Of a stretch of DNA of 46,032 nucleotides, positions 1-46,032 are shown piece after piece. The DNA is from Gemmatimonadota bacterium (lineage in GTDB: Bacteria; Gemmatimonadota; Gemmatimonadetes; Longimicrobiales; Gaopeijiaceae), in assembly GCA_009838975.1 (NCBI GenBank), contig VXQO01000103.1, positions 1 through 46,032 on the forward strand, written 5' to 3'. Numbering within the stretch: position 1 is the stretch's first letter; each line of letters opens with the position of its first letter. Both the position numbers and the translations under genes were made by a program. The notes under the pieces were generated by a model, which saw only the letters and a program-made list of their open reading frames with translations, did no database searches and had not been told where the DNA came from.

Positions 1-523
1 GCCCCCGCTCCCACGCCTTCGCATCCCCCTCCGACCGGAAGGCCACGATGTTCCGTCAGGTGAAGCCGATGTCGTCCCAGAAGTCGCGGACGGGCACGGC
101 GAAGCGGACGACTGCACCGGCGGGGTGGAGACGGCGTCCTGTCACGGTGAGTTCGAAGCGCTCGCCCGAGCCTGGGCAGATCGTCGGCGTGCGCCCGTCG
201 GTATCGAGCAGCAGCGGTATCGCGATCGCATCCCAGGCACAATTGGCCCAGTACGCCCGGGTCGCGGTCTCGACACGGTAAGGGGTGGGGACCGCGGAAA
301 AGGGGTGGGCCATCAGGACTTCGCCATGCTCGTCGAGGACCAGCACGTGCACGCCGGCGAGAAAGCGAAGGGCGTCGTCGACCTCGGTGCCGCTTGTGTC
401 GAGTTGGTCGGTGAGCTCTGCTCGGGTCGGTACCGACCCAATGTCGCGGACTCGCCGATAGAGGTGCCCCCGCAGACGCCAAGCGAAGCCTTCGGCCCGG
501 GCAACCCCTGCCCTGCCCGTCAA
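1..523 (-). CDS. MerB-like organomercurial lyase family protein, probable selenoprotein (3' end outside window)
   Basis: Family function: protonolysis of carbon-mercury bonds. Counting from a TTG at 523 (which overlaps the upstream TGA as TTGA, suggesting coupling), the protein has an N-terminal winged-helix-like part (13-80), the conserved AHPFSAVPT stretch (72-80), then YWANCAWDA with Cys95 and Asp98, Cys116 in a C-P-x-S-G-E turn, and FAVPVRDFWDDIGFT (141-155). Residue 156 is an in-frame TGA (56-58). Reading on gives R-N-I-V-A-F-R-S-E-G-D-A-K-A-W-E-R to the window edge, which is the normal continuation of this family. Cys95/Asp98/Cys116/156 line up with MerB Cys96/Asp99/Cys117/Cys159 (numbering from memory), so UGA sits at a catalytic cysteine. 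A SECIS-like hairpin follows. A conventional caller would end the gene at 56 or start at ATG 568. Alternatives are a decayed gene or a TGC-to-TGA base error. The substrate may not be an organomercurial. Confidence 0.85.
27..42 (-). promoter_or_regulatory. Putative bacterial SECIS hairpin downstream of the MerB-like UGA
   Basis: On the minus strand, 13 nt after the UGA at 58-56, the RNA CCUUCC-GGUC-GGAGGG forms a 6-bp stem (42-37 with 32-27, including one U-G pair) closed by a GGUC loop at 36-33. The E. coli fdhF SECIS, as I recall it, also has a GGUC apical loop at nearly the same distance from its UGA (nucleotides 22-25 there, 23-26 here, counting the U of UGA as 1). Such an element recruits SelB with Sec-tRNA. 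Fold and spacing are read directly; function is inferred. Confidence 0.7.
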
Positions 524-1578
524 CCCGCCCCCTGCCGGGTGGTCCAGATGAGCACCCAACCTCCACACGCCCGGTTGCGGCGCCTCTCCCAGATCTCGAT
601 CAACTCCACGGACTCCGGCGCAATGTCGTCAATGAACAGCCTGCGCTGAACGTCCAGATCGGTCCGCCGCCGGAATCCGTCCAGGTACAGCGAGACGCGC
701 TGGTTGCACTGCCCGAGGTACAGGTGGGGCGACCCCGATGCGAGAGCACCGACGCGGATGCCCGGCACCTGCCTGAACACGTCGGTAAGCTGGGCGGGGG
801 CGAGTTCGTCGAGCATGGGTCGGGTGACCGCATACGTCCGCTTTCCGTACCGGTTCATGTTGTCATGAATGCCGTCCCCTGCCATGTGCAGTGAACGTAT
901 TTCGGTTTCGATCGGCCTCGGTGCAGCCGTTTCGACCATCATCTCGACTCTGGCGGCAGTGGTCCGGTCCGGGCTGAGCGCCACGGGCGCAGCTCGCTGG
1001 CCGTAGCCGGTCGACTCCACCTCGAATCGGACCACTGGATCCCGCAGATCCCCGAACACCGCCAGCCCGTCCAGGTCGCTGAGGCGGTTTTGCCCCTCCG
1101 CCAGCGACACCAGAGCCCCCTCGATCGGATCTCCGGATGCGCCATCCACAACCCTCACCAGGAGAATGCCGGGCGCTTCCACGTCGATGTCTCTTGTCTT
1201 TTCCATGTACAGCGTCACTTCACCCGCATGGATTACATCGAGATGACCCGTCAATCGGTCGTATCCCCACCTCCTCACACTGACCCAGTAGCGGCCTGCA
1301 GGGATGTCGATCACGGCGCGACCGTCCGCATCGGTCACGTGCCGACCGTCCATGCCGGTAAGCACGATCACGGCCCCGGGCACGGTCACCTCGCTGGCAG
1401 GATCGTATACCCGTGCCGTCAGTCGGACCGTTTCCCCTTCCTGCGGGGCCTCCTGGGCCTCGAGTGTCCGCGCGGACACTGCGGCAGCAAGGGCGATGGC
1501 GGCGAAGAGCACCAGCAGGGCGATGCGAGGCCGATCCCGGTTCGCCCAACGTCCGACAGACACGGTGTTGCTATCCAT
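520..1578 (-). CDS. Exported carboxypeptidase-regulatory-like / TonB plug-domain protein without a barrel
   Basis: 352 aa. A hydrophobic segment at about 19-37, ending before A-Q-E, is a signal peptide or anchor. Two carboxypeptidase-regulatory-like beta-sandwich domains follow (about 50-130 and 138-215), each with the 'G-A-x-V-x-L ... D-x-D-G-x-A' pattern. The C-terminal part (about 250-352) is a TonB-receptor plug-like domain (VFRQVPGIRVG, VSLYLDG, SVELIEIWE), but no beta-barrel follows, so it cannot be a complete receptor. Two cysteines (CNQR, RACGG) could form a disulfide. The reading frame ends in GGGTTGA, where the stop overlaps a TTG start for the MerB-like gene, so the two are probably co-translated. 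The specific role is unknown. Confidence 0.75.
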   Translation of the reverse strand: MDSNTVSVGRWANRDRPRIALLVLFAAIALAAAVSARTLEAQEAPQEGETVRLTARVYDPASEVTVPGAVIVLTGMDGRHVTDADGRAVIDIPAGRYWVSVRRWGYDRLTGHLDVIHAGEVTLYMEKTRDIDVEAPGILLVRVVDGASGDPIEGALVSLAEGQNRLSDLDGLAVFGDLRDPVVRFEVESTGYGQRAAPVALSPDRTTAARVEMMVETAAPRPIETEIRSLHMAGDGIHDNMNRYGKRTYAVTRPMLDELAPAQLTDVFRQVPGIRVGALASGSPHLYLGQCNQRVSLYLDGFRRRTDLDVQRRLFIDDIAPESVELIEIWERRRNRACGGWVLIWTTRQGAG

Positions 1579-1635
1579 CTGATTCGAATCTCCTTTCGAC
1601 CCCGGAGCCTCCCCGGCACCGCGGGTGTCGGCGGG

Positions 1636-2085
1636 TCATGACGCCGGCGAGGCAGCCTCCCGCCTCCAGGTCAACCACGAGTCGAGGCTCAAGCGATCCT
1701 CGTCGAACATCGCCAGCACCACAATCAGCAGGAGGGCGCGTGGGATCACATGGGCGTTGAACGCGTAAAGGGGCTCCGCTAGAAGGTGCCCGAAGGTGAC
1801 GAGCATCAGCACGGCGCCAAGGCCGATCGCTGCCGCGAAGCGCTTCCAGCCGGAGAGCATGAGGGCACCGCCGATCATTTCCACATAGGGTACGGTCACG
1901 CCAGTGAACCATAGCGACCAGGAGGGCAACGGACCCGTCGCATAGGGTTCTACGAAGAGACTGCGGGCGTGCTCGACCGCTCCAAGCCGGAACACCTTCC
2001 AGAACCCGGCCGCGAAGAAGATGAGGCCGAGGATGACGCGGGCCACGAAGACGGCCCAGCTTCTGGGTGTGATTATGGTATGCAT
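1636..2085 (-). CDS. DoxX-family integral membrane protein
   Basis: 149 aa from ATG 2085; an upstream in-frame start at 2124 would add a hydrophilic leader that does not look native. Four membrane segments are visible: ARVILGLIFFAAGFWKVF, a segment around WFTGVTVPYVEMIGGALML, AAAIGLGAVLMLVTFGHLL, and VIPRALLLIVVLAMF. The Arg before the first helix, the F-x-x-G-x-x-K end of helix 1 and the P-x-x-E-x-x-G in helix 2 are typical of DoxX/DoxD-like proteins. Members are often linked to redox or oxidative-stress complexes, but nothing here fixes a role. It lies 57 nt downstream of the plug-domain gene start and is transcribed the same way. Confidence 0.75.
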   Translation of the reverse strand: MHTIITPRSWAVFVARVILGLIFFAAGFWKVFRLGAVEHARSLFVEPYATGPLPSWSLWFTGVTVPYVEMIGGALMLSGWKRFAAAIGLGAVLMLVTFGHLLAEPLYAFNAHVIPRALLLIVVLAMFDEDRLSLDSWLTWRREAASPAS

Positions 2086-2179
2086 CTCGTGGGACAACCT
2101 TGCACCCGGGCGGGCGCGACACAATCACACCGGGCAACGTGGGCACCGGGAGCGATACAGCGCAGGGAGTGATACCTGA

Positions 2180-2635
2180 ATGGCACAGCGCGACTACATA
2201 CTCTGCCTGATCGAGGAACTCGGCGCGGCGCTGATTGCGCTCCGCAATGCGATCCTCGGGGGCGGGGCCCCCCGGGGCAGGGTGGAGGCGACGCTGCGCC
2301 GGGCGGCCAGCGAGGCAGGGATGGAGCTGGAACTCGCCCGCGCGGTGTCGGCCGAGGCGCTGCCGGCGATGGTGGCCCCCACCGGCGAGGTCGAGCCCGC
2401 GCGATGCTGGGTACTCGCCGAGGCGCTCATGACGGACGGCGTGAACCGGCTGCACGAAGGGGAGCCGGAACTTGCGCGGTCGTCACTCGCCAAGGCGGCG
2501 GTACTCTTCCGGCTGGTAGCGCCGTGGGGAGCCTACCTGACGGGATTCCCGGAGGCGAGTGAGCGGATCGCGGAGATCGAGGGGCTGTTGAGGACAGCCG
2601 AAGAGGCGTCGGCCGGGCGCGAGAACGCCTTTTGA
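2180..2635 (+). CDS. Small helical protein of unknown function (DUF6483-like)
   Basis: 151 aa, predicted almost entirely helical, with no signal peptide or membrane segment. The N-terminus (QRDYILCLIEELGAALIALR) resembles the DUF6483 pattern I remember from other phyla, where an 'xRDYIlR-IEq-gr-La' helix opens the protein; the match is weak and from memory. The middle and C-terminal parts look like TPR-like helical pairs (ARCWVLAEALMTDGVNRLHEGEPELARSSLAKAAVLF). A GGAG lies about 12 nt upstream of the ATG. It is divergent from the DoxX gene and convergent with threonine aldolase (8 nt apart). I cannot assign a function. Confidence 0.6.
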   Translation: MAQRDYILCLIEELGAALIALRNAILGGGAPRGRVEATLRRAASEAGMELELARAVSAEALPAMVAPTGEVEPARCWVLAEALMTDGVNRLHEGEPELARSSLAKAAVLFRLVAPWGAYLTGFPEASERIAEIEGLLRTAEEASAGRENAF

Positions 2636-2643
2636 CTGCGCAA

Positions 2644-3687
2644 CTACTCCCCTGCCCCCCCAAACACCTCCCGTACCACCTCTGCCGCCCGCCGGATCTC
2701 GTCCATCGACACGTCCCGGTGCGCCACCGCCCGCACGGCGCGTGCCCCGGACACGAGCATCGCCACACCCCGCGCAAGGCACGCGTCCACGAAGTCCCCC
2801 GCCGTGCCGGGGACGTTGAAGCGCAGGATGTTGGTCTCCACGTGCTCACGCACCAGTTCAATCCCCGGGATCGATACCAGGACGTCGGCAAGGTGCCCGG
2901 CCTTTTCGTGGTCGTGGGCGAGGTCGCCCCGGTGGTTCTCCAGCGCGTGGAGCGCCCCGGCGGCAATGATCCCGGCCTGTCGGAAGCCGCCGCCGAAGAG
3001 CTGCTTGAAGCGTCTAGCGCGCGCCACGAACGCACTCGAGCCGGCCAGCGCCGAACCCACGGGCGCGCCGAGCGCCTTCGAGAAGCAGACCGAGACGCTG
3101 TCGAAGTCGCGCGCGTAGCGGGCCGGCGGAATGCCGGTTGCCGCCGAGGCGTTCCAGACGCGCGCGCCGTCGAGGTGGCAGCGCAATCCGGCCGCGCGGG
3201 CGATGGCGACCACTTCGTCGAGCAGTTCCAGCGGCCAGATGCTCCCCCCGCCGCCGTTGTGGGTGTTCTCCAGGGTGAGCAGGGTCGCGGGCGGGGTCAG
3301 GGTGGTGGGCGATCCCGGGTGGGTGACCCCCAGGGCCTCGCGCAGCTGGGACGCCGTGAAGATGCCGCGGTCCCCCAGCAGGGGTTGGACGGTGGCCCCG
3401 GAGAGCGCCGCCGGCCCACCGCCCTCGGAGCGCACTACATGGGAGGCGATGTCCATGATGACCCGGTCGCCCGGCTCGGTGTGCGCGCGGATGGCCACCT
3501 GGTTCGTCATCGACCCGGTGGGCATGTAGACGGCGTCCTCCTTGCCGAGGATCTCGGCCGTCCGGGCCTCGAGACGCCTGACGGTGGGGTCGTCGCCGTA
3601 GACGTCGTCGCCGACGACGGCCTGCGCCATCGCCTCGCGCATGGCGGGGGTGGGACGGGTCACGGTGTCGCTGCGCAGATCGATCAT
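2644..3687 (-). CDS. ltaE: Low-specificity L-threonine aldolase
   Basis: 347 aa, the full length of the family. It is a PLP fold-type I enzyme cleaving L-threonine/L-allo-threonine to glycine and acetaldehyde. Landmarks are the N-terminal IDLRSDTVTRPTPAMREAM, GDDVYGDDPTV, the glycine-rich PTGSMTNQVA cofactor loop, LENTHNGGGG, the PLP-pyridine Asp in CHLDGARVWNA, and the Schiff-base lysine in VSVCFSKALGAPVGSAL. It has an ATG start at 3687. Its stop is 8 nt from the end of the convergent 2180-2635 gene. It lies downstream of, and on the same strand as, the GNAT gene. Confidence 0.93.
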   Translation of the reverse strand: MIDLRSDTVTRPTPAMREAMAQAVVGDDVYGDDPTVRRLEARTAEILGKEDAVYMPTGSMTNQVAIRAHTEPGDRVIMDIASHVVRSEGGGPAALSGATVQPLLGDRGIFTASQLREALGVTHPGSPTTLTPPATLLTLENTHNGGGGSIWPLELLDEVVAIARAAGLRCHLDGARVWNASAATGIPPARYARDFDSVSVCFSKALGAPVGSALAGSSAFVARARRFKQLFGGGFRQAGIIAAGALHALENHRGDLAHDHEKAGHLADVLVSIPGIELVREHVETNILRFNVPGTAGDFVDACLARGVAMLVSGARAVRAVAHRDVSMDEIRRAAEVVREVFGGAGE

Positions 3688-3736
3688 GTTCGACGGGTGT
3701 GCGGAAGGAAGGGGAGAGACCGACGGGCGGCTGCGT

Positions 3737-4585
3737 CTACGTTAGCCCGAATTCGACATCCATGACATCCTGCAGCGGCCGATATCCCACGCTGCGGTAG
3801 ATCCTGTTCGAGGTGGGGTTCGCGAGGTCGGTATACAGGACGCAGTGCCTGAACCCCAGATCGAGCGCCTGGGTGCTCAGCCCGGCCACCAGCGCGGTTG
3901 CATAGCCTCTCCGGCGGTGCTCCTCGGGGGTGTAGACATAGCCGATCCTGACCCCATGACGTGTGCGCGCCGGGAAGCCGGCCATGGACACGGGGCCTCC
4001 GTCCACCCACAGGGCGAGCAGCTGGCCGCCGCCCTCGCCGCCGCAAAGACGGTGGGCCCGCTCCAGCGGGTCCCCCGGATCCGTCAGACCGCTCTCCCGC
4101 ACGAACGCCGCCAGCCATCGGGCAACCAGCGGGATATCCCCTGGTTCCGTACGGCGCATCTTCCCCGATGCCATCGGCGATGGCGGCTCTACCCGCTCCA
4201 GGATATGGATCCGCTGACGCGCGCCCGGGGCGGCCTCTACCGCCTTCAGTCGACTCCAGGCGTCCCCGAAGGCACGTGCAACCTCGTTCGGACCGAGAAC
4301 GGCGGGCAGCTCAGCGTATGCTTCGGCCACACTCTGCGCCAGGAGCGGCACTGCCTCCAGGGGCATGCGTGTCAGGCCCAGCTTCCAGGGAGGCGTGCGG
4401 AAGGCGCATCCGACCATGTCACCGCCCCGCTCTATCGTCGCGAAATAGAGGTCCGGCGCGGAGCGCCTTCCCACGAGGGACGCCGCCACGCCCAGCGGCA
4501 GGTTGTTTTCGGCCTCGCGCAGCAGCAGCCAGGGCTCGGCGCGGTCGAGGAAGGCTCGCGGATCCGCGTGTCGGACGATCCGCAG
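3737..4585 (-). CDS. GNAT-family N-acetyltransferase (start codon unresolved)
   Basis: The C-terminal half is a canonical GNAT domain: motif A is YVYTPEEHRRRGYATALVAGL (Q/R-x-x-G-x-A acetyl-CoA loop) followed by LYTDLANPTSNRIYRSVGYRPL. The N-terminal half is the variable domain typical of long GNAT proteins (MKMRRTEPGDIPLVARWL begins the second half). The first standard start is GTG 4489, but the reading frame clearly continues upstream with family-like sequence (RHADPRAFLDRAEP, then LLLREAENNLPLG) and no stop until 4645-4643. No ATG, GTG or TTG lies in that stretch; CTG at 4585 would give a sensible N-terminus. The end coordinate given assumes CTG initiation. The substrate is unknown. Confidence 0.8.
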   Translation of the reverse strand: MRIVRHADPRAFLDRAEPWLLLREAENNLPLGVAASLVGRRSAPDLYFATIERGGDMVGCAFRTPPWKLGLTRMPLEAVPLLAQSVAEAYAELPAVLGPNEVARAFGDAWSRLKAVEAAPGARQRIHILERVEPPSPMASGKMRRTEPGDIPLVARWLAAFVRESGLTDPGDPLERAHRLCGGEGGGQLLALWVDGGPVSMAGFPARTRHGVRIGYVYTPEEHRRRGYATALVAGLSTQALDLGFRHCVLYTDLANPTSNRIYRSVGYRPLQDVMDVEFGLT

Positions 4586-4616
4586 ATCGGGGGCGGACGA
4601 ACCGCGGCGTGGCTGC

Positions 4617-5330
4617 CTAGTCGTCCGACCGTTCTCCCGTGATCAGGGTCCTGATGAGGTCGCCCAAGCCGGAAAAGCGGGCCATCAGGGTGAGGTGGAT
4701 GTCGTGGACCTTGTTCGGTCCGCCGTTGCGGCCGTAGTAGTCGCCCACCTCGAAGACGCCGGCGCCTCCGCCGATGGGCGCCTCGATTCCGATGCCGCCG
4801 TGCCAGGTTCGGGCCCGCGCACCGCCAACCAAGGAAAAAGGCAGCAGAACAGGCGCGTCGTCCGGGGAGCCGATGATCTTGGAGCCAAAGCCGGTGAACA
4901 TGTAGGCCCGCACACCGTCGTAGGCGGGGGTGTAGGCCATGGCGTCGACCACCACGGTCTCGAAGAACCGGGAATCGTCCGAGTCATCCAGAATGGTCAG
5001 ACCGCCGGACAGGATGCTGCTCACCGGGTCCCGCTGCGGCGCCCAGCGCATCGAGCGCTCGAAGAGTGCCCTGGCGCCGTACCACGACCCCTTTCGCTTC
5101 GCCACCAGCTCCACGCCGTAGGTCGGGCGGCGAACCGCGTTCTGGTTGCCGCCTCCCCGCTGCGGGAGAAAGAAGCCGACCCTTGGCGAGAACGAGACCT
5201 CCCAGCCAGCCGGCTGGGAAGCCCGCGTCATTCCCTCCTGCTGCGCCTGCGCTGATCCGGCGGTGGACCAGGCGATCATGGCGAGGCCGGCGACGGCGGC
5301 GGCAGTGGCGAGTCGGAAGAGCGGTCTCAT
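4617..5330 (-). CDS. Exported outer-membrane beta-barrel-like protein, unknown function
   Basis: About 237 aa from ATG 5330, chosen over ATG 5345 because it directly precedes the positively charged n-region and hydrophobic core of a signal peptide (LATAAAVAGLAMIAW) with cleavage near A-Q-A. The mature protein alternates polar and hydrophobic residues, with strands such as WEVSFSPRVGFFLP, YGVELVAKR, WYGARALFERSMRW and a closing VHDIHLTLMARFSGL, resembling small OmpW/OmpA-type barrels. No enzyme motif is seen. The stop is about 32 nt before the presumed start of the GNAT gene on the same strand, so they may be co-transcribed. Confidence 0.65.
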   Translation of the reverse strand: MRPLFRLATAAAVAGLAMIAWSTAGSAQAQQEGMTRASQPAGWEVSFSPRVGFFLPQRGGGNQNAVRRPTYGVELVAKRKGSWYGARALFERSMRWAPQRDPVSSILSGGLTILDDSDDSRFFETVVVDAMAYTPAYDGVRAYMFTGFGSKIIGSPDDAPVLLPFSLVGGARARTWHGGIGIEAPIGGGAGVFEVGDYYGRNGGPNKVHDIHLTLMARFSGLGDLIRTLITGERSDD

Positions 5331-5421
5331 CGGCAGACTCCTCAAGGTCGCGCCGCAGGCTGTCGGCCTCGTGGCGCGGGTTCACGGACGACAGGTACAA
5401 CTATAGTGCGGCGATCAGCAT

Positions 5422-6297
5422 TCAGGCCAGACTGAAGACGCCGTTGAGCCGGGTGCGGAGTTCGAGCCGATACCCCCTCGCCGCGAGCCACGCCGACAGA
5501 TCCGCCGACCGCGGGCCCTCGCGGGGTCCGCGCCCGAGTTCGACCACGAGGTGCCGGGGCCACAGCGGGCGCGGGGCACCGCGCAGAAAGGGCCGGAGGA
5601 CATCGGCCTCGCCGCCTTCCACGTCGACCTTGAGGCAGTCGATGCGGTTGAGCCCGGCTTCTTCGACGATGTCCGCCAGGGTGACCACGCGAACCGGTAC
5701 GGTGGGGATCCCATCCGTAGCCTCACCGGGACCGGCCAGCCGCCCCTCGCCGGAGTTCCGGGTCCCCAGCGACAGCAAGCCGCGACCCCTGGCCGCGCCG
5801 ACGGCGGCCTGGACCACCCGCATCCGGTCCTGCACACCGTTGACGTGGACGTTGAATCGCAGTTGCCGCGTGAGATCGGGGTTCGGCTCGACCGTGACCA
5901 CGCGCCCCGTGCCATCGATCCGGGAGAGGATCCAGAAGGAGTAGGCGCCGACGTTGGCACCCACATCCACGAAGGTGAATCCTGGCCTGACCCACCGCGC
6001 GATACGCTTGCGTTCGGTCCGGTCCCACGAACGGGGCAGGAAGAGAATCCTGGCTTCCGAGATCGAGCGGTCCGGGAAGAGACGCAGGCGATGCCCCCAC
6101 AGCCGGGTGTCGACGGGCCCGGCCAGGTGGCGACGCGCGGCGCGGCGGGCGAGTAGCGCGAACCGGCTCCAGGGCCAGCCACCGGGGAAGGACCGCGCCA
6201 CCCCGAGCCAGAAGGCGCCCGGCCCGGCAGGCACGCAGTCGCCCCACGCACTGCCCTCGCCGAAGGCGTCGGCCGCCCGATCCTCACTCCTGCCCAT
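5422..6297 (-). CDS. FkbM-family SAM-dependent methyltransferase
   Basis: 291 aa. The Rossmann methyltransferase domain starts near 110: motif I is FTFVDVGANVGAYSFW, motif II VVTVEPNPDLTRQLRFNV, then the FkbM-specific ...TLADIVEEAGLNRIDCLKVDVEGGEADVL with the conserved K-x-D-V-E-G-x-E signature and HLVVELG. The N-terminal ~100 residues are Arg-rich and include a WGHRLRLFPDRSISEARI region common in this family ahead of the domain. FkbM proteins O-methylate sugars or natural products; the target here is unknown and no glycosyltransferase or polysaccharide genes are adjacent. The gene is isolated: divergent from the MOP-type gene by 109 nt and 91 nt away from the next minus-strand gene. Confidence 0.88.
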   Translation of the reverse strand: MGRSEDRAADAFGEGSAWGDCVPAGPGAFWLGVARSFPGGWPWSRFALLARRAARRHLAGPVDTRLWGHRLRLFPDRSISEARILFLPRSWDRTERKRIARWVRPGFTFVDVGANVGAYSFWILSRIDGTGRVVTVEPNPDLTRQLRFNVHVNGVQDRMRVVQAAVGAARGRGLLSLGTRNSGEGRLAGPGEATDGIPTVPVRVVTLADIVEEAGLNRIDCLKVDVEGGEADVLRPFLRGAPRPLWPRHLVVELGRGPREGPRSADLSAWLAARGYRLELRTRLNGVFSLA

Positions 6298-6406
6298 GCC
6301 CGTCTCTCGTGTTGTTCATCGGCCGCTCGCAGCGGCGTTATCGTAGAAGCTGTCTTTCATCCCCGAATCACCGCAGCCGTTCGGCTCGCGCGGAGACTGT
6401 TTCGAT

Positions 6407-7711
6407 ATGAACCCCGCTCCCCGCGGGACGCTCACTTCCGGCACCATCGCGCGGTTCTGGTCCCCGCTGGCCGCGACCTGGGTCATGATGGCGCTCGAGG
6501 GCCCGCTCATCGCGGCCACCATCGCCCGCCTGCCCGAAGCCAAGATCAACCTGGCGTCGCACGGTGTGGTCTTTGCGATCGCGATTCTGGTCGAGGCGCC
6601 GGTGATCATGCTCATGACCGCGGCCACGGCGCTGGTGCGCGACCGGGAGAGCTACCGCAAGCTGCGCCATTTCACGCACGGGCTCAATGTGCTGGCGACC
6701 CTGATGGTGGTGGTGCTGTTGGTGCCGGCGGTCTTCGAGCCCCTGTTTTCGGGGCTTCTGGCGCTGCCGCGCGAGGTCGCCGACATCATCTACGGAGCGC
6801 TGTGGATCTATCTGCCGTGGCCGGGGGCGATCGGCTACCGGCGGTTCATTCACGGGGTGATGATCGCCGCGGGACAGACCCGGCAGGTCGCTATCGGGAC
6901 CGTCTTCCGCCTCGCCGCAATGGCCGGGACGGCGTTTGCGCTTCCCACCCTGACCGACCTGCACGGTGCCTGGGTGGGTGCGGCCGCGCTGACCACGGGT
7001 GTGTGCGTCGAGGCGGTGGCGGCTCGGATCATGGCGACGGCGTCGATTCGGCGAATGCTCGCGACATCGCCCGAGGAGAGCGGGACGGCTGCGCTGGGCT
7101 ACCGCGGCATCCTGTCGTTCTACTATCCCCTGGCGCTGACCTCGCTGGTGGCTCTGGCCACGCACCCCATACTGACCTTTCTGGTGGGGCGGGCGCGCGA
7201 CCCGCTGGAATCGCTCGCCGTGCTGCCCGTCGTGCACTCGCTGTCGTTCCTCTTCCGGGCGACCGGGCTCAGCTACCAGGAGGCCGCGATCGCGCTCACC
7301 GGGAACGACCTGGAGCACCGGCGTCCGGTGGGGCGCTTCGCGCTCGGGATGGGGCTGGCCACGACGGCCGGTTATGCGCTGATCGTGCTTACGCCCCTCT
7401 TCGAGGTCTGGTTCGAGGTGGTGTCCGGGCTGACCCCGGAGCTGTCCGGCTACGCAAGGATCCCGTCGCTGGTGCTGATCCCGCTGCCGGCGCTCGGGTT
7501 CTGGCTGGCGCAGCAGAGCGCGATTATGGTGTTGAGGCGCCGTACCAAGGCCATCACCATGGCCACGGCTCTGGGAGTGGTCGGCATCGTGGTCGTCTTC
7601 CCCGTGCTGGCCTGGGGGCTGGGATGGGTAGGAGCCACTGCCGCCTTCGTGGCGTTCCTGGGCGGGCGCCTCGCGTCGAACCTCTACCTGCACTGGAGTG
7701 AAAAACGATGA
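6407..7711 (+). CDS. Polytopic membrane protein, MOP-flippase/ANKH-like
   Basis: 434 aa with about 12 hydrophobic segments and short loops, in two repeated halves, consistent with the MATE/polysaccharide-flippase (MOP) fold. Visible features include the N-terminal FWSPLAATWVMMALEGPLIAATIARLPEA, the charged loop ALVRDRESYRKLRHF after helix 2, and a second-half start YRGILSFYYPLALTSLVALATHPI. This arrangement resembles bacterial homologues of the ANKH transporter more than drug-efflux MATE proteins; the substrate is unknown. The final TGA overlaps the ATG of the MBL-fold gene (ATGA), so the two form a coupled pair. Confidence 0.7.
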   Translation: MNPAPRGTLTSGTIARFWSPLAATWVMMALEGPLIAATIARLPEAKINLASHGVVFAIAILVEAPVIMLMTAATALVRDRESYRKLRHFTHGLNVLATLMVVVLLVPAVFEPLFSGLLALPREVADIIYGALWIYLPWPGAIGYRRFIHGVMIAAGQTRQVAIGTVFRLAAMAGTAFALPTLTDLHGAWVGAAALTTGVCVEAVAARIMATASIRRMLATSPEESGTAALGYRGILSFYYPLALTSLVALATHPILTFLVGRARDPLESLAVLPVVHSLSFLFRATGLSYQEAAIALTGNDLEHRRPVGRFALGMGLATTAGYALIVLTPLFEVWFEVVSGLTPELSGYARIPSLVLIPLPALGFWLAQQSAIMVLRRRTKAITMATALGVVGIVVVFPVLAWGLGWVGATAAFVAFLGGRLASNLYLHWSEKR

Positions 7712-8679
7712 GCATGTGCCGCCGCCGCTTCGTCGCAGCCTCCGCCGGTTGCGCCTCCTACCTTGCCGCCGCCGGCCCGCTGCTGAGCGGACGCGCGCTG
7801 CGCCGGTGGGGTGGCCAGGGTGCGCGCCGGGTTGTCGCTCAGACCCCCTTCGCCCGCATCGAGGAGCTGGGCGACGGGATGTTCGCGATCGTGTCCACGC
7901 CGCTCAACGGGGACTACACCACGGTGTGCAATGGGGGCATTGTGGGCGGGTCGTCGGGGACGGTTGTGGTAGAGGCGTTCGCCACGCCGGAGGGCGCGAG
8001 ATGGGTGGCCGAGCAGGCGCGGGCGCTGACGGGGCGGTGGCCGGACCAGGTGGTGGTGAGCCACTACCACGGGGACCACTCGGCCGGGCCTGCCGGGTAC
8101 GCCGAGGACGACGGGGGTGCGCCGACGCTCCGCGCGACGGCGGCGACGCGCGACCTGGTGCAGGGATCGCCCGGGGACGAGGCCGCGAAGGCACCGTGGG
8201 CCGATGCGGTGGTGGTCGCGGAAGACACCCCGCTCGAGATCGACCTTGGAAGCCGGGTGGTTTCGGTGGTGCCGCGCCGGGGTCACACGGCCAGCGACCT
8301 GTCGGTGGAGGTTGACGGGGGCGAGGGTCCGGTGTGGTGTGGCGACCTGGTTTGGAATGCGATGTTCCCGAACTACATGGACGCGGTGCCGTCGCGGCTG
8401 TCGCGGGCGGTGCGGGCGCTGCAGGCGATCCCTGCGGGCGTTTTCGTGCCGGGGCATGGTCCGCTGGCGGACGCCGAGGCGATGGCGCGCTACGTGGCGC
8501 TCATCGATTCGGTGGAAGAAGCGGCGCGCTACGCTTGGAGCCGCGGAATCAACTCCGAGGAAGCGGCCGAGAGCTATCAGGTGCCCGCGGAGCTGGGCGA
8601 ATGGGTGATGTTCAGCCCCAACTACTACCAGCGCGCGATTCAGTCGTGGATGGACGAGCTGGCGGGCGCAGAATACTGA
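7708..8679 (+). CDS. Exported metallo-beta-lactamase-fold hydrolase
   Basis: 323 aa. The N-terminus MSMCRRRFVAASAGCASYLA has a twin-arginine-like motif before a hydrophobic stretch, suggesting Tat export. The MBL domain runs from about 48 to 260: the zinc motif SHYHGDHSAG (H-x-H-x-D-H), a later ligand His in RRGHTASD, an Asp in WCGDLVWNAMFPNY, and the final His in VPGHGPL. The C-terminal ~60 residues are helical. The combination is close to class B-like and 'cyclase-like' MBL hydrolases in general; the substrate is not predictable. Translationally coupled to the upstream membrane protein by ATGA overlap, hinting at a shared pathway in the envelope. Confidence 0.85.
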   Translation: MSMCRRRFVAASAGCASYLAAAGPLLSGRALRRWGGQGARRVVAQTPFARIEELGDGMFAIVSTPLNGDYTTVCNGGIVGGSSGTVVVEAFATPEGARWVAEQARALTGRWPDQVVVSHYHGDHSAGPAGYAEDDGGAPTLRATAATRDLVQGSPGDEAAKAPWADAVVVAEDTPLEIDLGSRVVSVVPRRGHTASDLSVEVDGGEGPVWCGDLVWNAMFPNYMDAVPSRLSRAVRALQAIPAGVFVPGHGPLADAEAMARYVALIDSVEEAARYAWSRGINSEEAAESYQVPAELGEWVMFSPNYYQRAIQSWMDELAGAEY

Positions 8680-8704
8680 ACATAGTGGTTTAGTATCTCG
8701 CACC

Positions 8705-8761
8705 GCGCGGGACCGGCGGATTGCCGTGGAACCGGCGGAATGACCGCGGGACCGGCGGATG
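8705..8761. repeat. Three tandem ~20-bp GC-rich repeats in a convergent spacer
   Basis: Three imperfect copies of CCG(C/T)GG(G/A)ACCGGCGGA(T/A) occur head to tail. The invariant core ACCGGCGGA starts at 8712, 8731 and 8751, so the period is 19-20 bp. They lie between the 3' ends of the MBL-fold gene and the convergent aminotransferase gene, so they are not upstream of either. A 9-bp direct repeat GTTTAGTAT flanks the block at 8688-8696 and 8806-8814. Confidence 0.75.
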
Positions 8762-8777
8762 AAAGCCGTGTCGCGGC

Positions 8778-8808
8778 GTTTCAGCTGAAACCAGTTAACA
8801 ATATTGTT
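8778..8808. promoter_or_regulatory. Two adjacent perfect palindromes in the convergent spacer
   Basis: GTTTCAGCTGAAAC at 8778-8791 is a perfect 14-bp palindrome, and AACAATATTGTT at 8797-8808 a perfect 12-bp palindrome, 5 bp apart. The surrounding 50 bp is unusually AT-rich for this genome. Both gene ends point here, so a bidirectional transcription terminator is the simplest reading (the second is followed by TTTAG). The lack of spacer in the palindromes looks more like a protein-binding site. Function is inference. Confidence 0.45.
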
Positions 8809-8829
8809 TAGTATTCGATTGGTGAAAGC

Positions 8830-10005
8830 CTAGCACCCCAGCGCCCGCCTGAACCGCTCCCCCAGCCCGCGCAGCCGCTCCACCGGCTCGTTGCTGAAGA
8901 CGAGCCGCACGAACTGGGCCGCGTTCTCCCTGCCCCAGTGGGTCATGGGGGTGGCCGCCACCCTGCCGTGCTCCAACAGCCGCGCCGACGCCTCCGCAGC
9001 GTCGTAGCCCAGCGCTCCCGTATCGACCAGCAGCGACCAGCCCCCGTCCGCGCGCACGACGGGCAGGCCGCGCAGTTCCGCCAACACGGTGTCGCGCCTG
9101 CGCTCCCACTCCGCAACCGCCTCCGCTACGCCGCCTCCCGCAGGCTCAACGAGGGCGGCCAGCGCACCCGGCTGCGCGATCCCCACCGGCGTCACGACAT
9201 TGTAGATGCTCACCAACCCTATGCGGTTCATGATTCGGCGCGGTCCCGCCACCCAGCCGACGCGCCAGCCGATCATCCGGTATTCCTTGGAGACGGAGCC
9301 GACGGTGATCGTGTGGTCCGCGAGTCCGCCCACGCTGGCGGGGTGGATACAGGGGCGGCGGTCGAAGAGGATGCGCTCCATCGCGGCGTTGTAGAGGAGC
9401 CAGATCCCGCGCTTGTCGCAGACGCGGGAGATCGCTTCCCAGTCCTCTCGGGTGAGCACCGCGCCGGACGGGATGGACGGGTTCATGAGGAAGATCACGC
9501 GGGTCCGGTCCGTCACGGCGTCGTGGAAGCGGTGGAGGTCGAGTGCCCAGCCGCCGTCGCGGACCACAAACGGTGCGAAACGGGCCACGCCGCCGGCCAG
9601 GCGGACACGGTAAAGCATGCCTGCGTAGGTCGGGTCGGTGACGAGGACCTCGTCGCCCGGCTCGATGAGGGCGAGGAGCGCGTTGAAGAGCCCCTCGGTG
9701 CCGCCCGCGGTGACGATCGCCTGCGTGTCGGGGTCGTAGGGGACGCCGCTCAGCCGGCCCACGTGCGCGGCGGCCGCGGCCCGCAGTTCGGCGCTGCCCA
9801 GGAAGGGGAGGTAGCTGTTGGCGTCGTCCTGCCCGATGGCGGCCCGGGTGGCGTCGATGGCGGCCCGGGGCGGCGGAATGTCGGTGTCGAGGTTCTCGAG
9901 GCGGAGGATGTCCGCGTCGGCTTCGGCGGCCTGCGCGACGCGGTCGATCTGGAAGCCGACGATGTCGCCCAGGCGGGAGCGGGGTGAAGCGGGCGGGCCG
10001 GTCAT
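8830..10005 (-). CDS. Class I/II PLP-dependent aminotransferase
   Basis: 391 aa from ATG 10005, chosen because it overlaps the upstream gene's TGA (ATGA). Fold-type I landmarks: glycine-rich VTAGGTEGLFNALLALIEPGDEVLV, the substrate loop FLMNPSIPSGAVL (variant of N-P-x-N-P-T-G), Schiff-base Lys240 in VGSVSKEYRMIGWRVGW, and a C-terminal carboxylate-binding Arg in NAAQFVRLVFSN. The residue expected to be the PLP-N1-binding Asp is Asn206 (LLYNAAMERILFD, codon AAC), which is unusual. The specific substrate is unknown. Forms a two-gene operon with the SLOG-family gene upstream. Confidence 0.88.
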   Translation of the reverse strand: MTGPPASPRSRLGDIVGFQIDRVAQAAEADADILRLENLDTDIPPPRAAIDATRAAIGQDDANSYLPFLGSAELRAAAAAHVGRLSGVPYDPDTQAIVTAGGTEGLFNALLALIEPGDEVLVTDPTYAGMLYRVRLAGGVARFAPFVVRDGGWALDLHRFHDAVTDRTRVIFLMNPSIPSGAVLTREDWEAISRVCDKRGIWLLYNAAMERILFDRRPCIHPASVGGLADHTITVGSVSKEYRMIGWRVGWVAGPRRIMNRIGLVSIYNVVTPVGIAQPGALAALVEPAGGGVAEAVAEWERRRDTVLAELRGLPVVRADGGWSLLVDTGALGYDAAEASARLLEHGRVAATPMTHWGRENAAQFVRLVFSNEPVERLRGLGERFRRALGC

Positions 10006-10526
10006 GACGAAGTCGGCAGGTGCTTGCGAACGAAGGCGATCACGTCGTCCACGGTGGCGGCGGTCGCCACCTCGGGTGGGCAGTGGCGTGCGCGGTCCAG
10101 GTCGCCGAAGAGGATGACCGGGCGTCCGTAGCGGACCGACAGTTCGACTTCCGAGGCGGTGCCGGCGCTTCCGGGCAGCGCGACGACCACGTCGGCGGTG
10201 AGCACATTGACGTGGTTGCGCGAGTCGTGGGTCGCTCCGGCCTTGCCGAGGTGCGTGCGCACGGCGAGTTCGACCCAGGGGTTCGCGCGGCCGGACTCGG
10301 TGCCGGCCGCAGGCCCCTCTTCGATGCGCGGCATGATGCCGATGACCAGCCCGGCTCGCTCCTCCACCTCGGCGAAGGCGCGCGAAACCGACGCCATCAC
10401 GCCGCGCCCGCCCCCGGTGAGCAGGTGGACCTCCAGCCGCGCGAGACGTCGGCCTAGGGGGACGGCAAGAGCTTCGTGCGCGCGCACGCTTGAGCCCATG
10501 ACGCCGACGACGGGGAGCTTTCTCAT
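10002..10526 (-). CDS. SLOG/LOG-like nucleotide-binding protein (TIGR00725-like)
   Basis: 174 aa from ATG 10526. It has the Rossmann-like SLOG pattern: an N-terminal VVGVMGSSVRAHEALAVPLG, then HLLTGGGRGVMASVSRAF (the G-G-G-x-x-G-V-M nucleotide/phosphoribose loop), and VVALPGSAGTASEVELSVRYGRPVILF (the P-G-x-x-G-T-x-x-E motif). LOG enzymes cleave cytokinin nucleotides, but this shorter branch is generally of unknown function and is often mis-named lysine decarboxylase. Its stop overlaps the start of the aminotransferase, so the two are co-translated. It is divergent from the APC permease by 80 nt. Confidence 0.8.
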   Translation of the reverse strand: MRKLPVVGVMGSSVRAHEALAVPLGRRLARLEVHLLTGGGRGVMASVSRAFAEVEERAGLVIGIMPRIEEGPAAGTESGRANPWVELAVRTHLGKAGATHDSRNHVNVLTADVVVALPGSAGTASEVELSVRYGRPVILFGDLDRARHCPPEVATAATVDDVIAFVRKHLPTSS

Positions 10527-10606
10527 GGAAGCCTCTCGATGGCTGGGTAGATTGGGGGTGCAGCGCTTCGACCGACGACAGCAACGCTTAACTCTCGCCC
10601 GCGGGG

Positions 10607-11917
10607 ATGCCCGTGCCAATCCGGCGCGCCAGAAAGGGCTACGGCCCCTACGCCGCCACCTCGGTGGTGGTCGCCAACATGATCGGGACCGGGGTCTTCA
10701 CCAGCCTCGGGTTCCAGCTGCTCGACATCCAGTCCACCTTCCCGCTGCTGCTGCTCTGGGTGGTCGGCGGCGCGGCGGCCTTCTGTGGGGCGCTGTCGTA
10801 CGCGGAGCTCGGGGCGGCGATTCCGAGGTCGGGCGGCGAGTACACCTTCCTGTCGCGGGTCTACCACCCCGCCGTCGGGTTCGTCTCCGGCTGCGTGTCG
10901 GCCACCGTGGGATTCTCGGCGCCGACCGCGCTGGCCGCCATCACCTTCGGCTCCTATCTGGCGTCGGTCTTCCCGTCGCTCTCCCCCAGCTGGGCGGGCG
11001 CGGGGCTGGTGGTGGCGATGGTGGCCGTGCACGTCACCAACCACAGGAACTCCGGCCTCTTCCAGAGCGGATTCACCACCGTCAAGGTCGGGTTGATCGT
11101 GGCGTTCTGCCTGGCCGCGGCGACGATGGTGGAGCTGCCCCGGCCCGTGTCCCTGACCCCCGCCGCGGGCGACGGCCGGCTCGTGTTCGGCGGAGCCTTC
11201 GCCGTCTCGCTCATCTACGTCTCCTACGCGTACACCGGCTGGAACGCGGCGACGTATCTCACCGGCGAGCTGGAGAATCCCCGGCGCAACATACCGCGCG
11301 TCCTGGGCCTGGGGACGCTGGTGGTCACGGTGCTGTACGTGGCGCTCAACTGGTCGTTCCTGCGGGCGGCGCCGATGGACGAGATGGCCGGCCGGATCGA
11401 GGTCGGCTACGTCGCGGCGACCCACATCTTCGGCCCGGCGGGGGCGGCGATCATGGCCGTGACCCTCGCGCTGCTCCTCGTCTCGACCGTGAGCGCCATG
11501 GTGCTTGCGGGTCCGCGCGTGCTGCAGGTGATCGGCGAGGACTACCCGCTCTTCCGCCGCCTGGCGCGCCGCAAGGCCAACGGGATCCCGGCGGTCGCGA
11601 TCCTGGCCCAGACCGGACTCACCCTGGTGTTCGCGCTGACCGCGTCGTTCGAGACGGTACTGGTCTTCACCGGCTTCATCCTGGGGCTGAACAGCTTTCT
11701 CACCGTCGCGGGGCTCTTCGTGCTGCGCCTCCGCGAGCCGGGGCTGGAACGCCCCTACCGGGCCTGGGGCTACCCCGTCACCCCCCTGCTCTACCTCGGG
11801 CTGACCGGCTGGACACTGGTGTTCATCGCGCGCGACCGTCCGGCCGAGGCGCTGGTCGCGGCGGGGTTCGTTGCGGCGGGGCTGGCGCTGTATCGGGTGG
11901 CGGGACGCGGCGGCTGA
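10607..11917 (+). CDS. APC-superfamily amino-acid permease
   Basis: 436 aa with 12 predicted membrane segments. The first helix carries the unwound substrate-binding motif VVVANMIGTGVFTSLGF (G-x-G-x-x), followed by LLLWVVGGAAAFCGALSYAELGAAIPRSGGEYTFL, the family signature with the E-L-x-x-x-x-P-R-S-G-G-E-Y loop. The segment YTGWNAATYLTGELENPRRNIPR matches helix 6 and the cytoplasmic loop of APC carriers. It probably imports an amino acid. Ends 15 nt from the convergent FKBP gene. Confidence 0.9.
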   Translation: MPVPIRRARKGYGPYAATSVVVANMIGTGVFTSLGFQLLDIQSTFPLLLLWVVGGAAAFCGALSYAELGAAIPRSGGEYTFLSRVYHPAVGFVSGCVSATVGFSAPTALAAITFGSYLASVFPSLSPSWAGAGLVVAMVAVHVTNHRNSGLFQSGFTTVKVGLIVAFCLAAATMVELPRPVSLTPAAGDGRLVFGGAFAVSLIYVSYAYTGWNAATYLTGELENPRRNIPRVLGLGTLVVTVLYVALNWSFLRAAPMDEMAGRIEVGYVAATHIFGPAGAAIMAVTLALLLVSTVSAMVLAGPRVLQVIGEDYPLFRRLARRKANGIPAVAILAQTGLTLVFALTASFETVLVFTGFILGLNSFLTVAGLFVLRLREPGLERPYRAWGYPVTPLLYLGLTGWTLVFIARDRPAEALVAAGFVAAGLALYRVAGRGG

Positions 11918-11932
11918 GGGGGCCCGCCCGGC

Positions 11933-12601
11933 CTATTCGATCCCCAGCAGTTCGATCTCGAAGATCAGCACCTGGTTGGGCCCGATGGCCGGAGGCATGC
12001 CACCGGCACCGTAGCCCAGGTCCGCGGGGATGAACGCCCGGATGTGGCCCCCGACCCGCGTCAGCCCCAGCGCCTCCCCGAAGCCGGGGATCACCTGACC
12101 CACCCCGAACGTGGCGGGCTCCCCGCCGTAGGAAGAATCGAATTCGGTTCCGTCGGGCAGCGTCCCACGGTAGTGCAGGGTGACGAACTGACCGGGCATG
12201 GGAGCGGCGCCGTCGCCCTCGCGCAGCACTTCGTACTGGAGTCCCGAAGCGGTCGTCATGACCCCTTCCTTGGCCGCGTTCTCCGCCAGAAACGCCTGTC
12301 CCGCGCTCAGCGCCACGGCCGCCTCTTCCGCGCGCGCGGTCTGCACGATTTCGTTGAACGCCTCCATTGCGTGCTCGATATCGTTCTCGGCGAGCGGCGA
12401 TTCGACCCCGCCCAGCGCGTCGCTCATCCCCTGCATCATCGCCACCATGTCGACGTGGTCGGCGATCTCCGCGAGCGAGCGCCCCATGTCGTAGCCGATC
12501 GCGTAGCTGGCCTGCTGCACTTCGGTGTCGAGCGACGCCTCCGGCAGGCAACCCGCCGGGAGCACGAGAGCGAGAGTGAGAGCGGCGGGACGTATGGACA
12601 T
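11933..12601 (-). CDS. FKBP-type peptidyl-prolyl isomerase lipoprotein
   Basis: 222 aa from ATG 12601. The N-terminus (MSIRPAALTLALVLPAGC) is a lipoprotein signal with lipobox P-A-G-C. An FkpA/Mip-like helical dimerisation domain covers about 30-110 (YAIGYDMGRSLAEIA, ...AGQAFLAENAAKEGVMTTASGLQYEVLREG), followed by the FKBP catalytic domain: VTLHYRGTLPDGTEFDSSY, the FGVGQVIPGFGEAL loop and IPADLGYGAGGMPPAIGPNQVLIFEIELL. The aromatic pocket residues are mostly retained. Acts as a periplasmic folding factor. The ATG at 12601 was taken over 12637 because it begins the signal peptide. Confidence 0.93.
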   Translation of the reverse strand: MSIRPAALTLALVLPAGCLPEASLDTEVQQASYAIGYDMGRSLAEIADHVDMVAMMQGMSDALGGVESPLAENDIEHAMEAFNEIVQTARAEEAAVALSAGQAFLAENAAKEGVMTTASGLQYEVLREGDGAAPMPGQFVTLHYRGTLPDGTEFDSSYGGEPATFGVGQVIPGFGEALGLTRVGGHIRAFIPADLGYGAGGMPPAIGPNQVLIFEIELLGIE

Positions 12602-12663
12602 GGCGCCTGTTCCTCTTGTCCGGATTCCTTGTGTCAATGCCTGAATCTAGCTCGCCGGGCCCG

Positions 12664-13296
12664 TCAGGCCAGAATGGCGGGCAGCTCCCGGAGGTCGTGT
12701 ATGACATGAAGCGCGACCTCCCCGGCGCCGCCCCCCGGCATGCGCGTCGGGTTGTGCCACACGACCGTCAGGCCTGCGCGAGTCGCACCATGGACGTCCA
12801 GGGGAGATCCCGCGACGAACAGTACCTCATCCGCGCGGGGAGTCCCGCCGTTCCCGCCCGGCGCGAGCGCTTCGACACCCGCCCGATAGATGCGCGGGTC
12901 CGGCTTGTAGCACCCTGCGGCCTCGGCGGTGACCACCGAGCGGAAGGGTGCGCCCACCAGGGCGGCGGCCCGCTGCCCCAGCACCTCGGAACAGTTGGTG
13001 GCCACGCCGATGGGGCGATCCCGCGCCAGATCGCGCAGTACGGCGCCCGCGCGCGGCCACGGTGACAGCTCGTCCCAGCGATCTTCCAGCTCGTCCGCCA
13101 GCGTTCGCGGCAGCCCAACGGCCCCGGCCGAGTCGGCCACGAGATCGTGGTAGGGCACGTAGGCGCCCACCGCATAGGTCCGCCGCAGGTACTCCATCCG
13201 CCAGCGCCGGCCCGGCTCCGCGCCTTCGGCGATGTCGTCCCACAGCGACCACGAGTCGAGGAGCGCGGAGAGGAGGTCGAAGAGGACGGCCTTCAC
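12664..13296 (-). CDS. HAD-family hydrolase, haloacid-dehalogenase type II-like
   Basis: 210 aa. The catalytic nucleophile is Asp7 in AVLFDLLSALLDSW; the usual second Asp (D+2) of HAD phosphatases is Leu9, as in haloacid dehalogenases, which do not need it. Motif II is GVATNCSE, motif III Lys in AAGCYKPDPRIY, motif IV VAGSPLDVHGA with one acidic residue. A cap domain (about 18-95) lies between motifs I and II. These features favour a dehalogenase-like over a phosphatase activity, but the substrate is not known. GTG start at 13296 overlaps the TGA of the aldo-keto reductase/Rid gene (GTGA), so it is the last gene of that operon. Confidence 0.82.
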   Translation of the reverse strand: MKAVLFDLLSALLDSWSLWDDIAEGAEPGRRWRMEYLRRTYAVGAYVPYHDLVADSAGAVGLPRTLADELEDRWDELSPWPRAGAVLRDLARDRPIGVATNCSEVLGQRAAALVGAPFRSVVTAEAAGCYKPDPRIYRAGVEALAPGGNGGTPRADEVLFVAGSPLDVHGATRAGLTVVWHNPTRMPGGGAGEVALHVIHDLRELPAILA

Positions 13297-14771
13297 GGGA
13301 TCACGGCTTCGGCCTCGATCTCGACCAGCAGGTCGTCGCCGACCGTGTCGGCCCGCACGAGCGTGTTGGCGGGGAGGATCCCGTCGAAGCGGAGGCCGTG
13401 GGCGCGCGCGACCGGCTCCCAGTCGACCCCGTGGCGGATGAAGACCCGGGTGCGAACCACGTCACGCAGCGTCGCGCCGAGCGACTGCAGCGCGCCGTCG
13501 ATCTTGTCGATGATGAAGTGGGTCTGCGCGGCGGGATCGCGCCCCCCGATCAGCCGGTCGCCGTGGCTGGCGGTGGTCCCCGCCACCCAGATGCGGTTGC
13601 CGCGCCGCACCGCCCGGCTGTATCCGGCGAGCTTCTCCCACGGCGTCCCGGTGGAGACCCGGTCGACGCCGCCGCGGCTGTCCACCGTGTATGGCGCGGG
13701 GAGGTGCGTGATGTGGTGGCTGAGGTCGCCCGAGGCGGTGAGGAACGGCGGGCGGCGGTACTCGTCGCCGCAGTCGCCCCCGATCGGGTCGAGGGCGGCG
13801 CACGCGGCGTCCAGCTCGGCCCGCGCCCGGTCATCGAGCGAGAAGCGCAGCACCGCGAGGTTGTCCTCGATGTGGCTGTTCTCGCCCAGGCGGGCGCCGA
13901 CGATGATGCCGACCACGACCGGGTGCTCCAGCACATGGCGGCAGGCCACGTTGGCGATGGATGCGGCCCTGCGCCCGCCCTCCCCCGCAAACCCTGACGC
14001 AACGTCAGGGTTGAGCCGCCGGGCCACCCGTGCGACCGCGTGCAACAGCTCCTGGAAGCGCTCCCAGCCCCCCGCCCGGTCGATGAAGCGGCGGTACTTC
14101 ATCTGCGACCAGGTCAGCGATTCGTCGATCGGCGGCTCCGGGCGGCCCAGCCAGCGCTCGCTCAGGAACCCCCCCGCGAGGGTCCCGTACGCCAGCAGCC
14201 CGACCCCGTGCTCGCTGCAGACCTCGGCCATCGCCCCTGCGGCGCGGCGGTCGATGAGCGAGAAGCAGACCTGGTTGGAGACGATGGAAATGCCGCTGCG
14301 AACCGCCATGTCCAGGTGGACGGCATCGCAGTTGGTCAGGCCCAGGTGGCGAATCCGTCCCGCGGCCTGGTGCTCGGCCAGCATGAAGAGGCTGTCCAGC
14401 CAACTCGGGTCGGCGTAGTTCCAGGCGTGGAACTGGAGCAGGTCGATCGTGTCCGTGCGCAGCCGGTCGAGGGCGCGGCCGACCGCGGCCGCCACCGCCT
14501 TCTGGCTGGCGGGGCCGGGTTCCGGCACCCACTTGGTGAGGAGCTGGACATCGCCGCGGCGGCTTCCGAGCGTGCCCGCGATCACCTCGGCCGATCCGTA
14601 GTGGTCGGCCATGTCGAAGGTGGTGAGACCCGCGTCGGCGTAGGGGTCCATGGCGCGCGCCGCGGCCTCGGGGTCGAGCGCGGCCCCGCCCCGTTCCTGG
14701 TCCGCGACCTGCCAGAGCCCGGTGACGACGCGGGAGATCTCGAGGCCGGGGGCCAGAAAGGTGCGTTCCAC
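13293..14771 (-). CDS. Fusion of aldo-keto reductase and Rid (RidA/YjgF) domain
   Basis: 492 aa. Residues 1 to about 335 form an aldo-keto reductase: the catalytic Asp-Tyr-Lys-His set is visible in TTFDMADHYGSAEVI (D, Y), LLTKWVPEP (K) and LLQFHAWNY (H). Residues about 365-492 are a Rid domain with SRAVRRGNRIWVAGTT, the core VVRTRVFI and the C-terminal VEIEAEAVIP carrying the conserved acidic residue. Rid proteins hydrolyse reactive enamine/imine intermediates of PLP enzymes; the reductase could act on the released carbonyl. GTG start (GTGGAACGC at 14771), chosen for its position 3 nt from the permease stop. Part of the minus-strand run 16840-12664. Confidence 0.88.
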   Translation of the reverse strand: MERTFLAPGLEISRVVTGLWQVADQERGGAALDPEAAARAMDPYADAGLTTFDMADHYGSAEVIAGTLGSRRGDVQLLTKWVPEPGPASQKAVAAAVGRALDRLRTDTIDLLQFHAWNYADPSWLDSLFMLAEHQAAGRIRHLGLTNCDAVHLDMAVRSGISIVSNQVCFSLIDRRAAGAMAEVCSEHGVGLLAYGTLAGGFLSERWLGRPEPPIDESLTWSQMKYRRFIDRAGGWERFQELLHAVARVARRLNPDVASGFAGEGGRRAASIANVACRHVLEHPVVVGIIVGARLGENSHIEDNLAVLRFSLDDRARAELDAACAALDPIGGDCGDEYRRPPFLTASGDLSHHITHLPAPYTVDSRGGVDRVSTGTPWEKLAGYSRAVRRGNRIWVAGTTASHGDRLIGGRDPAAQTHFIIDKIDGALQSLGATLRDVVRTRVFIRHGVDWEPVARAHGLRFDGILPANTLVRADTVGDDLLVEIEAEAVIP

Positions 14772-14774
14772 CCC

Positions 14775-16256
14775 TTACTCGCGCGGCAGTTCGCGGAAGA
14801 GGGCGCCGGTGTCGGTACCCTGCCCGCGCATGCGCCCGACCCGGACGAAGAAGATGGTCGAGGCGAGAGCCATCACCCCGATCCAGACCCAGGTCGAGTG
14901 GAAATACCACGCCCCCACGTCCGCGGTCAGGTCCTTGTTCACGTGCACCACCAGGAAGACGGCGAGCAGCGCGACCCCGGCTGATCCGACGACCAGCTGT
15001 CCCGCGCGCCCGCGCAGCACCTGCATGCCGGCCGCGCGTTCCGGGTTGCGCCGGGCCAGCGTCAGCAGCGACAGGCACATGAGCAGGAAGTTCACGAGCA
15101 TCGAGGTGACGAGGATGTCGATGCCCAGGAAGAAATCGCCCGCCAGGTGGCTGCCCAGGATGCCCACCGTGGCCATCAGGCCGCTTGCGACGATGGCGAC
15201 GTGCGGGGTGCGCCGCCGCTCGTTCACCGCTGCGGCCACGCGGGGGAAGATCCCGTCCTCGGCCCAGGCGAACATCAGGCGCGAGACCGCCAGGAGCATG
15301 GCGGGGAGGTCGTTGATGAGCGCGACGGCGGCCCCGGCCACGATCGCCACCGTCCAGCCGGCGGGGAGCAGGTAGCCCAGCAGGCCGGGTGCGGTGAGGT
15401 CGCGGAGCTGGGCTTCCTCCGCCACGAAGCTCCAGGGGACCGCGTGGTACATCGCCGCGGTGAAGAGGAGGTAGAAGGTGCCCACCGTGACGACCGCGAG
15501 ACCGGTCGCCAGCGGCAGGTTGCGGCCGGGATTGCGCGCCTCGCCTCCCGCCTGCGCGATCGAATCGAAGCCGATGAAGCTGGAGAAGAGCAGCGCGGCG
15601 GCCGCGAGGAAGGGGCCGATGCGGAACGGGGCCGCGGGCTCCGCGGGAACGGCCCGACCCTCGGACGCCATGAGCGCCGCCGCGAAGTCGGCGTGGTCGT
15701 AAAGGAAGCCCGCGACGATGACCACGCTGCCCAGCGCGAACATCAGGAACATCATCGGGACCAGGGTGCGCTGGTAGAGGCCGAGGCCCCGCAGGTTGAC
15801 GATCACGAACGTCCACAGAAAGGCGAGGGCGAGGCCGACCCGGACGGGCCCGGTATCCAGCGCCTCGGCGGTTCCCTGCCATCCGACCGCGCCGGCGATG
15901 TCCCGCAGGAACGGGATGAGGACGTACGACACCACACCGATGGCGATCGACAGCCCGAACCACTGCGAGAAGCTCGCAACGAACCCCCAGTACGGGCTGA
16001 GCGACCGGCTCACGTAGATGTAGCTTCCACCCGCCCGCGGCATCGCCGACGAGAGGCTGGCGTAGGCGAGCGCGGCGAAGAGCGCCGGGACCGCCGCGAA
16101 GAAGTACGCGGAGAGCACATGCGGCCCGATCCCGGGCACGTTCCGCTGCAGCATGATCGGGATGATGTTGATCGCCGCCCCGAGCATGGCGCAGATGCCG
16201 GTCGCGGTCAGGCCCAGCAGCCCGAGCCGCCGGCTGAGTCCCGGACCGGAGGTCAC
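14775..16256 (-). CDS. APC-superfamily amino-acid/polyamine permease
   Basis: 493 aa from GTG 16256, which overlaps the upstream stop as GTGA; a longer reading from 16337 would run through the previous gene and adds a non-membrane Gly/Arg leader. About 12-14 membrane segments. Helix 1 is LLGLTATGICAMLGAAINIIPIML, then AYASLSSAMPRAGGSYIYVSRSL (APC signature P-R-A-G-G-S-Y), helix 6 region SSFIGFDSIAQAGGEARNPGRNLPLA, and helix 8 MLLAVSRLMFAWAEDGIFP. This pattern is close to eukaryote-like CAT/AAT branches of APC. Sits between the NTF2-like lipoprotein and the reductase/Rid fusion in one operon, suggesting import of the compound they process. Confidence 0.9.
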   Translation of the reverse strand: MTSGPGLSRRLGLLGLTATGICAMLGAAINIIPIMLQRNVPGIGPHVLSAYFFAAVPALFAALAYASLSSAMPRAGGSYIYVSRSLSPYWGFVASFSQWFGLSIAIGVVSYVLIPFLRDIAGAVGWQGTAEALDTGPVRVGLALAFLWTFVIVNLRGLGLYQRTLVPMMFLMFALGSVVIVAGFLYDHADFAAALMASEGRAVPAEPAAPFRIGPFLAAAALLFSSFIGFDSIAQAGGEARNPGRNLPLATGLAVVTVGTFYLLFTAAMYHAVPWSFVAEEAQLRDLTAPGLLGYLLPAGWTVAIVAGAAVALINDLPAMLLAVSRLMFAWAEDGIFPRVAAAVNERRRTPHVAIVASGLMATVGILGSHLAGDFFLGIDILVTSMLVNFLLMCLSLLTLARRNPERAAGMQVLRGRAGQLVVGSAGVALLAVFLVVHVNKDLTADVGAWYFHSTWVWIGVMALASTIFFVRVGRMRGQGTDTGALFRELPRE

Positions 16257-16840
16257 GAACGCCCTCCCGGCTCTTCGATCGCCGCACCCTCCGGGCGCGG
16301 GCGCGCCGAAGACGTGTGGCCCGAGACGAAGAGCCACCGGCCGTTCTCACGCCGCAGCACGAACGTCAGCGCACCCGCGAACGCGAAGCCCGGCCCACCC
16401 TCGACGGCAATCGCCTGCACGAAGTGGCAGGTCGCGACCGCGATGTCGAGGCTCAGCGCCGTGACCGAGAGGTCAGACACCGTCAGTTCGGTGGATGACG
16501 CCATTTCGACCAGTGCGGCCAGGGATTCGTGGGACTCGCGGGCCGACCGGTAGCGGACCGCGCCGTCCTCGATCCACTGGAAATCGGGGGTGTCCGAGTA
16601 GAAGCTGCCGGCCGAATCGATGTCCATGGCGTTGATGGCCGCGACGTACGCTTCGATGGCGGTGCGCGCTTCGGCGGCGGCAGCGGAGAGGTCGGCGGTC
16701 GTCGCGGCGCCGGAGGGGTCGCCACGCGAGGCGCCAGTGGCCGCGTCGGGAGGGCCACCCTCCCCGCAGGCTGCCAGCGCCCAGATCACGACAGCCGTCA
16801 GGGTCACCGCCGCCGGGCGGAGTTCGCCGGACTCGTTCAT
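16253..16840 (-). CDS. Lipoprotein with NTF2-like (DUF4440/SnoaL-type) domain
   Basis: 195 aa. The N-terminus has a hydrophobic stretch VTLTAVVIWALAAC consistent with a lipobox, then a Gly/Ala/Asp-rich linker. From about 53 the sequence matches the NTF2-like alpha+beta cone: AIEAYVAAINAMDIDSAGSFYSDTPDFQWIEDG (helix and first strands), then VTALSLDIAVATCHFVQAIA, FAGALTFVLRRENGRWLFVSGHTS as closing strands. Such domains bind small ligands or act as isomerases; no catalytic residues can be claimed. First gene of the operon with APC permease, reductase/Rid and HAD genes. Confidence 0.75.
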   Translation of the reverse strand: MNESGELRPAAVTLTAVVIWALAACGEGGPPDAATGASRGDPSGAATTADLSAAAAEARTAIEAYVAAINAMDIDSAGSFYSDTPDFQWIEDGAVRYRSARESHESLAALVEMASSTELTVSDLSVTALSLDIAVATCHFVQAIAVEGGPGFAFAGALTFVLRRENGRWLFVSGHTSSARPRPEGAAIEEPGGRS

Positions 16841-16862
16841 GCGAAAAAGGCGCGCCGGGCCG

Positions 16863-17114
16863 TCAACCGTGCCGGTCGTGGCTCTCTTCGTACCGAATGC
16901 GCTCGTGCATCCGGTCGCGAGCCTGGGAGGCGTCGCGCTTCTTCGCGGCGCGCATGGCCAGGTCGTGGGTGCTGGACGACTTCACGCGGGGCAGCGACAG
17001 GCGCCGCTCGAGATTCTCGCTCTCGCAGCCCGGGCAGGTCGGCGTCTTGCGTCCGAGAACGAGGCGCTCGAAGTCGAGTCCGCAGTCCCGGCAGGTGTAT
17101 TCGTAGATGGGCAT
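16863..17114 (-). CDS. FmdB-like zinc-ribbon protein
   Basis: 83 aa from ATG 17114, chosen because MPIYEYTC is the invariant start of this family (an earlier in-frame start at 17150 adds 12 atypical residues). Cys8-x2-Cys11 and Cys27-x2-Cys30 make the zinc ribbon. The C-terminal half is basic and helical (LAMRAAKKRDASQARDRMHERI). Members are called FmdB-type regulatory proteins after a formamidase regulator, but their actual role is not known. Located 22 nt upstream of the NTF2-like gene on the same strand, so it may share its transcript. Confidence 0.85.
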   Translation of the reverse strand: MPIYEYTCRDCGLDFERLVLGRKTPTCPGCESENLERRLSLPRVKSSSTHDLAMRAAKKRDASQARDRMHERIRYEESHDRHG

Positions 17115-17159
17115 GCGTTCAAGGTAAGGGGGACCGCAAGGCGCGGCCATTGGCGGCTG

Positions 17160-18125
17160 CTAGAACCATCCACGCACCAGGCGCGGCTCGAAGTCGACCA
17201 CGCGGCCGGCGATGGAGTCGACGACCACGCGGACCCAGCCGATGTCGGGCGAACCGAAGGTCTCGAGGCGCGTGAAGTTCCCGTGAACGCCGCCGGCGGC
17301 GTTGTGCAGCGGCTGGTCCAGGCGCTGGTGGTGGGTGTCGCCGTGGATGAACAGTACCTGGCCGGGGAAGCGGGAAACGTGTGTTTCGAGGGCGGTGACG
17401 ATGGGCTCGTACGGGCCCCCCGCCCCGCCGGTCTCGAGTCTGACGTTGGCGTGAGCGATCAGGATGACCCCCGAGGCCGACTCGGCCGCCGCGGAGGCGA
17501 ACGCGCGGTCCATCCAGGCGATGGCGGCGTCGGTGCGCTGCCGCACCTCGTCGTCGTGCGCGTCGGTGCGCCCGGGGAAGTGCTGGGTGCCGTTCCAGGA
17601 CCCCACGATGTGGAGCGTCGCGAAGACGAAACCGCCGCGCCGCCACATCGCGTTCTCGGGGAACCCGGCGAAATCGCCGCTCGACGCCTGCGATGTGACG
17701 GGCATGGGGCGCCCGCCGAGGCTGTTGTGCGGGTCGTCGAAGAAGATGCGGCGCAAGGCGTCGAGGTGGTCCAGAGGATCGCCGGAGCTGCCGCGGGCCT
17801 TGTAGCGATCCGTCCATTCGTTGTCTCCGGGGGTGTAGACGACCGGGAGGTCGAGCGCGTCGAGCTGGCTTCGGCGCTTCCGCAGCGCCTTGTCGGAGCC
17901 CGGGGACCATACGATGTCGCCGACGTGGACGAGCCATTCGAGGTCGGCGGATTCGGCGTCGTCCAGGAGGCGGCGGTGGCGGGCGTTTTCCCAGAAGAAG
18001 TAGGGACCGTCGCCGTAGACCCCGAAGGCGAAGGTGCCGGCGGGGAGGCCGTCGGGCGGGGGCGGTGCGCAAGCGGCTCCGAATGCGAGCAGCGCCGCCG
18101 CGAGGGCGAGTGGGAAGCGGTTCAT
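17160..18125 (-). CDS. Exported metallophosphoesterase
   Basis: 321 aa from ATG 18125, which begins a signal peptide (RFPLALAAALLAFGAACAPPP, probable lipobox A-A-C). The calcineurin-like fold is visible through its metal ligands: FGVYGDGPYF (D), VHVGDIVW (G-D), YTPGDNEWTD (G-D-N-E), a His in ILIAHANV and the C-terminal FIHGDTHHQRL (G-D-x-H-H). The substrate could be a nucleotide, phospholipid or phosphoprotein. Start chosen over upstream in-frame codons that would run into the divergent alpha/beta-hydrolase promoter region. Isolated on the minus strand between FmdB and the divergent gene. Confidence 0.87.
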   Translation of the reverse strand: MNRFPLALAAALLAFGAACAPPPPDGLPAGTFAFGVYGDGPYFFWENARHRRLLDDAESADLEWLVHVGDIVWSPGSDKALRKRRSQLDALDLPVVYTPGDNEWTDRYKARGSSGDPLDHLDALRRIFFDDPHNSLGGRPMPVTSQASSGDFAGFPENAMWRRGGFVFATLHIVGSWNGTQHFPGRTDAHDDEVRQRTDAAIAWMDRAFASAAAESASGVILIAHANVRLETGGAGGPYEPIVTALETHVSRFPGQVLFIHGDTHHQRLDQPLHNAAGGVHGNFTRLETFGSPDIGWVRVVVDSIAGRVVDFEPRLVRGWF

Positions 18126-18219
18126 GGATACCGAAGTTATCGGGGTTTGCCTCGATACGGGACGACCGGGCACCGTAGTTTGCGGGCAAGGCACGGGACC
18201 ACCGAAGCGGGACAGCACA

Positions 18220-19128
18220 ATGAGAACGTTGGTTGCGACATCGGCTTTCCTCCTCGCAGCGTGCGGGGGGAGCCTGGAGGACGACAGCCGGGACGACTTC
18301 GAGCTCTCTCCTCTCGGCCGCACCCCGGGCGGTGCCGTCTACCACGCCGGCCACTGCGTGCCGGATGACGAACGGGGCCGACTGGTGACCTTCGCGCCGG
18401 GAACGGGTCTCAGCCCGGACAACTACCGGGAGTTCGTCGGGCACCTCGGTGACCGAACCGGTCTCTGCGTGATCGCGGTGCCCTACGAAAACGCGCAGCT
18501 TGCCGCCGAGTGCTGCACCACCACGGACTCGCCCAGCGGGCCGCAGGAGCCCGGATGCCTGGTCCGCCTGCTCTCGGCCAAGGCCGCATCCGCTCCCGAG
18601 AGCATGACGTGCACGGACGGGAGCCTGCTGTCCGTACCGCCTGCCCGAAGCGTGGAGGGGGCCATTCGCGAGGCGCTCCGACATCTCGCCATGTCGGCGT
18701 ACCTGAGGGACGACGGGAGCGGGGTGCGTTGGGACCGCGTGGTCCTCACCGGGCACTCCCAGGGCGCGCAGATCTCGATGTTCATCGCGCTGACACGTCA
18801 CAGGGCGGCGGGCGTCGGCTCCGTTGCGGGAGGCGTGCTGGGGATCGAGGGCGAGAGGGCGTACCCGGAATTCGTCTACGAGGCCCGGGTCACGGATCCG
18901 GCCGTCTTCAAGGCGTTCCATCATCTGGACGACTACGACGGCATTCGCCGCGACGTGTACGATGCAATCGGGATCCCTCCGGTCCAGAACCGTACCACGG
19001 TCGACTCGAGTCCCGCCTGTGAGGAATACTCGCACCTCTGCGTCATCGTGGACGGCTTCATGCCGGAGAAAGGCGCGGCGCCCGGGTTCCTTGATGATTG
19101 GGCGTGGCTGGTCGCCCCGCCGTCGTGA
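18220..19128 (+). CDS. Alpha/beta-hydrolase-fold lipoprotein
   Basis: 302 aa from ATG 18220. Lipoprotein signal MRTLVATSAFLLAACGG (lipobox A-A-C). The nucleophile elbow is VVLTGHSQGAQISMF (G-H-S-Q-G); the oxyanion-side strand is VTFAPGTGLSP with GLCVIAVPYEN. A likely acid is in FHHLDDYDG, and a His near the C-terminus could be H in EEYSHLCVIVDG. Four or more cysteines between 80 and 125 (ECCTTTD, EPGCLV, MTCTDG) suggest disulfides in the periplasm. It resembles the esterase/BPSS1187-like hypothetical hydrolases. The substrate is unknown. Confidence 0.78.
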   Translation: MRTLVATSAFLLAACGGSLEDDSRDDFELSPLGRTPGGAVYHAGHCVPDDERGRLVTFAPGTGLSPDNYREFVGHLGDRTGLCVIAVPYENAQLAAECCTTTDSPSGPQEPGCLVRLLSAKAASAPESMTCTDGSLLSVPPARSVEGAIREALRHLAMSAYLRDDGSGVRWDRVVLTGHSQGAQISMFIALTRHRAAGVGSVAGGVLGIEGERAYPEFVYEARVTDPAVFKAFHHLDDYDGIRRDVYDAIGIPPVQNRTTVDSSPACEEYSHLCVIVDGFMPEKGAAPGFLDDWAWLVAPPS

Positions 19129-19149
19129 CGGTGACGGTGGCCGCCGGGA

Positions 19150-20601
19150 TCAGTCCTCCGGCGGCAGCGGCATCTCCGGACTGTCGACCTCCCGCGCCCG
19201 CTCGAAGGCAGGCCGGGACTCGGGCGACCTGACCTGCTCCAGCCAGAACACGCCGTCCCAGGCGGAGCTGTTCCCCCGGGTGGAGACGAAGTCCACGTCA
19301 CCGTCCCCGTCCATGTCGCGGGGCAGGAACTTGTCGAACATGCCGCGCTGCCGGCGGGAGATGTCGTGGCGGGTCCAGGTGACGCCGGAGCTCCCCTTGT
19401 TCTCGAACCAGGCGAGCCGGCCGAGAGGGTCCGAGGCCGTCACCCCACCGTCGGCGTCGCGGGGGCCACGGCTGTAGCCGCCCGTCAGAACGTCCGCGTC
19501 TCCGTCGCCATCGATGTCGGCAACGGCGAGCCCCACGAGCTGGTCGGGCACGGTGTTTCCGATGGCGTGCAGCCGCCAGGTGTCCTCCGGCCGCTCGGGC
19601 TGCTCCAGCCAGACCAGATAGCGGAAATCCTCCGCGAGCACGATATCCAGCCGCCCGTCTCCGTTCAGGTCGGCGAAGGCGACGTTGAACCCCGTGACCA
19701 GGGCACGGTCGGTGTCCTCCTCGCCGGGGGGCCGGTCGGCCGCCTGGATCGAGGTTCCGTCGATCCGGTTGCGGTGCTCCCGGAAGCGGATGTCGCCATC
19801 GGTGACGTTCTCGAACCAGAAAATGCGGCTCTCGGCCACCGAGCCGCCCAGCACGTCCAGGTCACCGTCGCCGTCCAGGTCCACCGGCTGCGAGTTGATC
19901 GGCCAGGGGACCCGCGCGAGTTCGTGCTCCACCCAACTCGCGGGATCGAGGGGGTCGCCGCGCAGTTCGAACCAGGAAATGGGCTGGGGCGCCGTGGCGT
20001 CCGGGCCCGGGTTCTGCGCGCCCTTGTTGGCAGCGACGATCTCGGGCCGTCCGTCCTGATTGAAGTCTGCCAGGAACACGCGGATGAAGGACCCGCGTCC
20101 GGTGACCAGTGGGGGGATGACGCGCGCCCACGGGGCCGAGCGCGCCTCCGCCCCGGGATTCTCCAGGTACACGAGGTGGCCCAGCTCGCAGGCCGCGACC
20201 ACGTCGGGCCAGCCGTCACCGTTCAGGTCCCCGATGGCGGCGTCCTCGGCCGCCCCCGCGTCGGGACCGTGTACCAGCGTCCTCAGTTCCCACCTGTCCG
20301 GGTCCGCCGAGCCGAACGCGACACGCACGTGGCCGTCGGCCACGCCGTCGTACTCGGTGTCCGATTCGTGGACGGACACGATGTCGAGGTATCCGTCCCC
20401 GTCCAGGTCTCCCATGACGGAGCCGTCGGCCCCGCGGATGGCAACGCCGCCCAGCGCCTCGTCGTCGATCAGGTGCTCGCGCCAGGAGATATGGCTGCCG
20501 TCCGCTGCGGTGGCCCCGGTGGGGGTCGACGCGACGTCCGCCGCAGGCGGCAGTCCCGCAGGCCCACAGGCGACCAGCAGGCAGACGGCGATTCGCCACA
20601 T
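19150..20601 (-). CDS. Exported FG-GAP/VCBS-repeat beta-propeller protein
   Basis: 483 aa from ATG 20601; MWRIAVCLLVACGPAG is a lipoprotein-type signal. The body is a string of FG-GAP/VCBS repeats, each with a calcium-binding D-x-D-G-D-G-x-x-D or D-x-N-G-D-G loop: MGDLDGDGYLD, IGDLNGDGWPD, LADFNQDGRPE, PVDLDGDGDLD, FADLNGDGRLD, VADIDGDGDAD and PRDMDGDGDVD, seven copies. This is the expected number for a seven-bladed propeller. Located 8 nt downstream of the S9 peptidase stop, hence co-transcribed. No catalytic residues seen. Confidence 0.88.
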   Translation of the reverse strand: MWRIAVCLLVACGPAGLPPAADVASTPTGATAADGSHISWREHLIDDEALGGVAIRGADGSVMGDLDGDGYLDIVSVHESDTEYDGVADGHVRVAFGSADPDRWELRTLVHGPDAGAAEDAAIGDLNGDGWPDVVAACELGHLVYLENPGAEARSAPWARVIPPLVTGRGSFIRVFLADFNQDGRPEIVAANKGAQNPGPDATAPQPISWFELRGDPLDPASWVEHELARVPWPINSQPVDLDGDGDLDVLGGSVAESRIFWFENVTDGDIRFREHRNRIDGTSIQAADRPPGEEDTDRALVTGFNVAFADLNGDGRLDIVLAEDFRYLVWLEQPERPEDTWRLHAIGNTVPDQLVGLAVADIDGDGDADVLTGGYSRGPRDADGGVTASDPLGRLAWFENKGSSGVTWTRHDISRRQRGMFDKFLPRDMDGDGDVDFVSTRGNSSAWDGVFWLEQVRSPESRPAFERAREVDSPEMPLPPED

Positions 20602-20609
20602 GGGTCCCT

Positions 20610-23480
20610 CTACGAAACCCTCCTGATCAGCTTCAGTCCGAGTGTCTTCCCCTTCAGGATCGCGGGCACGCCTTCCTCCATCCACACCGGCGCGGGCGCA
20701 TCCATCAGGTAGTGGTCGAAGAACTGCTGCATGCGGATCGCCCAGTCCTTGCGGTCGGCCTCACGGCTCAGTCCGTGCCCCTGGCCGTTGTAGTTGAGCA
20801 TCCAGACCGGCTTCTGCAGGCGGCGCATGGCCACGAACATCTCGATCCCCTGGTACCACGGGACCGCCCCGTCCTCGTCGTTGTGCATCATCAGGAGCGG
20901 GGTGTGGATCTTGTCGGCGTAGAAGACCGGCGAGTTGTGCAGGTACTCGTTCGTGGACTCCCACAGAGTGCCGCCGATGCGGCTCTGCGTACGCTCGTAC
21001 TGGAACATGCGGCTCATGCCGGACTGCCAGCGGATGCCGCCGTAGGCGCTGGTCATGTTGCTGACCGGCGCGCCCGCCTCGGCCGCAGCGAAGAGGTTGG
21101 TCTTGGTGATCATGTACGCGATCTGGTAGCCGCCCCAGGAGTGTCCCTGCACCCCGATCCTGTCCTCCTTGACGAAACCGCGCGCGACGAGGCTCAGCAC
21201 GCCGGGCACCACCGCGTCGAGGGCGCTCTCGCCCGGATAGCCGATCTCGTACGGGATGTCGGGGATGAAGACGACGTAGCCGCGGCTGACGTAGAAGGGC
21301 ACGGAGACCGACGAGCCCCCCGGCCGGGGCGAGCGGTACTGATGGACGCCATCGGACATGCGCTCGTAGAAGTACACCATCATCGGGTACTGCGTGGAGG
21401 GGTCGAAGCCGTCGGGGGTGAAGAGGATGCCCTGGAGCGGGGTGCCGTCGTTGGAGTGCCACTCGACGATCTCGGCCGATCCCCAGCGGTAGTCGGCCTG
21501 CTGGGGGTTGGCGTCGGACACCTTCGCCATCCCGGAGAAGTCGATGTCCACCCCTTCGCCCCCGGTCACCCGGAGGTCGGGGAACTCGCGGAAGTCCTCG
21601 CGCGTGATCAGCCAGCGGTCCGCGTCATCCGCCTTGCCGCGGAAGCGGAAGGTCTTGTCGGCCATGATGACGGGCTCGGGCGTGGCGGTCCGGTCGGTGC
21701 GGCCGCGGTGGAAGCCGGACTGCTTGCCCAGGTAGTGGAAGGCCTGCCAGAGCGCCTCGCCCTCAGCGATGGCGGGGTCTTCGAAGTCGGTGCGGGCATA
21801 TCGGAAGCGCGTGCCCGACTCGCGGCCGGCGCCGCCGGTGAGGTTGGTGGTCTCGCCGCTGGCCGGCTCGAAGCGCCAGGCGTCGTAGCGGTCGTAGAAG
21901 ACGATGGCGTTGTCGCCCTCGGTCCACACGGCGGGGCCGTAGGGGGGCGGCAGGTCCGGATGGTCGTCCAGTTCGTTCCAGACGGCGTGCGCGACCTCGG
22001 CGCTCGCCGTTATCGCCTCCCCGCCATCGAGCGCTGCCACCATCCAGTGCCGCGCCTCGCCGTCCCACCAGGACGCGTAGCCGCCCATCGGCGAGATCGA
22101 CGCGCCGCCGAAGCCCTTCACGCGCTCCGCGACCATGCGCCGCTCTCCCGTCGCGACATCGATGGCGTAGACATCGTTGTAGCGCCCGTCCCACGAGACG
22201 AGCTGGCGGTAGGGCACGTCGGTCGCGCCGACCGCGTGGGCCGGGTCGCCCTCGGCCGCGAACCGCACGGTGGGCACCTCCGGAGTGCCGAGCTGGACGA
22301 CCACGCCGCCGTCCAGGTGCGCCACCGCGGCGTAAGTGCGATTGCGTTCCTGGTTGGCCTGCACGAGCTGCATCGGCTGCAGGTACGGATCCCTCCAGTT
22401 CCAGACATCGAGGGTGACCTTGTCGTCGTCCAGCGTGTCGTCCTCTTCCTCGGGCTCGGGCCTCGGGGCCGTGCCGAAGCGGACGCGGCCGCCGCCGTCG
22501 GAGAAGCTGACGTTGCCGTCTTCGCTCACCCACCATCCGTCCGGCACGCCCTCGGTGGCCGAATTGGCCATCGGCGCGCCCGACCACGACGGCCCCGCGC
22601 CGTGGTACAGCGTGAACTCGGGCTGATCGGCCTCGTAGTCGTCCCGGTCGGCGAGGAACGCGACCTGGGAACCGTCGTCCGAGATGGCCAGCTGCCTGTA
22701 GTTGCCCTCGCCTTCGATCACCGCGTGGCGGGTCATGTCGCTCAGCGCGACTACGTAGGCGCCGTCGCCGGAGCCGTCGCTCGTCGAGGTGGCAAACGCC
22801 AGAACCGGGGCCTCCTCGGCGAAGAAGTAGTCCGTGACCTTGTCGTACCGCGTCTCATCGCCGGTGCGCAGGCTCAACAGCACCAGGGTCGACCCCTCTT
22901 CCTTGTCCTTCTCGTCGCCGTCTTCCGCTTCGTCGCCCTCCTCTTCCTCCTCCTCGGGCTCCGCCTCTTCAGTCGCGTCTTCGTCCTCCTCCTCGACCGG
23001 CTTGTAGGCCACCCAGCTCCCGTCGCCGGCGACGCGGAAGCTCTCGACCGCGCCCACGATCCGCGGCCCGGCTCCGCCGTCCAGCAACGCCGCGACCTCC
23101 GCGAACGCCAGCGTGTCCTTCGGCAGCGCGTCGCCCCGCTTTCCCTCGCGCCTGAGCGAATCGACGACCGCCTCCACCGGCGGCACCTCGTACACGACGA
23201 AGCGCGAATCGGAGGTGAAGCGCGGGTCCGTCCCCCGGAAGGTCATGGGCTCTGCGCCTTCGCGCGCGGCCCGGATCGTGAGGACGGGGTCGCCCTCCAT
23301 GGCCGTCACCACGAAGACGAGCCACGCGCCGTCGGGTGACAGCGACGGGCTGCCTATGGTGTTCCAGTGAAGGACGTCCTCGTGGTCGAGGGCGCGCTGT
23401 TGCGCGAGGGCCGAGGAGGCGGCCGCAAGGAGAGCGAGCGAGAGGGTGACGGCGGTCGTGCGGACGCGTGCGTGACGCAT
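20610..23480 (-). CDS. Exported prolyl-oligopeptidase-family (S9) serine peptidase
   Basis: 956 aa. Signal peptide MRHARVRTTAVTLSLALLAAASSALA, then WD40-like beta-propeller blades (SPSLSPDGAWLVF, ISDDGSQVAFL), then the alpha/beta-hydrolase domain from about 680. Catalytic triad by position: Ser781 in QGHSWGGYQ, Asp870 in HNDEDGAVPW, His902 in GQGHGLSRE. It cleaves peptides in the periplasm. Unusual is an almost purely acidic insert at about 162-197 (runs of Glu/Asp within EEEDEDATEEAEPEEEEEEG), inside the propeller. Stop lies 8 nt before the FG-GAP gene; 110 nt separates it from the upstream ArsC-like gene, a spacer holding a 6-bp-stem inverted repeat at 23513-23530 (GCCGCC/GGCGGC). Confidence 0.93.
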   Translation of the reverse strand: MRHARVRTTAVTLSLALLAAASSALAQQRALDHEDVLHWNTIGSPSLSPDGAWLVFVVTAMEGDPVLTIRAAREGAEPMTFRGTDPRFTSDSRFVVYEVPPVEAVVDSLRREGKRGDALPKDTLAFAEVAALLDGGAGPRIVGAVESFRVAGDGSWVAYKPVEEEDEDATEEAEPEEEEEEGDEAEDGDEKDKEEGSTLVLLSLRTGDETRYDKVTDYFFAEEAPVLAFATSTSDGSGDGAYVVALSDMTRHAVIEGEGNYRQLAISDDGSQVAFLADRDDYEADQPEFTLYHGAGPSWSGAPMANSATEGVPDGWWVSEDGNVSFSDGGGRVRFGTAPRPEPEEEDDTLDDDKVTLDVWNWRDPYLQPMQLVQANQERNRTYAAVAHLDGGVVVQLGTPEVPTVRFAAEGDPAHAVGATDVPYRQLVSWDGRYNDVYAIDVATGERRMVAERVKGFGGASISPMGGYASWWDGEARHWMVAALDGGEAITASAEVAHAVWNELDDHPDLPPPYGPAVWTEGDNAIVFYDRYDAWRFEPASGETTNLTGGAGRESGTRFRYARTDFEDPAIAEGEALWQAFHYLGKQSGFHRGRTDRTATPEPVIMADKTFRFRGKADDADRWLITREDFREFPDLRVTGGEGVDIDFSGMAKVSDANPQQADYRWGSAEIVEWHSNDGTPLQGILFTPDGFDPSTQYPMMVYFYERMSDGVHQYRSPRPGGSSVSVPFYVSRGYVVFIPDIPYEIGYPGESALDAVVPGVLSLVARGFVKEDRIGVQGHSWGGYQIAYMITKTNLFAAAEAGAPVSNMTSAYGGIRWQSGMSRMFQYERTQSRIGGTLWESTNEYLHNSPVFYADKIHTPLLMMHNDEDGAVPWYQGIEMFVAMRRLQKPVWMLNYNGQGHGLSREADRKDWAIRMQQFFDHYLMDAPAPVWMEEGVPAILKGKTLGLKLIRRVS

Positions 23481-23590
23481 GGTCGGATCTCCGGTTCCGG
23501 GACTGCGGGGCTGCCGCCTGGAGCGGCGGCGCTGCCAGCGAAGAAGCTGCGCAGGATCGGGGGAGACCGCCAGTACCGCGGCCTCGCCGG

Positions 23591-23956
23591 TCAGCCGTCT
23601 CCTGTCCCGAAGATCGACGCCAGGATGTCCCGGTTGTAGCCGACTACGAAGGTGGTTCCGACGCGCATGGCGGGCGCCCGGAGTTTACCCCAGCGGCTGA
23701 CCATCATTCCGACGAGTTCGCTGTCGGAGGGCCGGTCGGCGGCGGAAAGGTCCACCTGTACAACCTTCCTGCCCTTGGCGACCCGGAGTTCGGTCATGCC
23801 TTCGAGGAGGCTCAGGGCCTCGTCGCTGGTCACCGGTTCCTTCGTCGCGCTTCTTGTTTCAGCCGCGTCGATCCCGTTCTGCGCAAGAAACTCTTGCGTG
23901 CGTTTGCAGCTGGTTCAGCCAGGGCGGTGGTAGCGCCATTCCAGATTGCGGCTCAT
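23591..23956 (-). CDS. ArsC/Spx-like thioredoxin-fold protein, probable selenoprotein with a U-T-S-C motif
   Basis: Read through the in-frame TGA at 23915-23917, this is 121 residues from ATG 23956: MSRNLEWRYHRPG-U14-TSC17-KRTQEFLAQNGI. The beta-alpha start with x-P-G-C-x-x-C-x-K/R at the first helix is the ArsC/Spx/glutaredoxin-type redox motif, and Sec replaces the first Cys. The downstream part has the expected helix (SDEALSLLEGM) and a C-terminal RAPAMRVGTTFVVGYNRDIL that resembles the ArsC 'l..P.v..g...v.G...' strand pair. Without readthrough only an 80-aa fragment starting at 23833 would be called and no redox motif remains. A perfect 7-bp hairpin follows the UGA. It overlaps the end of the beta-propeller gene by 98 nt in another frame. 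Possible roles are arsenate or disulfide reduction; true specificity is unknown. Confidence 0.87.
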
Positions 23957-25244
23957 GCGTGGTTGTCCTCGTGGTTTTCGGGGCGGTCGTCGACTGACGG
24001 CCACTCAAGGTAAGCTCGCGGACCTCCACGCGCTCGACTCCGAACTCGTCCCTGGACACGCCGATCGCCTGGCCACGGCTCACCTCTTCGATCAGGAAAG
24101 ACGAGGGGACTTCGACACGGCCCAGGTAGACGCCGTCGGCGCCGAATACGTCCCAGTGAACCGTCGAAGCGCCGCGCAGGCTGTGGCGGCGCGCCCAGAG
24201 TTCCCCGTTGTCCGCGATGCGGAGGTCGGTGTATGCGGGGAGCGATTCCGGGAGCGGCATTTCCTGGTAGTTCGCGACCATCTGCCGGATGGAAGCCTCG
24301 TCCTGCGTAAACGGGTTACCGGAATTGCGGACATAAGCCTCCAGGTGTTCGTCGGTTCGCGGGGTCGGCGCTTCGGCAAGCCGCACGATCCGGTTCAGCG
24401 TGCCCGTGTCGTCGAAGACGCTGACTTCGTAGGTCCTTCCCCCGGTGATGGCGACGCCCCCGATGGATCCGCTTGCCGACGGATCGGGCGAGAAGGGAAC
24501 CCGCAGGAGGTTCAAGGACATTTCGGCCCCGCTGCCCGAGGCGGAAACCGACATCATGAGGCCCGGGTGCTGCGCCAGCGTGTCGACAGGCGTGCCGTCC
24601 AGACGGTACCTCAGGAAGTACTCCGGGGGGGCCGCGTCGCTTGCGAACGCCTCCTCCAGACTGCGCATCGTCGATTCGGGGCCCATGGACGGCATCGTGA
24701 AAGGGCGGATCCGGCTCAGGAAGGTCTCGGGGCCGGAGATCCCGACCGGCGTCAGCATGGCCATGGCATCCACGCCGAGCAGGGCCCCGGTGCCTAGCAG
24801 ACTGCCCTCGGCATCGAACCGCGTAATCCGCTGCAGACGCCTGTCGGCCGCGACGATGCTGCCGTCGGCGAGCGGCCAGGCCCCGACCAGCGTCTGGAAC
24901 TCTCCGGGGCCTTCTCCCCGGCCTCCGAAGGAGCGGAGATGGTTGCCTTCGGCGTCGAAGATGCGGATTTCCCCGGCGCCATTGTCGGCCACGACGAAAT
25001 TGCCTTCGCCATCGCGGACAACGGTGGCGATCCCGTCGAACAGGAGTTCCTCGGGACCCTCGAGGACGCCGATCGACAGCGAGGGCTCGAGCGCCAGTTC
25101 CGCGTAGGCAGCAGCGCCGGGCTGGCTGGTGACGATGGTGACGCCCGCCGAGTCGACGACCTCTGCCGCGGGCGACGCGGGCGACGTGTCACCGCCACAT
25201 CCGAAAAACGTCAGTGCTACGAACCCTTGCGCGATGCGCCTCAT
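23859..25244 (-). CDS. Six-bladed beta-propeller lipoprotein
   Basis: 461 aa from ATG 25244, the start of a lipoprotein signal (MRRIAQGFVALTFFGCGG). NHL/SMP-30-like blades are visible: GEGNFVVADNGAGEIRIFDAEGNHLRSFGGRGEGPGEF is the textbook propeller repeat 'D..G..yv.D....ri..f...G.....g..G.gpGef', with later blades GSIVAADRRLQRITRFDAEGS, GRTYEVSVFDDTGTLNRIV and NGELWARRHSL. Proteins of this type are abundant as secreted lipoproteins in Gemmatimonadota; their ligand is unknown. The last ~50 residues after EVRELTL are low-complexity and overlap the ArsC-like gene in a different frame, so the natural end could be earlier than the stop at 23859 suggests, for example after a frameshift. Confidence 0.78.
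   Translation of the reverse strand: MRRIAQGFVALTFFGCGGDTSPASPAAEVVDSAGVTIVTSQPGAAAYAELALEPSLSIGVLEGPEELLFDGIATVVRDGEGNFVVADNGAGEIRIFDAEGNHLRSFGGRGEGPGEFQTLVGAWPLADGSIVAADRRLQRITRFDAEGSLLGTGALLGVDAMAMLTPVGISGPETFLSRIRPFTMPSMGPESTMRSLEEAFASDAAPPEYFLRYRLDGTPVDTLAQHPGLMMSVSASGSGAEMSLNLLRVPFSPDPSASGSIGGVAITGGRTYEVSVFDDTGTLNRIVRLAEAPTPRTDEHLEAYVRNSGNPFTQDEASIRQMVANYQEMPLPESLPAYTDLRIADNGELWARRHSLRGASTVHWDVFGADGVYLGRVEVPSSFLIEEVSRGQAIGVSRDEFGVERVEVRELTLSGRQSTTAPKTTRTTTHEPQSGMALPPPWLNQLQTHARVSCAERDRRG
23882..23898 (-). promoter_or_regulatory. Putative bacterial SECIS hairpin downstream of the ArsC-like UGA
   Basis: On the minus strand the RNA CGCAAGA-GUU-UCUUGCG forms a perfect 7-bp stem (23898-23892 with 23888-23882) with a GUU loop at 23891-23889. 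The loop G is nucleotide 27 counted from the U of UGA at 23917. Stem length, distance and the G/U-containing apical loop fit the bacterial SECIS pattern. The hairpin lies wholly inside the coding frame, as bacterial SECIS elements do. Confidence 0.75.
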
Positions 25245-25427
25245 CAGTTTTGCCTTTCCGATTCTCCGTACTGGACGTGCCGGGCTTCCGGGCGTTGTGA
25301 AGCAACCTTGCCGAGCCAACCGGGCGCCCCTTACTCTCGCTGCCACTTTTGGATCGCCCGGAAGACGGCTCCCGTTGCCCGTCCCACCGAATCCCTGCCC
25401 CGATATCTACGCGAAAGGCAAGCTCCC

Positions 25428-25928
25428 ATGACATCGGCAACCCTGCGCCATCATCGATTCGCGGCCCTGGCCGCCCCCCTCGTCATCCTGTCGGCGGCGT
25501 GCGAAGCGCCCGACATGTCCGACGGCGACACCATGCAGGACGTAGCGCCGACCGTCGAGTTCGTGAACTCGCGTTCCCCGGCCGATGGCGATGGCGTTGC
25601 CCCGTTCAGCGGAGCGGTTTGGGTCGACAACACGTTCTACGTGTCGGGAATGCTCGGGCTGGAAGGTGGCCAGGTTCCGGAGACCGCCGAACAGGAGGCG
25701 GCCAACGTCCTCGACGGCATCAAGGGTGTTCTCGAGGGCGAAGGCCTAACCATGGACGACCTCGTGGTCGTACAGGTGTTCGCGTCCGACGTCGCCGACT
25801 ACGGCGCTTTCAACAATGTCTACCGCACCTACTTCACCAGCGAGTTCCCCGCCCGGGCGTTCCTGGGATCGGGGCCGCTGCTGTTCGGGGCCCGCTTCGA
25901 GGTAATGGGGACGGCGGTAAGGCGGTAG
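25428..25928 (+). CDS. Exported Rid (RidA/YjgF)-family lipoprotein
   Basis: 166 aa from ATG 25428. The first 25 residues are a lipoprotein signal (FAALAAPLVILSAAC25). The Rid domain (about 46-166) shows FSGAVWVDNTFYVSGMLGLEGGQ, the helix EAANVLDGIKGVLEGEGLTMDDLVVVQVFASDVADYGAFNNVY, and FPARAFLGSGPLLFGARFEVMGTAVRR, in which the Arg of F-P-A-R is the catalytic Arg position of RidA. Rid enzymes normally act in the cytosol on enamines/imines; an exported lipoprotein version is uncommon. Divergent from the beta-propeller gene (184 nt) and convergent with the class V PLP enzyme (29 nt). Confidence 0.88.
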   Translation: MTSATLRHHRFAALAAPLVILSAACEAPDMSDGDTMQDVAPTVEFVNSRSPADGDGVAPFSGAVWVDNTFYVSGMLGLEGGQVPETAEQEAANVLDGIKGVLEGEGLTMDDLVVVQVFASDVADYGAFNNVYRTYFTSEFPARAFLGSGPLLFGARFEVMGTAVRR

Positions 25929-25957
25929 GAAAGGGCGTCAGCCGGCCTTTGGGGACA

Positions 25958-27247
25958 CTACCCCAGAATCACATCCCGCAGCGCCTTCACGCCCGCAACG
26001 GCGCGGTCGATGTGCTCCCGCGTGTTGTAGACGTGCGGGCAGAGCCGCAGCCCGCCCGTGCCGGCCCCGGCGATCCCGTGCTCCTCGTACAGCCGGCGCA
26101 GGGCCGTACCGCGGTCGCCCGGCACCTCGATGATGCACACGCCGCCGGAAAGCGCCGGGTCCATCGGGGTGACCAGCGTCATGCCGAGTTCGGCGAGCCC
26201 CTGCTTCAGCATTGTGGCCAGCTCGCTCACGCGCGCCTCGGTCGCCGGGCCGCCGATCGCGTCGTGGAAGTCGGCCGTGGTGCCGACCGCCGCGAGACAG
26301 GCGTCGTCGCGCTGGCCGAGGGACTCGAACTTGCGCGCGCCTTCCACGTCGGGGTCGGCGTCGTTGCCCCAGCCGGGCGCCACGATGTTGGGCCAGATCT
26401 CGGGGATGCGCGATTCCCTGACGTAGAGCAGACCGGCCTCCTTCGGGCCCATGTACCACTTGTGGGCGGACGCGGAGTAGGAATCGCAGCCGAGCTCACG
26501 GAGGTTGACGTCGAGAGCGCCCCAGCTCTGCGCGCCATCGAGATGGACGTGGATGCCGCGGGGGCGCGCGGCCTCGACAAGTTCGCGGACGGGCAGCCGA
26601 ATCCCGCTGACGTTCGAGACGTGGGTGAGCGACAGCACGCGGGTCCGGTCGGTCAGGGCCGCGACGAAGGGGTCGATCAGCTCCCGGGCCGAGGCCGGGT
26701 GGCGCGGTACGGATACCCTCTTCACCGTGATCCCGAACCTCGCCGCCCGCACGTCCCACGCCACGTTGTTGGTCGGGTGGTTCTGATCCCACAGGACCAC
26801 CTCGTCGCCCGGGCTCAGCGGCACGCCGTTGTTGATCGTGTTGTTGGACTCGCTGGTGTTGCGGACGATCGCGATCTCGTCGGGGCTGACACCGAGCTGG
26901 CCCGCCACGGCCGCCCGCGACTCCTCGGTCAGAGTGCGGAACTTGGCGCGGTTGTTGAAGGAACAGTCGCGATCGATGTCCCGGGTCAGCTCCTCGACGC
27001 GCGCCGCCACCGAGCGGGGCGAGGGGCAGAGGTTGGCCGCGTTCATCGGCACGCGTTCATCGGTGAAGGAGAACTGCGAACGAATCAGCTCCCACCAGGA
27101 CTCGTCGCGCGGGGCCGAAGGTCCGGAGGGCAGCGGGGGAGGGCCGGACTCGGGTGACCGTCCGGAAAGCGACAGGGCAGGCGGCAGGACGACGGCTCCG
27201 GCGGCCATTTCTGCGAGGAAGTTGCGGCGGCTGGTCTGGCGCTTCAT
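25958..27247 (-). CDS. Tat-exported class V aminotransferase-fold enzyme (isopenicillin-N-epimerase-like)
   Basis: 429 aa from ATG 27247. A twin-arginine signal (TSRRNFLAEMAAGAVVLPPALSL) predicts folded export with cofactor. The PLP fold-type I class V features are: FTDERVPMNAANLCPSPRSV at the N-terminus, IVRNTSESNNTINNGVPL, VVLWDQNHPTNNVAWDV, the PLP-pyridine Asp in HVHLDGAQSWGAL, and the Schiff-base Lys in YSASAHKWYMGPKEAGLLYV. A closing TGGLRLCPHVYNTREHID segment carries the carboxylate Arg. Likely a transaminase, epimerase or cysteine-desulfurase-like lyase of periplasmic amino acids. Its neighbour on the other side of the 167-nt divergent spacer is another PLP enzyme. Confidence 0.87.
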   Translation of the reverse strand: MKRQTSRRNFLAEMAAGAVVLPPALSLSGRSPESGPPPLPSGPSAPRDESWWELIRSQFSFTDERVPMNAANLCPSPRSVAARVEELTRDIDRDCSFNNRAKFRTLTEESRAAVAGQLGVSPDEIAIVRNTSESNNTINNGVPLSPGDEVVLWDQNHPTNNVAWDVRAARFGITVKRVSVPRHPASARELIDPFVAALTDRTRVLSLTHVSNVSGIRLPVRELVEAARPRGIHVHLDGAQSWGALDVNLRELGCDSYSASAHKWYMGPKEAGLLYVRESRIPEIWPNIVAPGWGNDADPDVEGARKFESLGQRDDACLAAVGTTADFHDAIGGPATEARVSELATMLKQGLAELGMTLVTPMDPALSGGVCIIEVPGDRGTALRRLYEEHGIAGAGTGGLRLCPHVYNTREHIDRAVAGVKALRDVILG

Positions 27248-27414
27248 CTGACGCACTCCGGTTGGTGTCCGGGGCCGGGCCGTGTGGATGGCATTGGCCG
27301 GCAGCTTGTGTTGATCATAGTTGCCGCGCACCTTGCCTTGCCAGTCGCCGGGCGGGTCGGCGTCGAACCCGGCCCCGGCCCGCACTCCCCACACTCCGAA
27401 ACGAGACTCCCGCC

Positions 27415-28731
27415 TTGGCCGTCATCGCCCGTCGCATGCGTCATCTGGGAACCGAGAACGCCTTCAAGCTGGGTGATGACATCCAGCGCTGCGTCGACCT
27501 GGGCCTGGACGTGATCCGCTTCAACCTCGGCGCCCCCGACTTCAACAGCCCCCCGCACCTGAACCGCGTGGCGATGGAAGCCCTCGATGCCGGGCGCGCC
27601 GGCTACTGCGACCCCGCCGGGATCCTGCCGTTCCGCGAGGCGATCGCGGCGCACTTCACCCGTACGCGCGGAGTGGAGGTGACGCCGGACCGCGTCGTGG
27701 TGACGCCCGGGGCCAAGCCGCCGATCGGCTACACCATGCAGACGTATGTGAACGAGGGCGATGAGGTGATCTATCCGTCGCCGGGCTTCCCGATCTACGA
27801 GTCGTGGGTCCAGTTCGTGGGGGCCGTTCCGGTGCCTCTGCTTCTGACCGACGACCGCGGCTTCTCCTTCGACGCCGACGACCTCGCCGCGTTGATCACC
27901 GAGCGCACCAAGGTGATCATCCTGTGCTCGCCGTCGAACCCGACCGGGGGGGTGCTGTCGCGCGGCGAGCTGGCCGGGATCGCCAGGGTGATCCGCGAGC
28001 GGTGCCGCCCGGACGTGCGCATCTACTCGGACGAGATCTACGAGCAGATCCTCTTCGACGGGCTGGAGCACGAGAGCATCGTGGAGCACCCGGGGATGCC
28101 GGAGCGGACGGTGGTCGCGAGCGGGCACTCGAAGGGCTTCGCGATGACCGGGTGGCGGCTGGGGTGGGCGGTGCTGCCGACGCCCGAGGAGGCCGCGGTC
28201 TTCAAGCGCATCAACATCAACATCGTGTCCTGCGTGCCGCCATTCCTGCAGGAGGCGGGGGCGGCCGCATACGAGGACCCCGCCTCGGAGGGCGAGGTGG
28301 CGCGCATGGTCGAAGCATTCCGGAAGCGCCGCGACTGGATCGTGCCGGCGCTGAACGAGGTTCCCGGCGTGAGGTGCCTGATGCCGAAGGGCGCGTTCTA
28401 CGTCTTCCCGGACGTATCGGGGCTGTGCGAGCGGCTGGGGGTGTACCGGGCGTACGCCGAACTCGCCGAGGGGGCCCGATGCCGCACGACGCCAGCGGGA
28501 ATGGTTCAGATGTTCCTGCTGTACCGCTACGGGGTCGCCACGATGGACCGGGCGTCGTTCGGGCGGATCGGGGCCGAGGGGCAGGACTTCCTGCGCATGT
28601 CTATCGCAAACAGCATGGACGACATCCGCCGCGGCGTCTCCCGAATCCGGGAAGCCGCCGGCGACGCCGACGGGTTCGCCGACTTCGTGCGCGCCGAGGC
28701 GGCAAAGGGCGGCGAAGGGTTGTTTTCGTGA
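27415..28731 (+). CDS. Class I/II aminotransferase, aspartate-aminotransferase-like
   Basis: 438 aa from TTG 27415, giving M-AVIARRMRHLGTENAF, the usual start of this subfamily; ATG 27436 is the alternative. Fold-type I signatures: FNLGAPDFNSPPHLN, VVVTPGAKPPIGYTM, EVIYPSPGFPIYESWV, LCSPSNPTGGVLS (N-P-T-G), PLP-binding Asp in RIYSDEIYEQILFDG, Schiff-base Lys in ASGHSKGFAMTGWRLGWAV, and the C-terminal Arg in FLRMSIANSM. Substrates probably include aspartate-like or aromatic amino acids. Its TGA overlaps the GTG of the DapB-like gene (GTGA), so the two are translated together. Confidence 0.92.
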   Translation: MAVIARRMRHLGTENAFKLGDDIQRCVDLGLDVIRFNLGAPDFNSPPHLNRVAMEALDAGRAGYCDPAGILPFREAIAAHFTRTRGVEVTPDRVVVTPGAKPPIGYTMQTYVNEGDEVIYPSPGFPIYESWVQFVGAVPVPLLLTDDRGFSFDADDLAALITERTKVIILCSPSNPTGGVLSRGELAGIARVIRERCRPDVRIYSDEIYEQILFDGLEHESIVEHPGMPERTVVASGHSKGFAMTGWRLGWAVLPTPEEAAVFKRININIVSCVPPFLQEAGAAAYEDPASEGEVARMVEAFRKRRDWIVPALNEVPGVRCLMPKGAFYVFPDVSGLCERLGVYRAYAELAEGARCRTTPAGMVQMFLLYRYGVATMDRASFGRIGAEGQDFLRMSIANSMDDIRRGVSRIREAAGDADGFADFVRAEAAKGGEGLFS

Positions 28732-29531
28732 GCCTCCGGGTCTGCGTCGCCGGGGCGACCGGCTGGGCCGGGCGGGCGGTCGCGCGGGCGGTGCTGGAGT
28801 CCGACGAGTTCAGGCTGGAGTCGGCCGTGGCGCGTTCCGCCGCCGGTGAGGATGTGGGGATCGCGATCGGCAGCGGCGCTCCCGTCGGTGTGCCGATCAC
28901 CGCGGACCCGGCCGAGGCCCTGAAGGCGAAGCCCGAAGTCTGGATCGACTACACCCATCCTTCGGCGGTAAAGGGACACGCGCTCGCGGCGCTTGAAGGG
29001 GGCGCCCGGGTCGTGATCGGCACCTCGGGGCTGGGCGAGGACGACTACCGCGAGATCACGTCCGCCGCCCTTGCGGCGCGCTCCGGGGTCATCGCGGCGG
29101 GGAACTTCTCCATGACGGCCGCCCTACTCAAGCACCTGGCCGGGATCGCCGCCCGCCACCTGCCCCATCGCGAGATCATCGACTTCGCGGGCCCGACGAA
29201 GCCCGACGCGCCCAGCGGCACGGCCATGGAACTGGCGGAATACCTTGCCACGGTCTCTCCCAACCAGCTCGACCTGCCGGTGGAGGAGACCCTGGGAGTG
29301 CCCGGGACACGCGGCGCCGGGATCGGCGGCACGCAAGTCCATTCGCTGCGCCTGCCCAGCTACCTGATCTCGATCGAGGCCCTCTTCGCGCTGCCAGACG
29401 AGCGACTGATCATCCGCCACGATGCCGGCAACAGCCCCGAGCCGTATGTGGCCGGAACGCTGCTGGCCGTCCAGCGCGTGGGCGAGGTGACCGGCCTGGT
29501 AAGAGGCCTGGACGAACTGCTTTTCGCGTAA
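28728..29531 (+). CDS. DapB-like dihydrodipicolinate reductase family protein lacking the catalytic His pair
   Basis: 267 aa from GTG 28728 (GTGA overlap with the aminotransferase). The NAD(P) Rossmann motif is VAGATGWAGRAVARAV, then DYTHPSAVKGHALAALEGGARVVIGTSG, ending with the signature TKPDAPSGTAMELAE (158-169) of DapB. In E. coli DapB this signature is preceded by the catalytic His-His within E-A-H-H-R-H-K; here the corresponding stretch is D152-F-A-G-P-T-K158, so both histidines are absent. The C-terminal VHSLRLPSYLISIEALFALPDERLIIRHDAGNS also follows the family. It may reduce a different substrate than tetrahydrodipicolinate. The pairing with an aminotransferase fits lysine or amino-acid metabolism. 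Confidence 0.82.
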   Translation: MSLRVCVAGATGWAGRAVARAVLESDEFRLESAVARSAAGEDVGIAIGSGAPVGVPITADPAEALKAKPEVWIDYTHPSAVKGHALAALEGGARVVIGTSGLGEDDYREITSAALAARSGVIAAGNFSMTAALLKHLAGIAARHLPHREIIDFAGPTKPDAPSGTAMELAEYLATVSPNQLDLPVEETLGVPGTRGAGIGGTQVHSLRLPSYLISIEALFALPDERLIIRHDAGNSPEPYVAGTLLAVQRVGEVTGLVRGLDELLFA

Positions 29532-29610
29532 CGGGCGTGAGCACCCGCCCGCGCCGGTCCCGCGGAAACGACGTGGGTCACGGGCATGCTCGAATGGGAC
29601 GGACAACAGC

Positions 29611-30384
29611 TCAGCCGTCGATGGCGATCTCGAACACCTCGGGCCAAAGCTTGCCGGTCACGTAGAATGTCCCCGTCGCCTCGTCGTAGGCGATCCCGTT
29701 GAAGACCGCGCCCGCGTCGTTGGGCCGGTCGCTCGCGAGCGCAAGCCCCAGCGCGTCGAGAGAGCCCGTGATCTCGCCCGTGCGCTTGTCGATCCGCACG
29801 ATCTCGTTGGTCATGTAGACGTTGGCGTAGATGTGGTCGCCGACGCACTCCAGCTCGTTGAGGTTGCGCGTGGAGAAGCCGTCGCGCGTGACTCGCACCT
29901 CGTCGAGCAGCGCAAAGGTCGCCGGATCGCGGCGGCGGAGGGTCCCCGAGCCGTCCGACTGGAAGAGCGACTGGCCGTCATGGCAGAGTCCCCATCCTTC
30001 GCCCTCGTATTCCAGCGTGTCGAGCGCCGCGAAGGTGCCGACATCGTAGACGAAGGCGAGGCCGGCCTTCCAGGTCAGTTGGATGACGCGCTCGCCGACC
30101 ACCGCGATACCCTCGCCGAAGTGGTCATCGGACATGGAGACGGCGTTCAGCACCCGGCCGCTGGCGATGTCGACCCGCCGCAGCTGCGAGGAGCCGTACT
30201 GCCCGGTGCTTTCGAGGAACGCGCCGTCGTGGATGACGAGTCCCTGCGTGTACGCGGCCGTGTCGTGCGGCAGTGTGCGCAGGAGCTCGTAGCCGAGCTC
30301 GGGAACCCCACCCTCCCCGCAGGCGACGAAGGGCAGGACCCCGCCCGCCAGGATCAGGATTCTTCTCGTTGTGGCAATTCTCAT
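29611..30384 (-). CDS. Glutaminyl-peptide cyclotransferase, bacterial/plant type, lipoprotein
   Basis: 257 aa. Signal ILILAGGVLPFVACGEGG with lipobox-like V-A-C. The enzyme cyclises N-terminal Gln to pyroglutamate. The five-bladed propeller of the type-I QC family is recognisable: LPHDTAAYTQGLVIHDGAFLESTGQYGSSQLRRVD, VIQLTWKAGLAFVYDV, GEGWGLCHDGQSLFQSDGS, LNELECVGDHIYANVYMTNEIVRID and NGIAYDEATGTFYVTGKLWPEVFEI. Those segments contain the T-Q-G-L, E-G-W-G-L and N-E-L-E motifs typical of the family. ATG start at 30384. Divergent from the class V aminotransferase by about 88 nt. Confidence 0.93.
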   Translation of the reverse strand: MRIATTRRILILAGGVLPFVACGEGGVPELGYELLRTLPHDTAAYTQGLVIHDGAFLESTGQYGSSQLRRVDIASGRVLNAVSMSDDHFGEGIAVVGERVIQLTWKAGLAFVYDVGTFAALDTLEYEGEGWGLCHDGQSLFQSDGSGTLRRRDPATFALLDEVRVTRDGFSTRNLNELECVGDHIYANVYMTNEIVRIDKRTGEITGSLDALGLALASDRPNDAGAVFNGIAYDEATGTFYVTGKLWPEVFEIAIDG

Positions 30385-30460
30385 CCTCTTCCCTCCTGCC
30401 TCCGGCGCCTTCCGCGAACGGCTCGTCGACGGCTAATGTAGTAGCTCTCACCCGACCCCC

Positions 30461-30467
30461 AAGGAGG
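30461..30467 (+). promoter_or_regulatory. Strong Shine-Dalgarno sequence AAGGAGG deciding the start of the next gene
   Basis: AAGGAGG at 30461-30467 lies 5 nt before GTG 30473. A GTG at 30467 is in the same frame but overlaps the ribosome-binding site, so 30473 is preferred. A clear Shine-Dalgarno match is unusual in this window. Confidence 0.8.
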
Positions 30468-30472
30468 TGGAC

Positions 30473-31633
30473 GTGCCCGGGCTGCACCCCCACATCGACC
30501 CTGACGGACTTTTGGAATACTCGGTCGTATTCACCGATCGATCACTGAACCACATGTCGGCGCGCTTCCGCGAAGTGATGCGGACCGTGTCGGCGACCCT
30601 CAAGGATACCTACGCAGCCGATTCCGTGGCCGTCGTGCCCGGCGGAGGCACCTTTGCGATGGAGGCCGTCGCGCGGCAGTTCGGGACCGGCAAGCGGTGC
30701 CTCGTGCTGCGAAACGGTTGGTTCAGCTACCGATGGACGCAGATCTTCGACACGGCCCGCATCCCTGCGGAATCGACGGTGCTGAAGGCCCGTGCGGTCG
30801 ACGACAGTCCCACGCCGGCCTTCGCCCCCGCTCCGATCGACGAAGTGGTCGCGACCATCGCCGACGTGCGCCCGGACGTCGTGTTCGCCCCGCATGTAGA
30901 GACCTCCGCCGGGATCCTGCTGCCGGATGACTATCTGCGCGCGGTCGCCGACGCGACTCACGACGTCGGGGGGATCTTCGTCCTCGATGCCATCGCTTCT
31001 GGAGCGCTCTGGGTGGATATGGAGGAATCGGGTGTCGACGTGCTGATCAGTGCGCCGCAGAAGGGGTGGAGCGGATCGCCGTGTGCCGGGCTGGTCATGT
31101 TCGGACCCGAAAGCCGAGCGCGCGCCGCGGCGTCGAGGAGCACCAGCTTCGCCGGCGACCTGCACATGTGGATGAGGGTCATGGACGCCTACGTGGACGG
31201 CAGGCAGCTCTACCACGCCACCATGCCCACCGACTCGCTCAGGTTCTTCAGCGAGGTCATGCTCGAGACGCGCGACTTCGGGCTTGAGAACGCGAGGGCC
31301 CGCCAGTGGGAACTGGGGAATCGCATCCGCGCGCTCCTGGCCGAGAACGGCTTCAAGGGCGTAGCGGCTCCAGGTTTTGAGGCTCCAGGAGTCGTGGTAA
31401 GCCACACGGACGACCCATCCATACACAACGGCACCCGCTTCGCGGCGGCAGGCCTGCAGATAGCCGCCGGAGTGCCGCTGCGATGCGGCGAGCCCGATGG
31501 CTTCCGCACCTTCCGGCTGGGTCTCTTCGGCCTCGACAAGCTGGGCAACGTCGACCGGACCGTCGACACCTTCGCCGCGGCGCTGGAGCAGGTTCTCGCG
31601 GCGGGTGCGGCGGCCAGCGCGGTGGGCGTGTAG
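30473..31633 (+). CDS. Class V aminotransferase, alanine-glyoxylate/serine-type
   Basis: 386 aa from GTG 30473. The fold is the small class V type: an N-terminal GLHPHIDPDGLLEYSVVFTDRSLNHMS, VAVVPGGGTFAMEAVARQF (cofactor loop), DVVFAPHVETSAGILLPDDYL, VGGIFVLDAIASGALWVD with the pyridine Asp, and VDVLISAPQKGWSGSPCAGLVMF with the Schiff-base Lys. Similar to serine-glyoxylate or alanine-glyoxylate aminotransferases. The C-terminal FRTFRLGLFGLDKLGN contains the substrate Arg. The DUF3224 gene follows immediately, its possible GTG 31633 overlapping this gene's TAG. Confidence 0.9.
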   Translation: MPGLHPHIDPDGLLEYSVVFTDRSLNHMSARFREVMRTVSATLKDTYAADSVAVVPGGGTFAMEAVARQFGTGKRCLVLRNGWFSYRWTQIFDTARIPAESTVLKARAVDDSPTPAFAPAPIDEVVATIADVRPDVVFAPHVETSAGILLPDDYLRAVADATHDVGGIFVLDAIASGALWVDMEESGVDVLISAPQKGWSGSPCAGLVMFGPESRARAAASRSTSFAGDLHMWMRVMDAYVDGRQLYHATMPTDSLRFFSEVMLETRDFGLENARARQWELGNRIRALLAENGFKGVAAPGFEAPGVVVSHTDDPSIHNGTRFAAAGLQIAAGVPLRCGEPDGFRTFRLGLFGLDKLGNVDRTVDTFAAALEQVLAAGAAASAVGV

Positions 31634-31647
31634 TGGCGGCCGGCGAC

Positions 31648-32064
31648 ATGAAGGCCACCGCCCGGTTCGATGTCACCGGCTGGGACGAAACGCCCTATGG
31701 CGAGGAGGGCGACGGCCCCCACCTCTCCGAGGCGCTGGTCGTAAAGGAATATCGCGGCGACCTCAAGGGTGCGGCCCGGGCACGCGTGCTCATGTGCCGT
31801 GCCGGCACGGAGGGGCCGCTGCAGGATGCGGGCTACATCGCGTCGGAACGGGTCGAGGGGCGGCTTGCGGGGCGCGAAGGAACGTTCGTGCTGCAGCACT
31901 GGGGCATTGCGGCCGCCGGGTCACCGCCGCGGACGGCCGGACACGTGGTCCCGGGTTCGGGAACCGGCGAGCTGGCAGGGCTTTCGGGGACAATGGAGAT
32001 CGGGGTCGATGCGGACGGCAGGCATACCCTCGACCTGGAGTACCGCATCGATCAGCGCCCGTGA
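31648..32064 (+). CDS. DUF3224 domain protein
   Basis: 138 aa from ATG 31648; GTG 31633 in frame overlaps the preceding stop and would add V-A-A-G-D. DUF3224 traits are visible: TARFDVTGWDETPYGE at the start, VKEYRGDLKGAARARVLMCRAG, YIASERVEGRLAGREGTFVLQHWG, then VVPGSGTGELAGLSGTMEIGVDADGRHTLDLEYRI. The fold is a beta-barrel-like small domain reported in several structural genomics targets without known function. No signal peptide, so cytoplasmic. Possibly co-transcribed with the aminotransferase just upstream. Confidence 0.87.
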   Translation: MKATARFDVTGWDETPYGEEGDGPHLSEALVVKEYRGDLKGAARARVLMCRAGTEGPLQDAGYIASERVEGRLAGREGTFVLQHWGIAAAGSPPRTAGHVVPGSGTGELAGLSGTMEIGVDADGRHTLDLEYRIDQRP

Positions 32065-32167
32065 TTGGCGCGCACGCGCGAAACGCTTGCGCCGACGGCC
32101 TTTCCCCGGCCAGCTTTCCACAGGTCGCCCGGTCATCATGCCCCCTCAAGGCACTCTGAGAGCGAAA

Positions 32168-33730
32168 ATGCAACGGAAACGTGATGCTGCGCTGGTTCTG
32201 GCGCCCGCGCTTCTCCTCGTGGCCTGCTCCTTCGCGCCTCCACCCTCGATGCCGGAGCCCGCTGCCGAGCTTCCCGACTCCTTTGTGGAGAGCCGCGCCG
32301 CGGGCAGCCACGATGCCCGGGAATGGTGGGACGCCTTTCAGGACCCGGTCCTGAACACGGTGGTCGACTCCGTACTGGCCGCGAACTTCGACCTCGCCGA
32401 AGCCGTGGCGCGGGTGCAGCAGGCCCGGGCCCAGGCGGGGATCGCGAGGGCGGGACTTTTCCCCAACGTCCAGGCCAGCGGGACGGCATCCGACCAGGAC
32501 AATCCCAGCAACGCGGGATTCGGGCAACAGTTCCGGGAACTGGCCGGCGGCGAGGACAGCCCCATTCCGGGAGGCTTCGAGTTCCCGGACCGCCTCGGCA
32601 TCACCACCTATTCGCTGGGTGTAGACTTCGCCTACGAGCTCGATTTCTGGGGCCGGGCCCGCAACGACTCCAGGGCGGCGGTCATGCAATACCTGGCGTC
32701 GGAGTCGGACTACCGTGCCGCCCGCATCGGCGTTTTGTCCGAGACGATCACCACCTACTTCGAGATCGTCGACCTGCGTCGCCGTCTGGTCCTCGCCGGG
32801 GAGACCGTGGACGTCCTTCTCGAACGGGTCGAACTGGCCGAGACCCGGTACGACCGCGGCCTGGTGACCTCTTTCGAACTCTACCAGGTGCGCCAGGAGC
32901 TGAGGAACACCCAGGCCGCGCTTCCACAGCTCGAGAGCCAGCTGGTGAACGCCGAAGGGCGCCTCGCCGTGCTGCTGGGCGGATTCCGGTCCAAACTGGA
33001 CGCCATTCTGCCCGATTCCCTGGCGCCCATGCCGCCGGGCGATCCGGTCGCCGCCGGTGTCCCCGCCGATCTCCTGCTCCAGCGGCCTGACGTGCGCGCC
33101 GCGGGCGAGCGTCTGGAGGCCGCCCGGTTCTCGATCGGAGCGCGGCGGGCCGAACTGCTGCCGTCGCTGTCCTTCAGCGGAACGATCGGCCTCCAGGCCG
33201 CCGAGGTCGACGGGCTCTTCAACGTGGACCAGTGGTTCCGGAACCTGATCGGCAACCTGACCGCGCCGATCTTCCAGGGTGGACGGATCAGGAGCAACAT
33301 CGCGCTCGCACATGCGAACTTCAGCCAGGCCGCCGCCGCCTACGGGCGAACGGTGGTGACGGCCGTGCACGAGGTGGAGGGCGCGCTCGCGGCGCTGGAC
33401 AACGAGGGGCGCCGCCACGAATTCCTGCAGTCGCAACGCGAAGAGGCGATGGCGTCCGTGGCGTTGCAGTCGGAGCGTTATGCGTCCGGCGTGGCGGGCT
33501 ACACCGACTACCTTGACGCGCTGCGCGCCCTGCTGAACGTGGAGTCGACGCTGGCGGGGGCCCGGCGCGACCTCGCCCTCGCGCGGCTCTCGGTGCACCG
33601 TGCTCTCGGGGGCGAGTGGACCGAGCCGCCGGAGACGCTCGAAGGGCCGCGGATGGTGCCTGGCGGCGGGACCGATGGGTCTGCCGGGACCGGTGCAACC
33701 AATGGAAACCTGCAAGAAGGGAACGAATAG
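32168..33730 (+). CDS. TolC/OprM-type outer-membrane efflux lipoprotein (NodT family)
   Basis: 520 aa from ATG 32168; an in-frame ATG at 32139 is possible but adds non-signal residues. Lipoprotein signal MQRKRDAALVLAPALLLVACS. The two OEP repeats are present: first WWDAFQDPVLNTVVDSVLAANFDLAEAVARVQQARAQAGIARAGLFPNVQASG, then DFAYELDFWGRARNDSRAAVMQYL; second repeat from LLLQRPDVRAAGERLEAARFSIGARRAELLPSLSFSG. These are the D-L-x-E-A-x-x-R and R-P-D-V-R-x-A motifs of this family. The protein forms the trimeric outer-membrane channel for the adaptor and pump encoded directly after it. Confidence 0.95.
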   Translation: MQRKRDAALVLAPALLLVACSFAPPPSMPEPAAELPDSFVESRAAGSHDAREWWDAFQDPVLNTVVDSVLAANFDLAEAVARVQQARAQAGIARAGLFPNVQASGTASDQDNPSNAGFGQQFRELAGGEDSPIPGGFEFPDRLGITTYSLGVDFAYELDFWGRARNDSRAAVMQYLASESDYRAARIGVLSETITTYFEIVDLRRRLVLAGETVDVLLERVELAETRYDRGLVTSFELYQVRQELRNTQAALPQLESQLVNAEGRLAVLLGGFRSKLDAILPDSLAPMPPGDPVAAGVPADLLLQRPDVRAAGERLEAARFSIGARRAELLPSLSFSGTIGLQAAEVDGLFNVDQWFRNLIGNLTAPIFQGGRIRSNIALAHANFSQAAAAYGRTVVTAVHEVEGALAALDNEGRRHEFLQSQREEAMASVALQSERYASGVAGYTDYLDALRALLNVESTLAGARRDLALARLSVHRALGGEWTEPPETLEGPRMVPGGGTDGSAGTGATNGNLQEGNE

Positions 33731-34957
33731 ATGAGTCGCCTTCGCACTCGGCTCTTGCCGGTAGGGATTCTTCTGGGCGCTGTCGTCATTGCCGTCGTCA
33801 TGGTCCAGCTCCGCCCCGAGCCTCCGCTGAGAGAGCCGCCTTCGCGGCTCCCCTTCGTCACGACCGCTGCCGCCGAGGCGCTGCAGGGATCGATTCCGGT
33901 CTTTGGCGCAGGCACCGTGCGGCCGCGCGCCGAGATCGACGTCGCCGCCGAGGTCAGCGGCAAGGTCGCCTGGGTGGCCCCGGCGTTCCAGAGCGGGGGA
34001 AGGGTAGGCGCGGGAGATGTTCTGTTCCGCATCGACGACGCGGACTACCAGAACCGCGTACAGCAGGCGCGCGCCAACGTGGCGGCACAGCAGGTGGCTC
34101 TGCTTCAGGCCGAGGAAGAGGCACGGATCGCGCGTGCCGAGTACGAGGGCTTCCAACGGCGCAGGTCGGATGGCACAGCATCGGGTCAGGCGAGTCCGCT
34201 GACGCTCAGGGAACCTCAGCTTCAGGCGGCCCGGGCGGCGCTGGCCAGGGACAGTGCTTCGCTGGCCGACGCCGAGCTGGCTCTCTCGCGCACCGAGGTG
34301 ACGGCGCCGTTCAGTGGCATCGTGCGTATGGAGACGGTCGACCCGGGCCAGTTCGTCGGCCCCGGGCAGAGCGTTGGACGCCTCTACGCCGACGACGCAG
34401 TCGAGGTCGTGGTGCCGCTGTCGGACCAGGACGCCGCGCTGATCTCCGGACTGTGGGAGCTCGCGGCCGGTGACGGCAACCGACGGGTGACGGCCGCCGT
34501 TTCGGCCGAGTATGGCGACATGGTCTACTCATGGAGCGGATACGTGGACCGCGCCGAGACCGCGCTCGACGAGCAGACCCGCACGATCGACGTCGTTGTG
34601 CGCATCCCGCGTCCCATGGCGGGAGGCACCCCGGCCGACGATGACATCACGGGCGACGGCGACGCCTCCTCGATGCGCGAGGCCCCTCCCCTGCTGGTCG
34701 GCCAGTTCGTGGAGGTGCAGATCGACGGGGCCTCTCCCGAGCGCTACTTCGCGATCCCGCGTGCCGCGCTCAGAACGGGGAACGAGGTGTGGGCGCTGCG
34801 CGGGGGGAACTTGCTGACGATCGTCCCGGTTCGCGTGCTGCAGCGCGCCGACGAGGTGGTGTACGCCACGGGCGGTCTCGAGGACGGGCAGCAGGTGGTG
34901 GTGAGCGGCATCCAGATCGCCACCGAAGGGATGGCCGTCCGCACGGGCGTCGAATGA
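33731..34957 (+). CDS. RND efflux periplasmic adaptor (HlyD/MFP family)
   Basis: 408 aa, starting directly after the TolC-type stop. A single N-terminal membrane anchor (LLPVGILLGAVVIAVVMVQL), then lipoyl-type strands VFGAGTVRPRAEIDVAAEVSGKVAWVAPAFQSGGRVGAGDVLFRID, a coiled-coil hairpin (VQQARANVAAQQVALLQAEEEARIARAEY and AARAALARDSASLADAELALSRTEVTAPFSGIV), then beta-barrel and membrane-proximal domains ending with IATEGMAVRTG. It links the pump and the outer-membrane channel. The stop overlaps the start of the RND gene (ATGA). Confidence 0.95.
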   Translation: MSRLRTRLLPVGILLGAVVIAVVMVQLRPEPPLREPPSRLPFVTTAAAEALQGSIPVFGAGTVRPRAEIDVAAEVSGKVAWVAPAFQSGGRVGAGDVLFRIDDADYQNRVQQARANVAAQQVALLQAEEEARIARAEYEGFQRRRSDGTASGQASPLTLREPQLQAARAALARDSASLADAELALSRTEVTAPFSGIVRMETVDPGQFVGPGQSVGRLYADDAVEVVVPLSDQDAALISGLWELAAGDGNRRVTAAVSAEYGDMVYSWSGYVDRAETALDEQTRTIDVVVRIPRPMAGGTPADDDITGDGDASSMREAPPLLVGQFVEVQIDGASPERYFAIPRAALRTGNEVWALRGGNLLTIVPVRVLQRADEVVYATGGLEDGQQVVVSGIQIATEGMAVRTGVE

Positions 34958-37900
34958 GCCGGGAGGACGGCCTCCGGCCCCGGGAGAAGCGCGGGCCGGT
35001 AGGCTACATGGCGCGAAACGGCGTCGCGGCCAACCTCCTGATGTTCTTCATCCTCATCGCGGGCTTCTTTTCGCTCACGACCCTCGTGCAGGAGGTCTTC
35101 CCCGAGATCTCCATGGATCGCGTCCACATCTCGGTTCCCTATCCCGGCGCCACCCCGGACGAGATCGAGGAATCGATCGTCCTCAAGATCGAGGAACAGA
35201 TCGAGGGCGTCGAAGGCCTGAAGCAGATCAGGTCCACGGTGTCGGAGGGCGGCGGGTCGGTCGTGGCCGAGATCGAGCGGGGAGGGGACCTCAGTCGCTT
35301 CCTCGACGACATCAAGGCACAGATCGACAGGATACAGACCTTCCCGGCGGGTGCCGAGCGCCCCGAGGTCACCGAAGTGACCAACCGGCAGAGCGTCATC
35401 CGTCTCGTGGTTTACGGGGACGTTTCCGAACGCACCCTCAAGGAACTCGCGTACCGGACCGAGGACGCGCTCTCCGCTCTCCCGGAGGTCTCCTATGTCG
35501 AGACGACCGGCGTGCGAGAGTACGAAATCTCGATCGAAGTCCCGCTGCAGCGCCTGCGGGCCCTGGGCCTGACGCTGCGGGATGTCTCGGCCGCCGTGCG
35601 CGGGGGCTCCCTGGATCTCTCGGCCGGGAGCATCGACACCCGTGAGGAGGAAGTGCGGATCCGCACCACGGGGCAGAACTACACGCAGCAGGATTTCGAG
35701 GAGATCATCGTCGTCAGCCGCGCCGACGGCACCGTCGTCCGCCTGGGGGATATCGCCGAGGTGCGGGACGGCTTCCGCGACGTGGACCTGATCGGCCGCT
35801 ATCAGGGACAGCCCGCCGCATACGTCGAGGTGTTCCGGACCGCCGACGAGAAGGCGCTCGAGATCGTGGATGCGGTCGAGGTGCACCTCGAGGCCGAGTT
35901 GATTCCCTCGCTCCCGGCGGGGGTCGGACTCGAGATCTGGAACAACGACGCCGACATCCTGCAGGACCGCCTGGGCCTGCTCGTAAAGAACGGACTTCTG
36001 GGACTGGCCCTCGTGCTGATCGCACTGGCGCTCTTCCTGGAGATCAGGCTGGCGTTCTGGGTGGCGGTGGGAATCGCGGTCTCGTTCGTGGGCACCTTCG
36101 GGGTCATGGCGATGCTGGGCGTGTCCATCAACCTGATGTCGCTCTTCGCCTTCATCCTGGCGGTCGGGATCGTGGTGGACGACGCGATCGTCGTGGGGGA
36201 GAACATCTACGCCGAACGGGAACGGGGGCACAGGGGGGTTGTCGCGTCGATCCGGGGCACTCGCAGGATCACGGGGCCCGTGATCTTCGCGGTACTGACC
36301 ACGGTGGTGGCCTTCTGCCCGCTCTTCTTCATCCCCAGCTCAATCGGAAGCATCGTCGGCGAGATCCCGATCATCGTGATCTCGGTTCTGGTCTTCTCGC
36401 TGATCGAGTCCCTTCTCGTCCTGCCGAACCACCTCTCCCACCTTCCCGCCCCTCGTGGCAGTGTGTCGGGACGCATGCCGCACGCGGTTACCCGGATCCA
36501 GTCCCGGGTGGAATACGGACTCAAATGGGTGATCAACGGACCGCTCGACCGGAGTCTGCGCTTTGCGACGGGCCGGCCTGGACTCGTGATCGCGACCGGC
36601 ATCGGGATGGTCATCGTCTCGGTCGCGATGATTCCGGCGGGGATCATCAAGGTCGACTTCATGCCGTCGGTGGAAGCCGACCTCGTGACCGCCAGCCTGG
36701 AGATGCCCGAGGGCACGCCCGTACAGCGGACATCCGAGGTGGCGGGAAGGTTGGAATCGGCGGGATACCAGGCGATCGGACGGCTGGCATCGAGCAGCGG
36801 CGAAGACAGTGAAGACCTCGTTACCGGCGTCAACGTCACGATCGGCCAGCCCGCGCGGCAGAGCGGACCCGGGGGAGACGCGGCCACTGCGGCCCGTCCG
36901 CGGGCCAACATCGCAGCCGTCGAATTCAAGCTCGTCAGCCCCGACGAGCGCGACGTGTCCGCGACCGACATGCAGCAGGAGTGGCGCGAGGCGGTCGGTG
37001 CTCTTCCCGAGGCGAAATCACTGGCCATCTCGGCCGAGTTGATCAGCTTCGGTGCCCCCGTCCATGTCGAACTCTCCCACCCGGATCCCGACCGGCTCCC
37101 CCCGGTCGGCGATGCGGTGATGGTGAGACTCCGCGAGTTCGCCGGCGTTTTCGACGTTCAGGCGGACCAGGAGCAGGGCCTGAGGGAGATCCAGCTCGAC
37201 CTGCTTCCGGAAGCGCGCACCCTCGGGCTCACACTGGACAACCTCGCCAGGCAGGTTCGCTCCGCCTTCTTCGGGGACGAAGCCCTGCGAGTGCAGCGCG
37301 GACGGGAAGACATGCGAGTCTACGTACGGCTTCCCGAGGAAGAGCGTAACGCCATTTCCGACGTAGAGGGCTACCTGGTCCGCACACCGGGCGGCGGCGA
37401 GGTGCCGCTGGGACGGGTCGCTTCGGTCCGGTTCGGCAGCTCGCCCACGACGATCCACCGGAAGGACGGGCAGCGGGTTCTCACCGTCACGGCCGACGTA
37501 AACACGGCCGTCGTGACGGGCGACGAAGTCACCAACCTGCTGGAGGGCTCGATCCTCCCCGAAATCGCCAGCCTCAACCCGGGGCTGACCTATTCGTTCG
37601 GCGGCGAACAACAGGAGCAGGTCGAGTCCTTCGGCGCACTCGGCGGTGGTTTCGCTTTGGCCCTGCTGGCCATCTACGCGCTCCTGGCCATCCCGTTCGG
37701 GTCGTACACCAAGCCGCTGATCATCATGGCGGCGATCCCGTTCGGGATCATCGGCGCCGTCCTGGGCCATGTCATTCTCGGTCTCCAGATGGCGATCATG
37801 TCGCTGTTCGGCATCATTGGACTGAGCGGCGTGGTCGTGAACGACTCGCTCGTCATGATCGACTTCATCAACGAGCGACTGCGCCAGGGCATGCCGGGCC

Positions 37901-38133
37901 GCGAAGCGATCATCGAGGGCGCCAAGGCCCGCTTCCGCCCGATTCTCCTGACCTCGATCACCACGTTCCTCGGCGTGGCTCCCCTGGTGTTCGAGACCAG
38001 TCTCCAGGCGCAGTTCCTGATCCCGATGGCGGCGTCGCTCGGCTTCGGGATCCTGTTCGCGACCGTGGTGCTGATGATGATCGTGCCCGCGCTGGCGATG
38101 GTGCAGCACAGGGTGATGGGGGGACGGGTGTAG
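34954..38133 (+). CDS. RND-family multidrug/heavy-metal efflux transporter
   Basis: 1059 aa, the family's usual length. TM1 is GVAANLLMFFILIAGFFSLTTLVQEVFPEI followed by the porter domain with YPGATPDEIEESIVLKIEEQIEGVEGLKQIRS. TM4 holds the Asp pair in AVGIVVDDAIVVGENIYAE. In TM10 the sequence is GIIGLSGVVVNDSLVMIDF; the position of the AcrB proton-relay Lys940 appears to be Val, as in a branch of RND proteins distinct from AcrB. The final GFGILFATVVLMMIVPALAMVQHR is TM12. Starts with ATG overlapping the adaptor stop. Substrate unknown. Confidence 0.93.
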   Translation: MSREDGLRPREKRGPVGYMARNGVAANLLMFFILIAGFFSLTTLVQEVFPEISMDRVHISVPYPGATPDEIEESIVLKIEEQIEGVEGLKQIRSTVSEGGGSVVAEIERGGDLSRFLDDIKAQIDRIQTFPAGAERPEVTEVTNRQSVIRLVVYGDVSERTLKELAYRTEDALSALPEVSYVETTGVREYEISIEVPLQRLRALGLTLRDVSAAVRGGSLDLSAGSIDTREEEVRIRTTGQNYTQQDFEEIIVVSRADGTVVRLGDIAEVRDGFRDVDLIGRYQGQPAAYVEVFRTADEKALEIVDAVEVHLEAELIPSLPAGVGLEIWNNDADILQDRLGLLVKNGLLGLALVLIALALFLEIRLAFWVAVGIAVSFVGTFGVMAMLGVSINLMSLFAFILAVGIVVDDAIVVGENIYAERERGHRGVVASIRGTRRITGPVIFAVLTTVVAFCPLFFIPSSIGSIVGEIPIIVISVLVFSLIESLLVLPNHLSHLPAPRGSVSGRMPHAVTRIQSRVEYGLKWVINGPLDRSLRFATGRPGLVIATGIGMVIVSVAMIPAGIIKVDFMPSVEADLVTASLEMPEGTPVQRTSEVAGRLESAGYQAIGRLASSSGEDSEDLVTGVNVTIGQPARQSGPGGDAATAARPRANIAAVEFKLVSPDERDVSATDMQQEWREAVGALPEAKSLAISAELISFGAPVHVELSHPDPDRLPPVGDAVMVRLREFAGVFDVQADQEQGLREIQLDLLPEARTLGLTLDNLARQVRSAFFGDEALRVQRGREDMRVYVRLPEEERNAISDVEGYLVRTPGGGEVPLGRVASVRFGSSPTTIHRKDGQRVLTVTADVNTAVVTGDEVTNLLEGSILPEIASLNPGLTYSFGGEQQEQVESFGALGGGFALALLAIYALLAIPFGSYTKPLIIMAAIPFGIIGAVLGHVILGLQMAIMSLFGIIGLSGVVVNDSLVMIDFINERLRQGMPGREAIIEGAKARFRPILLTSITTFLGVAPLVFETSLQAQFLIPMAASLGFGILFATVVLMMIVPALAMVQHRVMGGRV

Positions 38134-38140
38134 GGAGGGT

Positions 38141-39112
38141 TCAGCGCCGGATCACGGATTCACGTCTCCGGTCGTTGTCGCGACCGTCGCGGGGGTCCGG
38201 GCCGATCTCGACGGGAAGGTCATCGCGGGTCCCCCAGTCGCGCCAGCTGCCGTCGTAGAAGAGGATGTCGAGGCCGTTCATGCGCGCCGCCATGTAGACT
38301 ACGCTGGCCCGCATCCCGATCATGCAGTAGGTGACGTGTGTCCTGCCCTCGCCAGCGCCGTGTCGCTCCAGGATGCGTGTGATCCGGTCGCGCGGCAGGA
38401 AACGGGTGTTGTTGGCGGGGTCCATGAGCTCTTCCCAGTAGAGCTGGGCCGCGCCGGGGATGTGGCCGGGGTTCACCGTGCCGCCCAGTCCGCCGTCGGT
38501 GCCGGTGTACTCGTCGTCGGGACGCGCGTCGAGCAGCACGACCGAGGCGTCGTCGAGACGCTCGTGCACCCAGTCGGCCGATACGCGGAAATCGACGGGG
38601 TCGTTCGCGGCCACGTCGCCGGGCTCGACCGGGAGCGCTTCGCCGCTCTCGACCGGTCCGCCGGCGGCTTTCCAGTCCGCGATGCCGCCATTGAGCAGGA
38701 ATGCGCGGTCACCGAGGCCAAGGAAATCGAAAGTCACCCACGTGCGGGCGGTGGCCGTCATGCTCGTGCCGTATATGACCACCTTCGAGTCGCGTGTAAT
38801 GCCCGCCGCGCGGAGGGCGTCGACTATCTCATCCACCTCCGGAAACTCGACGATCCAGCCTTCCTCGCCTTCCCAGGTGATGTCCTGGAAACTCAGAGGG
38901 CGGGCTCCGGCGATGTGCTCATCCGCGAACTCGCCCGGCCGGCGCTCGGCTTCGACGACCACCACGTCCTCGTCTCCGATGTGGGTCAGCAGCCATTCGA
39001 CCTCGACGAGCGGATCAACCGGCATGGATTGCAGGCGCGGTTCCTGAGGGGTGAGCGGTGCGGCGAAGACGACGGCGCACACGGCGGGGGCAAGGAGGGG
39101 TGACTTCTTCAT
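38141..39112 (-). CDS. Exported two-domain rhodanese-like sulfurtransferase
   Basis: 323 aa from ATG 39112, the start of a signal peptide (KKSPLLAPAVCAVVFAAPLT). Two rhodanese domains: an N-terminal inactive one (VDPLVEVEWLLTHIGDEDVVVVEAERRPGEFADEHIAGARPLSF) and a C-terminal active one (VVLLDARPDDEYTG, GHIPGAAQLYWEEL) with the catalytic Cys in VTYCMIGMRASVVYMAARM (C-x-x-G-x-R-A). Layout resembles thiosulfate or mercaptopyruvate sulfurtransferases (SseA-type). The third gene of a run lipoprotein-TonB receptor-rhodanese; 16 nt separates it from the receptor gene. Periplasmic location is inferred. Confidence 0.9.
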   Translation of the reverse strand: MKKSPLLAPAVCAVVFAAPLTPQEPRLQSMPVDPLVEVEWLLTHIGDEDVVVVEAERRPGEFADEHIAGARPLSFQDITWEGEEGWIVEFPEVDEIVDALRAAGITRDSKVVIYGTSMTATARTWVTFDFLGLGDRAFLLNGGIADWKAAGGPVESGEALPVEPGDVAANDPVDFRVSADWVHERLDDASVVLLDARPDDEYTGTDGGLGGTVNPGHIPGAAQLYWEELMDPANNTRFLPRDRITRILERHGAGEGRTHVTYCMIGMRASVVYMAARMNGLDILFYDGSWRDWGTRDDLPVEIGPDPRDGRDNDRRRESVIRR

Positions 39113-39128
39113 CGGCGCTGGTCCTCGC

Positions 39129-41342
39129 TCAGAAACGGGAGGTGACGGTAATCCGGAAGCTTCGCGTGGCCCCCGGGTTCCGCTCCTGGACATCCACGTA
39201 TTCGGCCTGAAGAAGGTTGGCGATCTTGGCCTGGATGTCCATGTCCCGGACGGTCGTGTTCACGCGCAGGTCGACCACCGTGATGTCGCCCCGTTCGTCG
39301 AGCGGAAATGCCAGCACCTGTTCCGCGCGGCTCCGGTACCGCACGTCGAGCGCGACCCGGTCCGCCCACCCCGAAAGCGTGGTGGTGAGGTTGTGGGTCG
39401 ACCTGTATACCAGGGGACGCTCCGTCGCGTGGTCCCTGGTATCGAGGAAGAGATAGGTGCTCTGCAGGTTGAGCCTTCCGGGTATCAGACCGAATTGCGC
39501 GCCTAGATCGAGGCCGCGGACCCGTGCCTCGGAGACGTTACGGAACTGGAAGGTCAGGACCTGGCCCGGCGCACCGGATACCTCGATCAGCCCCTCGTAC
39601 TCGCTCCAGAAGAGGCCCGCGTCGACCCACAGGCGGTTCGTGGGGCTGACGGTCGCACCCACCTCACCGGCCCACGCCGACTCGCCCCGGAGCTCGAGAT
39701 TCGGGACGACACGGAACCCGAACACCTTCGTCGAACTGTACTGCTCGGCTACGCTGGGCGCACGGTATCCCCGGCTGAGCGACGTACGCAGACTCACGCG
39801 CTCGGACGGCGTGAAGACGACGCCGACCTTGGGATTGAGTGAGAGGTCGTCCTCCACCGCCGAGGCGCGGTGGCTGTCGATCCGGATTCCCGTGGTGCCC
39901 CGCAGCCTTTCCGAGAACTCGATCTCGTCCTGGATGTATACGGCCAGATCGGTCACGCTCGGGGTCGGCTCGAGGAAATTCGAAGTGATACTGGTGTAGG
40001 CGGCCTCGGCACCAGTAGTGAAGGAATGGCGGCCGTCGGTGAACCGGGACACCTGGAGGTCCGTGCCATAGCGGGTGGACCGGTGGAAGTCCTCGTTGTC
40101 GTGGAAGTGATTCTGCGAGCGGACATGGTGAAGCTGGGGGCGGACCTGCACCTTGAGCAGCGGGGTGACGATCGGGGTGGCCGTGATGCCCGCGATGACG
40201 TCGGTGTTGCGAATCCAGTCTCCAAGCTGGGTGGGGTCCACCTCCAGGGGCCGCTCGGGGGAGCGCCAGGTGAAGAACTCCTCCGCGTCGTCCCGCTTCC
40301 AGCTAAGGAAGAGCTCCAGCGGCTTCAGCGATTCGGCACCGAAGACGGTCTTGGCCCTCATGCGCCACCTCTGCAGGTCGCCGTTCTGCCTGAAGCCATC
40401 CGAACCCTCGCGACCGAACATGACGGTTGCATCCGCGCTGCCGATCCGGCGCGCGTGCTGGATCTGGAGCCCCTGCATGTTGAGACGCTCTTCGGTGAAG
40501 CTCATCTCGCCGGGCGTGTCATATATGCCGTAGTAGCCGCGCACGACGGTCCGCGGACCGTCGATCGGCGGACGAGTGATCACGTTGACCACGCCGCCCA
40601 TCGCATTGGTGCCGAAGAGGGTGGAGTGGGGCCCCTTGACGATCTCGATGCGCTCCACATCGAGGATGGGAAGCATGCCGAAGTCGATGGCCGACCCCAC
40701 GCCACCGAGGACACGGTGTCCATCCACGAGCATCAGCACCCGGCTTCCCACCCCGCGCGCGATTCCGCTCGACCCCCTTATGTCCATCTGGCCTGCGTTG
40801 AAGGTCACACCCGGGGCGTAGGGAAGCGCCTCGTCGAGGCTGGTGACATCCCTGCGCCGCAACTCGTCCCCGCCGATCACCGCGACGCTCACGGGCGCCT
40901 CACCCGGCTGTGCATTGCCCCGGTTGGCCGTCACGGTGACTCCCGGCACTTCGAAGAGCGTCCTCTCAAGACCGATGGTGAGTTGACTTGTGCTCGCGGC
41001 GAGCGGATCAACGGGGTGCTCCAGCGTCCTGAACCCCGCAGCCACCACGACCAGTTGGATGTGGTCGTCGACATCGGGCAGATCGAGCTCGAATCCACCG
41101 TCCTCGCGGGTGTAGGTGCGCAGTTGGGTGGACCGAACGAGCACCTGCGCACGAGAAACCCCTTCGCCCGTTTCGGCGACCACCACGCGGCCCCGAAGCG
41201 TGGTCGTCGGCTGCCCGGACGTGGGCGACGGAACCAGAAGCGCGACCGCCAACAAGGCGACCGCCGCCGCGCGGGGAAACGCCCACGAGCTGCCCCGGGA
41301 GGCCCCCCGGTGCACCCTCCACCGCAAGCCCCGCCGGCCCAT
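39129..41342 (-). CDS. TonB-dependent outer-membrane receptor with carboxypeptidase-regulatory-like domain
   Basis: 737 aa. Signal peptide ends near S-G-Q (about 43), followed by a carboxypeptidase-regulatory-like domain (TTTLRGRVVVAETGEGVSRAQVLVRSTQLRTYTREDGGFEL), then a plug domain (PVSVAVIGGDELRRRDVTSLDEALPYAPGVTFN ... GTNAMGGVVNVITRPP) and a 22-strand-type barrel ending in the terminal Phe (FRITVTSRF). It resembles BtuB/siderophore receptors. No TonB box is evident upstream of the plug. Co-transcribed with the lipoprotein upstream (2 nt gap) and the rhodanese downstream. The ligand is unknown. Confidence 0.95.
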   Translation of the reverse strand: MGRRGLRWRVHRGASRGSSWAFPRAAAVALLAVALLVPSPTSGQPTTTLRGRVVVAETGEGVSRAQVLVRSTQLRTYTREDGGFELDLPDVDDHIQLVVVAAGFRTLEHPVDPLAASTSQLTIGLERTLFEVPGVTVTANRGNAQPGEAPVSVAVIGGDELRRRDVTSLDEALPYAPGVTFNAGQMDIRGSSGIARGVGSRVLMLVDGHRVLGGVGSAIDFGMLPILDVERIEIVKGPHSTLFGTNAMGGVVNVITRPPIDGPRTVVRGYYGIYDTPGEMSFTEERLNMQGLQIQHARRIGSADATVMFGREGSDGFRQNGDLQRWRMRAKTVFGAESLKPLELFLSWKRDDAEEFFTWRSPERPLEVDPTQLGDWIRNTDVIAGITATPIVTPLLKVQVRPQLHHVRSQNHFHDNEDFHRSTRYGTDLQVSRFTDGRHSFTTGAEAAYTSITSNFLEPTPSVTDLAVYIQDEIEFSERLRGTTGIRIDSHRASAVEDDLSLNPKVGVVFTPSERVSLRTSLSRGYRAPSVAEQYSSTKVFGFRVVPNLELRGESAWAGEVGATVSPTNRLWVDAGLFWSEYEGLIEVSGAPGQVLTFQFRNVSEARVRGLDLGAQFGLIPGRLNLQSTYLFLDTRDHATERPLVYRSTHNLTTTLSGWADRVALDVRYRSRAEQVLAFPLDERGDITVVDLRVNTTVRDMDIQAKIANLLQAEYVDVQERNPGATRSFRITVTSRF

Positions 41343-41344
41343 CG

Positions 41345-41794
41345 CTACTGCCGCTGCCAGACGGTGGTCGACACGTTGAGCGGTGGTTCGGTCACCTCCA
41401 CGGTCAGCACGCTGTTGACGAACGTATACGTCCCTCTGGCCTGGACCAGGTTCCCCATCTGCTCCCAGGTCCCGTCGCGTCGCACGGTGTAGGTGCCGGT
41501 GTCGACGATACTCGTGGTTCCCCCAAGGCCATCGGGGATGGTGATGTCCATCGTCATCGTACCGGAAGCCTCCTGCCCTACCGGCGTCGATTGCCGCAGC
41601 GTGAAGGTTCCGGTCGCATCGGGGGGCGTCATGACCGTGCCACCGGTGACGAGAGCCACGATGGATACCAGCGTGTACGTCCCGGAGAGGTCGGGCGGCG
41701 CGTCGTCAGGCTCGACCGGGTCTTCCTCGTCCCCGCAACCCGCCATCAGCAATGCCCCCGCCAGGATCCACCCAGCCCATCCCACACTGCTCAT
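41345..41794 (-). CDS. Small lipoprotein, immunoglobulin-/lipocalin-like beta sheet, unknown function
   Basis: 149 aa from ATG 41794, chosen as the start of the signal peptide SVGWAGWILAGALLMAGC (lipobox M-A-G-C). The mature part starts with an acidic linker (DEEDPVEPDDAP) and continues with alternating strands: LSGTYTLVSIVALVTGG, TGTFTLRQST, ASGTMTMDITIPDG, DTGTYTVRRDGTWEQMG, ARGTYTFVNSVLTVEVTEP. This looks like a lipocalin-like 'lipoprotein of unknown function' with GTYT repeats. It is the first gene of the run ending in the rhodanese; the ProX-type gene is 155 nt away in the opposite direction. Confidence 0.65.
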   Translation of the reverse strand: MSSVGWAGWILAGALLMAGCGDEEDPVEPDDAPPDLSGTYTLVSIVALVTGGTVMTPPDATGTFTLRQSTPVGQEASGTMTMDITIPDGLGGTTSIVDTGTYTVRRDGTWEQMGNLVQARGTYTFVNSVLTVEVTEPPLNVSTTVWQRQ

Positions 41795-41949
41795 CGACCT
41801 CGGGAAAGTCACGGTTCCTTCTCCCGCACTGGTTCCGGGAATCGCGTGGGCAACGGGCCCGATCCCGGTGTGCCATACTTGGACAACCGGCAACTTCAGT
41901 GACAACGTAAGGTGCTGTCCAGCCTTCCACCAGACGGAAACGCAATCCC

Positions 41950-42522
41950 ATGGCCAACCAAAAGCCACAGCTGATCGACGGGACAAGGCCCCGAGGCTCC
42001 GGCGATCTCTTCGCGCGGCTGGATGAGCTGGGCATCGCTCACAAGACGATGGATCACACGCCCGTGTACACAGTGGAGGAGGCCCGCCGACTCCGCGGCC
42101 GGGTCGAAGGGGCACACTCGAAGAACCTCTTCGTGCGCGACAAGAAGGAGAACCACTGGCTGGTGTCGTGCCTGAGCGAGCGCAAGATCGATCTGAAGTG
42201 GCTGGCGAACGAGCTGGGCACCAGGAGGCTCACCTTCTGCAGCGCTCGCCGCCTGGCCGGTTACCTCGGGATCCGGCGCGGGGCCGTGTCCCCCTTTGCG
42301 GTGTTGAACGATGTAGGGCGGGTGGTGAAGGTGGCGCTCGACGCGGACCTGGTGAATGCGGAGCCACTCAACTTCCATCCGCTGGACAACAGCAAGACCA
42401 CGACAATATCGAAGGCCGGGCTGCTACGCTTTCTCGAAGCCGAAGGGCATGCGGCTCACGTCATTCGGTTTCCACGCGGGGTTGGAGCCGAGCGAGCCGA
42501 GGTCAGCGAAACGCGGGGATGA
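41950..42522 (+). CDS. YbaK/ProX-family aminoacyl-tRNA deacylase (PrdX-like)
   Basis: 190 aa. The YbaK/EbsC domain is clear: a first helix LFARLDELGIAHKTMDHTPVYTVEEARRLRGRVEGAHSKNLFVRDKKENHWLVSCLSERKIDLKWLANEL, then RLTFCSARRLAGYLGIRRGAVSPFAVLND, and VVKVALDADLVNAEPLNFHPLDNSKTTTISKAGLLRFL. The K-N-L-F-V-x-D, G-x-V-S-P-F and N-F-H-P-x-x-N-x-x-T-x-x-I motifs identify the ProX/PrdX branch, which hydrolyses Ala-tRNA-Pro or related misacylated tRNAs. Its end overlaps the end of the convergent serine hydrolase by 20 nt. Confidence 0.93.
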   Translation: MANQKPQLIDGTRPRGSGDLFARLDELGIAHKTMDHTPVYTVEEARRLRGRVEGAHSKNLFVRDKKENHWLVSCLSERKIDLKWLANELGTRRLTFCSARRLAGYLGIRRGAVSPFAVLNDVGRVVKVALDADLVNAEPLNFHPLDNSKTTTISKAGLLRFLEAEGHAAHVIRFPRGVGAERAEVSETRG

Positions 42523-43672
42523 TGTCCTCGACCAGGACATCCATGGTGAGCCGCTCGTACAGGCCTGCCCCGCCGTCATTGCTCACCCGATACCAGTCGT
42601 TGGTAGCGACCGCGACCAACCGCAGATCCGGCACGACAACCACAAACTGTCCACCGTAGCCCCAGGCGAAATAGAGGGGCTCGGGCGCCCCCGGGGCGAC
42701 CCACCAGAGATAGCCGTAGGATGTGCCGCCGAGGGAGGAAATGCCATCGAGCGAACCGGCTCCGATGCGCCAGCCCGCCCCGTTCTCGGAGGAAATGTCG
42801 ACCCAGTCCGCCGGCATGATCCGGCGTCCGCCGCTCGAGCCGCGCTGGAGGAAGAGTTGCCCGAATCTGGCAAGGTCGCGGGGACGCAGGTCAAGCCCCG
42901 CCCCGCCGTTATGGAATCCCCCGCCCAGCGACTCCCAGCGGCTGCGGGAAATCCCCATCGGGTCGAAGAGTGCGAACTGGGCCAGCGTCGGCAACTGCAT
43001 GGTCGTGGCCTGCTCCACAACCACGCCGAGGAGGTGGACCGCCGCCGAATTGTAGTTGAACCGGCTCCCCGGAGCAGCCACAAAGGGCTTGTCTAGGAGG
43101 AAGCCGAGATGGTCTCGCGAGCGGATCCACTCACTGTACGATCCGAACCCTCCCGATTCGTCCCACTCGAGGCCGCTGGTCATCGTCAACAGGTGACGGA
43201 TGGTGATCGCCCTTTTCTCCGGGTCGAGGTCGGGCACGAGCGGACCGAGATAGTCGGTCGCGGGATCGTCCAGGCTCCTGATGTCTCCACGAGCCAGGGC
43301 TATGCCGGCGAGCGCCGACACCACGCTCTTCGTAACCGAGCGGACATCGTGAAGATCGTCCGGACCACCGACGCCGAAATACTCTTCGACGACGAGGCGT
43401 CCGTCCTTGACCACGAGAAGACTGCGCATCCGATGGTTCGCACGCGCGCGGTCGATACCACGTTCCACCAGGGCCGGCGAGCCTCCGATGTCCGCGACGG
43501 CGGCCGTGCTCCACGGGAGCGCGAGATCGATATCGAGTGGCTGGTCGGCTTCGGGACCCGACGTGGTCTCCGTGCAGGCGCCCACGGCAAGGGCTGCGGC
43601 CAGCAGGTGGGATCGTCGGGCGATGCGCAGCCGGAGGCTCGGGAATCGAGTCGTTGGGGGGCTGGATGGCAC
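42503..43672 (-). CDS. Beta-lactamase-family serine hydrolase (class C/D-peptidase-like) lipoprotein
   Basis: 389 aa from GTG 43672; a TTG at 43726 would lengthen a non-signal leader. Signal LLAAALAVGAC (lipobox) at about 22-32 of this start. The penicillin-recognising fold carries catalytic S-x-x-K (DVRSVTKSVVSAL), the Y-x-N motif (GSRFNYNSAAVH), and a late W-G-Y-G-G in place of K-T-G (YFAWGYGGQF). It is probably a peptidase or esterase rather than a resistance lactamase. The last ~20 nt overlap the convergent YbaK-type gene. Divergent from the unknown lipoprotein at 43879. Confidence 0.88.
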   Translation of the reverse strand: MPSSPPTTRFPSLRLRIARRSHLLAAALAVGACTETTSGPEADQPLDIDLALPWSTAAVADIGGSPALVERGIDRARANHRMRSLLVVKDGRLVVEEYFGVGGPDDLHDVRSVTKSVVSALAGIALARGDIRSLDDPATDYLGPLVPDLDPEKRAITIRHLLTMTSGLEWDESGGFGSYSEWIRSRDHLGFLLDKPFVAAPGSRFNYNSAAVHLLGVVVEQATTMQLPTLAQFALFDPMGISRSRWESLGGGFHNGGAGLDLRPRDLARFGQLFLQRGSSGGRRIMPADWVDISSENGAGWRIGAGSLDGISSLGGTSYGYLWWVAPGAPEPLYFAWGYGGQFVVVVPDLRLVAVATNDWYRVSNDGGAGLYERLTMDVLVEDIIPAFR

Positions 43673-43878
43673 CAGGATAAGGCTCCGTAGCCGTTTGAAT
43701 CCGTCTCTTGCGTTGGCAATCTGCAACAGAACCGTACCTCACGCCAGTCGCGACCAGACGGCAACTCCCCCGGCGAAAACCGCGTACGGATCGTATCTTG
43801 GACACTGGCAGGCGCCGGGCCGTTGCCCGGAGGACCGGGATCGGCGCCAGCCTCAGTCCCCGCAACCAGAGGTGTTGA

Positions 43879-44466
43879 ATGCTCACAAGACGTGTTTCGC
43901 TCGCCTTGACTTTCCTGGGGGTCTCGGCCGCCTGGAGCTGCGTGTCGCCCCAGGTGGCCAATCCCGACGAGCAGATTGCCCAGGCGCTGGCAGCTGCCCC
44001 GGAGGACAAGGCCGATGGCGCCCGGATACTCGGTTACGCAACCGACGGCAGCGTGGTGGAGATTCGCGCGGGATCGAATGACTTCATCTGTCTGGCATCC
44101 AATCCGGCGAACGAGCGCTTCTCCAGTTCGTGCTACCATGGGTCGCTGGAGCCGTATTTTGCGCGGGGCCGTGAACTCACCGCGGAAGGTGTTTCCACGG
44201 AGGACCGCTACCGCATCCGCTTCGAGGAAATGGAGGCCGGCATCCTCGACATGCCGGTCATGTCAGCCACTCAGTATGTCTTCGACGGCGAATGGGACTC
44301 GGAGACGGCGACAGCAACGGGGATGGTGCGCTGGGTGATCTACGTACCCGGCGGGACTGCCGAATCAACCGGACTGTCCGTCGTGCCACAGGCAGGCGGT
44401 CCATGGATCATGGACCCGGGTACGCCCGGGGCTCACATCATGATTGTGCCGCCCCGCGGCGGTTAG
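43879..44466 (+). CDS. Exported protein of unknown function
   Basis: 195 aa with a lipoprotein-type N-terminus (LTRRVSLALTFLGVSAAWSC). The body begins with EQIAQALAAAPEDKADGARILGYATDGSVVEIRAGSNDFICLASNPANERFSSSCYHGSLEPYFARGRELTAEG, ends with YVPGGTAESTGLSVVPQAGGPWIMDPGTPGAHIMI, and contains two cysteines (ICLAS, SSSCYHG) that could pair. I do not recognise the family by name. A GAGGTG sequence lies about 5 nt upstream of ATG 43879. The next gene, cardiolipin synthase, begins 54 nt downstream on the same strand. Confidence 0.7.
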   Translation: MLTRRVSLALTFLGVSAAWSCVSPQVANPDEQIAQALAAAPEDKADGARILGYATDGSVVEIRAGSNDFICLASNPANERFSSSCYHGSLEPYFARGRELTAEGVSTEDRYRIRFEEMEAGILDMPVMSATQYVFDGEWDSETATATGMVRWVIYVPGGTAESTGLSVVPQAGGPWIMDPGTPGAHIMIVPPRGG

Positions 44467-44520
44467 CCCGCTCGACCGGAGGGGGTGGCAGCGGAGGGTG
44501 AGCTTCTCGGCGGGAACCGG

Positions 44521-45963
44521 ATGCTAGGGAACATCTCGACGTTCGCCTTCACGGTGGCGGCGTATTCCCTTCACGTCCTATTCGTGGTCTATGTCCTTCT
44601 GCGCCCGCGATCCAGGCAGCAATCGTCGATGGCCTGGATTCTCTTCATCGTCGCGGTGCCCTTCGTGGGCATCGTGCTCTATCTCGTCGTGGGCGATATC
44701 CGGGCCGGAAGCCGGCGCAAGCGGCGCCACCGGAGGATTCAGGGCAACATCCGCGCGGTGCTCAAGCGCGTCTGGAGCGACACCAGTTCGAGCGCGATCG
44801 TCCCCTGGGGCACGGAAGCCATCGCCCGCCTCGCGCGCCTGGGAAGCAACACCCTGCCCCGTGACGGCAACCGGCTGCAGCTGCTGACGGGTGCCCAGGA
44901 CTTCGTCGGGGCGCTGGTCAGCGACATCGACAATGCCCGCGAACATGTCCACCTGCTCTTCTACGTCTATCTGGACGACAGGGTTGGACGGGCAGTCGGC
45001 GACTCGCTCGTCCGTGCAGAGGCCCGGGGGGTCGAATGCCGGCTCCTGGTCGACCACGTCGGATCGAGCGAGTTCCTGAAATCCGAGCTCCGCAGGGAGC
45101 TGATGCGGGCCGGCGTACAGGTCGTTCGGGCGCTGCGGACCCACATCACCCAGATCGCCTCGATCCGCTTCGACATGCGCAATCACCGGAAGATTGCGGT
45201 GCTCGACGGCAAGGTGGGATATACCGGAAGCCACAACATCGCCGAGGAAGCGTTCCACCCCAAGCCGCGGTTCGCGCCCTGGGTCGACGCCACGCTGCGG
45301 ATCGAAGGTCCCACCGTGCGGGATCTGCAGGCGCTCTTCATCGAGGACTGGTACATGGACAGCGCCGAGAACCTCGACCATCTGATCGCGGTGGAACCGG
45401 AGAAACACGAGGACGGGCGGATCGTGCAGATCGTCGGCACCGGAGTGAACTCGCAGAACGAGGCCCTGGTTCGGGTGATCCAGTCGGCGGTGCACATGGC
45501 CCGGGAGGAACTCATACTGACGACGCCCTATTTCGTGCCGGACGAAGGCACGCTGGCCGCAATCACGACCGCGGCCGTCCGGGGCGTCCACACGATCATC
45601 GTGGTCCCCGCGCGAAACGATTCGCCGATCGTGGCGCTGGCAAGCCGCAGCTTCTACCAGCCCCTGCTCGAAGCGGGGGCTGAGATTCACGAGTACACCC
45701 GGGGGCTGTTGCACGCGAAGACGATCACCGTGGACCGGGACTTCGCAATGGTGAGCACGGCCAACCTCGACCGGCGCAGCTTCGAGATCAACTTCGAGCT
45801 CAGCACGCTGGTGTACGACAGTGATTTTGCCTCCGAGCTGCGGCTTCTGCAGAAGCGCTACCTGGAAGATTGCCGCCGGGTGGATCCGCGTCGCTGGGCG
45901 GCGCGCAGCTGGCCGCGCCGGCTTGTAGAGAACGTGGCCGGCCTGTTCAGCCCGCTGTTGTGA
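44521..45963 (+). CDS. cls: Cardiolipin synthase (phospholipase-D superfamily)
   Basis: 480 aa from ATG 44521; GTG 44485 in frame would add a non-membrane leader. Two N-terminal membrane helices (FTVAAYSLHVLFVVYVLL and SSMAWILFIVAVPFVGIVLYLVVG) are typical of bacterial Cls. The PLD motifs H-x-K-x4-D are both present: NHRKIAVLDGKVGYTGSHNIAEEAF and LLHAKTITVDRDFAMVSTANLDRRSFEINFE. It condenses two phosphatidylglycerols into cardiolipin at the inner membrane. Its TGA overlaps a possible GTG at 45960 for the gene entering the right edge. Confidence 0.94.
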   Translation: MLGNISTFAFTVAAYSLHVLFVVYVLLRPRSRQQSSMAWILFIVAVPFVGIVLYLVVGDIRAGSRRKRRHRRIQGNIRAVLKRVWSDTSSSAIVPWGTEAIARLARLGSNTLPRDGNRLQLLTGAQDFVGALVSDIDNAREHVHLLFYVYLDDRVGRAVGDSLVRAEARGVECRLLVDHVGSSEFLKSELRRELMRAGVQVVRALRTHITQIASIRFDMRNHRKIAVLDGKVGYTGSHNIAEEAFHPKPRFAPWVDATLRIEGPTVRDLQALFIEDWYMDSAENLDHLIAVEPEKHEDGRIVQIVGTGVNSQNEALVRVIQSAVHMAREELILTTPYFVPDEGTLAAITTAAVRGVHTIIVVPARNDSPIVALASRSFYQPLLEAGAEIHEYTRGLLHAKTITVDRDFAMVSTANLDRRSFEINFELSTLVYDSDFASELRLLQKRYLEDCRRVDPRRWAARSWPRRLVENVAGLFSPLL

Positions 45964-46032
45964 CACCCCTTCACGGCGACGATCCCGCCCCGCTGGTGGC
46001 GGCCGAGTGGGCGCGGGCCCGACCCCCCGCCC
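45960..46032 (+). CDS. Start of a further gene, 3' end outside window
   Basis: GTG 45960 overlaps the cls stop (GTGA) and opens a stop-free frame to the window end: V-T-P-L-H-G-D-D-P-A-P-L-V-A-A-E-W-A-R-A. The 'PLV-x-x-E-W' pattern would fit the first strand of a rhodanese domain, but 24 residues are too few to assign. The GTGA overlap style is the same as that seen between neighbouring genes elsewhere in this window. Confidence 0.4.
   Translation, partial: MTPLHGDDPAPLVAAEWARARPPA

Follow-up and report, generated by a model that had tools for sequence, protein, structure and literature searches.

A MerB-fold protein family with a predicted selenocysteine at the catalytic Cys159 position in at least three bacterial phyla

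Our analysis identified a family of MerB-like genes in which an in-frame UGA occupies the position of the catalytic residue Cys159 of the organomercurial lyase MerB. Judging from comparative sequence data, these genes constitute a well-supported, but still untested, new selenoprotein family that would be distributed over at least three bacterial phyla. We consider it likely that they encode MerB-fold selenoproteins into which selenocysteine (Sec) is inserted at position 159 through SelB, tRNA-Sec and a hairpin, and which most likely perform MerB chemistry with one change, although no experiment has addressed either Sec insertion or activity. The insertion of Sec at the Cys159 position is strongly supported by sequence comparison, albeit not shown biochemically, whereas cleavage of carbon-mercury or other organometal bonds is inferred from the fold and the invariant residues only, and the true substrate remains open.

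A MerB-like gene with an in-frame UGA

The window analyzed here (the whole stretch of 46,032 bases) is an entire contig (G000:C137) of a 4.5-Mb Gemmatimonadota genome in 162 contigs, the nearest relatives of which, when public genome contigs were scanned with sequence patterns, are also Gemmatimonadota. A gene for a putative MerB-like selenoprotein, assigned on the basis of its Pfam match and its orthologs, is located at positions 2..523 of the minus strand and is 3'-incomplete due to the contig edge. Its frame reads, in order, YWANCAWDAIAIP, TICPGSGERF, FWDDIGFT, the TGA codon (58-56) and RNIVAFRSEGDAKAWERG; after the TGA it stays open to the end of the contig, where the 3' part of the gene is lost. 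With the TGA read through, the frame matches the Pfam MerB family (PF03243; E = 9.7e-23, 81 bits, cut-off 27), in agreement with an earlier interpretation of this DNA made without database searches (hereafter, the sequence-only reading), which had assigned it to this family.

A TTG codon at 523-521 (minus strand) is a possible start, GTG or TTG codons farther upstream being possible as well; in the orthologs, the start lies ~89-92 codons ahead of the Cys96 codon. The upstream gene (520..1578, minus strand), mentioned for context only, encodes a carboxypeptidase-regulatory-like domain and ends with a TGA stop at 522-520, which overlaps the possible TTG start within the tetranucleotide TTGA; translation coupling is possible.

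In MerB, mercury is bound by Cys96 and Cys159, and Asp99 serves as proton donor to the carbon. When the family profile was aligned to solved MerB sequences, the Sec column fell on Cys159, and the Cys and Asp of the NCAWD motif fell on Cys96 and Asp99. In the window gene, the in-frame TGA that we read as Sec (56..58, minus strand) therefore falls on the Cys159 position according to both the homologs and the solved MerB sequences, as the sequence-only reading had claimed. The TGT codon at 239..241 and the GAT codon at 230..232 (both minus strand) encode the Cys and Asp aligned with Cys96 and Asp99, residues that are invariant in the 56 UGA sequences described below (56/56). The same interpretation had also pointed to a counterpart of Cys117; the TGC codon at 176..178 (minus strand) does align with it, but this Cys is not conserved across the family.

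Conservation of the UGA and of the coding sequence beyond it

Family members were gathered from two samples. The pattern scan of public genome contigs, performed with patterns that left out the UGA position, retrieved 33 relatives, and every one of them that extends to the Sec column has a TGA there. As a second sample, 298 Gemmatimonadota genomes were searched for MerB-family genes, which were present in 61 genomes, 36 of them with a TGA inside the domain. When both samples were pooled and the window included, TGA was found at the Sec column in 56/56 distinct clade sequences with a readable column, so chance is no explanation; the question raised by the sequence-only reading, whether UGA recurs at this position elsewhere, is thus answered by 55 other distinct homologs. 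By record title, the 56 sequences come from Gemmatimonadota, Acidobacteriota and Chloroflexota, and the set spans these phyla at 30-40% protein identity. The residue before the Sec is Thr (a TU motif) in 56/56, and PF03243 is matched by all 37 aligned family members.

One record title looks wrong, since VXNP01000090.1 (L028; 63,144 bases), titled Gammaproteobacteria, has the same protein and the same size as contig C113 of G086 (L084), a genome grouped with Gemmatimonadota. In addition, L022 (VXMI01000086.1) and L111 (G059:C161) represent the same gene, which diverges ~20 codons before the UGA, near the contig end, where an assembly break cannot be distinguished from a real disruption. Phage records contained no match to the family, and the five aligned matches on plasmids were all Cys-type relatives, with no UGA form among them.

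Standard annotation would end the gene at the UGA, and in the window the contig edge prevents the frame from being followed to its end; these are the points in favor of a true stop that leaves a truncated protein or a decaying pseudogene. Nevertheless, the next stop is located 72-82 residues past the UGA in 51/56 genes, mostly at 73 residues, after a conserved ...GLxGxFWxL sequence; the exceptions to this common end are the window gene (contig edge), L037 and L110 (longer open frames), and L058 (86 residues). The natural end of the frame, which the contig edge had hidden from the sequence-only reading, is provided by the full ortholog L021, which is 85% identical to the window protein and ends 73 residues past the UGA. 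Furthermore, on either side of the UGA the closest pairs have dN/dS values of 0.1-0.55, indicating purifying selection, and W166, W190, Y191, R194, G215 and W221 (L021 numbering) are conserved downstream of it. A UGA at the same column in 56 distinct sequences, a downstream part that remains in frame up to a common end, and a dN/dS well below 1 in that part led us to reject a stop or a pseudogene, for which we see practically no chance.

We also rejected, as close to impossible, the idea that UGA is read as an ordinary amino acid owing to an altered code or to a suppressor tRNA, a proposal for which nothing beyond the open frame can be cited. TGA is the final stop in many of the same UGA genes, which implies that the genetic code is unchanged, as well as the normal stop of the gene upstream in the window, and SelB is encoded by all 36 carriers tested.

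Selenocysteine machinery in the carrier genomes

The sequence-only reading would have failed in a genome lacking selB, selC or selD, and all three were found in that of the window. SelB scored 301 bits (cut-off 242), a tRNA-Sec with a UCA anticodon scored 55.8 bits (cut-off 47), and SelD scored 378 bits (L018, G000:C111:54152-55075, minus strand). The tRNA-Sec gene (L010 1-78, G000:C79) is located at a contig start, its first 5' bases being missing from the assembly, and the SelD gene has an in-frame UGA of its own (HGAGUACK), so that SelD is a selenoprotein as well.

Among the sampled carriers of the UGA gene, SelB was over the cut-off in 36/36, compared with 3/7 tested carriers of the Cys/Cys form of the gene described below (Fisher p 0.0003), and tRNA-Sec was over the cut-off in 35/36, compared with 224/298 genomes of the phylum sample. 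The sole carrier without a tRNA-Sec over the cut-off (G123) has SelB and a best match of 45.9 of 47 bits, which may correspond to another tRNA.

A conserved hairpin downstream of the UGA

A stem-loop with a GGUC loop is located at nucleotides 16-31 of the family genes, counting the U of the UGA as 0. In the window, this proposed bacterial SECIS hairpin (27..42, minus strand), identified by comparison, has 6 bp (CCUUCC-GGUC-GGAGGG, with the CCUUCC stem at 42-37, the GGUC loop at 36-33 and the GGAGGG stem at 32-27) and a folding energy of -7.6 kcal/mol as an isolated 16-mer; the 58-nt fragment of the window has a different minimum-energy fold. The case for a real hairpin rests on the comparison, as the DNA is near-identical in the 56 homologs.

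The GGUC loop, with a G in the apical loop, is present in 53/56 UGA genes, and the codons that form the hairpin are TTC CGG TCG GAA/GAG. Arg at +7 is encoded by xGG (CGG or AGG) in 56/56 and Ser at +8 by TCG in 53/53, whereas codons are mixed at the other columns of these genes where Arg or Ser is conserved. The departure from background codon use amounts to 1.43 bits at +7 and 1.24 bits at +8, the next highest column of the gene reaching 0.50. With regard to pairing, the outermost stem pair is UA in 19 distinct sequences and CG in about 17-18, both sides having changed, and its covariation score was reached by 0/500 shuffles and is lowered by sliding the partner. The amino acids encoded at this pair change jointly (Leu/Phe...Glu versus Ala...Gly) and the base pair is kept. 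In 15/55 sequences, one outer stem pair is disrupted. It should be noted that kinship among the sequences inflates figures of this sort, though the set spans phyla.

The same DNA conservation could in principle arise from selection on the peptide FRSE combined with codon bias, with no RNA signal involved, given the high conservation of F157, R158, S159 and E160 in the protein and the failure of whole-window folding energies, evaluated against synonymous resampling, to distinguish UGA genes from Cys genes. In GC-rich DNA this energy test proved too coarse, and we used the column-wise codon and pair counts in its place. The codon departures at +7 and +8, against 0.50 bits at the next column, reject pure codon bias; moreover, the amino acids at the outer pair change together with pairing preserved, and the loop is rarely kept when Cys occupies the column (GGUC at the hairpin position in only 2/19 Cys-type genes). 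We regard an explanation by peptide and codon bias alone as very improbable. The GGUC hairpin that the sequence-only reading had noticed after the UGA is, according to codons and covariation, constrained at the DNA level.

Predicted fold and family tree

An AlphaFold model of the full ortholog, obtained with an alignment of 37 family members, had a mean pLDDT of 95.5. Its best PDB matches were all MerB, with Z 17.9 to MerB2 (5c17) and 14-15 to 3f0o, 3f2f and others, and Foldseek agreed with these matches; the next unrelated PDB row had a Z of 4.4. A distant structural likeness to the copper chaperone NosL was also detected (Z 4.2). The NCBIfam MerB models NF009710/NF033555 gave 53/44 bits for the window protein and 59/52 bits for the full ortholog, and their cut-offs of 193/200 were not met. 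Similarly, the classical MerB trio is only partly met, as Cys96 and Asp99 are present and residue 159 is Sec instead of Cys.

When columns 99 and 159 were masked for tree building, the 56 UGA genes clustered with nine Cys99/Cys159 genes (L055, L060, L062, L064, L069, L076, L086, L124, and L125) in one group, with long branches to other MerB-family genes. The Cys/Cys genes constitute one fully supported clade, the placement of which within the UGA genes is modestly supported (81-84). In all nine of them, a change of Asp99 to Cys (NCxxC) is paired with Cys159, and two members (L124 and L125) are encoded on proteobacterial plasmids. SelB is missing in 4/7 tested Gemmatimonadota carriers of the Cys/Cys form. 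The combination of Asp99 with Cys159 was not encountered in any member of the group, within the limited sampling of a single pattern scan of genome contigs plus the 298 Gemmatimonadota genomes. The tree topology fits a single loss of Sec together with Asp99, a scenario that must remain provisional as long as the group lacks a fixed root.

Genomic context and proposed function

No conserved neighbors were detected in 33 loci from three phyla, in an analysis restricted to Pfam families that did not include Sao models, and no mer families were present among the 25 most frequent neighbor families. MerA was over the curated cut-off in 4/36 carriers, not including the window genome, and was no more frequent in carriers than in the remaining genomes sampled (p 0.52). 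Since mer genes are not found nearby and MerA is not enriched, a mercury role is unsupported by context. At least three genomes (G051, G116, and G165) have a Cys-type MerB-family gene beside the Sec gene, indicating that the two types are not simple substitutes; G271 perhaps also carries both, its second match being a short fragment. On a Streptomyces plasmid (L126), an actinobacterial 'alkylmercury lyase family' gene adjoins genes for a heavy-metal regulator and a copper-binding protein, a hint that some relatives of MerB may act on a different metal from mercury.

It is conceivable, then, that the Sec is real and the protein is not an organomercurial lyase, and that it acts on another organometal or an organometalloid, or takes part in metal storage or delivery. 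Besides the lack of nearby mer genes and of MerA enrichment, the scores of 53-59 bits against a curated MerB cut-off of 193, the long branches that set the family apart from canonical MerB, the co-occurrence of Cys-type MerB-family and Sec genes in some genomes and the resemblance to NosL are compatible with such a role. Against it, the Cys96/Asp99/Sec159 trio is invariant in 56/56 sequences and MerB structures account for all of the best fold matches; we consider it unlikely, without dismissing it.

We favor a scenario in which SelB, tRNA-Sec and the in-gene GGUC hairpin just after the UGA insert Sec at position 159. With MerB chemistry retained, the Cys96 thiolate and the Sec159 selenolate would together hold the metal of an organomercurial (or other organometal), polarizing the carbon-metal bond. 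Asp99 would then protonate the carbon, and the product metal would be passed to cell thiols or another acceptor, a step that we infer from the usual absence of MerA. At neutral pH a selenolate is deprotonated, and it is a tighter mercury ligand than a thiolate, so substrate capture should be better. The sequence-only reading had proposed precisely a selenolate in a carbon-mercury lyase; the Sec part of this proposal is supported, but lyase activity is only inferred from fold and residues, in the absence of a mer operon and, usually, of MerA.

A more specific model, which we advance tentatively and with somewhat less than even confidence, is that of a stand-alone Sec organomercurial (organometal) lyase that functions apart from the mer and SAO systems with a catalytic selenolate ligand. 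Sec may even be tied to the lyase chemistry, considering that, in this lineage, the change from Sec to Cys always occurs with loss of the proton donor Asp99.

In the literature searched, we found no demonstration of a selenium residue as a catalytic mercury ligand. This family would allow a direct test of selenium in that role by comparing a natural Sec enzyme with its Cys variant, and it suggests a capacity for demethylation in the abundant Gemmatimonadota, Chloroflexota and Acidobacteriota. Such a capacity would escape MerB surveys that rely on Cys96/Asp99/Cys159 (such as PMC8261052), since with standard gene calling the protein ends ahead of residue 159. In addition, the family is a clear-cut case of a Sec signal that has become frozen into the coding sequence in different phyla.

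Comparison with known systems

The Sec family has the MerB fold (Z 14-18), a winged-helix-like N-terminal part, Cys96, Asp99 and the position of residue 159 in common with MerB, at ~22-24% identity to solved MerB sequences. In contrast to MerB, it has Sec in place of Cys159, lacks a conserved Cys117, has a C-terminal part of the form WYxxRL...GLxGxFWxL, and is found outside mer operons. The Cys/Cys clade is its nearest relative by tree, with the same NC-W- and T/F-C- surroundings and a similar C-terminus, but has Cys in place of Asp99 (giving CxxC) together with Cys159, and its function is unknown.

Two reviews list one MerB-like selenoprotein family, SaoL (NF040728), which belongs to the clostridial SAO system (PMC9312934; PMC13188914). 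SaoL is a MerB-like organometallic lyase of the Sec-assisted organometallic system (Haft and Gwadz 2023, cited in PMC13188914), and it is listed with the motif CU (PMC13188914 table). We found no literature description of a TU MerB-fold family, in a search that did not reach two key papers by Haft and colleagues (2023, 2025), and no model in NCBIfam of June 2026 claims it. Both SaoL and the family described here are MerB homologs predicted to contain Sec, and it can be inferred from the profile position that the Sec of SaoL probably occupies the same site or an adjacent one, the SaoL model ending near this column. Even so, the SaoL model gave only 35.5 bits for the window protein and 36.2 bits for the nearest full-length ortholog, and its cut-off of 140 was not met. 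Unlike SaoL with its CU motif, the Sec family has TU in 56/56 sequences, occurs in different phyla, and, as far as Pfam families tell, shows no SAO-like conserved neighborhood. We rate the TU family not as the first Sec-containing MerB-like protein, but as a second and wider Sec-containing MerB-fold family, with its predicted Sec at the catalytic Cys159 column.
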